Positions 1-49,577 of a stretch of DNA of 49,577 nt are shown here, piece after piece. The position numbers were made by a program, and so were the translations under genes. The number at the start of each line of letters is the position of its first letter. Within the stretch, counting starts at the first letter, position 1. The notes beneath the pieces were generated by a model. The model searched no databases, was not told the origin of the DNA, and saw only the letters and a list, made by a program, of their open reading frames with translations. The stretch comes from Planctomycetota bacterium (GTDB lineage Bacteria; Planctomycetota; Planctomycetia; Pirellulales; Thermoguttaceae): assembly GCA_030612765.1 (NCBI GenBank), contig JAUWNG010000011.1, positions 1-49,577 of the forward strand, written 5' to 3'.

Positions 1-1
1 C

Positions 2-127
2 ATCCAAACCACCCAACAAGACAACGCCAAAGCACGTAAGAGCCACATCAAGCGAAAGCGGCGAAAACTACGGGAATTCGGCATCATATTGACTCAACTG
101 AAACGATGCTGTTGGGACTCGACTTAG
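2..127 (+). CDS. C-terminal tail of an unidentified protein (partial)
   Basis: An open frame enters the window at its left edge and runs about 41 codons to a TAG at 125-127. The visible peptide is very rich in Lys and Arg in its first half (KRKRRKLR) and ends CCWDST. No start, domain or motif can be assigned. A basic C-terminal tail would fit a DNA- or RNA-binding protein or a transposase remnant, but that is a guess and the frame could be open by chance. Confidence 0.22.
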   Translation: MQTTQQDNAKARKSHIKRKRRKLREFGIILTQLKRCCWDST

Positions 128-599
128 CGTTGTAGTACTAAGGACCGGCCAAGAAATGTTTATTGGGTTCTCTCGTCGGTCCTAAGCACCCAAGCCATGC
201 TCGGGATGGGAGCCACTCCCGGCTCGCCGCCGGTCGATCCGCCGAGGTCCACCGGCGGCATTCCGCCGTCCTGCCCTTCGGATAGTATTGGCGTGTCGAT
301 TTGTTGAATCACACACCGTTTTCCGGTTTTTTGGTTTCTTCCGGCCGGCCGCTCGATGCGGACATTGTCGGCATCAGTTCGCGGAAATGCCTATCTTCTT
401 TCGACAAAAACATTTGCCCAGAAGAAAGCCTTTCGCCCATCCGCAGAAGCGGCGCGCGAACTTAAGAAAACAGGCCGATACCCTTGGAATTTCATGGAGT
501 TGAGAGTCGGCAACCGCTAGAATCAGTAAGGGGCAGTGGTTCAAGGAAGATTTACCTGAATCTCTTTTCCGTTGAGCAAGGATTTGTTAGGGCTCCACC
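128..599. other. Intergenic region, no convincing gene
   Basis: I see no supported gene here. A 71-codon open frame at 288-503 has no ribosome binding site and an unstructured His/Arg/Phe-rich product. A weak imperfect inverted repeat (AGGACCG near 139, CGGTCCT near 177) is present. The promoter of the downstream hydrolase/methyltransferase pair should lie in this stretch, but no clear -35/-10 pair stands out. Confidence 0.4.
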
Positions 600-1580
600 A
601 TGAGATCGAAGTCGCGACTGTTCGAGGATCACAAAATACCCACGGAAGGCAACGAAACGCTGTTTGCGAAGCTGTTGATGCCGAGACTGCCGATGCAGCC
701 GCAACGCGTCGTGTTTTTTGCGCCACTGGTGGGCGCCGGGGCAAGACAGCAACTAATGACCGTTCGGAATTTTTCGCGGCGCGGCGCGATTGTTATCAGC
801 TACGAGTACCGCGGCCACCCTCGGTCTACCGGGACATTTGATCTCGATTGTACGATCGTCGACACTCACCATGCACTGATTTGGGCATCGGATTATGCCA
901 GTGAACTCGGACTTCCCTTGCATGGGTTTGCGACATGCTATGGTGTCATTCCGTTACTTGCCCAATTCAAAAAAGGAGGTTGCGGCCATCTTCTGCGGTC
1001 CATCAACACGATCTCGGGCCTGTATCATCTGAATCAGATTCTGCGGATTGAGGACTTCGCGCCAATTGTTTCCCGCTATCTTGGTCGAGAACTAGACGCT
1101 CCCTCGCTATTGGCGGGAATTGCCGAGGAAGTGTTGGATTGCGACGGACATGCGTTCAGACAAGCTTTGCGAGAATACTTATCGGAGTTGATGCCCGGTA
1201 TTCGCGTGGGATTAGACTACTTTGAAGAACTCAATTATGAACGCGTCAAGACACGGCAGACTCTGTTGCAGTTCTCCCGAGGCGACTATCTTGACGGAGT
1301 GAATGTTCCGCCGTGGATACCGTGTACCGCCTACATCGGACTTCAAGATGAGCTTTTGTTTGCTCGTGCGCCCGCAGACCGCGAGACATACAAAAACTAC
1401 GTCTTGTCCCTAGTTCCGCATGCGACAGTTCACGAATTCAAGATGGACCATTATGGCCGTGGACCAGATCGCGATCTGGTTATTGAATACGTCGGTGACG
1501 CCTTTGAACGGGCCGATACGTCTCCCGTTCCACCCCACCACGTTGATGCGATCCCTCATTATCAGAGTGTGCCACGATGA
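600..1580 (+). CDS. Alpha/beta hydrolase-like protein with a Cys nucleophile
   Basis: The 326-residue product has an alpha/beta-hydrolase layout. There is an early strand and oxyanion-type segment (VVFFAPLVGAGARQQ), a Y-R-G-H loop, a nucleophile-elbow-like HGFATCYG at residues 108-115, a strand followed by acid D250 (YIGLQDE) and a late His at 284 (KMDHYG). The elbow reads A-T-C-Y-G, so Cys113 stands where Ser is usual, as in dienelactone hydrolases. The stop overlaps the start of the next gene as ATGA, so the two are translationally coupled. In other bacteria I know this hydrolase type fused to a C-terminal methyltransferase (PF12147-type, bifunctional hydrolase/methyltransferase); here they appear to be separate genes. 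The substrate is unknown, with an acyl or ester group most likely. The ATG at 600 is the first good start, but its ribosome site is weak. Confidence 0.8.
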   Translation: MRSKSRLFEDHKIPTEGNETLFAKLLMPRLPMQPQRVVFFAPLVGAGARQQLMTVRNFSRRGAIVISYEYRGHPRSTGTFDLDCTIVDTHHALIWASDYASELGLPLHGFATCYGVIPLLAQFKKGGCGHLLRSINTISGLYHLNQILRIEDFAPIVSRYLGRELDAPSLLAGIAEEVLDCDGHAFRQALREYLSELMPGIRVGLDYFEELNYERVKTRQTLLQFSRGDYLDGVNVPPWIPCTAYIGLQDELLFARAPADRETYKNYVLSLVPHATVHEFKMDHYGRGPDRDLVIEYVGDAFERADTSPVPPHHVDAIPHYQSVPR

Positions 1581-2599
1581 ATCCCATACTTGAATTCTGG
1601 GACAAACGGTATTCTGTCGGTCGGCCGCTGGAAGTCGACTCGTGGCTCTGTCGTGCCGTCAACCGGCACGTGGTCGGCACGCTGCTGAATACTTTCCCGC
1701 GCGCGATGACGCGGATATTCGCCATGAGCCGGGGTGAATTGGCGCGAAGGCTGTGCGTCGACATGGAAGGCGGGTCATACCGAGTCCTTCGCGCGATGTA
1801 CGAATTCAATGATCCCGGGCGCCGCGGCGACGTCCTCAACCGGGTGCTCATGCAGTCTCCCGCGGTCAAGGCCGCCAGAAACCGCCGCTCGATCGCCGAA
1901 CGAATGCTCGACGTGTGCCTGAAAAACCAGCCGGCCGACTTGCCGATCCTCGTGCTGGCCCTCGGCGGCGGAGACGGGAACATCGAAGCCAGCGCCCTCT
2001 CTCGCTCGCCGAGGCGCGACGTCTACTATTGCTCGGTGGACAAAGACGAAAAGGCCATCGAAGAGAACCGGCGGGTCATGCAACGGCACGGACTGGCGGA
2101 ACGGGGCTTCGTTTTCACCGGCGACGTTGCCGAAAAAAACGACTTGCAGGCGGTCCTCGACGCCGCCCGACGTCGGTTCGACGTCCCCTTCGACGGGGTC
2201 GGAATCGCCGTTTGCCACGGCATTGCCGAGTACATGGACCTCGGACTGCGCGGCAACGATACCCTTGCCCGGATGTTGACGGCCGTTCTTGCCTACACGC
2301 GCCCCGAAGGCAATCTCGTTATCAGCCACACCGACTTCCACGACCGCGTGAGATTCGTGGAGCGGGGATTGCACTGGCAAATGCGGCTCCGCAGCATGGA
2401 AGAATTGGCGGCGGAGATCGAAAAGGCCGGGTGGCGGATTGCCGTTTGCGAACACGAACCGATGAAGTTGATTACCATGTGTCTGGCTGTCAAATCCGAC
2501 CGGCCGTACATGCGGACCGACAGCCCCAGCCAAGTTCGCCATCCTCGTGTAAAGCAGCGGGGTCGAGCAAATGCCCGCGCCGCGGCGGCGGGACGGTAA
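1577..2599 (+). CDS. Class I SAM-dependent methyltransferase (Methyltransf_20-like)
   Basis: The 340-residue protein carries a Rossmann-fold methyltransferase core. Motif I is VLALGGGDGNIEA at about residues 126-138, followed by an acidic strand end (CSVDKDEKAIEENRRVM) for the SAM ribose, and later FTGDV and an AVCHGIAEYMD segment. About 120 residues precede motif I, consistent with the C-terminal half of the bifunctional hydrolase/methyltransferase family (PF12147 as I recall). It starts inside the stop of the hydrolase (ATGA), giving a two-gene operon. The last ~25 residues are basic and Ala-rich and look non-conserved. The acceptor substrate cannot be inferred. The family is often near lipid-metabolism genes, but none are present here. 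Confidence 0.85.
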   Translation: MNPILEFWDKRYSVGRPLEVDSWLCRAVNRHVVGTLLNTFPRAMTRIFAMSRGELARRLCVDMEGGSYRVLRAMYEFNDPGRRGDVLNRVLMQSPAVKAARNRRSIAERMLDVCLKNQPADLPILVLALGGGDGNIEASALSRSPRRDVYYCSVDKDEKAIEENRRVMQRHGLAERGFVFTGDVAEKNDLQAVLDAARRRFDVPFDGVGIAVCHGIAEYMDLGLRGNDTLARMLTAVLAYTRPEGNLVISHTDFHDRVRFVERGLHWQMRLRSMEELAAEIEKAGWRIAVCEHEPMKLITMCLAVKSDRPYMRTDSPSQVRHPRVKQRGRANARAAAAGR

Positions 2600-2804
2600 T
2601 GATTGTGCGGATTCCGCCGAAAATACCGATTCGGCCATGCTCCCACGTCGGCGGGCACATTCACTAATACCGTCGTCGTTGCGGAAACTCCTCATTTCCA
2701 CGGCAATTCCCCTGCCTTATCCGCAATGCGCCGGTTCGGTAAAAGCTAGGATTTCCTATAAACCTAAGTTTTGGATAAGGTCACATCATCAAAATAGCCG
2801 GGGG

Positions 2805-2940
<136 letters not shown>

Positions 2941-3001
2941 GCTATCCGGCCGGGAAAAACGTCCTCTTGCGAGAAGCCCGCCGATCCGCCATTGCAAGCA
3001 G

Positions 3002-6000
3002 ATGAACGACACACTTGCCAATAACGCACACGTCGCAAACGAGACGCCGCTTCCGATGCCGGTTTCGGAAAGACGCTTCGGCGGACGTTATCGGGCCGTT
3101 AAACTGCTCAAGAAGGAACGGGCCGCCGAATATTTCCTGGCCGAGGACACACAAGGCGCCTCGGTCGTGGTCTGTTGCCGGGACTGGTCCAATCTCACCG
3201 CCGGCACAAGGCAACGCATCGAACGCGAAGCAAAAATCCTACAAGACCTCCAGTCTCCCGGGCTGGCCGGGGTGTTGGACATCGGCCAGGACGGCGACAG
3301 TCTCTACGTCGTGCGACCCCAAATCCCCGGCCTCACGCTCCGCCGGCGCCTGCTCGACGGGCCTCTCGATCTCCAAAATACCCTCGCCGTGGGGCAATCC
3401 TTATTTTCGGCACTGGTCGAGCTTCATTCACACGGCGTCCTGCACCACGACATTCGGCCGGCCAATTTGATCGTGGACGCGGAATCCCCGCTGCGCCGCG
3501 CCGTATTGACCGATTTCAGCGTCAATTGTTGTTTCCGTCCCGATGAGCTTTCGGCCGAGGAGTTGATCGAGGCGGCGATTTACCGTTCGCCCGAATACGC
3601 CGGATCGCTGAAATACGACGTCGCCGAACCCTCGGACCTGTACTCGGCGGGCATCGTGCTGTTCGAGTGTCTGGCGGGCCATCCGCCGTTCTCGGGCGAC
3701 AACGTGGGCGACACGTTGCTGCGGCACATGACGGCCCGCGTTCCGGAGCTGCGCAACGTCGGCGGACATGTCCCCCGCGTCATGGACGAGCTGGTGCAAC
3801 GGCTGTTGCACAAGGATCCGCGCGACCGCTACCAGAGCGCCGAGGCGGTGCTGATGGATTTGAATTCCATCATGGAGGCGGCGCGGAGCGGCAAGGCCGA
3901 GCCGTCGTGCGTGGTCGGATGTCACGATCACCGGACGACCTTGACCGAGCCTGCGTTCGTCGGTCGCCAGGGCGAGCTGGAGCAAATCGAGGAGCAGATT
4001 CGGCAGGTCGCTGTCCGGCAGACGGGCCTCGTGTTCTTGGAGGCCGAATCAGGCGGAGGCAAAACGCGGTTCCTGGCCGAAGTCGCCTTACGCGGCGTTC
4101 AAGCGAACATGTGGGTTTTGCATGGCCGCGGACTCGAAATGGTGGGTGGGCGGCCGTTCCAGGTACTCCACGGCATCGTCGAAGACATAGTCGCGGAAGC
4201 TCGATCCAATCCCTCCTTCGCCGAGACCTTGCACGAACGCCTGGGCGATCACGCCAATGCCGTTGGCGCCGTGTTGCCCGAATTGGCTCGGGCGTTGGGG
4301 TGGAAAGAGTCCGCGCCTGCGGGGCCGGAAGGATTTGCCGAGACTTGGAGTATTCAGGCATTGGCCGCCTTCCTCGACGCACTTGGCACCGAGGATCGCC
4401 CGGCCATGATCATCCTGGATGATTGCCAATGGGCCGACGCGACGACCGTCAAACTGATCGCACATTGGCGTTGGGAGCGGGATAATTCGGCCGAAGAAGG
4501 TTCGTCGACGTTGCTGATCGTCGCCTTCCGTTCGGAGGAAGTGGCGGCCGAGCACCCGCTCCGCAAGATTCGTCCCACGCTCCATCTGCGGCTGGCCCTT
4601 TTGGTGGCCGAGGAAATGCAGCACCTCTTGGAGTCCATGGCCGGGCCCCTGCCGGCCGAGGCCGCCGAGGTCGTCTACGGACTTTCCGAGGGTAGTCCGT
4701 TCATGGCGTCCGCCGTGTTGCGCGGGATGGTGGAGTCCGGGGCGCTGCTGGCCGAGCCGACGGGCTGGCGCATCGAGCCACTCGCCTTGGCAGACCTGCA
4801 TTCTTCCAGCCGGGCCGCTGGGTTTTTGGCGCGGCGAATTGAGCTGTTGCCACAAGACACGCTGAAATTTTTGACGATCGGCGCCGTGCTGGGTAAGGAG
4901 TTCGACCTGAATCTTGCGGCCAAGTTCCTGTCATTATCCACCTCCCAAGCCGTCACCACGCTGGCCACGGCCCGCGAGCGGCATCTTGTCTGGATACGGC
5001 CGAATGGAGCGGAATGCATTTTCGTTCACGACAAGATACGCACCGCCCTGCTGGCTCGAGTCACGCCCAAAACCCGCCAAGACTTGCATCTCCGCGTTGC
5101 CCGCCACTTGCAGCAGAAAGATGTCGGCCGGATTTTCGACCTGGCCTACCATTTTGACGCCGGCGGCGACTACGAGTCGGCCTTGCCCTATGCGCTCCAG
5201 GCTGCGGAGCAGGCCCGATCCCAGTACGCCTTGGAAACTGCCGAGGGGCAATACCGGATTGCACTGCGAGGCGCCGATTCGGGTGACAGGGCGACGCGCT
5301 ACGAGATCGCCAAAGGATTGGGCGACGTGCTGATGTTGAGGGGTCACTATAGCGAGGCAGGGGAAGCGTTCCAGACCGCCTTAGGGCTGGTGGACGGGAC
5401 GTTTGCCGAGGCGGAGATCCGCGGCAAACTCGGCGAGCTGGATTTCAAACGCGGTGACATGGCCAATGCGGCTCTCGCCTACCAAGAGGCATTGCGGCTG
5501 CTGGGAAAACCCTTTCCCCAAAAAGCCGTCTTGTTTGTTCTCACGTTTCTATGGGAGTTGGTGGTCCAGGTAACTCATACTTTGTTTCCCCGTCTGTTCG
5601 TGAGCCGGCACAATCGAATACCGACGAAACCGGAATTGCTGCGTCTTCAACTGCGCACCCGGCTGGCGTTCGCCTACTGGTTCACGCGAGGTAAAGTGCA
5701 AGCGTTTTCGGCACACTTGGTGGACATGAACTTCGCCGAACGCTGTGCGCCAAGCCTGGAGTTGGCCCATATCTACTCCTCGCACGCCATGGCAATGACT
5801 CTGGTTGGCTGGTATAGCCGGGGGCTTGCTTACGCCCGGAAATCCCTGGACATTCGCCGCTCCTTGAGCGACCTCTGGGGCCAGGGGCAATCGCTGAGCT
5901 TCTATGGCTGTATACTGTATGCGGCCTCGCGGTTCAACGAGTGCATGGACAAGTGCCACGAAGCGATGCGCCTGCTCGAACGTACAGGCGACTATTGGGA

Positions 6001-8965
6001 GTGGCACATCGCGATGTACCAGATCGCCGCCTCTCTATACCGCCTGGGCGACATGCAAGGGGCCGTCCAAGCGGCCCAACGCATGCACAAATCCGGGCTG
6101 GACTTGGGCGACGAACAGGCATCCAGCATTAGCCTTGACATCTGGGCGTTGGCCACCAGAGGCATGGTGCCCGAGGATATCCTCGCGCAAGAGGTCAATC
6201 GTCAACAACCGGATGGCCAAACCAAGGCCCAGATCCTGCTGGCTCAAGGAGTCCAGTTGACGGAATCCGGCCTGCACGAGCAGGCAGTGGCCGTGTTCGA
6301 GCGGGGGGCGGCTAATGGCAAGCCGATTATGCTGATCAGCGCCTATGCGGCGCCCAATCTGGCATGGCTGGCCACGGCCCTGCGCCGCCAGGCGGAGAGC
6401 GAGACCCGGCTGACGCCCGCAAAACGCACCAAGTTGCTCAAGCGTGCCCAGACGGCCGCCCGTCGGGCTATACGCATCGGTCGCCGCCTCCAGAACGACC
6501 TTCCCCACGCGCTACGCGAATACGCACGGATTCTCGCTTTGCGCGGCAAGGTCGGGCGTTCATGCCGCCTCTTGGAGGAAAGCTTGGCGGTCGCCGAACG
6601 GCAGGACGCCAAGTACGAGTATGCTCAGACGCTGTTGTTCTACCATCGATTGCGGCGGGAGTTGGGCTGTCCTGGAGCGGAAGAGCAGATAGCGGCCGCG
6701 GAAACGGCTTTGCGAGAGATCGTCATTTCTCCGGAAGACGCTCAGGGTGCCCGCGACGACACGATGCCCACCCTTTCCTTGGCCGACCGGTTCGACACAG
6801 TGTTGGACGCGGGACGCACGATCGCTTCCGCTCTCTCCCCGGACGCCATCTACAAGGAAGCCTCCGCCGCCGCGATACGTATGCTCCGCGTGGAGCACTG
6901 TTCGGTGCTGGAGATCGTCCGGGAAAACGGCGAGGAGAAGTTTCGGCCCATTTCGGGGATGGCCGTGGAAGGGTTCCGCGTCGCGCGGCTGCGCGAGGCG
7001 TTGGAAGCGGGCAGGGCCATTACCTGCGCCGAGCCGGCCGGCGAGGAAGACACCAGCGCCACGACCGCACAAGAAGACCGTTCCGCTCTGTGCGTACCAG
7101 TGCTCGTCCGCGGCCGCGCCGTCGCTTGTCTGTACGTCGCCCACGAACAAATTCATGACTTGTTCGGCCCCGACGAGGAACGGCTGGCCGATTTCATTGC
7201 GACCATCGCCGGTGCCGCACTGGAAAACGCCGAAGGCTTTCAACAACTCCAAGATCTAAACGAAACCTTGGAAGCAAGGGTTGCCGAACGCACCGCCGCT
7301 GCGGAGGCCCGTGCCCGCGAGTTGGCGACGTCAAACCGGGAACTGGAACTGCTGACGACCGACCTGCAACGGACCGAAGAACAATTACGAGTGGCCAAGG
7401 AGGCGGCGGAAGCGGCCAACGAGGCCAAGAGCAAGTTCCTCGCCATGATGAGCCATGAGATTCGTACCCCCATGAACGGCATCGTGGGAATGACGGAACT
7501 GGCAATGGCGACTTCTCTTACACCCGAACAGCAACGCTATCTCAACGTCGTCAAGCTCTCGGCCGATTGCCTGCTGAACCTGATCAACGACATCCTCGAC
7601 TTCTCCAAGATCGAGGCGGAAAAGATGGAACTGGAAAGCATCCCCTTCGACGTTCGGGAAGTCGTGGGAGATTCGGCCCAGTTGCTTACCATCCGCGCCG
7701 CCGAAAAAGGCGTCGATCTCTTCTTCCGCGTGGCGCCTGATGTGCCCGAGACTTTGGCCGGAGACCCAGGCCGAGTACGACAAATCCTGGTCAATCTGCT
7801 CGGAAACGCCATCAAGTTCACCGAGCACGGCGAGGTTTACGCAAACGTCTGGCTGGAAGAGCGGACCGAGCAATCCGTGCGTCTACATTGCGCGGTTCAG
7901 GACACGGGAATCGGCATCCCGGCCGACAAACTGGATTGCCTGTTCGAGTCGTTCAGCCAGGTCGACCGTTCGACCACGCGGCGCTTCGGCGGCACCGGGT
8001 TGGGACTGGCGATCTCCGCGAAGCTGGTCGACTTGATGCACGGGAAAATCTGGGCGGAAAGCGAACCGGGTAAAGGAAGCACGTTCCATTTCACGGCCGA
8101 GTTCGACGCGGCCGGCGACGAGGAGTCCGCCGCGCCCGCGCTGCCTCCCAAGCTCGAAGCATTGCCCGTCTTGCTCTTCGCCGATCATCCGCGGCGCCGG
8201 GCGATATACGAAGAGTCGTTGACTCGGCACGGAATGCGTCCGACCGCGATTGCCGACGTGGACGCGGCCCTGGCGGAAATAGACCGCGCCGCGGCGGCGG
8301 GTACGCCCTACCGCCTGACGGTTATCGACGCCGGCGCACACGGAGGGAATTGTTGGCCGCTAATCGACCGAATCCACGACGAACATTCCCAAGCCGAGTG
8401 CGCGGTCATTGCCCTGGTGGCCGCCGGTCAAGCCGAAATACCGGATCATTACCGCCACTTGTCGGGCATACAGTTCCTGACCAAGCCGGCCAAGTGCTCG
8501 GAATTGATCGACGCCGCGGCGCTGCTTCTCGGCGGCGGCCGCCAAAAAGCGTCCACCGGCGACGAGGCCGCTCGGAACGTCAGTCGGCTCCATATCCTGC
8601 TGGCGGAAGATGGATTGGTGAATCAAGAGGTCGCGGTCGGACTGCTCGAAATGCAAGGGCACAACATCGAGGTCGCCAACAACGGCCGAGAAGCGCTCGA
8701 CGCGCTGGAGCGGCAAACCTTCGACGTCGTGCTCATGGACCTGGAAATGCCGGAAATGGACGGTATGGAAGCCACCGCGGCGATCCGCGAGAAGGAACTA
8801 ACCAGCGGCGGCCACGTCCCAATCATTGCCATGACCGCTCACGCCATGAAGGGTATTCGCCAGCGCTGCTTACAATCGGGCATGGACGACTTCATCACGA
8901 AACCGATCAATCCCGAGGAATTGTATAAAGTCGTACAGGACGCCGCGGCGAGGCATCCGGCGTAA
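3002..8965 (+). CDS. Giant hybrid: Ser/Thr kinase-like, AAA ATPase, TPR, GAF, histidine kinase, receivers
   Basis: A 1,987-residue multidomain signalling protein. Residues ~20-285 form a Ser/Thr-kinase-like domain with catalytic-loop HHDIRPANL (D150), but DFG is DFS (171-173), the VAIK Lys position reads VVVCC and no Gly-rich loop is clear, so it may be a pseudokinase. Residues ~320-620 form an AAA/AfsR-type ATPase with Walker A AESGGGKTR (~345-355) and Walker B MIILDDCQWAD. TPR-like helices follow (~700-1230), then GAF (~1257-1410), a coiled coil, the HisKA H-box MSHEIRTPMNG (H1485) and HATPase with DTGIGIP and FGGTGLGLAIS. A degenerate receiver and a full receiver (VVLMDLEMPEMDG, D1913) end the protein. 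The order matches known trifunctional kinase/ATP-binding/sensor kinases. The frame is open from a TTG at 2816, but that part lies in the palindromic element; ATG 3002 is the sensible start. No partner regulator is adjacent, so output probably goes by phosphorelay elsewhere. Confidence 0.93.
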   Translation: MNDTLANNAHVANETPLPMPVSERRFGGRYRAVKLLKKERAAEYFLAEDTQGASVVVCCRDWSNLTAGTRQRIEREAKILQDLQSPGLAGVLDIGQDGDSLYVVRPQIPGLTLRRRLLDGPLDLQNTLAVGQSLFSALVELHSHGVLHHDIRPANLIVDAESPLRRAVLTDFSVNCCFRPDELSAEELIEAAIYRSPEYAGSLKYDVAEPSDLYSAGIVLFECLAGHPPFSGDNVGDTLLRHMTARVPELRNVGGHVPRVMDELVQRLLHKDPRDRYQSAEAVLMDLNSIMEAARSGKAEPSCVVGCHDHRTTLTEPAFVGRQGELEQIEEQIRQVAVRQTGLVFLEAESGGGKTRFLAEVALRGVQANMWVLHGRGLEMVGGRPFQVLHGIVEDIVAEARSNPSFAETLHERLGDHANAVGAVLPELARALGWKESAPAGPEGFAETWSIQALAAFLDALGTEDRPAMIILDDCQWADATTVKLIAHWRWERDNSAEEGSSTLLIVAFRSEEVAAEHPLRKIRPTLHLRLALLVAEEMQHLLESMAGPLPAEAAEVVYGLSEGSPFMASAVLRGMVESGALLAEPTGWRIEPLALADLHSSSRAAGFLARRIELLPQDTLKFLTIGAVLGKEFDLNLAAKFLSLSTSQAVTTLATARERHLVWIRPNGAECIFVHDKIRTALLARVTPKTRQDLHLRVARHLQQKDVGRIFDLAYHFDAGGDYESALPYALQAAEQARSQYALETAEGQYRIALRGADSGDRATRYEIAKGLGDVLMLRGHYSEAGEAFQTALGLVDGTFAEAEIRGKLGELDFKRGDMANAALAYQEALRLLGKPFPQKAVLFVLTFLWELVVQVTHTLFPRLFVSRHNRIPTKPELLRLQLRTRLAFAYWFTRGKVQAFSAHLVDMNFAERCAPSLELAHIYSSHAMAMTLVGWYSRGLAYARKSLDIRRSLSDLWGQGQSLSFYGCILYAASRFNECMDKCHEAMRLLERTGDYWEWHIAMYQIAASLYRLGDMQGAVQAAQRMHKSGLDLGDEQASSISLDIWALATRGMVPEDILAQEVNRQQPDGQTKAQILLAQGVQLTESGLHEQAVAVFERGAANGKPIMLISAYAAPNLAWLATALRRQAESETRLTPAKRTKLLKRAQTAARRAIRIGRRLQNDLPHALREYARILALRGKVGRSCRLLEESLAVAERQDAKYEYAQTLLFYHRLRRELGCPGAEEQIAAAETALREIVISPEDAQGARDDTMPTLSLADRFDTVLDAGRTIASALSPDAIYKEASAAAIRMLRVEHCSVLEIVRENGEEKFRPISGMAVEGFRVARLREALEAGRAITCAEPAGEEDTSATTAQEDRSALCVPVLVRGRAVACLYVAHEQIHDLFGPDEERLADFIATIAGAALENAEGFQQLQDLNETLEARVAERTAAAEARARELATSNRELELLTTDLQRTEEQLRVAKEAAEAANEAKSKFLAMMSHEIRTPMNGIVGMTELAMATSLTPEQQRYLNVVKLSADCLLNLINDILDFSKIEAEKMELESIPFDVREVVGDSAQLLTIRAAEKGVDLFFRVAPDVPETLAGDPGRVRQILVNLLGNAIKFTEHGEVYANVWLEERTEQSVRLHCAVQDTGIGIPADKLDCLFESFSQVDRSTTRRFGGTGLGLAISAKLVDLMHGKIWAESEPGKGSTFHFTAEFDAAGDEESAAPALPPKLEALPVLLFADHPRRRAIYEESLTRHGMRPTAIADVDAALAEIDRAAAAGTPYRLTVIDAGAHGGNCWPLIDRIHDEHSQAECAVIALVAAGQAEIPDHYRHLSGIQFLTKPAKCSELIDAAALLLGGGRQKASTGDEAARNVSRLHILLAEDGLVNQEVAVGLLEMQGHNIEVANNGREALDALERQTFDVVLMDLEMPEMDGMEATAAIREKELTSGGHVPIIAMTAHAMKGIRQRCLQSGMDDFITKPINPEELYKVVQDAAARHPA

Positions 8966-9084
8966 GGATGATGTCTCGGGAAGGCGATCGGTAGTTCGGC
9001 TTTTCAATCTTTTCCGGGGGTAGACCAGTTGCCGTCCGGACACAAGTTTGTCATATTTATCTTGGCGGCGAAAAGCAATTACAT

Positions 9085-9113
9085 GCGAGAGTGGCGGAAT
9101 TGGCAGACACGCC
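9085..9113 (+). pseudogene. 5' fragment of a tRNA-Leu gene
   Basis: The bases from GCGAGAG through GTGGCGGAATTGGCAGACAC match the acceptor 5' strand and D-arm of a bacterial tRNA-Leu (GTGGCGGAATTGGCAGAC is diagnostic). After the D-arm the sequence no longer folds: there is no anticodon stem, no GGTTCGAATCC-type T-arm and no complementary CTCTCGC acceptor 3' strand within 100 bases. It is a truncated remnant, as often left by recombination or integration at a tRNA gene. Confidence 0.6.
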
Positions 9114-9221
9114 GATGAACCATTGCAGGGGCATGCGCTCTTGTCCAAACCGATAACGGAAGATGCTATTACAAAAACACTTGCGTCAAGTCAATAGATA
9201 TCAAACAGTCGAAGTAATATG

Positions 9222-9309
9222 TAGTTTCTGTTGCGGAAAGGGTGGGTGGCATGGGTAAGCTTCGCTTACCCATGCCACCCATTCCGACAGCTTTCCGCAA
9301 CAGAAGCTA
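9222..9309. repeat. Nested palindrome (GGGTGGCATGGGTAAGC family)
   Basis: The outer arms, 9223-9240 and 9291-9308, are complementary (TTTCTGTTGCGGAAAG with CTTTCCGCAACAGAA). The inner arms, 9243-9260 and 9264-9280, are complementary around a TTC loop (GGGTAAGC/GCTTACCC). It would form a stable extended hairpin if transcribed. There is no T-run, so an intrinsic terminator is unlikely; a dispersed palindromic element is more likely. Confidence 0.65.
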
Positions 9310-9528
9310 AATAGCGATTTATGTCCTTCGTTACGACATGAAGCGTCTTTATCGAGAAGAAACCGGCGAGGGAACACGGCTTACGGCCCACCGGCGGGGC
9401 ACTCCAAGCTACGCAAACCGTCTGTTTTGCCGGCAAATCTCCCAATTGCCCTTGAAAGTGGTGCCTAACCGCCTATAATCTCGTGATTCGGCACGGGGCC
9501 GGCATGGACGACCGTTGCACCCCCGTGG

Positions 9529-9601
9529 GCGGGTGTAGCTCAGTTGGTAGAGCACGACGTTGCCAACGTCGTTGTCGTGGGTTCGAACCCCATCACCCGC
9601 T
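9529..9601 (+). tRNA. tRNA-Gly (GCC)
   Basis: A 73-nt cloverleaf. Acceptor stem GCGGGTG (9529-9535) pairs with CACCCGC (9594-9600), the D-arm is GCTCAGTTGGTAGAGC, the anticodon stem CGACG/CGTCG encloses loop TTGCCAA, and the T-arm contains GGGTTCGAACCCC. The anticodon GCC at 9562-9564 reads GGC/GGT glycine codons. CCA is not encoded (the discriminator T is followed by CCT). It lies 42 bases upstream of the trigger factor gene. Confidence 0.96.
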
Positions 9602-9643
9602 CCTCGCGCACACGAACAAACTTCATAACGCCGCGGCACGATT

Positions 9644-11191
9644 ATGCCTGAGAACGAGAACAAAGACCTCCCCGAAGCCGACGTGAACCCCACCGAAACC
9701 GCCATTGCGGAAGCCGAGCCGGAGACCCAACGACTTTCGCTGGAGGTGAAGGTTGACAGCCGCGGCACTTGCGAGCGCCACGTCACGGTGACGATTCCTC
9801 GCGAGGACATCGACCGGTTCTTCGACAAGGAGTTCACCGAATTGATGCCCACGGCGCACGTGCCGGGATTTCGTCAGGGCCATGCCCCGCGGAAGCTGAT
9901 CGAGTCCCGCTTCCGCAAGGACATTGCGGACAAGGTCAAAGGCGAGTTGCTGATGGACAGTCTTGCCCAGGTGAATGAGGACGAGAAGCTGTCCGCGATC
10001 AGCGAGCCTGATTTCGACTTCGAGGCGATCGAGATGCCCGAGGACGGCTCGTTCACCTTCGAGTTCGACATCGAGGTCCGGCCGGAGTTTGATCTGCCCG
10101 AGTGGAAGGGTTTGAAGATCGAAAAGCCGGTCCGCGAGTTGAGCGAGAAGGACGTGGACGATACGCTGCAAGGCATTTTAGCCCGCCGCGGCCGGTTGGT
10201 CCCGTACGACGGGGCAGCCTCGCCGGGCGACTACATCACCACGAACTTGACCTTCAAGCACGACGGCAAAGAGCTGGCCGGCGCCGAGGAAGAGGTGATC
10301 CGCATCCGGCCGGTGCTCAGTTTCCGCGACGGCAACATCAAGGGGTTCGACAAGTTGATGGACGGCATCCGCGCGGGCGAGACGCGCGAAGGCGAGGCCG
10401 AACTGAGCGACGACGCCCCCAACGTAGCGCTGCGCGGACAAAAGGTGACGGCCGTTTTCAAGGTGTTGGAGGTCAAGAAGCTTGAAGTGCCCGAGTTGAA
10501 CGCCGAATTGCTCGGGGAGTTGGGCGAGTTCCAGGACGAGGCCGAACTGCGCGACACGATTCGCGACCAACTCGGCCGGCAGTTGGAATACGAGCAGCAC
10601 CGCCGCGCCCGCGAGCAGATCACGGCCGCTTTGACCGTGGCCGCCGATTGGGAGCTTCCGCCCGCGCTGTTGCAGCGTCAGAGCCGCCGCGAGTTGCAGC
10701 GTGCCGTGATGGAATTGCAGCGGAGCGGATTCAGCGAGGACGAGATCCGCGCCCACGAGAACTCCCTGCGTCAGAACAACACGGTCTCCACCGCCCGGGC
10801 GCTGAAGGAACACTTCATCCTCGAACGCATCGCCGAAGAAGAGAAGGTTGATGTCGATGAGCAGGACTACGAGAACGAAATCCGGCTGATCGCCAACCAG
10901 AGCGACGAGTCGCCGCGGCGTGTCCGGGCACGGCTGGAAAAATCCGGCTCGATGGACGTGTTGCGAAATCAGATAGTCGAGCGGAAGGTGATCGAGCGCA
11001 TCCTTGAGCACGCCAGGTTCAACGAAGTGCCTTACTCGTTCCGCCAGACCAACGAGGAAGCGATCGACCAGACGGCCGGCGGCGGCGAGCAAGCCGACAT
11101 CCCCGAGGCGAAGTACGACGAAGGAGAAGAGGTTCCCGAGGCGAAGACCGAGGGATCGGGAGCCAGGAGCGAGGGACGAGAGAATAGATAG
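9644..11191 (+). CDS. tig: Trigger factor, ribosome-associated chaperone and peptidyl-prolyl isomerase
   Basis: A 515-residue trigger factor that binds the ribosome at protein L23 and shields nascent chains. The ribosome-binding signature is VPGFRQGHAPRKLI in the N-terminal domain. An FKBP-like PPIase region follows around residues 180-270 (GDYITTNLTF to GQKVTAVFKV), then the all-helical C-terminal chaperone region. An acidic ~25-residue extension precedes the conserved start. The last dozen residues (TEGSGARSEGRENR) are coded by GAGGGAC-like repeat DNA and are unlikely to be functional. It lies directly upstream of two clpP genes, the usual tig-clpP arrangement, although clpX is not in the window. 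No strong Shine-Dalgarno sequence is visible before the ATG. Confidence 0.96.
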   Translation: MPENENKDLPEADVNPTETAIAEAEPETQRLSLEVKVDSRGTCERHVTVTIPREDIDRFFDKEFTELMPTAHVPGFRQGHAPRKLIESRFRKDIADKVKGELLMDSLAQVNEDEKLSAISEPDFDFEAIEMPEDGSFTFEFDIEVRPEFDLPEWKGLKIEKPVRELSEKDVDDTLQGILARRGRLVPYDGAASPGDYITTNLTFKHDGKELAGAEEEVIRIRPVLSFRDGNIKGFDKLMDGIRAGETREGEAELSDDAPNVALRGQKVTAVFKVLEVKKLEVPELNAELLGELGEFQDEAELRDTIRDQLGRQLEYEQHRRAREQITAALTVAADWELPPALLQRQSRRELQRAVMELQRSGFSEDEIRAHENSLRQNNTVSTARALKEHFILERIAEEEKVDVDEQDYENEIRLIANQSDESPRRVRARLEKSGSMDVLRNQIVERKVIERILEHARFNEVPYSFRQTNEEAIDQTAGGGEQADIPEAKYDEGEEVPEAKTEGSGARSEGRENR

Positions 11192-11254
11192 TTTAGCCGC
11201 CGCGTCCACGCGGCGCGGAGTTGCACGTTCCCGGCGTGGACGCCGGGGCTAAAC
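11191..11254. repeat. TTTAGCC palindromic repeat, copy A
   Basis: The element begins GTTTAGCCGCCGCGTCCACG and ends CGTGGACGCCGGGGCTAAAC, forming imperfect inverted arms around a short centre. Related copies lie at 30927-31007 and 43469-43555. It fills the gap between tig and clpP1 and would form an RNA hairpin between the two cistrons. Confidence 0.7.
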
Positions 11255-11279
11255 CTCACCTGTCGATGAAGGATCATCC

Positions 11280-11912
11280 ATGAGCGAAATATACCGGCCG
11301 GCGGTCGTCGACCCGCTCTTGTCTTATCGCGACTACCAACGCCAGCGGCAGATGACGCTCGGCGATCTGTTGCTGGAAAATCGGGTCATTCTGCTGCAAG
11401 GCGAGATCCACGACGGCAACGCCAACGAGTTGGTGATGAAGCTGTTGTACTTGCAGAGCGAGAACCGCCGCAAGGACATCCACTTTTACATCAATTCGCC
11501 CGGCGGCAGCGTTACCGCAACGCTAGCCATTTACGACACGATGCAGGTGCTCAGTTGCCCGGTGGCTACGTACTGCGTCGGTTTGGCGGCCAGCGGGGGC
11601 GCGGTGCTGCTGGCCGGCGGCGCCAAAGGCAAACGGTTCGCCCTGCCGCACGCCAAGGTGATGATCCACCAGCCCTACGGCCAGGTGGGTGGACAGATTT
11701 CCGACATCGAAATCCAGGCCGAGGAAATCCTCCAAACCCGCGAAACGCTCAACGCGATCATCGCCGACCACACCGGCCAGCCGATCGAGCAAATTGCAAA
11801 GGACACCGACCGAGATTTTTACATGACCGCCAAACAGGCCAAGCAATACGGCATCGTCGACGACATCCTCACCAAGCATAAAGCGGAAGTGGAGGAAGAT
11901 GAAGACAAATGA
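11280..11912 (+). CDS. clpP: ATP-dependent Clp protease proteolytic subunit, paralogue 1
   Basis: A 210-residue ClpP-family serine peptidase, which forms tetradecameric chambers fed by ClpX or ClpA-type ATPases. The triad is present: S105 in GLAASGGA, H130 in MIHQPYG and D179 in TDRDFYM. INSPGGSV precedes it. The serine context (AASGGA) differs from the AASMGA of the next gene and of classical ClpP, and the N-terminus lacks the MxLIPxVIE processing motif, so this is the divergent paralogue. It ends in an acidic tail (EVEEDEDK), and its TGA belongs to the first ATGACGA heptamer of the following repeat. It is followed 185 bases later by the second clpP, and the two may form a mixed ClpP1P2 complex. 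Confidence 0.93.
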   Translation: MSEIYRPAVVDPLLSYRDYQRQRQMTLGDLLLENRVILLQGEIHDGNANELVMKLLYLQSENRRKDIHFYINSPGGSVTATLAIYDTMQVLSCPVATYCVGLAASGGAVLLAGGAKGKRFALPHAKVMIHQPYGQVGGQISDIEIQAEEILQTRETLNAIIADHTGQPIEQIAKDTDRDFYMTAKQAKQYGIVDDILTKHKAEVEEDEDK

Positions 11913-12085
11913 CGAATGACGAAATCCAAATGTCGAATGAATGACGAAAACCAAATGACGAATGACGAAACGCACATAACATTCGACATTTAGACTCCGA
12001 CATTTGGGTTTTGATATTCAACGTTTGGATTTTGGCATTCGACATTCCTTCGACATTTGAATTTCGACATTCGACATTCCCAAAC
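11903..12085. repeat. Degenerate heptamer arrays (ATGACGA and CGACATT types)
   Basis: The clpP1-clpP2 gap consists of two arrays with a 7-bp period. The first is ATGACGA/ATGAATG (about 11907-11972), and the second, opposite in sense, is CGACATT/TGGATTT (about 11983-12083). The second resembles the reverse complement of the first (AATGTCG against CGACATT), so the whole could fold back on itself. No gene is encoded. Confidence 0.75.
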
Positions 12086-12097
12086 GACCGGTATACC

Positions 12098-12709
12098 ATG
12101 CCCTTAATACCCTACGTCATCGAAAAGAGCGGCCGCGAAGAGCGGGCGATGGACATCTACAGCCGCCTGCTGAAGGACCGCATCGTCTTCCTCGGCTCGC
12201 AGATAAACGACGAGGTGGCCAACGCGGTAGTCGCGCAAATGCTCTTTCTCCAGTCGGAAGACTCCAAGACCGACATCCATTTTTACATCAACTCGCCCGG
12301 CGGGAGCATCGCCGCCGGGCTGGCCATCTACGACACGATGCAGTTCGTCGATTGTCCCGTGGCGACGTACTGCATCGGTCAGGCCGCCTCGATGGGGGCC
12401 GTGCTGTTGGCCGCCGGCGCCGCCGGCAAGCGCAAGGCCCTGCCCAACTCGCGGATCATGATCCATCAGCCCCTGGCCGGCGCCGAAGGCACGGCCGAGG
12501 ATATCCTCATCCACGCCAAGGAGTTCATCAAGGTCAAGGAGCGGCTCAATCGCATACTCATCAAGCACACCGGCCATCCGCTGGAAAAGATCGAACAAGA
12601 CACCGACCGCGACCGCTTTATGTCGGCCGAGGAAGCCCTGGAATACGGACTGATAGATCACGTAATCGAACACGCGGGGCAGATTAAAAAAGTAGTGGAT
12701 AGTGGATAG
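12098..12709 (+). CDS. clpP: ATP-dependent Clp protease proteolytic subunit, paralogue 2
   Basis: A 203-residue classical ClpP. The N-terminus [19 protein letters not shown] is the conserved propeptide/axial-loop segment, which fixes the start at ATG 12098 although the frame is open further upstream through repeat DNA. The catalytic residues fall at Ser98 (GQAASMGA), His123 (MIHQPLAG) and Asp172 (TDRDRFMS). The last residues (VVDSG) and the TAG stop are coded by the GTAGTGG heptamer array that follows. With the upstream paralogue it forms the tandem clpP pair seen in several phyla. Confidence 0.96.
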
Positions 12710-12766
12710 TGGATAGTCGGTAGTGGGTAGTGGATAGTGGGTAGTGGGTAGTGCGTGAGGGGTGAG
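12690..12766 (+). repeat. GTAGTGG heptamer array
   Basis: About ten degenerate copies of a 7-bp unit (GTAGTGG, ATAGTGG, GTAGTCG) begin inside the last codons of clpP2 and run on to the next intergenic sequence. On the plus strand every unit contains TAG, and the 7-bp period places it in all three frames. Related arrays lie at 18340-18371, 28283-28312, 44874-44908 and 48814-48885. Confidence 0.8.
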
Positions 12767-12885
12767 CGGTTCACCGCCCACTGGAACCGTCGGGAATATC
12801 ATTTCTATTGCGTCGTTGCTTTTCCGAGAGTAAACAACTACCGCGCCGCGGGGGGAGGCGCCCTGTCGCTACGCGCGAGGTCTTT

Positions 12886-13899
12886 ATGAAAACGTGGCAT
12901 TTCGCCGTCGTGGGTTTGCTCTTGCCGGCAATCGCCGGATGTCGGAGCGATCCGAACGTCGCCATCCTGGAGCGTGAACTGCGCCGCAAGGAAGACGAAA
13001 TCTACCGTCTGCAGTGGGCGATCGAAGACTTAGAGGATACCAGCTCTTGCAGCGATAATTGGCGGCCGAGATCGTCGGAGCCGGAGGCCGCACCGCCGAG
13101 CGGAGCGACTCCGCCGGCGATTGAGTTGCCCTCGCGCCCGTCGAAGGGAGTGCCCGACTCGTTGGTGCCTCCCGGGGTGCCCGACGTGCCCGAACACTTG
13201 CGCGGACCGTCCGGTCCAGCGTTGGAGAAGGACGCCGAGGCGCCTTCCGCGCGGACGGACAACGTCGGCGTTTCGGCCGTTGTTCCGCTATTGGGCGCGC
13301 CGATCAGGCCGTCGGGCGACAGCCGACAGGCGACTACAATCGCCTTGAATCGCACGATGACCGGCGGGATCAGCGGCGGCGGCGCCGACGGCGACCAAGG
13401 GTTGATGGCGGTCGTCGAGCCGCGCGACTCCGCGGGCCGCCCGCTCGATGCCCCGGCGGAGATCAGCGTGGTGGTGCTCGATCCGGCCATTACCGACGCC
13501 GAGGGGAAAGCGATCTGCGTTGCCCGGTGGGAATACACGACGGCCGAAACCGCCGAGTTGTTCCGTCGCGCCGGCTCTTCTCTGGCGATCCATCTGATGA
13601 TGGCCTGGCCCGACGAACGTCCGAAGCACAACAAGCTGCGTCTTTTCACGCGATATGTAACGGCGGACGGTCGGGAGTTGCAGGACGATATGCCGATCGA
13701 GATTGCGTTGTCGGGCGACCGTTCGAGCCGCTGGACGCCCGCCGAACTGGATCGAACCGAGCAGCAAATTCCGGCGATCGAGGCCCGGCGCGTCGAGCCG
13801 CCGCCGGTCGGTATCCCTCGGCCCGCGCTGCGGATGGCCGCCCGCGACCGCAAGCCGAAGATGAAACGTCCGGTCTGGTCGCCCGAACGGCCGAAGTAA
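12886..13899 (+). CDS. Hypothetical lipoprotein with N-terminal coiled coil
   Basis: A 337-residue protein with a type II signal peptide. MKTWHFAVVGLLLPAIAGC places the lipidated Cys at residue 19, so the mature protein should be membrane-anchored. A short charged heptad region (AILERELRRKEDEIYRLQWAIEDLE) suggests a coiled coil. A Pro/Ser-rich linker (about 50-130) and a C-terminal domain follow, with beta-like segments (ISVVVLDPAI, SLAIHLMMAWPDERP, LRLFTRYVTADGRELQDD). I do not recognise a named family. The ATG at 12886 is chosen because it gives the signal peptide; the open frame upstream is repeat-derived. Confidence 0.8.
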   Translation: MKTWHFAVVGLLLPAIAGCRSDPNVAILERELRRKEDEIYRLQWAIEDLEDTSSCSDNWRPRSSEPEAAPPSGATPPAIELPSRPSKGVPDSLVPPGVPDVPEHLRGPSGPALEKDAEAPSARTDNVGVSAVVPLLGAPIRPSGDSRQATTIALNRTMTGGISGGGADGDQGLMAVVEPRDSAGRPLDAPAEISVVVLDPAITDAEGKAICVARWEYTTAETAELFRRAGSSLAIHLMMAWPDERPKHNKLRLFTRYVTADGRELQDDMPIEIALSGDRSSRWTPAELDRTEQQIPAIEARRVEPPPVGIPRPALRMAARDRKPKMKRPVWSPERPK

Positions 13900-14028
13900 G
13901 TTGCTCCACGGGAAATCATTAGTCATCATTGTGTAGCGGGCGGGCGGTGTACGAAAAACTGCCATAGGGCGACGGCCGGATTCTTGTTACAATCGCCGTT
14001 CAAACGGATTTTTCCCAGGAGTGCCGCG

Positions 14029-14964
14029 ATGTACCCACGCATTGTCGCAATCGTGCTGCTCGGTTTCGCTCTAATATCGGCGGCGGCGTTTGCGCAAACG
14101 CATCCTCAGCGCGGTCCGGACCAGCCGGTTCGTCCGCGGTTGCCGACCCTCGAGCGTCGAGCGCCGCGTCCACCCGCGGCGCAACGCCCCGCGCCGCCTC
14201 GGCCCCCTTTCACGCTGACGCCCCAGCAAGAGGCCCAAGTGGACCGGGTGTTGAACTTGTGGGAGCAGCGCAACCGGAAGATCAAGACCTTCGACTGCCG
14301 CTTCAAGCGCTGGATTTACGACGCTGTGTTTCAGACGCCGCAGCCGAACCAACCGCTCCAGCCCAAGTACATCGAGTCGGGCGTAATCAAGTTTGCCACG
14401 CCCGACCGGGGTCTGTTCCGCTTGGAAACGACCGAGAAAGACGGCCGCGAAGTTCCCATCGAAGACCATCGGGCGGAGCATTGGATCTGCGACGGCAAGT
14501 CGATCTTTGAATACGATCCGCTCAAAAAACAGGTGATCGAGCACAAGCTGCCGCCCGAGCTTCAGGGCAAGGCGATAGCCAACAGTCCGCTGCCGTTCAT
14601 GTTCGGCTCCGAGGCCAAGGATCTCAAACAACGGTACTTCATCCGCATCATCACGCCGCGCGACGCCAAGAACCAGATTTGGCTCGAGGCCTATCCGCGC
14701 TTCCAGCAGGACGCCGCCAACTTCCACCACGCGCAATTCATCATCACCATGCCGGGAATGTCGCCGTTTGCTCTGCGGCTCGTAGAACCCAACGGAAAGG
14801 ACTACCGGGCATACCAGTTCGACAACATCGTGGTGAACGATCCCTTGAAATTTTTCAAGGGCAATCCGTTCCGGCCGTACAGGCCGCAGGGTTGGCAACT
14901 GATCCCCGACGAGTCGCCGTCCGCCCAGGCCCACCGCCGGCCATCGACCGACGGGCGACGGTAA
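14029..14964 (+). CDS. Secreted TIGR03009-type planctomycete protein, paralogue 1
   Basis: A 311-residue exported protein with a Sec signal (MYPRIVAIVLLGFALISAAAFAQ), then a Pro/Arg-rich linker and a conserved domain from about residue 60. That domain carries FTLTPQQEAQVDRVLNLWE, KTFDCRFKRWIYD, EHWICDGKSIFEYDPLKKQV and RYFIRIITPRDAKNQIWLEA. The pattern is what I recall as the planctomycete-specific TIGR03009 family, of unknown function; the fold resembles LolA-like outer-membrane lipoprotein-sorting proteins, which is inference. A good ribosome site (CCAGGAG) precedes ATG 14029. A paralogue follows 47 bases downstream, and the last 24 codons (14890-14962) recur as DNA after that paralogue. 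Confidence 0.85.
   Translation: MYPRIVAIVLLGFALISAAAFAQTHPQRGPDQPVRPRLPTLERRAPRPPAAQRPAPPRPPFTLTPQQEAQVDRVLNLWEQRNRKIKTFDCRFKRWIYDAVFQTPQPNQPLQPKYIESGVIKFATPDRGLFRLETTEKDGREVPIEDHRAEHWICDGKSIFEYDPLKKQVIEHKLPPELQGKAIANSPLPFMFGSEAKDLKQRYFIRIITPRDAKNQIWLEAYPRFQQDAANFHHAQFIITMPGMSPFALRLVEPNGKDYRAYQFDNIVVNDPLKFFKGNPFRPYRPQGWQLIPDESPSAQAHRRPSTDGRR
14890..14962 (+). repeat. 73-bp direct repeat, copy 1 (coding)
   Basis: This 3' end of the first paralogue (from GGTTGGCAACTGATCCCCGA to GGGCGACGGT) is repeated almost identically at 15821-15893, about 930 bases away. The two differ at one base (CCGTCCGCCC against CCGTCGGCCC). Here it is translated as WQLIPDESPSAQAHRRPS followed by TDGRR. Confidence 0.85.
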
Positions 14965-15011
14965 GGGAAGGGGATCGTCGTCTTGAATCGGTCGAGAAGG
15001 ACGAGTCCGTT

Positions 15012-15833
15012 ATGAAACTCGGCAACCGGCTTGCCTGGATCGTGCTGTTGCTGCCGACCGCTTCCGTCTGGTCGCAACCGCCGAAATCGGAATCGTCCCC
15101 GCCGTTCGAGTTGACTCCCGAGGAAGAAAAGAGCGTTGACCGAGCGCTCCAGCGGTGGGAGCAGTGGAACTCGCAAGTAAAAACGTTCCATTGCCGATTT
15201 AAGCGGTGGACATACGATGGGGTGTTTGGTTCGCCCGGCCAACCCAAGTATATCGACCACGGCACGATCGAATACGCCGCGCCTCACCAGATGATGATCC
15301 GCGTGGAGTCGACCGAGAAAGACGGCAAGGAAACGCCGATCGACAACCAGCGCGCGGATCATTGGATTTTCGACGGCAAGTCGATTTTTGAATATATCTC
15401 CTTTAAGAAGCAGGTGATCGAGCACAAGCTGCCGCCGGATATTCAGATAAACCGCTTGGTGGATGGACCACTTTCTTTTGGTTTTGCTACATCGATATTC
15501 CATAAGTTGTTTAGTAATAAGCCGCCCTCGCCGTTCCCCTTCGGCGCCAAGGCCGAAGAACTGAAACAACGGTACTTCATCCGCATCATCACGCCCCACG
15601 ACGCCAAGGACCAGATTTGGCTCGAGGCATATCCTCGCGGGAGCATTGTGGATTGCAGTATGAAACAATTGATTTTCTCCGCGCGGGACATGTCGCCGTT
15701 TGCTTTGAGGATCATTGATCCCAATGGGAAGGACTACACGGTATACCAGTTTTTCGACATCATGGTAAACGGTCCGCCTTCGTCAACCGACGAAGATCCT
15801 TTCCGTCCGGCTGTTCCCCCGGTTGGCAACTGA
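15012..15833 (+). CDS. Secreted TIGR03009-type planctomycete protein, paralogue 2 (C-terminus frameshifted)
   Basis: A 273-residue exported paralogue of the preceding gene. It has signal peptide MKLGNRLAWIVLLLPTASVWSQ, then FELTPEEEKSVDRALQRWEQW, HCRFKRWTYDGVFG, DHWIFDGKSIFEY and RYFIRIITPHDAKDQIWLEA. Relative to paralogue 1 it lacks the Pro/Arg linker and carries about 20 extra residues before the FGAKAEELKQRY segment. One base is missing just before the shared 3' tail, so translation stops at TGA (PPVGN) while the DNA for the longer C-terminus (15821-15893) persists downstream. The tandem position implies local duplication and divergence. Confidence 0.85.
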   Translation: MKLGNRLAWIVLLLPTASVWSQPPKSESSPPFELTPEEEKSVDRALQRWEQWNSQVKTFHCRFKRWTYDGVFGSPGQPKYIDHGTIEYAAPHQMMIRVESTEKDGKETPIDNQRADHWIFDGKSIFEYISFKKQVIEHKLPPDIQINRLVDGPLSFGFATSIFHKLFSNKPPSPFPFGAKAEELKQRYFIRIITPHDAKDQIWLEAYPRGSIVDCSMKQLIFSARDMSPFALRIIDPNGKDYTVYQFFDIMVNGPPSSTDEDPFRPAVPPVGN

Positions 15834-15893
15834 TCCCCGACGAGTCGCCGTCGGCCCAGGCCCACCGCCGGCCATCGACCGACGGGCGACGGT
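15821..15893 (+). repeat. 73-bp direct repeat, copy 2 (non-coding after frameshift)
   Basis: This is a near-identical copy of 14890-14962, but here it is read in another frame because of a one-base deletion between 15800 and 15822. Its first codons close paralogue 2, and the rest is untranslated. The near-identity at the ends contrasts with strong divergence of the gene bodies, which suggests recent gene conversion or repeat-mediated exchange. Confidence 0.8.
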
Positions 15894-15918
15894 GAGGCGT
15901 TCCGCCAACAAGATTGGC

Positions 15919-16000
15919 GAAACGCCCCGCGACTGCGGTCGCGGGGATTAGATGGTACGCACTCCACTCTCCCCCCGCGAGCGCAGTCGCGGGGCGTTTT
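15919..16000. terminator. Long GC-rich inverted repeat, possible bidirectional terminator
   Basis: AACGCCCCGCGACTGCGGTC (from 15921) is mirrored by an arm at 15973-16000 ending GCAGTCGCGGGGCGTTTT, with a ~26-base loop. Each arm also contains a short hairpin (CCGCGACTGCGGTCGCGG). The right arm ends in TTTT, so an intrinsic terminator for the TIGR03009 pair is plausible. The same arm sequence recurs at 18377-18400, so it is also a dispersed repeat. Confidence 0.55.
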
Positions 16001-16032
16001 GATAATGTTCGGATCGCCAGTGTGACATTGTT

Positions 16033-16062
16033 GTTTAGCCGGCAAACTTGTTCGCCGCGTTC
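16033..16062 (+). repeat. GTTTAGCCGGC repeat, copy 1
   Basis: GTTTAGCCGGCAAACTTG followed by TTCGCCGCGTTC recurs with few changes at 35862-35889 (GTTTAGCCGGCGTACTTG, then CACGCCGCGTCC). It resembles the left arm of the longer TTTAGCC palindromes and lies upstream of the NfeD-like gene. Confidence 0.55.
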
Positions 16063-16138
16063 TCGGTACGAAATTCGCTCCCCCGAATTGACGACGCGGC
16101 CGGGAACCATATAATCAGATAGCGGAGGTTCCCTCGCC

Positions 16139-18355
16139 ATGCCAATTTCCCACGCACATTACGGATCGGCGACTGCCGGCCGGTGGATCGTCGCCGGTGC
16201 GGCGGCGCTGCTGATAATGGCTTTTTGTTGCGGATTCGCCCGCCAAGCGACCGCCCAAGACGAGCCAAAACCAAAGACCCCGCAGCGGATCGGACGGTTT
16301 ATCCACGTTCCGCTGCCGATCACCGGGCAAACGTTTGAGCGGACCCGGCGCATGGTCCGTCGGGCGATCGAAAGGGCCGAGAAGGACAACGCCCGGCTGG
16401 TGTTGGTCTTCGAGTTCGACGTTCCCAAGGGTCAGAAGAGTTTTGGCCGGGGTAGCGATTTCGGCGCCGCCCACGACCTGGCCAGCTTCATCTCCAGCGA
16501 AGAACTCAGTGCGGTGCGGACCGCGGCCTATCTACCCCGGCCGATCGAGGGCCACGCCGTGTTGCCGGTCATCGCCTGCGAGGAGATCATCATGGCCCAA
16601 AGCGCTTCGATCGGCGCGGCGGGCATCGACGAAAAGATCATCACGCCCACGCAACGAAGCGCTTATACCGAGATCGCCGGCCGACGACGGACCGTGCCTA
16701 CGCCGCTGGCGCTGGGGATGTTGGACCGGGCAATCAAAGTCCTGCGGGTCGAGACCGAGGTGGGCCAGGAGTTCGTCACGCCCGAGGGACTGGAGGAACT
16801 GAAAAAACGCCGCGCCGTAAAGCAGCCCGAGGTGGTCAAGCGGGCCGGCGAGCCGGGCGTCTTCTCCGGCGAGGACGCTCGGCGGATGGGGTTTGCCAGC
16901 TATCTGGCCGACAACCGACGCGGGGTTGCCGATGCCCTGGAGTTGCCGCCCACGGCGCTCGTGGACGATCCCTCGCTCGAAGGAGATTGGCACGCGGTAC
17001 GCGTCAGTCTGGAAGGGCCGATCCGCTCCGATACCGTAAATCGGGCACAGCTGATGATCGAGGAGCAGGTCAAAAAAAACGATGTTAATTTCATCTGTCT
17101 ATGGATCGACAGCCCCGGCGGATCGTTGGTGGATGCCATGCGGTTGGCGAACTTCCTGGCGTTCGATTTGGACCCGAGCCGCGTTCGCACGGTGGCATAC
17201 GTGCCCAACGAGGCCCTCGCCGACGCGGCGATCGTCGCGCTGGCCTGCGATCAGTTGGTGGTCCATCCGCGGGCGAAACTCGGCGGCCCCGGCGCCGGGG
17301 TGCCGAGCAAAGAGGAGATCGACGACGCCCGGCAAGTGATAAGCAAGGAATTGGCCCCCCGTAAGGGACGTTCCTGGTCGCTGATGGCCGCGATGATCGA
17401 TCCGAATCTCAACGTGTTCCGGTGTACGCGGCTGGGCGACGTGGAATACTTCTCCGGCGAAGAGCTTCAAGAGCAGCCAGCGCCGAAACAATGGAAAAAA
17501 GAGACGTTGGTCACGACTCCCGGCGTGCCGTTGAAACTCAACGGCGATCGGGCCGAACGATACCACTTGGCCAACCGGGTGGTCGATGACTTCGCCGGCT
17601 TCAAAAAATACTACGGACTGGAAAACGATCCGACGCTGGTCGAGCCGGGCTGGGCGGATATCTTAATTCGGGCAATGGCCTCGCCGGGCGTGGCCGTGTT
17701 GCTGCTGTTGTGCGGCGGAGTCGGACTGTACCTCGAACTACACTCGCCGGGTGTCGGTATCGGTGGTTTTTTGGCCGCCGTTTGCTTCCTACTCTTCTTC
17801 TGGAGCCGATACCTCGGCGGCACCGCCGGATGGCTGGAGGCCTCGCTCTTCATCGCCGGAGTTAGCTGCCTGCTGGTGGAGTTGTTCGTCCTTCCCGGCT
17901 TCGGCATCTTTGGACTCGGTGGCGGGACGATGGTGCTCGCCTCGTTGGTGCTGGCCAGCCAAACGTTCGTCTGGCCGAAAAACGAGTATCAGTTCGGACA
18001 GCTTCAACGCTCGTTGTTGAGCATTGTCGGGGCGACGATCGGAATTATTGTCATAGCCGTGTTGTTGCGACATCGGTTGCCGCGCTCGCGATTGTTCGGA
18101 CACATTCTGCTCGAACCGCCGGTGGGCGAAGAGGCCGAAACCATCAGCCACCGAGAGGCGCTGGTCGAATACAACGATCTGGTGGGCCAACGGGGAACGG
18201 TCGCCACCCAACTCACCCCCGGCGGAAAGGCCCGCTTCGGAGACAAGCTGGTAGACGTTATCGCCGACGGCGAGTTGATCGAACGCGGCGCGGCGGTCGA
18301 AGTGGTCAACGTCCGTGGAAACCGGGTGCTGGTGAAGGAAGTGGGTAGTGGGTAG
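16139..18355 (+). CDS. Membrane NfeD-family protein with two ClpP/SppA-like domains
   Basis: A 738-residue protein with an N-terminal signal/anchor (AAALLIMAFCCGFARQATAQ). Two crotonase/ClpP-like domains follow (~55-270 and ~275-490), then an NfeD region of four or more hydrophobic helices (~510-650) and a C-terminal OB-fold (LVGQRGTVATQLTPGGKARFGDKLVDV). The second protease-like copy has the substrate-groove motif LWIDSPGGSLVDAM, but where the catalytic Ser of NfeD/SppA peptidases is expected it reads NEALADAAIVALACDQ. The first copy reads RPIEGHAVLPVIACEE. So both copies may be catalytically dead or use unusual residues. Proteins of this class act at the membrane, possibly with flotillin/SPFH partners, but none is adjacent. 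Its final residues (EVGSG) and the TAG come from a GTAGTGG array. Confidence 0.87.
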   Translation: MPISHAHYGSATAGRWIVAGAAALLIMAFCCGFARQATAQDEPKPKTPQRIGRFIHVPLPITGQTFERTRRMVRRAIERAEKDNARLVLVFEFDVPKGQKSFGRGSDFGAAHDLASFISSEELSAVRTAAYLPRPIEGHAVLPVIACEEIIMAQSASIGAAGIDEKIITPTQRSAYTEIAGRRRTVPTPLALGMLDRAIKVLRVETEVGQEFVTPEGLEELKKRRAVKQPEVVKRAGEPGVFSGEDARRMGFASYLADNRRGVADALELPPTALVDDPSLEGDWHAVRVSLEGPIRSDTVNRAQLMIEEQVKKNDVNFICLWIDSPGGSLVDAMRLANFLAFDLDPSRVRTVAYVPNEALADAAIVALACDQLVVHPRAKLGGPGAGVPSKEEIDDARQVISKELAPRKGRSWSLMAAMIDPNLNVFRCTRLGDVEYFSGEELQEQPAPKQWKKETLVTTPGVPLKLNGDRAERYHLANRVVDDFAGFKKYYGLENDPTLVEPGWADILIRAMASPGVAVLLLLCGGVGLYLELHSPGVGIGGFLAAVCFLLFFWSRYLGGTAGWLEASLFIAGVSCLLVELFVLPGFGIFGLGGGTMVLASLVLASQTFVWPKNEYQFGQLQRSLLSIVGATIGIIVIAVLLRHRLPRSRLFGHILLEPPVGEEAETISHREALVEYNDLVGQRGTVATQLTPGGKARFGDKLVDVIADGELIERGAAVEVVNVRGNRVLVKEVGSG

Positions 18356-18426
18356 TGGGTAGTGGGTAGTGAAAAACGCCCCGCGACTGCGGTCGCGGGG
18401 GAGAAAAGCCGCTTGCGGTTTCGCAA
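18340..18426 (+). repeat. Composite of three repeat families before bioF
   Basis: A GTAGTGG heptamer array (18340-18371) is followed by one arm of the CGCCCCGCGACTGCGG palindrome (18377-18400). Then comes the 20-bp motif AGCCGCTTGCGGTTTCGCAA (18407-18426). The first supplies the stop of the upstream gene. The stack sits 23 bases ahead of the bioF start. Confidence 0.75.
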
Positions 18427-18449
18427 AACAATCATTTCCGCCGCCGCAG

Positions 18450-19634
18450 ATGAATCCTTTGTCGTGGATCGACGACGAACTGGCCTCGCTCGAGCGGCAA
18501 CACCTCCGCCGCCGGCCGCCGACCCATGCAGGCCCGCAATCCGTCCGGCTGTCGATCAATGGGCGGGAGTTGATCAACTTCGGCTCAAATGACTATCTCG
18601 CCCTGGCCTCCGATCCGCGATTGAGCCACGCCGCGGCGGAGGCCGCTGTCCGCGTGGGTTGGGGCAGCGGGGCCAGTCCCCTGGTCACCGGCCGCGCCGC
18701 CTTGCATCGGCAATTGGAGGAGCGATTGGCCGAGTTCGAGGGGACCGAAGCGGCCTTGTTGTTTTCTTCCGGTTTCGCCGCCAACCTGGGCACGATCGCC
18801 GCCCTGGCCGGACCCGGCGACGCGGTCTACTGCGACCGCAAGAACCACGCCAGCCGCTGGGACGGCTGCCGGCTATCGCGGGCCGACGTGCGGGTTTATC
18901 CTCACAACGATTGCCGCCGATTGGCCGAGTTGTTGCAGGCGTCGGGGCGTTGCCGCCGCCGGCTGATCGTCACCGACGGGCTGTTCAGCATGGACGGCGA
19001 TCTGGCCCCGCTGGCCGAATTGGCCGAACTGGCCGAGCGCCATCGGGCAATGCTGCTGGTGGACGAGGCCCACGCCACGGGCGTCTTCGGCCGCCACGGG
19101 CGCGGCGCCGCCGAACACTTCGGCGTCGAGGACCGAGTTCACGTACGCGTCGGCACGCTCAGCAAGGCGTTGGGCGGCTCGGGCGGGTTCGTCGCCGGCC
19201 GCACGGCGCTGATCGAGTGGTTGGTCAATCGTGCCCGGTCGTACGTCTTTTCCACGGCTGCTCCAGTTGCCGGATCGGCCGCTGCCCTGGCGGCGTTGGA
19301 CGTCGTGCGCGACGAACCGCAACGGCGCGAAGCGCTGTTGGCCCGCGGGCAAGCGCTGCGCGAAAAACTGCGCAGTCAAGGCTGGAACACCGGCGCCTCG
19401 GCGAGCCAGATCGTTCCGGTTATCGTCGGCGATCCGCGTCGTGCGACGGCGTTGTCGGCGAAACTTCTCGAGCGCGGATTGTTCGTGCCGGCAATTCGTC
19501 CGCCGACCGTGCCCGAAGGCGAGGCGCTTCTACGAATCAGTCTCACCGCCGGCCACACCGAGGAGATGATCGCGGCGCTTCTGAACGCACTGGCACAATA
19601 CCGGGAAACAGAAACCGCCCCCCATCGGGTTTGA
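18450..19634 (+). CDS. bioF: 8-amino-7-oxononanoate synthase (biotin synthesis)
   Basis: A 394-residue alpha-oxoamine synthase that condenses pimeloyl-ACP/CoA with L-alanine in the first committed step of biotin ring assembly. PLP-enzyme features are FGSNDYLALASDPR near the N-terminus, GSGASPLVTG, TDGLFSMDGDLAPL, LVDEAHATGVFG and the Schiff-base lysine K239 in TLSKALGGSGG. Length and motifs fit BioF better than KBL or HemA. The start is ATG 18450; the upstream open frame is repeat DNA. No other bio genes are in the window. Its stop codon (TGA 19632-19634) lies within the -35 hexamer of the hicBA promoter. The sister enzyme 2-amino-3-ketobutyrate CoA ligase is the main alternative. Confidence 0.9.
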   Translation: MNPLSWIDDELASLERQHLRRRPPTHAGPQSVRLSINGRELINFGSNDYLALASDPRLSHAAAEAAVRVGWGSGASPLVTGRAALHRQLEERLAEFEGTEAALLFSSGFAANLGTIAALAGPGDAVYCDRKNHASRWDGCRLSRADVRVYPHNDCRRLAELLQASGRCRRRLIVTDGLFSMDGDLAPLAELAELAERHRAMLLVDEAHATGVFGRHGRGAAEHFGVEDRVHVRVGTLSKALGGSGGFVAGRTALIEWLVNRARSYVFSTAAPVAGSAAALAALDVVRDEPQRREALLARGQALREKLRSQGWNTGASASQIVPVIVGDPRRATALSAKLLERGLFVPAIRPPTVPEGEALLRISLTAGHTEEMIAALLNALAQYRETETAPHRV

Positions 19635-19659
19635 CAAACCCCGCGATCAAGCGGATACT
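19631..19659 (+). promoter_or_regulatory. Sigma70-type promoter of hicBA
   Basis: TTGACA (19631-19636), a 17-base spacer and GATACT (19654-19659) lie just before a strong ribosome site (GAGGAGG, 19664-19670) and the hicB start at 19678. The -35 is a perfect consensus and the -10 matches at four of six positions. The -35 overlaps the TGA stop of bioF, so the module carries its own promoter within the upstream gene's end. Confidence 0.6.
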
Positions 19660-19677
19660 AATAGAGGAGGTTTACCG

Positions 19678-19890
19678 ATGGCAAACACGTACACTGCGAT
19701 AACAAAACAAGATGGCGACTGGTGGATCGGCTGGATCGAAGAGATTCCCGGCGTCAATTGCCAAGAAAAGACGCGAGAAGAGCTTCTGGAGAGCCTCCGA
19801 ACAACGCTGAAAGAGGCCCTCGAATTCAATCGAGAAGAGGCGATTCAGTCGGCTGCCCCAGGCTATACTGAGGTATCGCTCAGCGTATGA
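19678..19890 (+). CDS. hicB: HicB-like antitoxin
   Basis: A 70-residue protein with the partial RNase-H-like HicB fold (YTAITKQDGDWWIGWIEEIPG, then a helix with TREELLESLRTTLKEALEF). It should bind and neutralise HicA. There is no C-terminal ribbon-helix-helix or HTH DNA-binding domain, so autoregulation may be weak or indirect. It has a strong Shine-Dalgarno sequence and its own promoter. The stop overlaps the hicA start (ATGA), so translation is coupled. The antitoxin-first order is common for short HicB versions. Confidence 0.9.
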   Translation: MANTYTAITKQDGDWWIGWIEEIPGVNCQEKTREELLESLRTTLKEALEFNREEAIQSAAPGYTEVSLSV

Positions 19891-20075
19891 AGCGCACCAA
19901 ATTATTGAAGCATTTGCGCAAGCATGAGTGTTTCTTGCTGCGGGAAGGCGACAGCCATTCATGGTGGTTGAATCCCGCGCAAAACAAACGTTCTTCCGTC
20001 CCCAGGCACACGGAAATCCGGGATCAACTTGCCCGGAAAATCTGCAAGGACTTGGGGATCCCTTTTGTTAAGTGA
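19887..20075 (+). CDS. hicA: HicA-family mRNA interferase toxin
   Basis: A 62-residue protein with a double-stranded-RNA-binding-like fold (YcfA/HicA family). MKRTKLLKHLRKHECFLLREG is followed by DSHSWW, in which His24 matches the conserved catalytic His of HicA (usually G-S-H), and then by SSVPRHTEIRDQLARKICKDLGI. All features needed for activity seem present, so the pair looks intact. Translation is coupled to hicB by a 4-base overlap. Confidence 0.9.
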   Translation: MKRTKLLKHLRKHECFLLREGDSHSWWLNPAQNKRSSVPRHTEIRDQLARKICKDLGIPFVK

Positions 20076-20121
20076 TCTCGATATGGACGAACTGCCGCCT
20101 GAGGTGATTGCGAAGAGCAAC

Positions 20122-20730
20122 ATGAACGAGCGCGTGACAGTGACGGCGATTGTCGGCACCTACCGTAAAGGCGGAGTGATCGACACGGCGGTCGATGAGA
20201 TACTCGCTTCGGCCCGGGAAGCGGGTGCGGAAACGATGAAAATCCACCTGATCGACAAGCACATCGAGTTTTGCACGAACTGTCGATCCTGTACGCAACA
20301 GGAGGGGATCAAGCGGGGTGAATGTCTGTTGATCGACGACATGGACTCGATCCTCGACGAGATCGACCGTTCGGACGCCATCGTGCTCGCCTCGCCCATG
20401 AACTTCTGGACGGTAACGGCCGTGATGAAGCGGTTTATCGAGCGGCTTGTTTGTTTTTCCTATTGGCCTTGGGGAGGGAAGTTTCCCAGAGCACGAAACA
20501 CGGAAAAACCGAAACTCGCCGTTCTGGTCGCGTCTTCGGCAGCGCCCGCCTTCATTGCCCGCTTGTTCACGCGGATGTTGGGCCTGATGAAAAGCGCCGC
20601 CGGGTTGCTCGGCGGGCGGACCGTTGGCGTGCTGTTTGTCGGCTTTGCCGCCACGCAGCAGAAGCAGCCGCTGACGGAAAAGGCGATTCGCAAGGCCCGC
20701 CACTTAGGCAAGAAGTTGGCCGGTGGATGA
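20122..20730 (+). CDS. Flavodoxin-fold NAD(P)H-dependent oxidoreductase
   Basis: A 202-residue protein of the NADPH-dependent FMN reductase/flavodoxin-2 group. An N-terminal strand and phosphate-binding loop (VTVTAIVGTYRKGG) are followed by DKHIEFCTNCRSC, a paired-Cys insertion seen in iron-sulfur-flavoprotein-like reductases. Then come DAIVLASPMNFWTVTAVMKRFIERL (the FMN loop) and a C-terminal helix. An in-frame ATG at 20083 would add 13 residues; ATG 20122 fits the family start better, but neither has a strong ribosome site. It follows hicA by 46 bases. The electron acceptor is unknown. Confidence 0.82.
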   Translation: MNERVTVTAIVGTYRKGGVIDTAVDEILASAREAGAETMKIHLIDKHIEFCTNCRSCTQQEGIKRGECLLIDDMDSILDEIDRSDAIVLASPMNFWTVTAVMKRFIERLVCFSYWPWGGKFPRARNTEKPKLAVLVASSAAPAFIARLFTRMLGLMKSAAGLLGGRTVGVLFVGFAATQQKQPLTEKAIRKARHLGKKLAGG

Positions 20731-20740
20731 ACGCAAAGTC

Positions 20741-20850
20741 CTGGTTCCCACGGTCCTCCGTGGGAACGCACTGTCCGCGACGCTCCGCGTCGCCGCCATC
20801 GACGCAGAGCGTCGGGAAACGTGGGTTCCCACGCGGAGCATGGGAACCAG
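20741..20850. repeat. CTGGTTCCCACG palindromic repeat
   Basis: The element opens CTGGTTCCCACGG and closes with GGAGCATGGGAACCAG, its inverse. Internal hairpins are GTTCCCACGG/CCGTGGGAAC and a GACGCTCCGCGTC/GACGCAGAGCGTC pair. A shorter relative sits at 28314-28350 (shared core CTCCGCGTGGGAAC). It separates the convergent reductase and transketolase genes and may help terminate both. Confidence 0.65.
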
Positions 20851-20873
20851 ATATATTGATACTAAAGATCGCC

Positions 20874-20901
20874 GGGCGCGACCAGCGGTCGCGGCTTTAT
20901 A
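20874..20901 (-). repeat. TATAAAGCCGCGACCG repeat, copy 1, overlapping the tkt stop
   Basis: On the minus strand this reads TATAAAGCCGCGACCGCTGG then TCGCGCCC. A near-identical copy is at 37378-37406 upstream of apbE. The transketolase stop codon (TAA) is formed within its first bases. Confidence 0.6.
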
Positions 20902-23029
20902 ATCCCTTCGCGGCGGATACGACGTTCTCGACCGTGATGCCGAAGTGCTTCAGCAGCGTGGCGGCCGGCGCGGATGCGCCGAAGGTGGACATGCCGATAA
21001 ACGTCCCGTCGGGGCCGATGTACTTTCCCCAGCCCTGCTCGATTCCCAACTCGACGGCCACCCGGCGCGTTACATCCGGCGGCAGGACCGCCTCGCGGTA
21101 CTCGGCCGGTTGGGCGTCGAACAACTCCCAGCAGGGCATGCTCACCACACGCGCCTTGACGCCCTCGGCCAGCAACTTTTCGTGGGCGGCCACGCACAGC
21201 GACACCTCGCTGCCGGTGCCGATCAGGATCACTTCCGGCCGTCCGTCGGAAGAGTCGGCCAGGACGTAGCCGCCGCGGTGCAATCCGTCGGCCGGGGCGT
21301 ACTTCGCGCGGTCGAGCGTGGGCAGGTTCTGGCGCGTCAGCACCAGCGCGGCCGGTTGGTTTTTCAACGGCAGGACGACCTTGTATGCCTCGGCCACTTC
21401 GTTGGCGTCGGCCGGGCGGAACACCAGCAGGTTGGGAATCGCCCTGAGCGCCGCCAGATGCTCGACCGGCTGATGCGTCGGTCCGTCCTCGCCGACGCCG
21501 ATCGAGTCGTGCGTGAAGATGTAGAACACGGGCAGCCCCATCAGCGCGGCCAATCGGATCGAGGGACGCATGTAGTCGGAGAAGACGAAGAAGGTGGCCC
21601 CGTAGGCTCGCAGTCCGCAGAGCGCCATTCCGTTGCAGACCGTGCCCATTGCGTGCTCGCGGATTCCGAAGTGGAAGTTTCGCCCGGCGTAGTTATCGGC
21701 CTGGAAGTCACCGGCCCCGTCGAACTTCAGCAGGGAATTGTTCGACGGCGCCAGATCGGCCGAGCCGCCCAACAGCCACGGCACGTGCGTCGCTATCTGA
21801 TTGAGCACCTTTCCCGACGATGCCCGGCTGGCCATCCCCTTTGCGTCGGCGGGGAACTGCTGGACGTCGGCGTCCCATCCGTCGGGCAAGTCGCGCCGCC
21901 CGATCCGCTCCAACTCGGCGGCCTGCTCGGGATACTTGGCTTTGTATTGGTCGAACTTCGCGGTCCAATCGGCGTACAGCTTTTTGCCCCGCTCTCCGAT
22001 TCCCGTGGCGAAGTGTTTTCGTACTTCGTCTGGCACGAGGAATTTTTCATTCTCCGGCCAGCCGTAGACGGCTTTGGTAAGTCTGATTTCCTCGTCGCCC
22101 AGCGGCGATCCGTGGGCGTCGTGGCTGTCCGCCTTGTTCGGCGAGCCGAAACCGATGACGCTGCGGGCGATAATCAACGTGGGCCGGCCGGGTGTAAACT
22201 GTTCGCACAAGTCGTCCAGCGTCACCCGCTGCAAGGAGTGTGCCAGGGCGGTCGGCAGCGAGTCCTCCGACGCCGGCCTCGACTCGCGGAACAAGCGGAT
22301 GGCGTTGCGCAGCGAGTCGAGCGAGTTGATGTCCGAAACTCGGACGACGTTCCAGCCGTAACCGGCGAAGCGCACGGCCACGTGCTCGCTGAAGCTCAGG
22401 CGGGTGTCGCCCTCGATGGTGATATGGTTGTCGTCGTAGATCCAACAGAGGTTCGATAGCTTGAGGTGTCCGGCCAGCGACGCGGCCTCGCCGCCGACGC
22501 CCTCCATCAAATCGCCGTCGCTGCACAGCGCATAAACGTTGAAGTCGAACAGATCGAAGTCCGGCCGGTTGTATCGCGCGGCCAGCCAACGGGAGGCGAC
22601 GGCCATTCCCACGCTGTTGCCGATCCCTTGGCCGAGCGGGCCGGTGGTGGTCTCCACGCCGCTGGTATGTCCGAACTCGGGATGGCCGGGGCAACGGCCG
22701 TGCAACTGCCGAAACCGGCGCAGGTCGTCCAGCGAAACCGCCGGCTCGCCGGTCGGCCGGCCGTCGTCGTCCAACTGCTTTACACCCGCCAAGTGCAGCG
22801 CGGCGTAGAGCAGCGCCGAGGCGTGTCCGCAGGAGAGGACGAAGCGGTCGCGGTTGGGCCAGACCGGCTGGGCTGGATCGTAGCGGAGCACTTCGTTCCA
22901 GAGCACGTAGGCCGCCGGGGCCAGGGCCATGGGTGTGCCGGGGTGACCGCTGCCGGCCGCCTGGACGGCGTCCATCGAAAGGGTCCGAATGGTGTCGATC
23001 GCCAGTTGTTCGATTGATTTATCGGGCAT
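20897..23029 (-). CDS. tkt: Transketolase (pentose phosphate pathway)
   Basis: A 710-residue full-length transketolase that transfers two-carbon ketol units between sugar phosphates with thiamine diphosphate. The N-terminal PP domain shows AGSGHPGTPMALAP, GPLGQGIGNSVGMA and the ThDP motif CSDGDLMEGVGGEAASLAGH with DDNHITIEGDT. The Pyr domain (~375-550) has GGSADLAPSN, RNFHFGIREHAMG and THDSIGVGEDGPTHQP. The C-terminal domain has ILIGTGSEVSL. About 35 bases separate its start from the phoU stop, so the two may be co-transcribed. The gene product is soluble and cytoplasmic. Confidence 0.97.
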   Translation of the reverse strand: MPDKSIEQLAIDTIRTLSMDAVQAAGSGHPGTPMALAPAAYVLWNEVLRYDPAQPVWPNRDRFVLSCGHASALLYAALHLAGVKQLDDDGRPTGEPAVSLDDLRRFRQLHGRCPGHPEFGHTSGVETTTGPLGQGIGNSVGMAVASRWLAARYNRPDFDLFDFNVYALCSDGDLMEGVGGEAASLAGHLKLSNLCWIYDDNHITIEGDTRLSFSEHVAVRFAGYGWNVVRVSDINSLDSLRNAIRLFRESRPASEDSLPTALAHSLQRVTLDDLCEQFTPGRPTLIIARSVIGFGSPNKADSHDAHGSPLGDEEIRLTKAVYGWPENEKFLVPDEVRKHFATGIGERGKKLYADWTAKFDQYKAKYPEQAAELERIGRRDLPDGWDADVQQFPADAKGMASRASSGKVLNQIATHVPWLLGGSADLAPSNNSLLKFDGAGDFQADNYAGRNFHFGIREHAMGTVCNGMALCGLRAYGATFFVFSDYMRPSIRLAALMGLPVFYIFTHDSIGVGEDGPTHQPVEHLAALRAIPNLLVFRPADANEVAEAYKVVLPLKNQPAALVLTRQNLPTLDRAKYAPADGLHRGGYVLADSSDGRPEVILIGTGSEVSLCVAAHEKLLAEGVKARVVSMPCWELFDAQPAEYREAVLPPDVTRRVAVELGIEQGWGKYIGPDGTFIGMSTFGASAPAATLLKHFGITVENVVSAAKGL

Positions 23030-23063
23030 GATCCAAGAATGTTGGGAGTCAAGAAGCGGCCGG

Positions 23064-23726
23064 TTAAAAATCCAATTTGTTGTGCCGGACGATGCGCCCC
23101 TCGGCCATGTAGATCACGTCCTCGGCGATGTTCGTGGCGCAGTCGGCGATCCGCTCGAGGTTGCGGGAGACGGCCAGCAGCCGCAGCAAGGGGCGAACTT
23201 TGTCCGGCTCGCGGCGGATCTGCTCCTCAATCCCGACACGTATCTCGCGCTTGATCCGGTCCACTTCGTCGTCGCGGGCGCAGACATCGGCAGCCAGGGA
23301 ACTGTTGAGGTTCACCAGCGCGTCAATGCTGTCGCGGAGCATCGATTGGGTCTTCCGCCACATGCCGGCGATGTCGAAGGCGATTTCCATCGGCGATTCA
23401 GCGGCGAAGGAGACGGCTTTTTTCGCCACGTTCACCGCCAGATCGCCGATCCGCTCCAGATCGTTGTTGATCTTCAACGCCGAGACGATGAACCGCAGGT
23501 CGATGGCCACCGGCTGGTGGAGGGCAAGGATTTTCAGACATTCTTCCTCGACCTCGACCTCGCGGCGGTCGATTTCCTCGTCGCGCCCCTCGACGTTTTT
23601 GGCCAGATCGACGTCCCGCTCCAACAGTGCCTGGACCGCGTTCTGCACCTGTTCCTCGACGATCGCGCACAGGGCGAGGATGTCTTTCTTGAGTCGCTCG
23701 ATTTCCCGCTGCAAGTGAACCGGCAT
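23064..23726 (-). CDS. phoU: Phosphate transport regulator PhoU
   Basis: A 220-residue PhoU, two repeats of a three-helix bundle with metal-binding acidic motifs. MPVHLQREIERLKKDILALC and later GRDEEIDRREVEVEEECLKIL, DLRFIVSALKINNDLERIGD, RDDEVDRIKREI and SRNLERIADCATNIAEDVIYM are typical. PhoU links the Pst transporter to PhoR and represses the Pho regulon. The pst/phoBR genes are not in the window, which is unusual. ATG 23726 has a good ribosome site (CGAGGAG, 5-11 bases upstream); the longer open frame to 23861 is not needed. Confidence 0.95.
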   Translation of the reverse strand: MPVHLQREIERLKKDILALCAIVEEQVQNAVQALLERDVDLAKNVEGRDEEIDRREVEVEEECLKILALHQPVAIDLRFIVSALKINNDLERIGDLAVNVAKKAVSFAAESPMEIAFDIAGMWRKTQSMLRDSIDALVNLNSSLAADVCARDDEVDRIKREIRVGIEEQIRREPDKVRPLLRLLAVSRNLERIADCATNIAEDVIYMAEGRIVRHNKLDF

Positions 23727-23805
23727 GGTCGCTCCTCGTTGGTTTCGCCGCCGTTTACGATGATTACCATACCTCGGCGGGGGGAAAATGGCAAGAGCGA
23801 TTGTA

Positions 23806-23834
23806 TTGACGTATCCCCATCCTTTGTCAAAATA
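23806..23834 (+). promoter_or_regulatory. Possible promoter for the small membrane protein gene
   Basis: TTGACG (23806-23811), a 17-base spacer and an A-rich -10-like AAAATA (23829-23834) lie about 25 bases ahead of ATG 23860. The -35 is good and the -10 is poor, so this is tentative. Confidence 0.35.
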
Positions 23835-23859
23835 GAGGCGTATTTCAACGGAGGACGCC

Positions 23860-24336
23860 ATGAACCAGGATCTCGAACACCTGCGGCTGCTGTCGATCTT
23901 TCACTACGTCGTGGGGGCACTGGCGGCGCTGTTCGCTTGCTTTCCAATCATCCACCTCGTCATTGGTCTACTGCTACTGTTCAACCCGAGCATGAAGGAA
24001 GGCGAGATGCATGGCGACATGCATGGCGACATGGAGAGAGCGCGGTTTGTCGGCGCGTTCTTTGTCGCTTTTGCGGGCTTCTTCATCCTGGCGGGATGGA
24101 CGGTGGCGGTGTGCGTGTGCATTGCCGGGCGGAACCTCGTCCGACACAGGCGCTACACCTTCTGTCTGGTGATGGCCGCCATTCTGTGCGTTTTCATCCC
24201 CTTCGGCACGGTGCTGGGTGTGTTTACGATCATCGTCCTGGTCCGCCCGTCGGTGAAGGAACTGTTCGAGCAAGAAAAGAACAGCATGGGATTGGAAAGC
24301 AGGGTGGCGCAAGAAAGTAGGGTGGGTCAAGCGTAG
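23860..24336 (+). CDS. Small membrane protein with about four helices, unknown function
   Basis: A 158-residue protein with about four hydrophobic stretches: YVVGALAALFACFPIIHLVIG, VGAFFVAFAGFFILAGWTVA, FCLVMAAILCVFIPFG and VLGVFTIIVLV. A short charged, Met/His-rich loop (KEGEMHGDMHGDMERA) after the first hairpin could bind metal, but that is speculative. It opens with EHLRLLSIFHYVVG, which I recall from many uncharacterised bacterial membrane proteins. GGAGG precedes the ATG. The last ten residues (VAQESRVGQA) and the stop are coded by a GTAGGGTGGG repeat at 24318-24349. Confidence 0.8.
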   Translation: MNQDLEHLRLLSIFHYVVGALAALFACFPIIHLVIGLLLLFNPSMKEGEMHGDMHGDMERARFVGAFFVAFAGFFILAGWTVAVCVCIAGRNLVRHRRYTFCLVMAAILCVFIPFGTVLGVFTIIVLVRPSVKELFEQEKNSMGLESRVAQESRVGQA

Positions 24337-24349
24337 CGCAGACCCACCA
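24318..24349 (+). repeat. GTAGGGTGGGTCAAGCG repeat, single copy
   Basis: This copy of the GTAGGGTGGG family forms a hairpin between GGGTGGGTC and GACCCACC. It overlaps the 3' end of the preceding gene and contributes its TAG stop. Other copies lie at 40140-40222 (paired) and from 49450 (truncated). Confidence 0.7.
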
Positions 24350-24362
24350 AGTTTTCTCCATG

Positions 24363-26531
24363 CTACCCCTGCCGCGAGATCAGGCCGAGGTCGAGGCCCA
24401 CGACCCATGCCATCAGCGCCAGGATCAGGGCCAGGCCGATGTAGGCCAACACGGTTTGGACGTGTTCGTTGGCGGGCTTGCCGCGTATGCCCTCATAGGC
24501 AAGCAGGACGAAATGTCCGCCGTCCAGCACCGGGATGGGCAGGAAGTTGATTACCGCGAGATTGGCGCTCAGCAACGTAAGGAACAACAGCAGCTTGGCG
24601 GTTCCCTCGTCCGCCATCCGCAGGATCATTTTGACGATCGTAATTGGTCCGGCCAGGGCCCGTAGCGAGACTTGATTGGTGCTGAGCTTCTTCATGCTGC
24701 GAAAGACGATCGTCAACGCCTCGAGCGTCTCTTGTCCGCCCAGGGCAAGGGCGTTGCCGAACGAATCCGCCTTCCGCTCGAAGGTGATCGGCTCGAAGCG
24801 AAATCCGCGATCCGGGTTGAACCAGTTGCCGGATTCGACAGGCGTAATCTCGGGTGCTTTCTCCTCTTTGCCTTGCCTGAGGAACGTAAATTTGACTTTT
24901 GTGCCGGGCGCGAGATTTTGCATCACACTCATCATCGTCGCCCAATTCAGCATTTTATCGGAGAACTTCAACGAGTTTTCCTTCTGGTCTTCAAGTCCCA
25001 ACTTTTCGAGCGTCTCATCGTCGGGTGGGATAAACGTCGCCTTCGTTATCAGGTCTCCCGGTCGCAGGCCGGCCACCGCGGCGGGACTCCCCTCGATAAC
25101 GCGATCAACCTGATTGAGAATTTGATAGGCCACCCCCAAGGACGACGACGCCACGGGGCTGCTGAACATGACTGCACCCAAAGCATGGAAATCGATCGGC
25201 CAACGCAGCCGTACCGGAACGGTGTTCGGCGATTTGGCACCCTCATGTTGGATTGTCAGATCGACAGTTTCGCCGGCGCGCTGCCGCAGCCAATCGGGCA
25301 GAAGCATCGGATCGCCGGCCGGGTCTTGGATTTTATCGCCGGGCACGATTTCCGCGCCCGCGGCGGGCGAATTGACCTGAACCGCCTTGACTTTGCCCAT
25401 CTTCATGACCATGCCCAGATCACGCATCGGGTTGGGCGGCACGACTGCGGTCACTCGCTTCGTATTGCCGGTCGGTTTGCCATCCGTGCCTACCACGGCA
25501 CGTTCCACAGTGACTTTAATCGGCACGTCAACCTTTCGCGCCAATTCGACCGCGATTTGGGCGAAATTGTCGATCGGCACACCGTCGATTTGCACGATTT
25601 TATCGCCGTTGCGCAGCGGCGGTTTCGCCCGATCGGCCGCCGAGCCGGGAAACACGGGATGCCACTCCTGCACGAGCCACGTATCCCGATTCTCCATCAG
25701 CCGCGTAGTATAGCCGTTGCCGACGCCGATCCTTGCGGCTAGGGCGTTGCCTGAGCGGGCCGGTTTGACCATCACGGTAAAGGGTTCTTCGACTCCCGGC
25801 CGGCGGACCAGCAGGGACACATTCTCGCCTTCCTCAGTGTCGCCAAGCGAGATGGCGGTTTGCAGATCGCGGAACTGATGCATTTTTTTGCCGGCGATTT
25901 TGAGGATTTCGTCGCCCGGCCGCAGGTCGGCTTGCCAAGCAGCCTCGCCCGGTAATACACCGCCAAGGATGCAAGGTATCTGTTCGACTCCGATCCAGAA
26001 CGCCGCCACCGCCATCAGGAAGGCGAAGATCAAATTCATAATCACGCCCGCCGAAATGATGGCCATCCGTTTCGGCACGCTTTGGGCCAGGAAGCTGCGG
26101 GGATCATAAGTAGGGGCGAGGGGTGAGGGATGAGGGACGAGGGATTCGGGATTTTCTGATTTTCCGACCTCTGATCCCTGACCTCTGACCTCTGATCTCT
26201 CTTCACTGGCCGCTGAAGCGGCCAGCCCTTGCCCCTCGCCCCCCTGCTTCGCCCGTTCCATCTCCTCGCGGATTTTAGCGGGGTTGTCTTCCTGGCCGAG
26301 CATTTTGACGTATCCGCCCAAGGGGAGGATGCCGATGCCGTACTCGGTCTCGCCCCAGCGGAACTTGCAGATTTTCAGCCCGGCGATGTCGAAACCTAAA
26401 TAGAACTTCTCGCACTTCACGCCGCAGAACTTTGCGACCAGGAAGTGGCCCAACTCGTGGACGAAGATCACGAAGCCCAGCCCGAAGGCGCCCAACAGAA
26501 TCACGACGGTCAAACCGATTGCATACTCCAA
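24363..26531 (-). CDS. rseP: Site-2 intramembrane zinc metalloprotease (RseP/RasP family)
   Basis: A 722-residue S2P protease. The zinc motif HELGH lies in the first helix (FVIFVHELGHFLVAK), the second catalytic motif NFLPIPVLDGGH near the C-terminus, and two or more PDZ-like domains lie between (RPGDEILKIAGKKM, LRNGDKIVQIDGVPI, LRPGDLITKATFI). These proteases cleave anti-sigma factors and leftover signal peptides. Start choice: a TTG at 26531 lies 7 bases after CCAGGAGGT, a better site than the TTG at 26555. The 5' end overlaps the dxr stop by 22 bases, the common dxr-rseP pairing. Residues ~100-142 (rich in Glu, Ser, Gly, Pro) are coded by heptamer-repeat DNA and extend the linker between the first zinc motif and the second helix. 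The family is usually ~430-700 residues, and planctomycete members are long. Confidence 0.95.
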   Translation of the reverse strand: MEYAIGLTVVILLGAFGLGFVIFVHELGHFLVAKFCGVKCEKFYLGFDIAGLKICKFRWGETEYGIGILPLGGYVKMLGQEDNPAKIREEMERAKQGGEGQGLAASAASEERSEVRGQGSEVGKSENPESLVPHPSPLAPTYDPRSFLAQSVPKRMAIISAGVIMNLIFAFLMAVAAFWIGVEQIPCILGGVLPGEAAWQADLRPGDEILKIAGKKMHQFRDLQTAISLGDTEEGENVSLLVRRPGVEEPFTVMVKPARSGNALAARIGVGNGYTTRLMENRDTWLVQEWHPVFPGSAADRAKPPLRNGDKIVQIDGVPIDNFAQIAVELARKVDVPIKVTVERAVVGTDGKPTGNTKRVTAVVPPNPMRDLGMVMKMGKVKAVQVNSPAAGAEIVPGDKIQDPAGDPMLLPDWLRQRAGETVDLTIQHEGAKSPNTVPVRLRWPIDFHALGAVMFSSPVASSSLGVAYQILNQVDRVIEGSPAAVAGLRPGDLITKATFIPPDDETLEKLGLEDQKENSLKFSDKMLNWATMMSVMQNLAPGTKVKFTFLRQGKEEKAPEITPVESGNWFNPDRGFRFEPITFERKADSFGNALALGGQETLEALTIVFRSMKKLSTNQVSLRALAGPITIVKMILRMADEGTAKLLLFLTLLSANLAVINFLPIPVLDGGHFVLLAYEGIRGKPANEHVQTVLAYIGLALILALMAWVVGLDLGLISRQG
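26107..26205. repeat. Heptamer repeats inside rseP
   Basis: On the plus strand, units of GAGGGAT/GAGGGAC (26117-26150) are followed by CTCTGAC/CCTCTGA units (26167-26200), both with a 7-bp period. On the minus strand, in which rseP is read, these units contain no stop codon, so the protein frame survives. They code for the low-complexity linker of rseP. Confidence 0.7.
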
Positions 26532-27679
26532 CGCAGCACCTCCTGGCGTGCCCAACCGTCGGCCTCGAGCGCCTGCTCCAGACTGGGATTGGGATTGAAA
26601 TTATGGTTTTGCAAGACGCTTCGGCAGGCGGGCACGATCTGGTGGAACCCCAACCGGCCTGCGAGGAACTCGGCCACGGCGGCCTCGTTCGCCCCGTTGA
26701 TGACCGCACCGGCGGTCCCTCCGGCCGCGGCCGCCTCCAGCCCCAACCGCAGCGCGTCGAACCGCTCGAAGTCGGGCGGCTCGAAACGCAACTCCATCGC
26801 ACGGCCCCAATCCAGCTTCGCCGCCACACCCTCCCGACGATGCGGCCAAGTCAATGCGTACTGGATCGGCAGCTTCATGTCCGGCGGGCTAAGCTGGGCA
26901 ATGACCGAACCGTCCATATATTCTACCATCGAATGGACGATCGACTGCGGGTGAATCACCACGGAAATCTGGTCGGCACGCAGATCGAACAGCCATCGGG
27001 CCTCGATTATCTCCAGGGCCTTGTTCATCAGCGTGGCCGAATCGACCGTTATTTTCGGCCCCATCGCCCAAGTCGGATGGGCCAGGGCGTCGGCCACGGT
27101 GACTTGTGCCAATTGTTCCGGGGTAAAGGTTCGGAACGGCCCGCCGCTGGCGGTAAGCACCACCCGTCGGACTTCCTCCCGCCGCCCTGCCTGCAAGGCC
27201 TGAAACACGGCGCTGTGTTCGCTATCGACGGGGATAATTTTCGCGTTTTTTTGCCGTGCGAGTTGTGTCATCAGCGGCCCGCCGACCACGAGGCTCTCCT
27301 TGTTGGCCAGCGCGACGGTCTTTCCCGCCTCCAACGCCGCCCAGGTGCTCCGCAGTCCGGCGCTGCCGACGATGGCCGAAACGACGATGTCCACGCCCTG
27401 GTCGGCCACGAGCCGCAAAACCCCCTCGACCCCGACGAGCAATTCGATATCTTTTGGCAGCGCGGCCCAATCCTGCCGCTCGGCCGCCGCCGGATCGGTC
27501 ACGGCGATTGCCCTGGGGCCAACGGAGCGCGCCTGTTCGAGGAGCAGTTCCGTGTTTGCGTATGCCGACAGGGCCACCGCCCGCATCGACCCGTTGGAAG
27601 CGGCGATCACCTCCAAGGTGCTCCGACCGATGCTCCCGGTCGATCCCAGCACGGCGACGTTGGTAGTGCGGTCTGACAT
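26510..27679 (-). CDS. dxr: 1-deoxy-D-xylulose 5-phosphate reductoisomerase (MEP pathway)
   Basis: A 389-residue DXR that converts DXP to MEP with NADPH and a divalent metal, the second step of isoprenoid synthesis. The NADPH loop is GSTGSIG (residues 12-18). Other signatures are LANKESLVVGG, IIPVDSEHSAVFQ, ASGGPFR, HPTWAMGPKITVDSATLMNK (active site and metal) and YMDGSVIAQLSPPDM. It lies upstream of and overlaps rseP, so the two are co-transcribed. A MITE-like element begins 23 bases beyond its start codon, in its promoter region. Confidence 0.97.
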   Translation of the reverse strand: MSDRTTNVAVLGSTGSIGRSTLEVIAASNGSMRAVALSAYANTELLLEQARSVGPRAIAVTDPAAAERQDWAALPKDIELLVGVEGVLRLVADQGVDIVVSAIVGSAGLRSTWAALEAGKTVALANKESLVVGGPLMTQLARQKNAKIIPVDSEHSAVFQALQAGRREEVRRVVLTASGGPFRTFTPEQLAQVTVADALAHPTWAMGPKITVDSATLMNKALEIIEARWLFDLRADQISVVIHPQSIVHSMVEYMDGSVIAQLSPPDMKLPIQYALTWPHRREGVAAKLDWGRAMELRFEPPDFERFDALRLGLEAAAAGGTAGAVINGANEAAVAEFLAGRLGFHQIVPACRSVLQNHNFNPNPSLEQALEADGWARQEVLRWSMQSV

Positions 27680-27701
27680 TTATGCGGGCAAAATGGGGGC
27701 T

Positions 27702-27825
<124 letters not shown>

Positions 27826-27870
27826 AGGCAGGCGTCATTGTAGGCACATTGCCCCCCGCGGGCAACCCAA

Positions 27871-28281
27871 CTACCGCTCGGCGTTGGCTATGACCAACTC
27901 CCCCTTGAAAATCCCCTTCAGCCCGCGCAACCGGGAGGCGATCTCTTGGAGCCGAGACGAGGGGCCTCGCAATACGATCACCTCCAGACAAAGATCGTGC
28001 GTCAGATGAGAGTGCAGCGTCGAGACGATCAGGTCCGTGTTCTCGTGCTGGATGTCCATTAGTTGATCGCGCAACTGCGGGCGGTGGTGGTCGTAGACCA
28101 GCGTCAGCGTACCGGCGGCGTCGCGCGACTCCTCGGCCCACGCCTGTTTCGTGAGCGTATCCCGCAACAGTTGCCGGATCGCCTCGCTGCGGGTGGCAAA
28201 CTTCTCTTGCTTGCAGTAACGGTCGAACTGCTCGAGCAGGTCGTCTTCCAGGGAAACGGAAAAGCGAATTATTTGGGACAT
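27871..28281 (-). CDS. nikR: Nickel-responsive transcriptional regulator NikR
   Basis: A 136-residue protein with an N-terminal ribbon-helix-helix (IIRFSVSLEDDLLEQFD to RSEAIRQLLRD) and a C-terminal ACT-like nickel domain. The four nickel ligands of E. coli NikR (H76, H87, H89, C95) are matched with the same spacing by H79, H90, H92 and C98 (TLHSHLTHDLC). NikR represses nickel uptake genes when nickel is plentiful, but no nickel transporter is adjacent. The neighbouring larC builds a nickel cofactor, which may explain the link. A GTAGTGG-type array lies at its 5' side. Confidence 0.93.
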   Translation of the reverse strand: MSQIIRFSVSLEDDLLEQFDRYCKQEKFATRSEAIRQLLRDTLTKQAWAEESRDAAGTLTLVYDHHRPQLRDQLMDIQHENTDLIVSTLHSHLTHDLCLEVIVLRGPSSRLQEIASRLRGLKGIFKGELVIANAER

Positions 28282-28282
28282 A

Positions 28283-28390
28283 TTAGTGGATAGTGGTCAG
28301 TGGCTAGTGGAGCAACCTCGTTCCTACGCTCCGCGTGGGAACGAGGTTGTGCCGCCGGGGTCATTCCGCCGCGCCGGGCAAGCCCGGCCG
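28283..28390. repeat. Heptamer array plus two palindromes between nikR and larC
   Basis: TAGTGGA/TAGTGGT-type units (28286-28312) are followed by a hairpin CAACCTCGTTCC/GGAACGAGGTTG (28314-28350), related to the 20741-20850 element. A GCCGGGC-AAGC-CCGGC stem (about 28374-28388) ends at the larC stop. The nikR promoter must lie in or beyond these repeats. Confidence 0.65.
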
Positions 28391-29608
28391 CTACACTTCT
28401 CTTCTCCCCTCTCTCTTTTCTCCTCCCTCTTCTCTCTCCTCATCAAACGCCTTGCCGGCCGCTTCGTACACGTCGCGCAACGGAACGTCGTGCTCCATTG
28501 CCACGCGACGACAAGACTCGTACTCGGGGGCGAACCGGGGCAAGCCGTCGCGGCGCCAGCCAACCTTGCCCTCGACCGGACCCCAAGGGGTCTCGACCGT
28601 GTGCGGTTCGCGGCGGAGGATGCTCCGCGCGGCCGACCAACGCCGAATGCCGAGGGTGGTCGTCTCGGCGAACAGAACGTCTTCGACGAGCGCCGCGTCG
28701 CCGGGCCGGCAGACGACCGTGATCTTCACTGCCGGACGGTCCTTTTTCATGCCGATGGCCGTGGTGTAGACGTCCAACGCGCCGGACTGCCAGAGCCGCG
28801 AAATGCAATATGCGACGATCTCGCCCCGCTCGTCGTCGAGATTGGTTTCCAGCACGCACACGTCCTCGGCGTCGTGCTTCGCGTCTTCCACCGCCTCGCC
28901 GACCAGCAGGCGTAGGATGTTCGGCCGCTGGGGGAAATCTCGTTGCCCGGCCCCGTAGCCGATCCGTTTGATCTTCATTGCCGGGACGGGGCCGAACGAG
29001 TCGGCCACCGCGACCAGGATAGCGGCGCCGGTCGGCGTGGTCAGTTCGTGTTTGATCGACGATTCGGCCAGCGGCACGCCGCGGAGCAGTTCGGCCGTGG
29101 CGGGGGCGGGGATGCTGCACTCGCCATGCGCAATTCTGATTTTGCCGAATCCGGTCGGCACCGGCGAGACCACTACGCGGTCGACCCCGAGCAGATCCCA
29201 TCCGACGGCGGCGCCGATGATGTCGGCTATCGAGTCGATGGCCCCGACCTCGTGGAAATGGACCTTTTCGATCGGGATGCCGTGAACCCGCGCCTCGGCC
29301 TTGGCCAGGACGTTGAAGATGCGCAGGGCGAGGTCTTTTTGTCTATCCGTCAAACTACCGGAGCCGATCAGTGCCTTTATTTGCTGCCAGTCGCGATACG
29401 TGTGTTCCGGCTCGGCTTCGACGGTAACTCGTAGAGCGCGAAAGCCGCGTCTTTTCACCTCGACGGCCCTCAGTTCCAGGCCCGGCAGGCCGAGCGAGCC
29501 AAGCGCCTTGTTCAGGTTGTCCAGACCGACGCCGACGTCGATCAGCGCAGCGATGGTCATGTCGCCGCTGATGCCGCTACCGCAGTCGAGGTAAGCGATT
29601 TTTGTCAT
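28391..29608 (-). CDS. larC: Nickel-pincer cofactor synthesis protein LarC
   Basis: A 405-residue LarC, the CTP-dependent cyclometallase that inserts nickel into the pyridinium dithiocarboxylate pincer cofactor used by lactate racemase and related enzymes. Signatures are MTKIAYLDCGSGISGDM at the N-terminus, KVHFHEVGAIDSIADIIGAA, IPAPATAELLRG, ELTTPTGAAIL and VLETNLDDERGE. In lactobacilli LarC is made by a frameshift between two frames; here it is one continuous frame. ATG 29608 is the conserved start. The final residues (EREEGGEKREGRREV) are coded by a purine-rich heptamer array and are surely non-conserved. No larA, larB or larE is in the window. Confidence 0.95.
   Translation of the reverse strand: MTKIAYLDCGSGISGDMTIAALIDVGVGLDNLNKALGSLGLPGLELRAVEVKRRGFRALRVTVEAEPEHTYRDWQQIKALIGSGSLTDRQKDLALRIFNVLAKAEARVHGIPIEKVHFHEVGAIDSIADIIGAAVGWDLLGVDRVVVSPVPTGFGKIRIAHGECSIPAPATAELLRGVPLAESSIKHELTTPTGAAILVAVADSFGPVPAMKIKRIGYGAGQRDFPQRPNILRLLVGEAVEDAKHDAEDVCVLETNLDDERGEIVAYCISRLWQSGALDVYTTAIGMKKDRPAVKITVVCRPGDAALVEDVLFAETTTLGIRRWSAARSILRREPHTVETPWGPVEGKVGWRRDGLPRFAPEYESCRRVAMEHDVPLRDVYEAAGKAFDEEREEGGEKREGRREV
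28394..28440. repeat. Pyrimidine-rich heptamer array at the 3' end of larC
   Basis: CTTCTCT, TCTCTCT, TTTCTCC and related units repeat every 7 bases. On the larC strand they are purine-only, contain no stop and are translated as a Glu/Arg/Gly tail. Confidence 0.65.
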
Positions 29609-29633
29609 GCCGATGCCGTTATTTAGAAGTAGA

Positions 29634-29692
29634 AGTAGGCCGGGTTGCAACCCGGCGATCGTTCGCAGTGCCGGGTCACGACCCGGCCTACT
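29634..29692. repeat. AGTAGGCCGGGTTGCAACCCGG palindrome family member
   Basis: The left arm AGTAGGCCGGGTTGC (from 29634) is mirrored by an arm ending ACCCGGCCTACT at 29692. Each arm has its own CCGGGTTG/CAACCCGG or CCGGGTC/GACCCGG hairpin. It lies between the divergent larC and receiver-protein genes. The rest of 29693-29905 shows nothing recognisable. Confidence 0.65.
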
Positions 29693-29905
29693 GGTCGCCC
29701 CCCTCCTTTTTGGTGGAAAGAGTCGCCTTGTCGGAGCCAATTAGCCGCCAAATGGCATTGTGGCATGTTTTTCGGGGGTGGCAATACCCGAGCTTGACCT
29801 GCCGAGCGTGCTTCGCTAAAGTACCGCCCCGCGGATATTAGATTTCAGTAACGGTCGCGCCGTCGGCCCGGCAAGGATTGCCGCAAGCAGCGGGACAGGT
29901 AACTC

Positions 29906-30838
29906 ATGGTCGCATTGCTATCCGAAATGGCCTCGGCCACCGGCGTCGGCGCGGCGGCATGGCGACGAATGCCCTGCCTGATGAGGGTCTTGTACATCGC
30001 CACTCGGCAACGGACCGGCGGCTGGCTGGCCGATGCCTTCGCCGCCGACAGCGCCGCGCAGGTCGAGTTGGAAGAGGCCGTGGGCACGGCTGCCGGCCTG
30101 GCACGGCTGCGCGACGAGAACTTCGACGCCGTATTGGTCAGCCATCAGCCCGACGCGCTAAACGCCTTGGATCTGGTCGAGGGCTATCGGGCCGGCGGGG
30201 CCGACGAGCCGATCATCGTGCTGGGTACACAAAGCGAGCAGGAGATGGCCGTTCTGTGCCACGAAGTCGGCGCCGACGGCTACCTCTGCGTACACACCGC
30301 CACCACGCGGAACCTAATTTGGGTCATTGCCCGGGCGGTCGAGCGGCACCAACTGGTCCGCGAAAATCAGCGGTTGAATCTGGCCGAACAGACCCGGTTG
30401 CAACGCGAACACGACGAGGCCGCCGAACTGCTGCGACAACAGCGGGCGCTGTTGGAGGAACCGGAAACCACGGACGACGGCCGTCCAAGCGAGTTGTCGG
30501 CCACGCACTTCCTGTCCGTCGAATTGATCGACCATTACCGCGAATTGCTGCGTACTTACGTGATCATGGGTTCGGGCAATCTGGCCGACGAACTGCGATG
30601 CCTGGCCGAACTGCTGGTCGTCGCGGGGGTGACCGCCCGGCAGACAATGCAGCTTCACCTGCAAGTGTTGGAGGAGTTGATCCACGGTTTAGGCTCGCGG
30701 AGTACGCGGCACGTAATAAACCGGGCAGATCTGCTCATCTTGGAACTGCTGCTTAACGTCACCGAGGGATATCGTCGTCGTTACCGCGAGCGCGTCAACC
30801 CACCGGTGCAAATGCGGCTGCTGCCGGGGTTCGAGTGA
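29906..30838 (+). CDS. Receiver-like protein lacking the phosphoacceptor Asp
   Basis: A 310-residue protein. Residues ~25-145 look like a response-regulator receiver (MRVLYIATRQRTGGWLADAF, PIIVLGTQSEQEMAVLCHEVGADGYL), but at the usual phosphorylation strand it reads AVLVSHQPDALN, so Asp is replaced by Ser/His. The early acidic pair is also absent (YIATRQ). A coiled coil follows (~145-195), then a helical C-terminal domain (~195-305) without a recognised DNA-binding motif. It is probably a pseudo-receiver acting by protein contact. ATG 29981 (MRVLYIATR) is a possible shorter start. It stands alone, divergent from larC. A kinase partner is unknown. Confidence 0.75.
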   Translation: MVALLSEMASATGVGAAAWRRMPCLMRVLYIATRQRTGGWLADAFAADSAAQVELEEAVGTAAGLARLRDENFDAVLVSHQPDALNALDLVEGYRAGGADEPIIVLGTQSEQEMAVLCHEVGADGYLCVHTATTRNLIWVIARAVERHQLVRENQRLNLAEQTRLQREHDEAAELLRQQRALLEEPETTDDGRPSELSATHFLSVELIDHYRELLRTYVIMGSGNLADELRCLAELLVVAGVTARQTMQLHLQVLEELIHGLGSRSTRHVINRADLLILELLLNVTEGYRRRYRERVNPPVQMRLLPGFE

Positions 30839-31071
30839 GGAAAGAAAAGGGAAGAGAGAGGAGAGAAGAGGGAAACGGACAGCACGGCTTAATAAATGAC
30901 CATGCTTGATTTCAGGAAAATACTCGTTTAGCCCCGGCGTCCACGCCGGGGGCACAACACAGCGGTAACAAGGCCATTTGGTCCCGGCGTGGACGCCGGG
31001 GCTAAACAAGCGGCATACTCCTGAAATCTTCCCTTTTCTCTCCTCTCTCTTTTCTCTTCCCTCCTCTCTAC
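30838..31071. repeat. Repeat-filled gap: purine heptamers, TTTAGCC palindrome copy B, pyrimidine heptamers
   Basis: A purine-rich array with a 7-bp period (GAAGAGA, GAGGAGA, GAAGAGG; 30838-30875) is followed by TTTAGCC palindrome copy B (30927-31007). That begins TTTAGCCCCGGCGTCCACGC and ends with the inverse CGGCGTGGACGCCGGGGCTAAA. A pyrimidine-rich array (31028-31070) mirrors the first. The outer arrays are roughly complementary, so the whole gap can fold back on itself. No gene is present. Confidence 0.7.
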
Positions 31072-31074
31072 AAA

Positions 31075-31440
31075 ATGTCCGACTCCACAACCACGATTGA
31101 CGACTTGAAACGGCTGATCGACGACTTTGTCGACCGACGCGATTGGCGCCAGTTCCACGCGCCGAAGAATCTGGCCATGTCGATGGCCATCGAATCGGCC
31201 GAGTTGATGGAGCATTTCCAGTGGATTTCGGCCGAGCAGTCGCGTCAAATAGGGGACGACCCGCAGCGGCTGGAAACCGTCGCCGACGAATTGGCCGACG
31301 TGCTCTGCTACGCCCTGGCGATGGCCAATGAGTTGCGGCTCGACCTCTCGACGGCGATCCGCCGCAAGATGGCAAAGAACGAGCAAAAATACCCCGCCGA
31401 GGAGTACCGCGGTCGATTCGGACCGGAGGACAAGCGATAA
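31075..31440 (+). CDS. MazG-like nucleotide pyrophosphohydrolase
   Basis: A 121-residue all-alpha NTP pyrophosphohydrolase of the MazG-like/RS21-C6 (dCTPase) type. The metal-binding motif is ESAELMEHF in the second helix and DELADVLCYALAMANEL in the third, giving the expected E-x2/3-E and E-x2-D pattern. WRQFHAPKNLAMSMAIE is typical of the subfamily. It likely hydrolyses non-canonical or excess dNTPs to monophosphates, a housecleaning role. The start codon directly follows the pyrimidine repeat, so there is no obvious ribosome site. The next gene begins 10 bases after its stop. Confidence 0.9.
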   Translation: MSDSTTTIDDLKRLIDDFVDRRDWRQFHAPKNLAMSMAIESAELMEHFQWISAEQSRQIGDDPQRLETVADELADVLCYALAMANELRLDLSTAIRRKMAKNEQKYPAEEYRGRFGPEDKR

Positions 31441-31450
31441 GGAAAACTCC

Positions 31451-32335
31451 ATGGGACGCCACTATTGGTTTGCCTTGACAATGGCGTGCGTTTTCTTGCC
31501 GATGGGGTGCCGCGGTCCGATGCCAGAAAATCACTCGTCGGCAACGCGGCAATCCAGCACGCCATTCCGCGAATCGAAACTCAATCCACTTGGCGGATTG
31601 GAGCGGTCGTTGATCTTCTTTCCATCCCGCTATCCCGAGGGCAATTGGCGGCCGGCAGGGCTGCACTTCGAGGACGCCTGGTTCACTTCCGCCGACGGTA
31701 CGCGATTGCACGGCTGGTACGTTCCGCACGAACGTCCCCGTGCTGCAATACTGTTTTGTCACGGAAACGCGGGCAACCTGTCCGACCGGGCCGGCTTGTT
31801 GCAAATCCTTCACGACCGCGTCGGTGCGACGGTGATGATCTTTGATTATCGTGGTTTCGGCAGGAGCGAAGGGAAGCCCAACGAGTCTGGTGTGTTGGCC
31901 GATGCACGAGCAGCCCGCGCTTGGCTGGCCGGCCGAGAGGGGATCGCCGAAAACCAGATCGTCCTGATGGGCCGGTCGTTGGGTGGCGCCGTGGCCGTCG
32001 ATATGGCCGCCCGCGACGGGGCACGCGCCCTGGTGCTCGAAAGCACTTTCACCTCCATCCCCGACGTGGCCAAGACGATGTATCCTCTGCTGCCCCTTCA
32101 TTTGTTGGTGCAGACCAAGCTCAACTCCGCCGAAAAAATCGCCACCTACCACGGTCCACTGCTACAGAGCCACGGCACGGCGGATCGGCTCATTCCATAT
32201 AAGATCGGTTGCCGGTTGTTCGACGCAGCCAATCAGCCGAAGCAGTTCGTCCCCATTGCCGGCGGCGATCACAACGATCCGCAAAGCGCGGAGTACTACG
32301 AAGCCCTGACGTCGTTTCTCGATCGCTTGGAGTGA
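31451..32335 (+). CDS. Alpha/beta hydrolase lipoprotein (BEM46/DUF-type esterase)
   Basis: A 294-residue protein with a lipoprotein signal (MGRHYWFALTMACVFLPMGC, Cys20). The catalytic domain has the oxyanion strand AAILFCHGNAGNLSDR, MIFDYRGFGRSEG, the nucleophile elbow GRSLGG with Ser176, an acid near SHGTADRLIP and a His near GGDHNDPQ. The order is typical of the BEM46/ABHD13-like hydrolase family. It is expected on the periplasmic side of the inner membrane or on the outer membrane, with an unknown ester or peptide substrate. It follows the MazG-like gene by 10 bases, so it is probably co-transcribed. ATG 31451 is chosen for the signal peptide. Confidence 0.9.
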   Translation: MGRHYWFALTMACVFLPMGCRGPMPENHSSATRQSSTPFRESKLNPLGGLERSLIFFPSRYPEGNWRPAGLHFEDAWFTSADGTRLHGWYVPHERPRAAILFCHGNAGNLSDRAGLLQILHDRVGATVMIFDYRGFGRSEGKPNESGVLADARAARAWLAGREGIAENQIVLMGRSLGGAVAVDMAARDGARALVLESTFTSIPDVAKTMYPLLPLHLLVQTKLNSAEKIATYHGPLLQSHGTADRLIPYKIGCRLFDAANQPKQFVPIAGGDHNDPQSAEYYEALTSFLDRLE

Positions 32336-32381
32336 AGGGTTGTTGGGAGCCCCCCCGGACAAAAACATCTCCTGGCATCCA

Positions 32382-32409
32382 TTGACATAATATTATTTAT
32401 CCATATAAT
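32382..32409 (+). promoter_or_regulatory. Consensus sigma70 promoter for the ATPase gene
   Basis: TTGACA (32382-32387), a 16-base AT-rich spacer and TATAAT (32404-32409) match the sigma70 consensus at all twelve positions. Transcription would start near 32416, giving a ~46-base leader before ATG 32462. The local DNA is far more AT-rich than its surroundings. Such a perfect promoter is exceptional in this window. Confidence 0.75.
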
Positions 32410-32461
32410 ATCATGGCGGGCAATGCTATGGGTTAAAATTTGATTTATGGGGGATCGGTAA

Positions 32462-33676
32462 ATGGGAAAGGAACCACTCAACCCGTATGCACCAGGGGCT
32501 GGTCATTCGCCGCCATATTTGGCGGGTCGCGAACAAGAGATCGAAGCCTTCCAAAAATTTCTTTCCCAGAAGGAAATTCTCAAAAATGTGATATTAACCG
32601 GCCTGAGGGGAACGGGAAAAACCGTTCTTATGGATGACCGATTCAAGCCAATGGCCCAAGAAAAAGGTTGGGTGTGGATCGGTTCTGATTTTGCGGAGTC
32701 ATCCTTTCTCAGCGAAGGGAATCTCTGTGTTCGGCTGCTGACCGACCTGAGCGTGTTTACTTCAAGCCTTTCGATAGCGGCTCCAGATGGAACCTTCGGG
32801 TTTGACATCGGTCCGCGGAGCAAGCAATCGCTGTCGTTCGAGTTCTTGATGACGTATTTCGAGTCGCAACCCGGGCTTACGGTGGACAAGCTGAAGGCCA
32901 CATTGGAGTTTGTGTGGAAAGTTGCGAACGCAAGAGACGCAAAGGGCATTGTATTTGCCTACGATGAAGCCCAGGTGGTTCGAGACAGAGAAGACAAGGG
33001 GCAATATCCGCTTGCTATTCTTCTGGAAACCTTTCAATCGCTTCAACGAAAAGGCGTCAGATTTCTTTTGCTCTTGACCGGTCTGCCTACTTTGTTTCCT
33101 AAACTCGTGGAGTCTCGCACGTATGCGGAGAGAATGTTCGCTATTCTTGAAATTGGGCGACTATCCAAACAGGCGTCACAGGAGGCGATAGAACAGCCGA
33201 TTAAGACCAGCCGATGGCGATTTACTCCGGCGAGCGTCCAGGAGATCACTAAAATTTCCGACGGCTATCCCTATTTCATTCAGTTCATTTGCCGGGAAAC
33301 GTTCGACCATCTGCTATCCAATCCGGAAGATGCAACCATTCCCATTGATGCGATAATCCGAAAGCTGGATTCCGACTTCTTCGCTGGAAGATGGGAAAAG
33401 GTGACGGACCGACAAAGGGAACTGCTGTACTGCATTGCCCGGCTTGAACATGCGGACGACGAATTCACCATCAGTGAGATTGTCGAAGTCTCCCAAAAAT
33501 CGACGGGCAAACCTTTTGTATATGGGGATGTGAGTCAATCTCTACCGAAACTTATCGGAAAAGGTCTGATCTACAAAAACCGGCATGGGAAGTACTGCTT
33601 TGCGGTCCCGTTGTTTAGCCAATTTATCCATCGCCAGTTCGCGGAGAAGGAGAGACAAACGCGACTGTTTGAATGA
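32462..33676 (+). CDS. P-loop AAA-type ATPase, likely horizontally acquired
   Basis: A 404-residue ATP-binding protein of the archaeal/bacterial AAA group that includes ORC/Cdc6-like and STAND-like ATPases. Walker A is GLRGTGKT (residues 47-54), Walker B is GIVFAYDEAQ (~165-175), a sensor-like LLLLTGLPTL follows, and a C-terminal winged-helix-like part comes after the lid (TDRQRELLYCIARLEHADDEFTISEIV). The N-terminus (NPYAPGAGHSPPYLAGREQEI) is typical of this family. Base composition is clearly lower in GC than its neighbours, and it carries its own consensus promoter, both signs of transfer. It stands alone with no toxin or mobile gene beside it. Its function is unknown; defence or DNA-associated regulation is possible. 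Confidence 0.85.
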   Translation: MGKEPLNPYAPGAGHSPPYLAGREQEIEAFQKFLSQKEILKNVILTGLRGTGKTVLMDDRFKPMAQEKGWVWIGSDFAESSFLSEGNLCVRLLTDLSVFTSSLSIAAPDGTFGFDIGPRSKQSLSFEFLMTYFESQPGLTVDKLKATLEFVWKVANARDAKGIVFAYDEAQVVRDREDKGQYPLAILLETFQSLQRKGVRFLLLLTGLPTLFPKLVESRTYAERMFAILEIGRLSKQASQEAIEQPIKTSRWRFTPASVQEITKISDGYPYFIQFICRETFDHLLSNPEDATIPIDAIIRKLDSDFFAGRWEKVTDRQRELLYCIARLEHADDEFTISEIVEVSQKSTGKPFVYGDVSQSLPKLIGKGLIYKNRHGKYCFAVPLFSQFIHRQFAEKERQTRLFE

Positions 33677-33843
33677 ACTTCACCAGGGGTGCTCCGGCAA
33701 GCCGGTTACTTCTTTTCAGAGATTTCCGTCTTCCGCAAAAACTGGCCTTCCCCAGTTTGGCGGAATTTGGTACTAACCCGGCCGATTGTATCGTCACGGG
33801 AATCTTTTCAACGGATCAAACCCCCCCTGCAAGGGGACACGCT

Positions 33844-35847
33844 ATGAAATCACTGTTGATTCGCGTTGGTGCGTTGGGTGGTTTATTCCTACTGGGCTGG
33901 ATCGCCATCGCGCAGGCCCAACGCGGCGGAGCATTGGTGGAGGAGCAATCCACCGCCGGTTCGATGGCCGTTGCTTCGGATTATTCGTCTCCGGCGCCGG
34001 CTTCGCCCGAGCGGAGCGTAAATCCGTTACGCGCGCCGGCAACGCAGCCGCCTTCGTCGGACATACCAGACGCTGAACCGGGATTAAGCCGTCCGACGTC
34101 CGATCCGTTTGGACTTCGCAACCGATATCCGGCGACGCCGACATCGGCCGAGGAACCCGTCTCGTCCGGGCCGGTCCTGGCGCCGGTCAATACCGTTCGG
34201 CCGGTAGAAGATCGTTACTCCGCCCCGTCGGCCGGGCGTGATCGGCTTGCCAATCGCGGCGGCGACCGCTATTCAATTCCTCCGGCCGCGGCGGTTGCCG
34301 TTTCAGAAGACCGGGAACCGGCGCCGTTTCAGGCCGATCCGTTCGCCGTGCCGGCCAATCCGACGCCGATCGGCGAAAGCAATCAAAGTCCGGTGGTAAT
34401 GTCGCCGCGGCGCGGCTTTGCCGACCAGGCGCCATTGGCGAACGAAGGGACCGGACAGCCGGGCGATCCGCGGCTCGAAGGCATCCAAAGCCCGCAGTTG
34501 ACGATCCAAAAATCGGCACCGAAAGAGATACAAGTCGGCAAGCCGGCGGTCTTCCGCGTCGTGGTCCGCAACATCGGCCAGGCTCCCGCCTGCGACGTCG
34601 AGATACGCGATCAGGTGCCGAGGGGAACGCGGCTGTTGAGCACAAAGCCGCAAGCGAAACGCGGCACTCGCGGCGAGTTGGTCTGGACGCTGGGGACCAT
34701 CCGGCCCGGCGAGGAATTGGTCGTCGAGATGCAGCTTATGCCCACGACCGAGGGCGAGATCGGCAGCGTGGCCACGGTCCACTTTGGCGCCGACGCGACT
34801 GCCCGCAGCATCGCCACCCGGCCGCTGTTGGCCATCGAGACCACCGTGCCCTCGAAGGTGCTGATCGGCGATCAGCTTACGCTTTCGATCGTGATTTCCA
34901 ATCCGGGGACGGGCGTGGCGACCGGCGTGGTGCTGGAGGAGCGCATTCCGGCCGGTTTGCATCATCCCGCCGGCAACGAGTTGGAGTATACGATTGGCGA
35001 TCTGAAGCCGGGCGAGAGCCGCAAGCTGGACCTGCCGCTGGTGGCCAATCGGCCCGGCATGGCCGTCAACCTGCTGACCGCCCGGGGCGACGGCAATCTC
35101 CGCGTCGAGGACAAGTGTGAGTTGGAGGTTATCGCCCCGCAGTTGGACGTTGCCTTGAAAGGCCCGAAGCGTCGATACCTGGAACGTCAGGCCACGTATC
35201 AGTTGTCGGTGGCCAACCCCGGCACGGCGGCGGCCGAACAGGTCGAGTTGGTGGCCTCCTTGCCGGCCGGGCTGAAGTTCGTCAGCGCCAACAACGCCGG
35301 ATACTACGAGGAGTCGACGCGTACCGTACACTGGCGGCTCGAAAAGCTCCCGGCCAAAGAGGTCGGCAGCGTCGAGTTGGTTACCATGCCGGTCGAGGCC
35401 GGCCGGCACGCCATCCGGCTCCGCGGCACGGCGGACAAGGGACTGGTCGCGGAGAAGGACCAGCCGGTGCTGATCGAGGGCATCGCGGCGATACTCTTCC
35501 AAGTGGCCGACCGGATCGATCCGATCGGTTCGGGCAGCGAGACCACCTACGAAATCCGGGTGGTGAATCAGGGATCGAAGGCAGCCACGAACGTGCAGCT
35601 TGCGGTTCTGTTGCCGCCTGAGCTACAGCCGGTGGCCGCCGAAGGCCCCACCCGTCACGCCCTGGACGGAAACCGGGTCTTCTTTGAAGGGCTTGCCCAA
35701 CTGGCCCCCAAAGCCGAGACGTTCTACCGCGTCCGGGTGAAGGCCCTCCGCCCCGGCGACCTCCGCATCCGCGTCCAACTAAAGACCGACGACATGCAAA
35801 CCCCCGTGACCAAGGAAGAGAGCACGCGGGTGTACGCCGACGAGTGA
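33844..35847 (+). CDS. Secreted DUF11-repeat surface protein
   Basis: A 667-residue exported protein: signal peptide MKSLLIRVGALGGLFLLGWIAIAQAQ, a ~210-residue Pro/Ser/Arg-rich low-complexity region, then at least four beta-sandwich repeats of the DUF11/TIGR01451 type. They show as KEIQVGKPAVFRVVVRNIGQ, KVLIGDQLTLSIVISNPGT, RRYLERQATYQLSVANPGT and PIGSGSETTYEIRVVNQGS, each followed by a V-x-L-x-D/E-x-L/V-P segment. Such proteins are common in planctomycete cell envelopes and likely structural or adhesive. A ribosome site (AAGGGG) lies 5 bases before ATG 33844. The frame is open 57 codons upstream, but the signal peptide fixes the start. Confidence 0.88.
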   Translation: MKSLLIRVGALGGLFLLGWIAIAQAQRGGALVEEQSTAGSMAVASDYSSPAPASPERSVNPLRAPATQPPSSDIPDAEPGLSRPTSDPFGLRNRYPATPTSAEEPVSSGPVLAPVNTVRPVEDRYSAPSAGRDRLANRGGDRYSIPPAAAVAVSEDREPAPFQADPFAVPANPTPIGESNQSPVVMSPRRGFADQAPLANEGTGQPGDPRLEGIQSPQLTIQKSAPKEIQVGKPAVFRVVVRNIGQAPACDVEIRDQVPRGTRLLSTKPQAKRGTRGELVWTLGTIRPGEELVVEMQLMPTTEGEIGSVATVHFGADATARSIATRPLLAIETTVPSKVLIGDQLTLSIVISNPGTGVATGVVLEERIPAGLHHPAGNELEYTIGDLKPGESRKLDLPLVANRPGMAVNLLTARGDGNLRVEDKCELEVIAPQLDVALKGPKRRYLERQATYQLSVANPGTAAAEQVELVASLPAGLKFVSANNAGYYEESTRTVHWRLEKLPAKEVGSVELVTMPVEAGRHAIRLRGTADKGLVAEKDQPVLIEGIAAILFQVADRIDPIGSGSETTYEIRVVNQGSKAATNVQLAVLLPPELQPVAAEGPTRHALDGNRVFFEGLAQLAPKAETFYRVRVKALRPGDLRIRVQLKTDDMQTPVTKEESTRVYADE

Positions 35848-35861
35848 CGCCGAGGTTCGCC

Positions 35862-35889
35862 GTTTAGCCGGCGTACTTGCACGCCGCGT
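35862..35889 (+). repeat. GTTTAGCCGGC repeat, copy 2, inside the toxin remnant
   Basis: This copy (GTTTAGCCGGCGTACTTGCA then CGCCGCGT) matches 16033-16062. It replaces the body of the PIN-domain toxin gene, contributing its last codons (CKYAG on the minus strand) and the stop. Confidence 0.6.
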
Positions 35890-35944
35890 CCTTGGCGTTG
35901 AGAATCGCCAAAAAGTAGAACGTATCCGCGAAGACACGCTTCAT
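35864..35944 (-). pseudogene. Truncated PIN-domain (VapC-like) toxin
   Basis: Only 26 codons remain. MKRVFADTFYFLAILNAKDA is the conserved N-terminus of PIN-domain ribonuclease toxins (first acidic residue D7), followed by CKYAG and a stop from a dispersed repeat. Active PIN toxins need ~130 residues and three further acidic residues, so this is dead. Its ATG overlaps the stop of the upstream antitoxin gene (ATGA), the normal arrangement. Confidence 0.7.
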
Positions 35945-36153
35945 TGCTTGGGTGTCCCGTGGATGTAGTGATCGTGGTTCTCGGCCATATCTTGTGGCAA
36001 GTCTGAAACGCAGCCGATCACGTCGCCGAATCGTTCGGCAAGCGTAGGCCGACATTGCGGCAAAGGTTCCACTCGCACTTCGGTACCTTCTGCCAACACG
36101 ACTTGTTCGTCAAACACAACCAAGCCGTTTTCGATGTGACCGCGGTAAGTCAT
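35941..36153 (-). CDS. Small antitoxin-like protein paired with the toxin remnant
   Basis: A 70-residue protein. The N-terminal beta-rich segment MTYRGHIENGLVVFDEQ, followed by LAEGTEVRVEPL, resembles the AbrB-like/DUF104-type antitoxins that precede PIN toxins in planctomycetes and cyanobacteria. The C-terminal half (AERFGDVIGCVSDLPQDMAENHDHYIHG) is the usual toxin-binding tail. A strong ribosome site (GGAGGAAGG) precedes the ATG. The partner toxin is truncated, so this is an orphan antitoxin; it looks intact and might still act on related toxins elsewhere. Confidence 0.75.
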   Translation of the reverse strand: MTYRGHIENGLVVFDEQVVLAEGTEVRVEPLPQCRPTLAERFGDVIGCVSDLPQDMAENHDHYIHGTPKQ

Positions 36154-36224
36154 GGCAAACCTTCCTCCTTTTTCCTATTAGCAGTGTACCTTCGGACATC
36201 GAATAGATCAACGTTCTTTCGGAA

Positions 36225-36335
36225 AGTAGCAGGCACACTCCGTGTGCCGTCTGTCTGGAAGGTATTACTTTTCGGGATTTCCCTCAACGAATGATTGGCG
36301 TATTTGTGTACGGCACACGGAGTGTGCCTACTACT
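36225..36335. repeat. GGCACACTCCGTGTGCC palindrome pair
   Basis: The left arm GGCACACTCCGTGTGCCGT (to 36250) and the right arm ACGGCACACGGAGTGTGCC (from 36310) are reverse complements, flanked by AGTAG/CTACT and separated by about 60 bases. Each arm is itself a hairpin. It lies between the antitoxin and apbE; no gene is present. Confidence 0.7.
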
Positions 36336-36351
36336 GAAAAACGCAGACCTC

Positions 36352-37359
<1,008 letters not shown>

Positions 37360-37377
37360 TATGATCCTTTCCGCATG

Positions 37378-37406
37378 TATAAAGCCGCGACCGTTGGTTG
37401 CGCCCC
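37378..37406 (+). repeat. TATAAAGCCGCGACCG repeat, copy 2
   Basis: TATAAAGCCGCGACCGTTGG then TTGCGCCCC closely matches the reverse complement of 20874-20901. It lies in the divergent region between apbE and the FGE-like gene and contains an inverted repeat with the following GCGACCAACGCC. Confidence 0.55.
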
Positions 37407-37458
37407 GAATCGCGACCAACGCCAAGCGGTTTAATGATTTTTGTTCCAACGGAGTGAA

Positions 37459-38766
37459 ATGCCAATGTATAGCGTAATCTGTCGGCGTAGTGGTTTGCAA
37501 CTGCCTCTTGGAATTCTTGCGGTGCTGATTTTAGCAACGATTGTGGGCTGCCGGCCGAGCGCTACAAAGCAGGAGCCCGCGGCGGAGAGTTCCACGCCCG
37601 AACAATCCGCGGCTGCCGACCAGTCCGCCGAAGATACTCCCGTGAAGGAATTACCCTCCGAGGAACCGAAGATCGAGGAACCAAAGCCCGAGCCGCCGGC
37701 CGAGGAGCCGGAGGCGACGGATCCGGCTTTGGAGGTGGCCGTCAAGCACATGCCCAAGCCGGTCGAAAACCCGGCCGCCGAGGCCAAGACGGAAAAGGAC
37801 ATGAAGCCTTATGCCGAAAAGGTCGTCGGCACGGACGTGAAGTTCGAGATGGTTCCGATCCCCGGCGGCGTGTTCAAGATAGGCAGCCCGGCCGACGAAG
37901 AAGGCCGAAAGGACGACGAAGGGCCGAAAGTCGAGGTGAAGATCGAGCCGTTCTGGATGGGCAAGTGCGAGGTCACCTGGAACGAATTTGAATTGTGGGG
38001 GCTGGGGTTGGACAAGCAGCGGCGCGACGCCAAACAACAAAACGCGACGCTAAACGTATGGGACAAAACCGCCGACGCGCTGGCCATCCCCACCAAGCCC
38101 TATTCCGACATGACATTCGGCATGGGCAAGGAAGGCTATCCGGCGATCTGCATGACTCAATTCTCCGCCAAGATGTATTGCAAGTGGCTTTCGGCAAAGA
38201 CCGGACGTTACTACCGCCTGCCGACCGAGGCCGAGTGGGAATACGCCTGCCGGGCGGGAACGACGGGGCCGTACTCCTTCGGCGACGATCCAGAAAAATC
38301 AGACGACTACGCCTGGTACACCGACAATAGCGAGGAGCAGTATCACAAGGTGGGCAAAAAGAAGCCGAACCCCTGGGGACTGCACGACATGCACGGCAAC
38401 GTCTGCGAATGGTGCTTGGACGAGTACGTCGCCGACCGCTACAAGCAACTCGACGGCAAACCGGTCGAAAGCCCGTTGGTCATCGTCACCAAGATGTATC
38501 CGCAGGTGGTCCGCGGCGGGGCGTGGACCGACGAGACGGACTTGTTGCGCAGCGCGGCGCGCCGCGGCTCAAACCCTGACTGGAGGGCTCAGGATCCGCA
38601 AATTCCGCAGAGTATCTGGTATCACACCGACGCCGATTTCGTCGGCTTCCGCGTGGTCCGTCCCTTGCGCGTGCCGACGGCGGAAGAGGCCGCACGATAT
38701 GAAGTCACCGAGTTCGAGAAGGAAGAGTATCTCGACTACCAGGAGGTTCAGGCGGGGAAAGAATAG
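37459..38766 (+). CDS. Lipoprotein with formylglycine-generating-enzyme (SUMF1) domain
   Basis: A 435-residue protein. A lipoprotein signal (lipobox ATIVGC) is followed by a ~100-residue Glu/Pro-rich linker and an FGE-sulfatase fold. The fold shows [72 protein letters not shown] and a C-terminal GFRVVRPL. Two Cys in the CEWC segment and the absence of a clear copper-binding Cys pair make true formylglycine-generating activity uncertain. Many planctomycete members are simply carbohydrate- or surface-binding domains. ATG 37465 is an alternative start. It is divergent from apbE. A GGAG element lies just upstream of the start. Confidence 0.87.
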
Positions 38767-38807
38767 GAGAGAGGGAAGAGGGGAGAGAGCCGCTTGCGGT
38801 TTCGCAA
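38762..38807 (+). repeat. Purine heptamers plus AGCCGCTTGCGG motif
   Basis: AGGAGAG, AGGGAAG and AGGGGAG units (38765-38787) run directly into AGCCGCTTGCGGTTTCGCAA (38788-38807). The 20-bp motif occurs four times in the window (18407, 38788, 43258, 48796), each time in an intergenic gap and three times next to a heptamer array or another repeat. Confidence 0.7.
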
Positions 38808-38846
38808 CGATTTTCCAATAACACCAGTTTTTCAGGAGCTCCAACA

Positions 38847-40118
38847 ATGACCGACACGAACAACCCGTCCCGTCGGGATTTCCTGAAAGGTACGACGTCC
38901 GCCGCGGCCGGCATTGCCCTGGCCGGCGGTTGGAACGTTGCGCGGACGGCCCACGCCGCCGGTGGCGACGAGTTGAAGGTCGCCCTGATCGGTTGCGGCG
39001 GGCGCGGCACCGGAGCGGCGAAAAACTGCCTCCAGGCGTGCGATAACGTCAAACTGATCGCCGTGGCCGACGCCTTCGAGAACAAAGCGAAGATGAGTCT
39101 GAAGCAGTTGCGGAAGATCGAAAATGTCGCCCCAAAGATCGACGTGCCGCCGGAGCGAGTGTTCGTCGGTTTCGACGCCTACCGTCAGGCCATCGACGCC
39201 GGGCCGGACGTCGTCCTGCTGGTAACTCCGCCCGGCTTTCGGCCGATGCACTACGCCGCGGCCGTCGGGGCGGGCAAACACGTCTTCATGGAGAAACCCT
39301 GCTGCGTCGACGCCCCAGGGTTCCGTTCCTTCATGGAGTCCAACAAGCTGGCCGATGAAAAGGGTCTGAAAGTGGTCGTCGGCCTGCAACGCCGGCACAG
39401 CGAGGAGTTCCTCGGCCCGGTCAAAGAGATCCAAGACGGATCGCTGGGTGATTTGACCCTGATGCGGGCGTATTGGAACGGCAATCCAATATGGATCCGC
39501 CGCCGCCGGCCCGGCCAGACCGAAATGGAATACCAAATGCACAACTGGTACCACTTCGTCTGGCTCTGCGGCGACCACATCCTCGAACAGCACGTCCACA
39601 ACCTCGACGTCTGCAATTGGGTCAAGGGCGAACACCCGGTCGAGGCCAACGGCATGGGGAGTTGCCACGTGCGGGACAACCGCGGCGTCGGCCAGATTTA
39701 CGACAACCATTTCGTCGAGTTCACCTACAAGGACGGAACGAAAATGTACAGCCAGTGCCGCCAGCAGCCGAACACCTGGAAAAGCGTCACCCAGTTCGTT
39801 CACGGAGTCAAGGGCGTAAAGGAGTTGCCGGGAAGCGGAGCGGTCGACGGTTATCCCCAAGAGCATGTGAACTTGATCGACGCCATCCGCAACGGCACGA
39901 AGCTGAACGACGGCTGGCACGGGGCGACCAGCAGTTTCACGGCGGTGTTGGGCCGGATGGCAACCTATTCCGGCCAGGTGGTCAAGTGGGACGATGCCGT
40001 GGCGAAGGGGCCGAACGAGATGCCCGAGCGGTACGCCTTCGACGCCGATCCCCCGGCGATACCCGACGCGGACGGCAACTACCCGATGCCCATCCCCGGC
40101 GCTTACAAGCCGTACTGA
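38847..40118 (+). CDS. Tat-exported Gfo/Idh/MocA-family oxidoreductase
   Basis: A 423-residue protein. The N-terminus has a twin-arginine signal (SRRDFLKGTTSAAAGIALAGG), so the folded, cofactor-loaded enzyme is exported. The Rossmann domain starts LKVALIGCGGRGTGAAKNCL. The family motif is AGKHVFMEKPCCVDAPGFR, in which EKP carries the catalytic Lys. C-terminal substrate-domain segments are WYHFVWLCGDHILEQHVHNLDVCNW and GTKMYSQCRQQPN. Planctomycetes have many such exported sugar oxidoreductases. The neighbouring convergent sugar kinase/isomerase operon suggests a related carbohydrate pathway, but this is not proof. GGAG lies 10-13 bases upstream of the start. Confidence 0.92.
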   Translation: MTDTNNPSRRDFLKGTTSAAAGIALAGGWNVARTAHAAGGDELKVALIGCGGRGTGAAKNCLQACDNVKLIAVADAFENKAKMSLKQLRKIENVAPKIDVPPERVFVGFDAYRQAIDAGPDVVLLVTPPGFRPMHYAAAVGAGKHVFMEKPCCVDAPGFRSFMESNKLADEKGLKVVVGLQRRHSEEFLGPVKEIQDGSLGDLTLMRAYWNGNPIWIRRRRPGQTEMEYQMHNWYHFVWLCGDHILEQHVHNLDVCNWVKGEHPVEANGMGSCHVRDNRGVGQIYDNHFVEFTYKDGTKMYSQCRQQPNTWKSVTQFVHGVKGVKELPGSGAVDGYPQEHVNLIDAIRNGTKLNDGWHGATSSFTAVLGRMATYSGQVVKWDDAVAKGPNEMPERYAFDADPPAIPDADGNYPMPIPGAYKPY

Positions 40119-40139
40119 GTTTTTTACGAAAAAGCCCGT

Positions 40140-40222
40140 GTAGGGTGGGACAAGCGAAGCGCAGTCCCACCAATAACGGAAAATAGACATGGTGGGACTG
40201 CGCTTCGCTTGTCCCACCCTAC
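40140..40222. repeat. GTAGGGTGGGACAAGCG palindrome pair
   Basis: The left arm (40140-40172, GTAGGGTGGGACAAGCGAAG onward) and the right arm (40190-40222) are near-perfect reverse complements around a ~17-base loop. Each arm holds its own GGTGGGAC/GTCCCACC hairpin. It lies between two convergent genes and could terminate both, although no long T-run follows. Confidence 0.75.
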
Positions 40223-40247
40223 TTTCTATTGTTTCATCGGTTGTAAA

Positions 40248-41747
40248 TCACTCCATCCGGCTCTGCCGCGCCAGGTGGCCGCGCAGATGCGGGAGCAACT
40301 CCCTGTAGAAATCGAGCCGCTCTCGATAGATCGCGTGTCGTGCGGCGTCGGGCTGGAACTCCCGGCCGCGCGAGGCGAACCGCGCGGCCCCCTCGGCGAG
40401 CGATTGGAACGTGCCCGTGGCCGCGCCGGCGACGATCGCCGCCCCCAGCAGCCCGCATTCGGTATACTTCGAGCGGACCAGCGGCACGCCGTAGATGTCC
40501 GCCTTGATTTGCAGCCAGGCGTCGCTTCGCGCCCCGCCGCCGGTGGCAATCAACTCCGAGGTGTCGACGTCCAGACGCCCCAGCCGGTCGAATCCCTCGG
40601 CGAAGTAATATGTCGTGCCTTCCATGATCGCCTTTAGAATTTCGCCGCGGCCGGTCGAGGCGCGCAGGCCGAGTATTACTCCCGAAACGTCGCCGATAAA
40701 ATCGGGCGGGCCGGTCGGCTCGAAACAGGGGAGCACGAAAAGCCGCGTCGGCTCGACCGGCATCTCGGCGCCGAGAACGTCGTAGATGTTCCGTTCGTCC
40801 TTGCGGTCGGCGGCGAAGGTGTCGCGGAACCAGCGGACCAGCGAGCCGGCCTGGTTGAACAGGAAGCTGACGAAAAGCCCCGGCACGACGTGGTGTTCGA
40901 CGTTCAGACCCGCGGCCAGCATTGCTTCGGGGTCTGGAATCCGGTCGTAGACGGGGGTGATGCACTCGTAGGTTCCGATACCGTCGACGGCCCGGCCTGC
41001 GGTGGCGATACCCGCCCCCAGCGCGTTGCAGCATTGGTCGTGCCCGCCGACAACCACCTTCACGCCCGGCGGCAGTCCGAGTTCGGCGGCGACGACCTTG
41101 GGCAGCTCACCCGCCACCACCCCGGCCGGCAGACAGCGGGGCAGCTTCCCCCGGTCCAAGCCGCAGGCGTCCAGCAGCGTGTCCGACCAATCCTGACGAT
41201 GAACGTCGAATAGCAGCGTCCGGTTGGCGTGGGAATAGCTGACAAAAGGTTCGCACCCCAACGCCGACGCGACCATGCCGTCCCAGAGCAGGAAGCGGTC
41301 GGCACGGCGGTACAGTTCCGGGTCGTTGTCGCGGAGCCAGCACAACTTGGGCATGGTGTAGGCTGCCGAGAGAATATTGGGGTTGATCCGATACGTTTCC
41401 TCGCGGCCCAACCGCTCGCCGAGTCGTTCGGCATACTCCTGCCCGCGCACGTCGGATGAGAGGATGCAGTTGCCGAGAATTCCCCCTTGGCGGTTCACGG
41501 GAGTGGCGGCCTCGCCCATCGCGCCGACCGACAGCGCAGTGATCGGGTCGGCCCGCGTAGCCGCGGCGACTTGTGCAATCGCGGCCTTGATCTGCCGGAC
41601 GACCGCCGCGCTGTCCAACTCGGCCCAACCGGGACGGGGGTGCAGCGAGGGATACTCCCGATATGCGTCGGCCAGCGGCTTGCCGGCCTCGTCGAAGGCT
41701 GCCGCCTTGACGCCCGTCGTCCCCACGTCAATCCCCAGCAGGCTCAT
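40248..41747 (-). CDS. FGGY-family carbohydrate kinase (xylulokinase-like)
   Basis: A 499-residue sugar kinase. The first phosphate motif is LGIDVGTTGVKAAAFDEAG, PGWAELDS follows, the catalytic region VVVGGHDQCCNALGAG has the general-base Asp, and the second FGGY signature is ELIATGGGARSDAWLQIKAD. It is closest in style to xylulokinases, but FGGY kinases have broad specificity and L-fuculose, L-ribulose or other sugars are possible. It starts inside the stop of the upstream isomerase-like gene (ATGA at 41744-41747), so the two act in one pathway. A larger open frame continues upstream through the isomerase gene in another frame and is not real. Confidence 0.93.
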   Translation of the reverse strand: MSLLGIDVGTTGVKAAAFDEAGKPLADAYREYPSLHPRPGWAELDSAAVVRQIKAAIAQVAAATRADPITALSVGAMGEAATPVNRQGGILGNCILSSDVRGQEYAERLGERLGREETYRINPNILSAAYTMPKLCWLRDNDPELYRRADRFLLWDGMVASALGCEPFVSYSHANRTLLFDVHRQDWSDTLLDACGLDRGKLPRCLPAGVVAGELPKVVAAELGLPPGVKVVVGGHDQCCNALGAGIATAGRAVDGIGTYECITPVYDRIPDPEAMLAAGLNVEHHVVPGLFVSFLFNQAGSLVRWFRDTFAADRKDERNIYDVLGAEMPVEPTRLFVLPCFEPTGPPDFIGDVSGVILGLRASTGRGEILKAIMEGTTYYFAEGFDRLGRLDVDTSELIATGGGARSDAWLQIKADIYGVPLVRSKYTECGLLGAAIVAGAATGTFQSLAEGAARFASRGREFQPDAARHAIYRERLDFYRELLPHLRGHLARQSRME

Positions 41748-43147
41748 ACCGTCGTCACCTCGTGGCCCAGGTATCGCGTCAACGCCTCGCGGACCGGTGC
41801 AGCCGCGTGGCCGGGCACAACGCTGACGTGGTGCCGGTGGCCCGCGTAGCCGATCGTTTGCAGACAGCCTTGCAAGTTCGGAATCTCCGCCACCGCCGCG
41901 CAGCCAAAGAAATCGTCCGGTATCGGATCGTCGGTCAGTCGCCCCTCGCCGAGGTAGAACTCCAGCCGGCCGTCGCGGGTGAGCATGCTGCCGAAGGTCA
42001 TCTCCATCGGCCGGATGCGGCCCGTGTTGCAGCCGAACGAGCATCCCGGCGGCAGGGCGTTGTCCAGGATGGCGTGCGGGGCGATTCGCCCCTTGCCGGT
42101 CATCAGGCTCCACGGCACGGGGCCGCAATGGAAAAGGATGCACTTGTCGTGCTGGTTGGCGTAGTTGTTGTTCCAATCGAGGCAGATCGCCGGCCGGCCG
42201 GAGGCGGCGGCCAGGGCGTGCATCACCACGGCGTTGCCCACGTCCACTTCGCAGGCGGCCGAGACGCCGCGGTCGTTCAACTCGCCCATCAACACGCACG
42301 GCGAGACGTGCAACTGCTCTTGAATCTCGGTCCAACAGCGGAGCGCGATCGCGTCCAGGTGCAGTTCCTCGACGTATTGGTCGAGCACGACGCCGAGCCG
42401 GCTGAGCATCGGCAGGGCCTCCGGCGCGGCGCCGCTCCAGTCGGCCGCGCCGCGTAGTTTCTCGGCCTTCGCCCGAACGGCCGCCGATTCGGCGTCCAAC
42501 TTCCGCACCCGCTCGAAGACGCAGGAGAGATCGACCGTTTCGGTCGTGATGCCGTGGCGCTGGAGGGTCAGCTCGTCGATCCGCACGGTCTTGAAGGGCG
42601 TGGTCCGCGCCCCGATGGCCCCGACGATCATCCGTCGCAGCGCCGCGGTCGCCCGGCACAGACGGTCGAAGTAGTCCACCTGCCGGGCGAAATCGACCGA
42701 GGCCGGATGGACGGTGTGCGGCGGCAAGGCGGTGAACTTCACCCCGTACTGGCAGAACACGTCCATCACCGACAGCTTGCCGCAGAAGGAGTCGCGCCGC
42801 AGTGCCGGGGCCATCTTGTCCAACTCGTCCGTGTAGGCCTGGACCAGGATCGGCACTCCGGCGTCCTCGAGCGCGGCCACCGCGCCGGTCTCGTCGCCGA
42901 AGTTCGGTAGGCAGAGGACGACCCCTTGGAATTGCCCTTCATGCCGGCGAAGGAATTGGGCGTAGATGCGTCCTTCCGCGGGCGTTTCCACCGCGCCGTG
43001 CCGGGTGGCGTCCTCCTCGAGCATCAACACTTCGTGCCCAAGCCGTTCCAGCGCCTCGCGCATCTCGCGTCGCGCGGCGGCCTGGAGCGAAGCGGGAAAG
43101 AAACCTCGATTTCCAAAGAACACGGCGAAGGTCGATTTCCGGGACAC
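41744..43147 (-). CDS. L-fucose/L-arabinose isomerase-fold protein
   Basis: A 467-residue protein of the fucose/arabinose isomerase-like superfamily. Recognisable parts are the N-terminal Rossmann-like domain (FAVFFGNRGFFPASL, VVLCLPNFGDETGAVAAL), QYGVKFTALPPHTVHP, CWTEIQEQLHVSPCVLMGELND, VDVGNAVVMHALAAASGRPA, LDWNNNYANQHDKCILFHCGP and a C-terminal beta domain ending GHRHHVSVVPGH. Acidic and His residues in the central segments are plausible metal ligands (MGELND, DKCILFHCG). The coupled kinase implies an aldose-to-ketose step followed by phosphorylation. Which sugar is used cannot be told from sequence. Confidence 0.88.
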   Translation of the reverse strand: MSRKSTFAVFFGNRGFFPASLQAAARREMREALERLGHEVLMLEEDATRHGAVETPAEGRIYAQFLRRHEGQFQGVVLCLPNFGDETGAVAALEDAGVPILVQAYTDELDKMAPALRRDSFCGKLSVMDVFCQYGVKFTALPPHTVHPASVDFARQVDYFDRLCRATAALRRMIVGAIGARTTPFKTVRIDELTLQRHGITTETVDLSCVFERVRKLDAESAAVRAKAEKLRGAADWSGAAPEALPMLSRLGVVLDQYVEELHLDAIALRCWTEIQEQLHVSPCVLMGELNDRGVSAACEVDVGNAVVMHALAAASGRPAICLDWNNNYANQHDKCILFHCGPVPWSLMTGKGRIAPHAILDNALPPGCSFGCNTGRIRPMEMTFGSMLTRDGRLEFYLGEGRLTDDPIPDDFFGCAAVAEIPNLQGCLQTIGYAGHRHHVSVVPGHAAAPVREALTRYLGHEVTTV

Positions 43148-43619
43148 GGCTGACGGTCCTTTCGAGAAATGGTTGTATTGATGGCGTGACGGGAATGTCT
43201 TAACGGGAGGCTAATGATTTACCTTGGCGCTGTCAACCACCCGCTACGTCGCGGAAGAGCCGCTTGCGGCTTCGCAACCAGCGCCTGGTCGATAAACGTT
43301 GTCTCGAACTCAGGTTCCAATATTCCTCGCCGCGCCCCGAATTACGTATATCCAGGGAAACTATCCCCGCCCCATCGGCAAGCGATTTCCGGAAAGCTTC
43401 CAATAACGAGGGCCGTGTGGTACACTGCCCCCAGCAAAGTTGACTTGCGTGATATTGGGGGGATACCGCTTGTTTAGCCCCGGCGTCCACGCCGGGTGCG
43501 CAACATAACGGGAAAGCCATTTGTTCCCGGCGTGGACGCCGGGGCTAAACAAGCTTGCCCGGAATCACGTAAGTATATTCGGCACAGACTTCGGAACCGA
43601 GAACTGAGGATCACAGCCG
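43148..43619. other. Intergenic region with repeats; probable divergent promoters
   Basis: No gene is supported. It contains the 20-bp AGCCGCTTGCGG motif (43258-43277) and the TTTAGCC palindrome copy C (43469-43555). Promoters for the sugar operon (leftward) and the secretion operon (rightward) must lie here, but none is obvious. Confidence 0.5.
43469..43555. repeat. TTTAGCC palindromic repeat, copy C
   Basis: The outer arms GCTTGTTTAGCCCCGGCGTC and the inverse ending GACGCCGGGGCTAAACAAGC are essentially perfect. The centre (GCGCAAC...GCCATTTG) resembles that of copy B at 30927-31007, so the whole element, not only its arms, is conserved. Confidence 0.8.
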
Positions 43620-44873
43620 ATGCCGCATCCAGTGGGCGACACCCTTGAGTTCAAGCTTCAAGGTCTTGACCCGGACCTGCCCGACTATGCTCCTCAATGC
43701 GTCGAGGCCGTGCTGGCCGCCGCGCATGAAGCCGGGGCCACCGACGTCCATCTGCAACCGACCGGCGCGGCGTTGGAGTTGAAGTTCCGCGTCGACGGCG
43801 TGCTGTTGCCCGCGGCCGCGCTGCCAGCCGGCGTCGCCGGAAACGTCATCGCCCGGCTGAAAGTGTTGGCCGGCCTGCTGACCTACCACACCGACCGTCC
43901 GCAGGAAGGACGCATCGTAAGACAGGTTGCCAACCTGTCCCACGGTAAAACAAGACAGATTGCCAACCTGTCCCACTCCGAAGTCGAGATGCGCGTCTGC
44001 ACCTATCCGACCTTGCACGGTGAGCGGGCCGTGGTGCGGCTCTTCGCCGGCGCGGGGCGATACCAACGTCTCGACGATCTCGGTCTGCCGGAAGACACGG
44101 TCGGGCCGCTGCAAAAACTGTTGGGCGAGACCTCGGGCGCGATACTCGTCTCCGGCCCCGCCGGCAGCGGAAAAACCACCACCGTCTATGCCTGCCTCCG
44201 CGAGATCGCCCGGCGTTCCGCGGGCGCGAGGAGCCTCGTCTCGATCGAAGACCCGGTCGAGGTGGCGGTCGATGGCGTGGCCCAATCGCAGATTCATCAG
44301 CCATCGGGCCTGGACCTGGCCGCCGGATTGCGGTTCCTCATGCGCCAGGATCCCGAGGTTATCATGGTGGGCGAAATCCGCGACCGCACCACCGCCGAGG
44401 AAGCGCTCCGGGCATCGCTGACCGGACACCTCGTGCTGAGCACCTTCCACGCCGGAAGCGCCGCCGAGACCATCGGCCGGCTCTCCGACATGGGCATCGA
44501 GCCTTACGTGCTCCGTAGCGGAGTGTTGGCGATACTGAATCAACGTCTGTTGCGGCGATTGTGTACTTGTGCCGAGCCGAGCGAAAGGCCGGAAGACCGG
44601 CTCGGGCTGGACGTTCGGCGGGCGATGGTCCCGCGCGGCTGCGCCGAGTGCGGACAGACCGGATATCGAGGGCGGTTCCTGCTGGTCGAGGTGCTCGTGC
44701 TCTCGCGCAGCGAACTGGCTCGGGCCGTACTCGACCGCCGCGATACGCCGACCATCGAGCGGTTGGCGGCCTCCTCGGGCATGATCGGCCGCTGGTCGAG
44801 GGCCTATCGAGCCGTAGATCAAGGACTGACCAGTTCGGCCGAAGTCCGTCGCGTACTGGGGTTTTCCACGTAA
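43620..44873 (+). CDS. GspE/PilB-type secretion or pilus-assembly ATPase
   Basis: A 417-residue traffic ATPase that powers pseudopilus or pilus assembly. It lacks the long GspE N-terminal domain. It has ATDVHLQPTGAALELKFRVDG, Walker A SGPAGSGKTTT (Lys185), the Asp box SIEDPVE, Walker B PEVIMVGEIRD, the His box LTGHLVLSTFHAG and a C-terminal tetracysteine zinc motif (LCTC, then CAECGQTGYRGR). Residues ~100-121 (RQVANLSHGKTRQIANLSHS) are an in-frame insertion of a dispersed repeat between two conserved strands (RPQEGRI and EVEMRV). It is the first gene of a six-gene operon with three GspF-like proteins and two prepilins. Confidence 0.93.
   Translation: MPHPVGDTLEFKLQGLDPDLPDYAPQCVEAVLAAAHEAGATDVHLQPTGAALELKFRVDGVLLPAAALPAGVAGNVIARLKVLAGLLTYHTDRPQEGRIVRQVANLSHGKTRQIANLSHSEVEMRVCTYPTLHGERAVVRLFAGAGRYQRLDDLGLPEDTVGPLQKLLGETSGAILVSGPAGSGKTTTVYACLREIARRSAGARSLVSIEDPVEVAVDGVAQSQIHQPSGLDLAAGLRFLMRQDPEVIMVGEIRDRTTAEEALRASLTGHLVLSTFHAGSAAETIGRLSDMGIEPYVLRSGVLAILNQRLLRRLCTCAEPSERPEDRLGLDVRRAMVPRGCAECGQTGYRGRFLLVEVLVLSRSELARAVLDRRDTPTIERLAASSGMIGRWSRAYRAVDQGLTSSAEVRRVLGFST
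43918..43980 (+). repeat. Tandem ACAGGTTGCCAACCTGT repeat inside the ATPase gene
   Basis: Two direct copies of AAGACAGGTTGCCAACCTGT-CCCAC (the second with one change) lie 30 bases apart. Each is a perfect or near-perfect hairpin (ACAGGTTG/CAACCTGT). They keep the reading frame and add about 22 residues to the ATPase. Confidence 0.8.
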
Positions 44874-44910
44874 ACAACTACCCACTACCCACTATCCACT
44901 ACCCACTGCT
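44874..44910 (-). repeat. CACTACC heptamer array between ATPase and first GspF
   Basis: CTACCCA, CTATCCA and CTACCCA units follow the ATPase stop and end just before the gspF1 start. This is the reverse complement of the GTAGTGG family. In this orientation the plus strand has no stop codons, so the array stays open in frame with gspF1. Confidence 0.75.
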
Positions 44911-44917
44911 TCCCGCC

Positions 44918-45970
44918 ATGACCCTTGAACAGTTCATCGCCCTGAACGAGGAAATCGCGGCCCTGGTCCGCTCCGGCGTGCCGCTGGACCAGGGGCTTGC
45001 GGCACTCGGCGACGACATGCCCGGCCGGCTCGGAAAGGCCGCCACGGCAGTGGCCGAGCAAACCGCGCGCGGAGAACCATTGGACAAGGCCATCTTGGAC
45101 CAGACGGTCGACTTGCCGCCGGCATATCGGGCGGTGGTCCATGCCGGGCTACGGGCAGGGCGGCTGCCCGCCGCGCTCGAGGCCGTGGCCGGATCGGCGC
45201 GACGCCTGACCGAGACCTACCGCGCCGCCGTGGTGGCCGTGGCATATCCGCTGATGATCTTCGCGCTGGTATGGCTGGCGGCGGTGGTGCTGACGACCGT
45301 GCTCGCGCCCCGGTTGGCCTCGGGGTTCCATTCGATGGACTTGCCCGGCGACCGGTTCTTCGCCGTTTTGGGCGAGATCGGCCGTTGGGCCTGGTGTTGG
45401 GGGCCGGTGGTGCCCGTGGCCGTGGTCCTCTTGCTGGCCGCGTGGTGGACGGCCTGCCGCCGCGCGGCCATGCTGCACGCCGGTTGGTCCGCCCGGATGT
45501 TGGGCGGCATGCCCTGGATCGGCCGGATGTTGCGTTGTTCGCGGGCGGCCACCTTCCTGGAAATCCTCGCGCTGTTGATCGAGAACGAAACGCCGTTGGA
45601 CGAGGCGGTCGCGCTGGCGGCCGACGCCTCCGGCGATCCGCAAACGCAACTGGCCGCCCGGCGGTTGATCGAAGTACTTCAGAAAGGTCAAACCGAGAAG
45701 GCGACGAAAGGGGGCGCTGCGGCCTTTCCGCCGCTGTTGAGTTGGATCATGTTTTCCGCCCGGCGCGAGGGTGCCCTGTTGCCGGCGCTTCAGCGCGGGG
45801 CCGCGGCCTATCACCGCCGTGCCCGGCACCAGGCCGACCTGGTCCGTACACTGATGCCGGTCGTGCTGACGGTCGTTTTCGCCGGCAGCATAACGGCTGC
45901 CTATGTTTTGACTATTTTCGCTCCGTACGTGGCAGTGCTCCACGCGCTGGGCGATGTTGCGGGAAAGTAA
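44918..45970 (+). CDS. GspF/PilC-like inner-membrane protein 1
   Basis: A 350-residue type II secretion F-family protein. Two copies of the T2SSF cytoplasmic helical domain (~5-115, with VRSGVPLDQGLAALGDDM and YRAVVHAGLRAGRLPAALEAV; and ~200-320, with FLEILALLIENETPLDEAVALAA) are separated and followed by hydrophobic helices (AYPLMIFALVWLAAVVLTTVL, VVPVAVVLLLAAWW, TVVFAGSITAAYVLTIF). GspF/PilC forms the membrane platform for the ATPase and pseudopilins. It follows the ATPase by 44 bases and precedes the second F protein by 6. The start is the ATG after the repeat. Confidence 0.88.
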   Translation: MTLEQFIALNEEIAALVRSGVPLDQGLAALGDDMPGRLGKAATAVAEQTARGEPLDKAILDQTVDLPPAYRAVVHAGLRAGRLPAALEAVAGSARRLTETYRAAVVAVAYPLMIFALVWLAAVVLTTVLAPRLASGFHSMDLPGDRFFAVLGEIGRWAWCWGPVVPVAVVLLLAAWWTACRRAAMLHAGWSARMLGGMPWIGRMLRCSRAATFLEILALLIENETPLDEAVALAADASGDPQTQLAARRLIEVLQKGQTEKATKGGAAAFPPLLSWIMFSARREGALLPALQRGAAAYHRRARHQADLVRTLMPVVLTVVFAGSITAAYVLTIFAPYVAVLHALGDVAGK

Positions 45971-45976
45971 ACGTCG

Positions 45977-47035
45977 ATGACACAATTCCACTGGCCCGGC
46001 TTCGATTCGCTCACAAAACTCTCCGCCGAGGAGACGGCCGAGCTGGCCGCGCGCGTGGCCGACCTGACCAAGGCCGGTCTGCCGCTGGCCTCCGGTCTGC
46101 GGGCGATGGCCGACGAGCTTTCCGGCCGGCGGACGCGGCGGGTGCTCCACGCCCTGGCCGACCGGCTCGACGCCGGAGAAGACCTGGCCTCGGCGATGGA
46201 GTCGCAAGGACGCCGGCTGCCGCTCTGTTTGCGTGGCATAGTCTTGGCCGGTTTACGCGGCGGGCGGCTGGCCGAAGCCCTTGAACAGTACGCCGACCTG
46301 CGCCGCAGCCGACTGGAACTGCGCCGCCGCTTGTGGCTCAGCCTGGCGTATCCGTATTTTCTGCTGGTCGTAATGGCTTTGATGGCGGTTGTAGCCAGAT
46401 TTTTTATTATCGTTCAGTTCGAGAAGATTTACGAGGATTTTGACACGGAGTTGCCTGCGATAACGGTGCTTGTTATCAACATCTCATTGCCGTTGGCGTG
46501 GATCATGGTTGCCTTGGTCGCCGTTTTCGCCACGATTCCGCTCTTGCTTGCGGTTTCGCCCGGCATTAGATGGTTGTGGCCGATGTTGTACAAGATACCG
46601 ATGATCGGCCCGCTGTTGCGTTGGGGCAACCTGAGCCAATTTTCTCGGCTGATGGCCTTGTTGTTGGAGCAGCAAGTACCCTTGCCCGACGCCTTGCGGC
46701 TTACGGCCGCGGGCTTGCACGATCCGAACCTTGCGCGAGGTTGCCGACGCGTGGCCGAGGACGTTGAGCGTGGGCAGCCGCTTTACGAGAGCATGGACCG
46801 GCGGCGGCAGTTTCCCGCCGGCATGATCCCGCTGGTCGAGTGGGGGCAGCGCACGCCCGCGCTTCCCGACGCCTTCCGCGCGACGGCCGAGATGTTCGAG
46901 GGCCGCATACTCTCGCAAGGCTCACTGTTGGAGGCCGTTATGCTGCCGCTTATGCTTATGTTAATCGGCATATTTGTGGGTTTTCTCGTCGTCGCGTTGT
47001 TCCTGCCGACGATACGTCTTATTTGTTGCTTGTAG
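45977..47035 (+). CDS. GspF/PilC-like inner-membrane protein 2
   Basis: A 352-residue paralogue of the preceding protein. T2SSF domain 1 (LTKAGLPLASGLRAMADEL, GIVLAGLRGGRLAEALEQYADL), a membrane hairpin (LSLAYPYFLLVVMALMAVVARFFI and LVINISLPLAWIMVALVAVFATIPLLLAV), T2SSF domain 2 (FSRLMALLLEQQVPLPDALRL, VEWGQRTPALPDAF) and a final helix (LMLMLIGIFVGFLVVALFLP) match canonical GspF. The membrane parts are richer in AT, which reflects hydrophobic codons rather than transfer. Canonical systems have one F protein, so paralogues in series may form a hetero-oligomeric platform. Confidence 0.9.
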   Translation: MTQFHWPGFDSLTKLSAEETAELAARVADLTKAGLPLASGLRAMADELSGRRTRRVLHALADRLDAGEDLASAMESQGRRLPLCLRGIVLAGLRGGRLAEALEQYADLRRSRLELRRRLWLSLAYPYFLLVVMALMAVVARFFIIVQFEKIYEDFDTELPAITVLVINISLPLAWIMVALVAVFATIPLLLAVSPGIRWLWPMLYKIPMIGPLLRWGNLSQFSRLMALLLEQQVPLPDALRLTAAGLHDPNLARGCRRVAEDVERGQPLYESMDRRRQFPAGMIPLVEWGQRTPALPDAFRATAEMFEGRILSQGSLLEAVMLPLMLMLIGIFVGFLVVALFLPTIRLICCL

Positions 47036-47082
47036 GGATAACAACCGATGATTTCCTTTCGGAATCTCGCAAAAAATTGATT

Positions 47083-48354
47083 ATGGAACCTGTAATAATC
47101 ATTATCGTTTTCATTGTGCCGGCGCTGATTGCCTCGGCAATTGCGTTATTTGTTTGCCGGGAATTGCATGACGCGGGATTCTACTCATGGCTGAGAAACA
47201 AACTCAGCCTCTTCGGCGCGGTCGTGGGAATCCTGGTCACGATATCGCTGTCCTTTATATGCGTTGGGATATCTTTGTTCGGGTTGAGTGTATTTGGCCC
47301 GTTATTATGCATAATATTTGCTTTCGTGTTCATCGAGGTGTATCGCAAATATCGGGCGAGCCGGCAGTACGCGCTGCTGTGGCTGTTGACCGTCTCGGCG
47401 GAGCGCGAAGTGCCGCTGACCTCGGCGCTCGAGGCCTTCGCGCGCGAACGGCGAGGATCGTTCGCGCGAAAGGCCAGACGCTTGGCCGCGTTGCTCGAGT
47501 CCGGCGTCTCGCTGTCGGACGGGTTGGACCAGGTGCGCGGCCTGTTGCCCTCCCACGCGCCGCCGATGATCCGCGTCGGCTGCCAATCGGGCGCGTTGGC
47601 CCCGGCGCTGCGCCGGGCGGCCGCGGTCAACGACCTCAACGCGCCGGTCTGGATGTCGCTGACCGGCAAGGTGGCTTACTTGGTGTTGCTGGTGTTTTTC
47701 GGTATGTCGATTCTGGTGTTTGTCTTTGGGTGGATCGTGCCGAGATTCCAGAAGATATTTTTGGATTTTGATACCCCGCTGCCGTATCTTACCGAACAGT
47801 TGGTATCCTGTTCGCAATTTTTCGTCGTTTACTGGTACTTGTTCTCGCTTTTGTTGATGCTCGGTATGCTGTTTGTGTTGTATCCGGCCGCGCGTTATTT
47901 CGGCTGGAACCCGCCCGGGCTGGGTTGGTTTACCCGGCGGCTCGACGCGGCCGATGTACTGGACGGCCTGGCCCTGGTCGCCCGGCAACAGATGCCGATG
48001 CTCGACGGACTCGACTCGCTGGCCAAATCGTATCCGAGATCGAACATCCGGATGCTGCTGCGTCGGGCGGCCGGCGACGTCCAGGCCGGCCGCGATTGGG
48101 CCGAATCGCTCTACTCGCGCGGCTTGATTCACCGGGCCGATCTGGCCGTGCTCCAGGCAGCCGAGCGGGTGGGAAACCTTCCTTGGGCATTGCGGGAAAT
48201 GGCCGAAAGCAACCGACGACGATTCGCTTACCGACTACAGTCGGTCGTCCAGACGGCCTTTCCGCTGGTGATAATTTTCTTTGGCGCTATCGTGGGCTTC
48301 ATCGTTGTGGCCCTGTTTATTCCCATAGTTTCACTCATTCATGCATTATCCTGA
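47083..48354 (+). CDS. GspF/PilC-like inner-membrane protein 3, with extra N-terminal helices
   Basis: A 423-residue F-family protein. Before the usual domains it has an added ~85-residue part with about three hydrophobic segments (VIIIIVFIVPALIASAIALFV, LFGAVVGILVTISLSFICVGI, LFGLSVFGPLLCIIFAFVFI) absent from the two upstream paralogues. T2SSF domains then follow (SAEREVPLTSALEAFARE, GCQSGALAPAL; ALVARQQMPMLDGLDSLA, AERVGNLPWALREMAE), and the C-terminal helix (VIIFFGAIVGFIVVALFIPIV) is typical. ATG 47083 is the first start giving the membrane segment. It lies 47 bases after gspF2 and 4 bases before the first prepilin gene. Confidence 0.85.
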   Translation: MEPVIIIIVFIVPALIASAIALFVCRELHDAGFYSWLRNKLSLFGAVVGILVTISLSFICVGISLFGLSVFGPLLCIIFAFVFIEVYRKYRASRQYALLWLLTVSAEREVPLTSALEAFARERRGSFARKARRLAALLESGVSLSDGLDQVRGLLPSHAPPMIRVGCQSGALAPALRRAAAVNDLNAPVWMSLTGKVAYLVLLVFFGMSILVFVFGWIVPRFQKIFLDFDTPLPYLTEQLVSCSQFFVVYWYLFSLLLMLGMLFVLYPAARYFGWNPPGLGWFTRRLDAADVLDGLALVARQQMPMLDGLDSLAKSYPRSNIRMLLRRAAGDVQAGRDWAESLYSRGLIHRADLAVLQAAERVGNLPWALREMAESNRRRFAYRLQSVVQTAFPLVIIFFGAIVGFIVVALFIPIVSLIHALS

Positions 48355-48358
48355 TCCA

Positions 48359-48775
48359 ATGAACCGACGCGGAATGACAATCCTGGAACTGGTCATTGCG
48401 GGCGCGCTGCTGGGTACGCTGCTGATCGTCTGTCTAAAGATGCTCGGCGCGGTGGGCGATTGGCGCCGCGAGTCCGACCGGCGGCAACTGGCGCTGTTCG
48501 AGGTCGCCAACGTCATGGAACGGATCGCCTCGCTACCCTGGGACGAACTGACGCCCGAGGCGGTCGCCGCCGTGCGGCTACCAGACAACATTCGCCAGCG
48601 GCTGCCCGGCGCGGAACTGAAGATCGAGGTCTCCGACTCGCCGCCGGCGCGGACACCGCCGTCCAAACGCATCGCCGTCTCGATCCGCCGGCGCGACCGC
48701 GCCGGCCGGATGCTCCCGCCGGTGTCGATTACGACGTGGCGGTTTTTGAGGGACGAGGGACGGATTTATGAATGA
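48359..48775 (+). CDS. Prepilin-like protein (minor pseudopilin)
   Basis: A 138-residue protein with a type IV prepilin signal MNRRG/MTILELVIAGALLGTLL; cleavage by prepilin peptidase after Gly leaves N-methyl-Met and Glu5. The hydrophobic helix is followed by a soluble domain rich in charged residues (ANVMERIASLPWDELTPE). It is probably a GspI/PilV-type minor pseudopilin. The start is set at ATG 48359 (MNRRG), with ATG 48341 inside gspF3 as an alternative. The last codons and the stop (GRIYE, TGA) run into an ATGAATG heptamer array. Confidence 0.85.
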   Translation: MNRRGMTILELVIAGALLGTLLIVCLKMLGAVGDWRRESDRRQLALFEVANVMERIASLPWDELTPEAVAAVRLPDNIRQRLPGAELKIEVSDSPPARTPPSKRIAVSIRRRDRAGRMLPPVSITTWRFLRDEGRIYE

Positions 48776-48887
48776 TGAATGATGAATGATGAATTGCCGC
48801 TTGCGGCTTCGCACTATCCACTACCCACTAACCACTAACCACTATCCACTACCCACTACCCACTACCCACTAACTACCACTACTCCC
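48745..48887. repeat. ATGAATG heptamers, AGCCGCTTGCGG motif and CCACTAC heptamers
   Basis: GAGGGAC units lie at the pseudopilin gene's end, then ATGAATG units (48765-48792) and a GCCGCTTGCGGCTTCGCA motif (48796-48813). A long CCACTAC/CCACTAA array (48814-48880) then runs up to the next start codon. Three repeat families are thus stacked between two co-directional genes of one operon. Confidence 0.8.
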
Positions 48888-49409
48888 ATGCGACGCCGCG
48901 GATTTACGCTGATCGAAATGGTTTCCGCCATAACCGCCGCCACGGTGCTGATGGGCATCGCGGTCTGCTTGTTGTGCGTCTTGATGAGGGCCGAGGGAAA
49001 CGGGCGCGAGCATCTCCAGCGAAACAACTCGCTCGACTTGCTGGCCGATCGGTTCCGCCGCGACGTCCACGCCGCCGTGGACGTGCCGAAGAAAACGAGA
49101 TATTTCGGGGATGTTTGGACTTTCCCCCTAGCGCCCGATCCCGCCGCGCATTACGTGGAATATGACGCCCGCGGTGAATTTGTTACCCGCAAGAAACATG
49201 GATTGGAAAAACCGGATAGTTGGGAAACTTACGCCCTGCCCAAGGGTTGCTCGGCACGGATCGAGACCGAAACGGCGGCCGATGGTCGGCTGGTTCGTTT
49301 GGTGATTACGCCGAAGGACGCCTCGAAGGCCGTCGGACGAGAATTGCGCATCGAGGCCATCCTCGGCCGTGACCATCGCTTCGCGCGCCGAGCAGAGGGG
49401 AGCGAGTGA
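48888..49409 (+). CDS. Prepilin-like protein (minor pseudopilin 2)
   Basis: A 173-residue protein with prepilin signal MRRRG/FTLIEMVSAITAATVLMG, cleaved after Gly with Phe+1 and Glu5, followed by a soluble domain (LLADRFRRDVHAAVDVP, FGDVWTFPL). It resembles GspJ/PilW-type minor pseudopilins. Its ATG directly follows a stop-free CCACTAC array, so there is no clear ribosome site. The operon probably continues beyond the window. Confidence 0.85.
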   Translation: MRRRGFTLIEMVSAITAATVLMGIAVCLLCVLMRAEGNGREHLQRNNSLDLLADRFRRDVHAAVDVPKKTRYFGDVWTFPLAPDPAAHYVEYDARGEFVTRKKHGLEKPDSWETYALPKGCSARIETETAADGRLVRLVITPKDASKAVGRELRIEAILGRDHRFARRAEGSE

Positions 49410-49449
49410 CATGGGACGATTTATGCGTTGCCGTTGCGGAAATGCCCGT

Positions 49450-49577
49450 GTAGGGTGGGTCAAGCCCAGCCCCGCCCCCCCAAAATTTTTACCGTTTTTT
49501 GGGGGGCCCCCGTTCGGGGGCCCCACCAACAATTGCCCCATGGCCGCCCCCCAACGGGCCACACCCCCGCGGGGGGG
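49450..49577. other. Truncated GTAGGGTGGG repeat and low-complexity window end
   Basis: The GTAGGGTGGGTCAAG repeat starts at 49450 but breaks off after about 20 bases into C-, A-, T- and G-homopolymer-rich sequence. This includes a GGGGGGCCCCCG/CGGGGGCCCC fold and a final G-run. An ATG at 49411 opens a frame, but its product is not credible. It looks like an assembly-edge artefact or very degenerate repeat sequence. Confidence 0.5.

Follow-up and report, generated by a model that had tools for sequence, protein, structure and literature searches.

What machine would be built by an operon that encodes one extension ATPase together with three platform proteins of the GspF/PilC type? The oligomeric state of the platform has long been debated, with a dimer, a trimer and a tetramer each proposed, and more recently ion coupling through the platform pore has been suggested. 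Crosslinking shows PulF to be a trimer, and models of ComGB and of Thermus PilC place trimers on hexameric ATPases (PMC10790770, PMC10191384, PMC13039148). In the literature on multiple GspF/PilC proteins of planctomycetes we found no relevant earlier description, and, judged from its genes, the triple-F system appears to be a previously undescribed variant within the type IV filament superfamily. The reading that we favour, and consider moderately probable, is a compact type IV filament operon (E-F1-F2-F3-I-J-K-DUF1559 pilin) with a platform that is an F1:F2:F3 heterotrimer and not a homotrimer.

Gene content and order of the operon

The preliminary description listed one ATPase, three consecutive GspF-like genes and two prepilins, and open reading frames and Pfam and NCBIfam calls bear it out: downstream of one short GspE-type ATPase gene lie three GspF/PilC genes, intact and of full length, and then two prepilin genes, with all frames of E-F1-F2-F3 and both prepilins open. 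The window, meaning the whole 49,577-nucleotide stretch that was analysed, is a complete contig (G000:C105) that stops at 49577, inside the operon, just past P2. The features are as follows.

43620..44873, + strand: E, short GspE/PilB-type extension ATPase, 417 aa (Pfam T2SSE, 5.6e-89)
43919..43976, + strand: two near-palindrome repeat copies within E, in frame (comparison with 12 orthologues; repeat family D18)
44918..45970, + strand: F1, platform paralogue 1, 350 aa, three TM segments (T2SSF 4e-28, two domains)
45977..47035, + strand: F2, platform paralogue 2, 352 aa, three TM segments (T2SSF 8e-40, two domains)
47083..48354, + strand: F3, platform paralogue 3, 423 aa (T2SSF 8e-25, two domains)
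47083..47367, + strand: N-terminal extension of F3, three extra hydrophobic helices (hydropathy, AlphaFold2)
about 48359..48775, + strand: P1, prepilin, GspI/J/ComGE-like minor pilin (R-R-G/MTILE motif read in the sequence)
48888..49409, + strand: P2, prepilin in a GspJ-like position (N_methyl, E=2e-5, TIGR02532; a second pilin is conserved in relatives)
49411..49577, + strand: possible 5′ end of P3, a GspK/PilX-like minor pilin (position relative to P2 as in the same-genus locus L055)

E was assigned to the extension ATPases of the GspE/PilB family by its T2SSE match and its catalytic motifs, which comprise Walker A (GPAGSGKTTT), Walker B (DPEVIMVGEIRD) and a zinc-type C-x-C...C-x-x-C. It has no N1 domain, and the NCBIfam GspE model aligns only from profile position 111. 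That model fits E far better than the TadA-family model does, with 336 bits against an equivalog cut-off of 630 for the former and 31 bits against a cut-off of 373 for the latter. Short E proteins of this kind form a dedicated class scoring at least 466 bits, with other PilB-type ATPases at 391 bits or less, and members of the class were also found in genomes with no E adjoining the F locus, G331 being the exception. A repeat insertion (VRQVANLSHGKTRQIANLS) lengthens the E of the window by about 15 residues and was not found in 12 orthologous E proteins, the same-genus one included; the near-palindrome belongs to a dispersed family with about 80 sites across the draft genome.

P1 likely starts at ATG 48359, directly past the F3 stop. 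Both P1 and P2 match known families weakly, and an orthologue of P1 gives weak GspJ and ComGE matches. After P2, relatives carry a GspK/PilX-like minor pilin (P3) and then a DUF1559 pilin (P4), so that type IV prepilins were recognised at P1 and P2 in the window and at P3 and P4 in relatives. The +5 glutamate is absent from P3, which in L104 matches the GspK N-terminus with E=1.5e-8, and a GspG match spans the N-terminal part of P4. From these relatives, P3 and P4 are expected beyond the contig end in the source genome. The absence of GspK-like and major-pilin genes from the window is due to the end of the contig, and the earlier remark that no GspG or GspK is visible reflects this truncation. 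There the putative P3 start passes into repetitive DNA. Separately, we found no support for the triple-F machine as the cause of the planctomycete DUF1559 expansion, since at least 52 DUF1559 matches also occur in G051 and G396, where we detected no triple-F locus.

Peptidase_A24 (prepilin peptidase) genes lie on G000:C42, C92 and C120, unlinked to the operon, and with the ATPase, a T2SSF platform and prepilins they complete the set by which we place the system in the type IV filament superfamily. Tandem duplications within an ordinary type II secretion or type IVa pilus system would agree with the E and F2 matches to the GspE and GspF models and with the I-J-K-like pilins downstream. However, every NCBIfam equivalog cut-off was missed (E as above; F1, F2 and F3 at 112-181 bits against 424), and each locus carries three F genes where type II secretion has a single GspF. 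No secretin or GspC/L/M was noticed among the operon neighbours in gene maps read by eye, with matching against eight operon profiles only. Secretins sit elsewhere, unlinked to the triple-F operon, in the genomes searched, and ordinary single-F systems are also located elsewhere in the same genome. We regard this explanation as very improbable.

Conservation and distribution of the triple-F set

A contig search with F2 alone found no relative and was repeated with an F3 alignment. The F-F-F order was indeed kept in relatives: of the 50 loci retrieved, representing about 42 genomes, 45 had F1, F2 and F3 contiguous and in order. The remaining five comprised two cut by contig ends, two from split-locus genomes with all three genes, and one extra F2-F3 fusion copy. 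Further named records, such as Singulisphaera acidiphila DSM 18658 with its locus near 8.01 Mb, have the same order. Because it is conserved across many families, the arrangement is far beyond chance. Where the operon has been split, the genome still keeps all three genes; in G033 and G428, F3 lies apart from F1 and F2, yet F1 and F2 are encoded elsewhere in the genome.

A negative result in the F3 search was not by itself reliable evidence of absence. G340, G378 and G025 seemed negative but carry full divergent loci, divergent loci that it missed (L208, L225 and L227) have full sets, and G053, at a contig edge, carries E, F1 and an F2-F3 fusion. No match above the canonical PilC background came from the roughly 350 genomes searched in other classes of planctomycetes. 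Among the Planctomycetota genomes searched, these profile matches support a triple-F set found only in class Planctomycetia. Of the original interpretation, the planctomycete-specific part is supported, as a machine that is Planctomycetia-wide, and the point about missing GspG and GspK is not.

In a careful tree the F1 clade has support of 100/100 and canonical PilC 99/97, and in a quick tree the F3 clade has support of 100; the F1 and F3 clades each span several families. Since each is one clade apart from ordinary PilC, the triplication is old. If the three genes were redundant or decaying copies of one ordinary GspF, relatives with a single F and two decaying ones might be expected; instead, three are kept, in order. 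Isolated loci do resemble decay, with F1 split by an inserted ORF in L123 and orphan F3 or F2-F3 copies in L058, L115, L185 and L195, but the ORFs are intact in dozens of loci, the clades are ancient and separate, and motifs are conserved in each. The conservation found here already contradicts this reading, to which we give almost no credence. Two loci count against a strict three per locus: L193 lacks F2 and carries just one F1-type and one F3-type gene, and L171 has no F1 adjoining F2-F3. A search for further two-F loci like L193 found none.

Platform paralogues and a candidate heterotrimer

F1, F2 and F3 have two T2SSF domains apiece (Pfam), and the alignment consensus retains an L-rich G-xxxx-L-xx-(A/V)L-like patch in all six cytoplasmic domains. 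F3 matches PilC and EpsF in a fold search. The three extra N-terminal helices first noted on F3 are real, as hydropathy gives three and AlphaFold2 places added helices at residues 2-30, 33-40 and 43-107, ahead of the F fold. In part of the family hydropathy finds them missing or of another number, which counts against the heterotrimer reading.

Pore residues were lost by position. Canonical paralogues keep both YP and EP in 15/17 cases. F1 keeps YP in TMS1 in 40/42 and never has an acidic residue before the TMS3 proline, while F3 has lost the TMS1 proline in 49/49; the F1 of the window accordingly has Y-P and no such acid, and its F3 has the Y and no P. The PulF-type combination of Y-P (TMS1) and E/Q-P (TMS3) is thus absent from F1 and F3 and mixed in F2, where E or Q precedes the TMS3 proline in 12/47. 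F2 is the most canonical of the three.

F2 and F3 are fused in a single ORF in five lineages (L058, L059, L068, L182 and L226), which requires five changes on the tree, at least three of them forced; no F1-F2 fusion was seen among the loci examined. With the known GspF topology and three added helices, the F2 C-terminus and the F3 N-terminus would both be periplasmic, an arrangement that permits this fusion. The fusions may reflect mere adjacency and compatible topology. AlphaFold2 modelled a fusion with only moderate confidence, at a pTM of 0.63, from alignment A5 (fusions and F2 rows); a mixed F2, F3 and fusion alignment (A4) was dropped because MAFFT placed F2 rows over the F3 half. Foldseek on the fusion returned only EpsF/PilC/OutF domains, as expected.

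Together, co-retention, the five F2-F3 fusions and the position-specific loss of pore residues strongly suggest a heteromeric platform. One alternative is that three separate homomeric platforms share the ATPase and work on different pilins or at different stages (e.g. extension, tip initiation, retraction). Most known platforms are considered homomeric (PMC10790770), one ATPase accompanies three F genes and several pilin types, and co-retention fits this arrangement too. It sits poorly with natural F2-F3 fusions and with near-invariant co-retention and order, and with the pore-residue loss a homotrimer of F1 or of F3 would be defective at a conserved position, so we think it quite unlikely. 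A different stoichiometry, in which F2 and F3 are the working core and F1 is a gate, regulator or second-stage subunit, would agree with fusions being F2-F3 only and with the lack of an adjoining F1 in L171. Yet L193 has F1-type and F3-type genes and no F2, and F1 is the tightest clade, retained in nearly all loci and in split-locus genomes; we judge this alternative unlikely.

For the favoured F1:F2:F3 platform, we infer a heterotrimer, a 1:1:1 ratio, a rotary step, a filament and an export route. One F1, one F2 and one F3 would form the inner-membrane platform. With two cytoplasmic six-helix domains per F, the trimer would have six docking domains, not identical to one another, for the six N2 domains of an E hexamer. 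By hydrolysing ATP, E would rotate and push the asymmetric platform, which would draw the DUF1559 and minor pilins out of the inner membrane into a (pseudo)pilus tipped by an I-J-K-like cap. More tentatively, we speculate that the 1:1:1 heterotrimer could be obligate, each jaw with its own task (a canonical jaw, a second that lacks the ion-binding acid and a third tethered by extra helices). This would fix the asymmetry of the motor and make the ion pathway proposed for PulF unnecessary; we rate this stricter version as possible, though rather doubtful. With three paralogues that have diverged and been retained together, F2 and F3 having fused more than once, the lineage would offer a natural heteromer whose positions can be deleted or tagged one at a time. 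A clean 1:1:1 complex would back the trimer model superfamily-wide, and the loss of the F1 pore acid and the F3 TMS1 proline offers a test of how general the proposed ion channel is.

Comparison with known systems

PulF shares with the planctomycete proteins two T2SSF cytoplasmic domains, three TM segments and a proposed trimer on a hexameric E. It differs in being one protein used three times, where planctomycetes have three paralogues, most without the N-domain, and in having the Y-P and E-P pore pairs that the paralogues have lost by position. The ComG system of monoderms (ComGA-ComGB-ComGC-GG; PMC10191384) has in common a short ATPase without N1, a platform without the N-domain, four to five pilins and, as far as gene maps read by eye show for the planctomycete loci, no linked secretin or PilMNOP. 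Its platform protein is single, it lacks a DUF1559 pilin, and the triple-F hosts are diderm planctomycetes. Tad systems, with TadB and TadC (CpaG/CpaH), likewise have more than one platform gene per operon and a proposed heteromeric platform; TadB and TadC, proposed products of fission, have a single T2SSF domain apiece, whereas F1-F3, products of duplication, have two (PMC6668835, PMC12019362). With two-domain platform proteins and an ATPase that is not of the TadA type, the operon falls outside Tad/Flp. Type II secretion offers the closest likeness for the pilins, with P1, P2 and P3 in the operon positions of the GspI-GspJ-GspK tip and, in place of GspG, a DUF1559 pilin at P4.

Three platform genes in one operon

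The window makes up the complete contig C105 of a draft genome (3.97 Mb). The right end of this contig carries one gene for a GspE-type ATPase (E), followed by three intact GspF/PilC platform genes (F1, F2 and F3) and two prepilin genes (P1 and P2), the contig ending 168 bases past P2. Gaps of 44, 6 and 47 bases separate E, F1, F2 and F3, and both T2SSF domains are present in each F protein.

Features of the operon in the window
43620-44873 (+): E, short GspE/PilB-type ATPase
44918 (+): start of F1
45977 (+): start of F2
47083 (+): start of F3

Close F3 orthologues occur in ~20 of 60 relatives, and gene maps of the fetched loci (L-numbers) share a recurring plan of E, F1, F2, F3, P1, P2, a GspK/PilX-like P3 and P4. 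The preliminary description had proposed a planctomycete-specific machine with a heteromeric platform and looked to conserved F-F-F order for support; that order holds, with F1, F2 and F3 adjacent and identically arranged in 45 of 50 loci from the genome search. Two exceptions (L061, L111) are cut by contig ends, a third (L058) is a surplus F2-F3 fusion whose genome also has a full locus, and the genomes of the remaining two (L115 in G428, L127 in G033) carry F1 and F2 at other loci (L146, L147). An F3-motif search of genome contigs returned relatives titled Planctomycetota, a lower planctomycete taxon or plain 'bacterium', with named records extending the set to Pirellulales, Isosphaeraceae, Schlesneria and Singulisphaera. 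Singulisphaera acidiphila DSM 18658 has F1-F2-F3 then P1 to P4, and an orphan F3 besides. Two loci have just two F genes: L171, where F1 is absent within 5 kb, and L193 (4442-9604), which has E and pilins together with a pair of platform genes, one F1-type and the other F3-type, and is possibly an intermediate.

Some loci depart from the plan in other ways. A 313-aa ORF, probably an insertion sequence, splits F1 at L123 (5961-8144), and the same genome has a second, intact locus (L128). In a subtype found in one family (L103, L105, L107, L108, L109, L116-L120), two extra genes follow the DUF1559 pilin, one of ~610 aa and then one of ~520 aa with weak resemblance to ABC2 permeases; the F3 N-terminus is longer and E is usually not adjacent.

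Distribution and ancestry

Our profile survey covered the phylum Planctomycetota. Across 392 genomes, F3-profile matches of at least 175 bits were confined to the class of the window; elsewhere in the phylum scores peaked at ~160 bits across the shared F core, which is what ordinary PilC gives, as at L132-L135, where a single F lies beside PilB-type ATPases. With the E and F1 profiles, G340, G378 and G025 each proved to carry a full, divergent locus and G053 a locus at a contig edge, so class-wide frequency is a lower bound.

In a 152-row tree, a single branch sets off each of F1 (support 99), F3 (100) and canonical PilC (99); F2 requires one extra change. A careful 56-row tree recovered F1 (100/100) and canonical PilC (99/97), placing the first F protein of L193 as sister to all F1 and the second with F3. 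The triplication is therefore old, and the paralogues have stayed distinct.

F2-F3 fusions and the F3 extension

One ORF holds F2 and F3 in L058 (G034), L059 (G017), L068 (G049), L182 (isolate RYN_438) and L226 (G053). L068 is a complete operon in a good assembly, L226 is truncated by a contig end, and L059 contains an internal duplication of ~40 residues, perhaps an assembly artefact. Mapped on the F2 tree, the fusions amount to five changes, and well-supported branches force at least three. No fusion of F1 with F2 was seen. By simple hydropathy, most of the order to which the window belongs has a three-helix F3 extension; seven sequences lack the extension and one family has a longer one. 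The known GspF topology leaves the C-terminus of F2 periplasmic; since the three added helices would make the F3 N-terminus periplasmic too, F2-F3 would be the only F-F fusion that preserves topology. An AF2 model of F3 (15 rows; pLDDT 82, pTM 0.73) matches the cytoplasmic domains of PilC and EpsF, and that of the L068 fusion (17 rows; pLDDT 74, pTM 0.63) shows two F folds joined by three linking helices, the first fold preceded by a GspF-like N-domain.

Partner genes, platform pore and comparison with known machines

The dedicated E class scores at least 466 bits, versus at most 391 for other PilB-type ATPases, the divergent E of G340 (425 bits) being the sole value between. Where the F locus has no adjoining E, a dedicated E is found elsewhere in the genome, G331 excepted. 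In the genomes searched, genes for secretin and prepilin peptidase lie apart from the operon. P1 and P2 match the GspI and GspJ families weakly or not at all, P3 matches the GspK N-terminus, and a rough parse showed no +5 glutamate in any P3 covered; P4 belongs to the DUF1559 proteins (PF07596, 1.8e-46).

Within E, two near-palindrome copies (GACAGGTTGCCAACCTGTC; 43919-43976) add ~15 in-frame residues absent from 12 orthologues; with ~80 such sites in the draft genome, this looks like a dispersed palindromic element residing in coding sequence. Tandem 14-nt repeats (CCACTAYCCACTAC) occupy the E/F1 interval (44873-44920) and the region ahead of P2 (48809-48885), and a perfect 29-nt inverted repeat with a 29-nt spacer lies upstream of E (43468-43554). 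A same-genus genome has, between E and F1, genes for an ECF sigma factor and for an anti-sigma-like protein (L056:8226-9372). Sigma-like genes also lie upstream of loci in L052, L104, L106, L122, L128 and L131, and this recurrence suggests dedicated regulation.

The pore of the trimer of PulF, a type II secretion platform protein, is lined by Y168-P169 and E370-P371 (PMC10790770). Both pairs are retained in 15 of 17 planctomycete canonical F proteins. F1 has YP in 40/42 and a nonpolar residue before the proline of transmembrane segment 3 throughout (columns offset by one alignment gap and read by eye); among F2 sequences, 39/47 have YP and 12/47 have E or Q ahead of P; F3 mostly retains the tyrosine, and the proline is lost in 49/49. 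Judged from these alignments, the pattern fits position-specific loss within a mixed ring.

Papers on platform stoichiometry describe homotrimers or a TadB/TadC split; in the open-access ones we found no description of three full-length platform paralogues. P1 and P2 occupy the positions of GspI and GspJ in type II clusters. The N1 domain binds GspL/PilM in full systems; E is without it, as is ComGA. The locus is most economically read as a minimal, ComG-like assembly machine of a diderm host, in which the homotrimeric platform has turned into an F1:F2:F3 heterotrimer.
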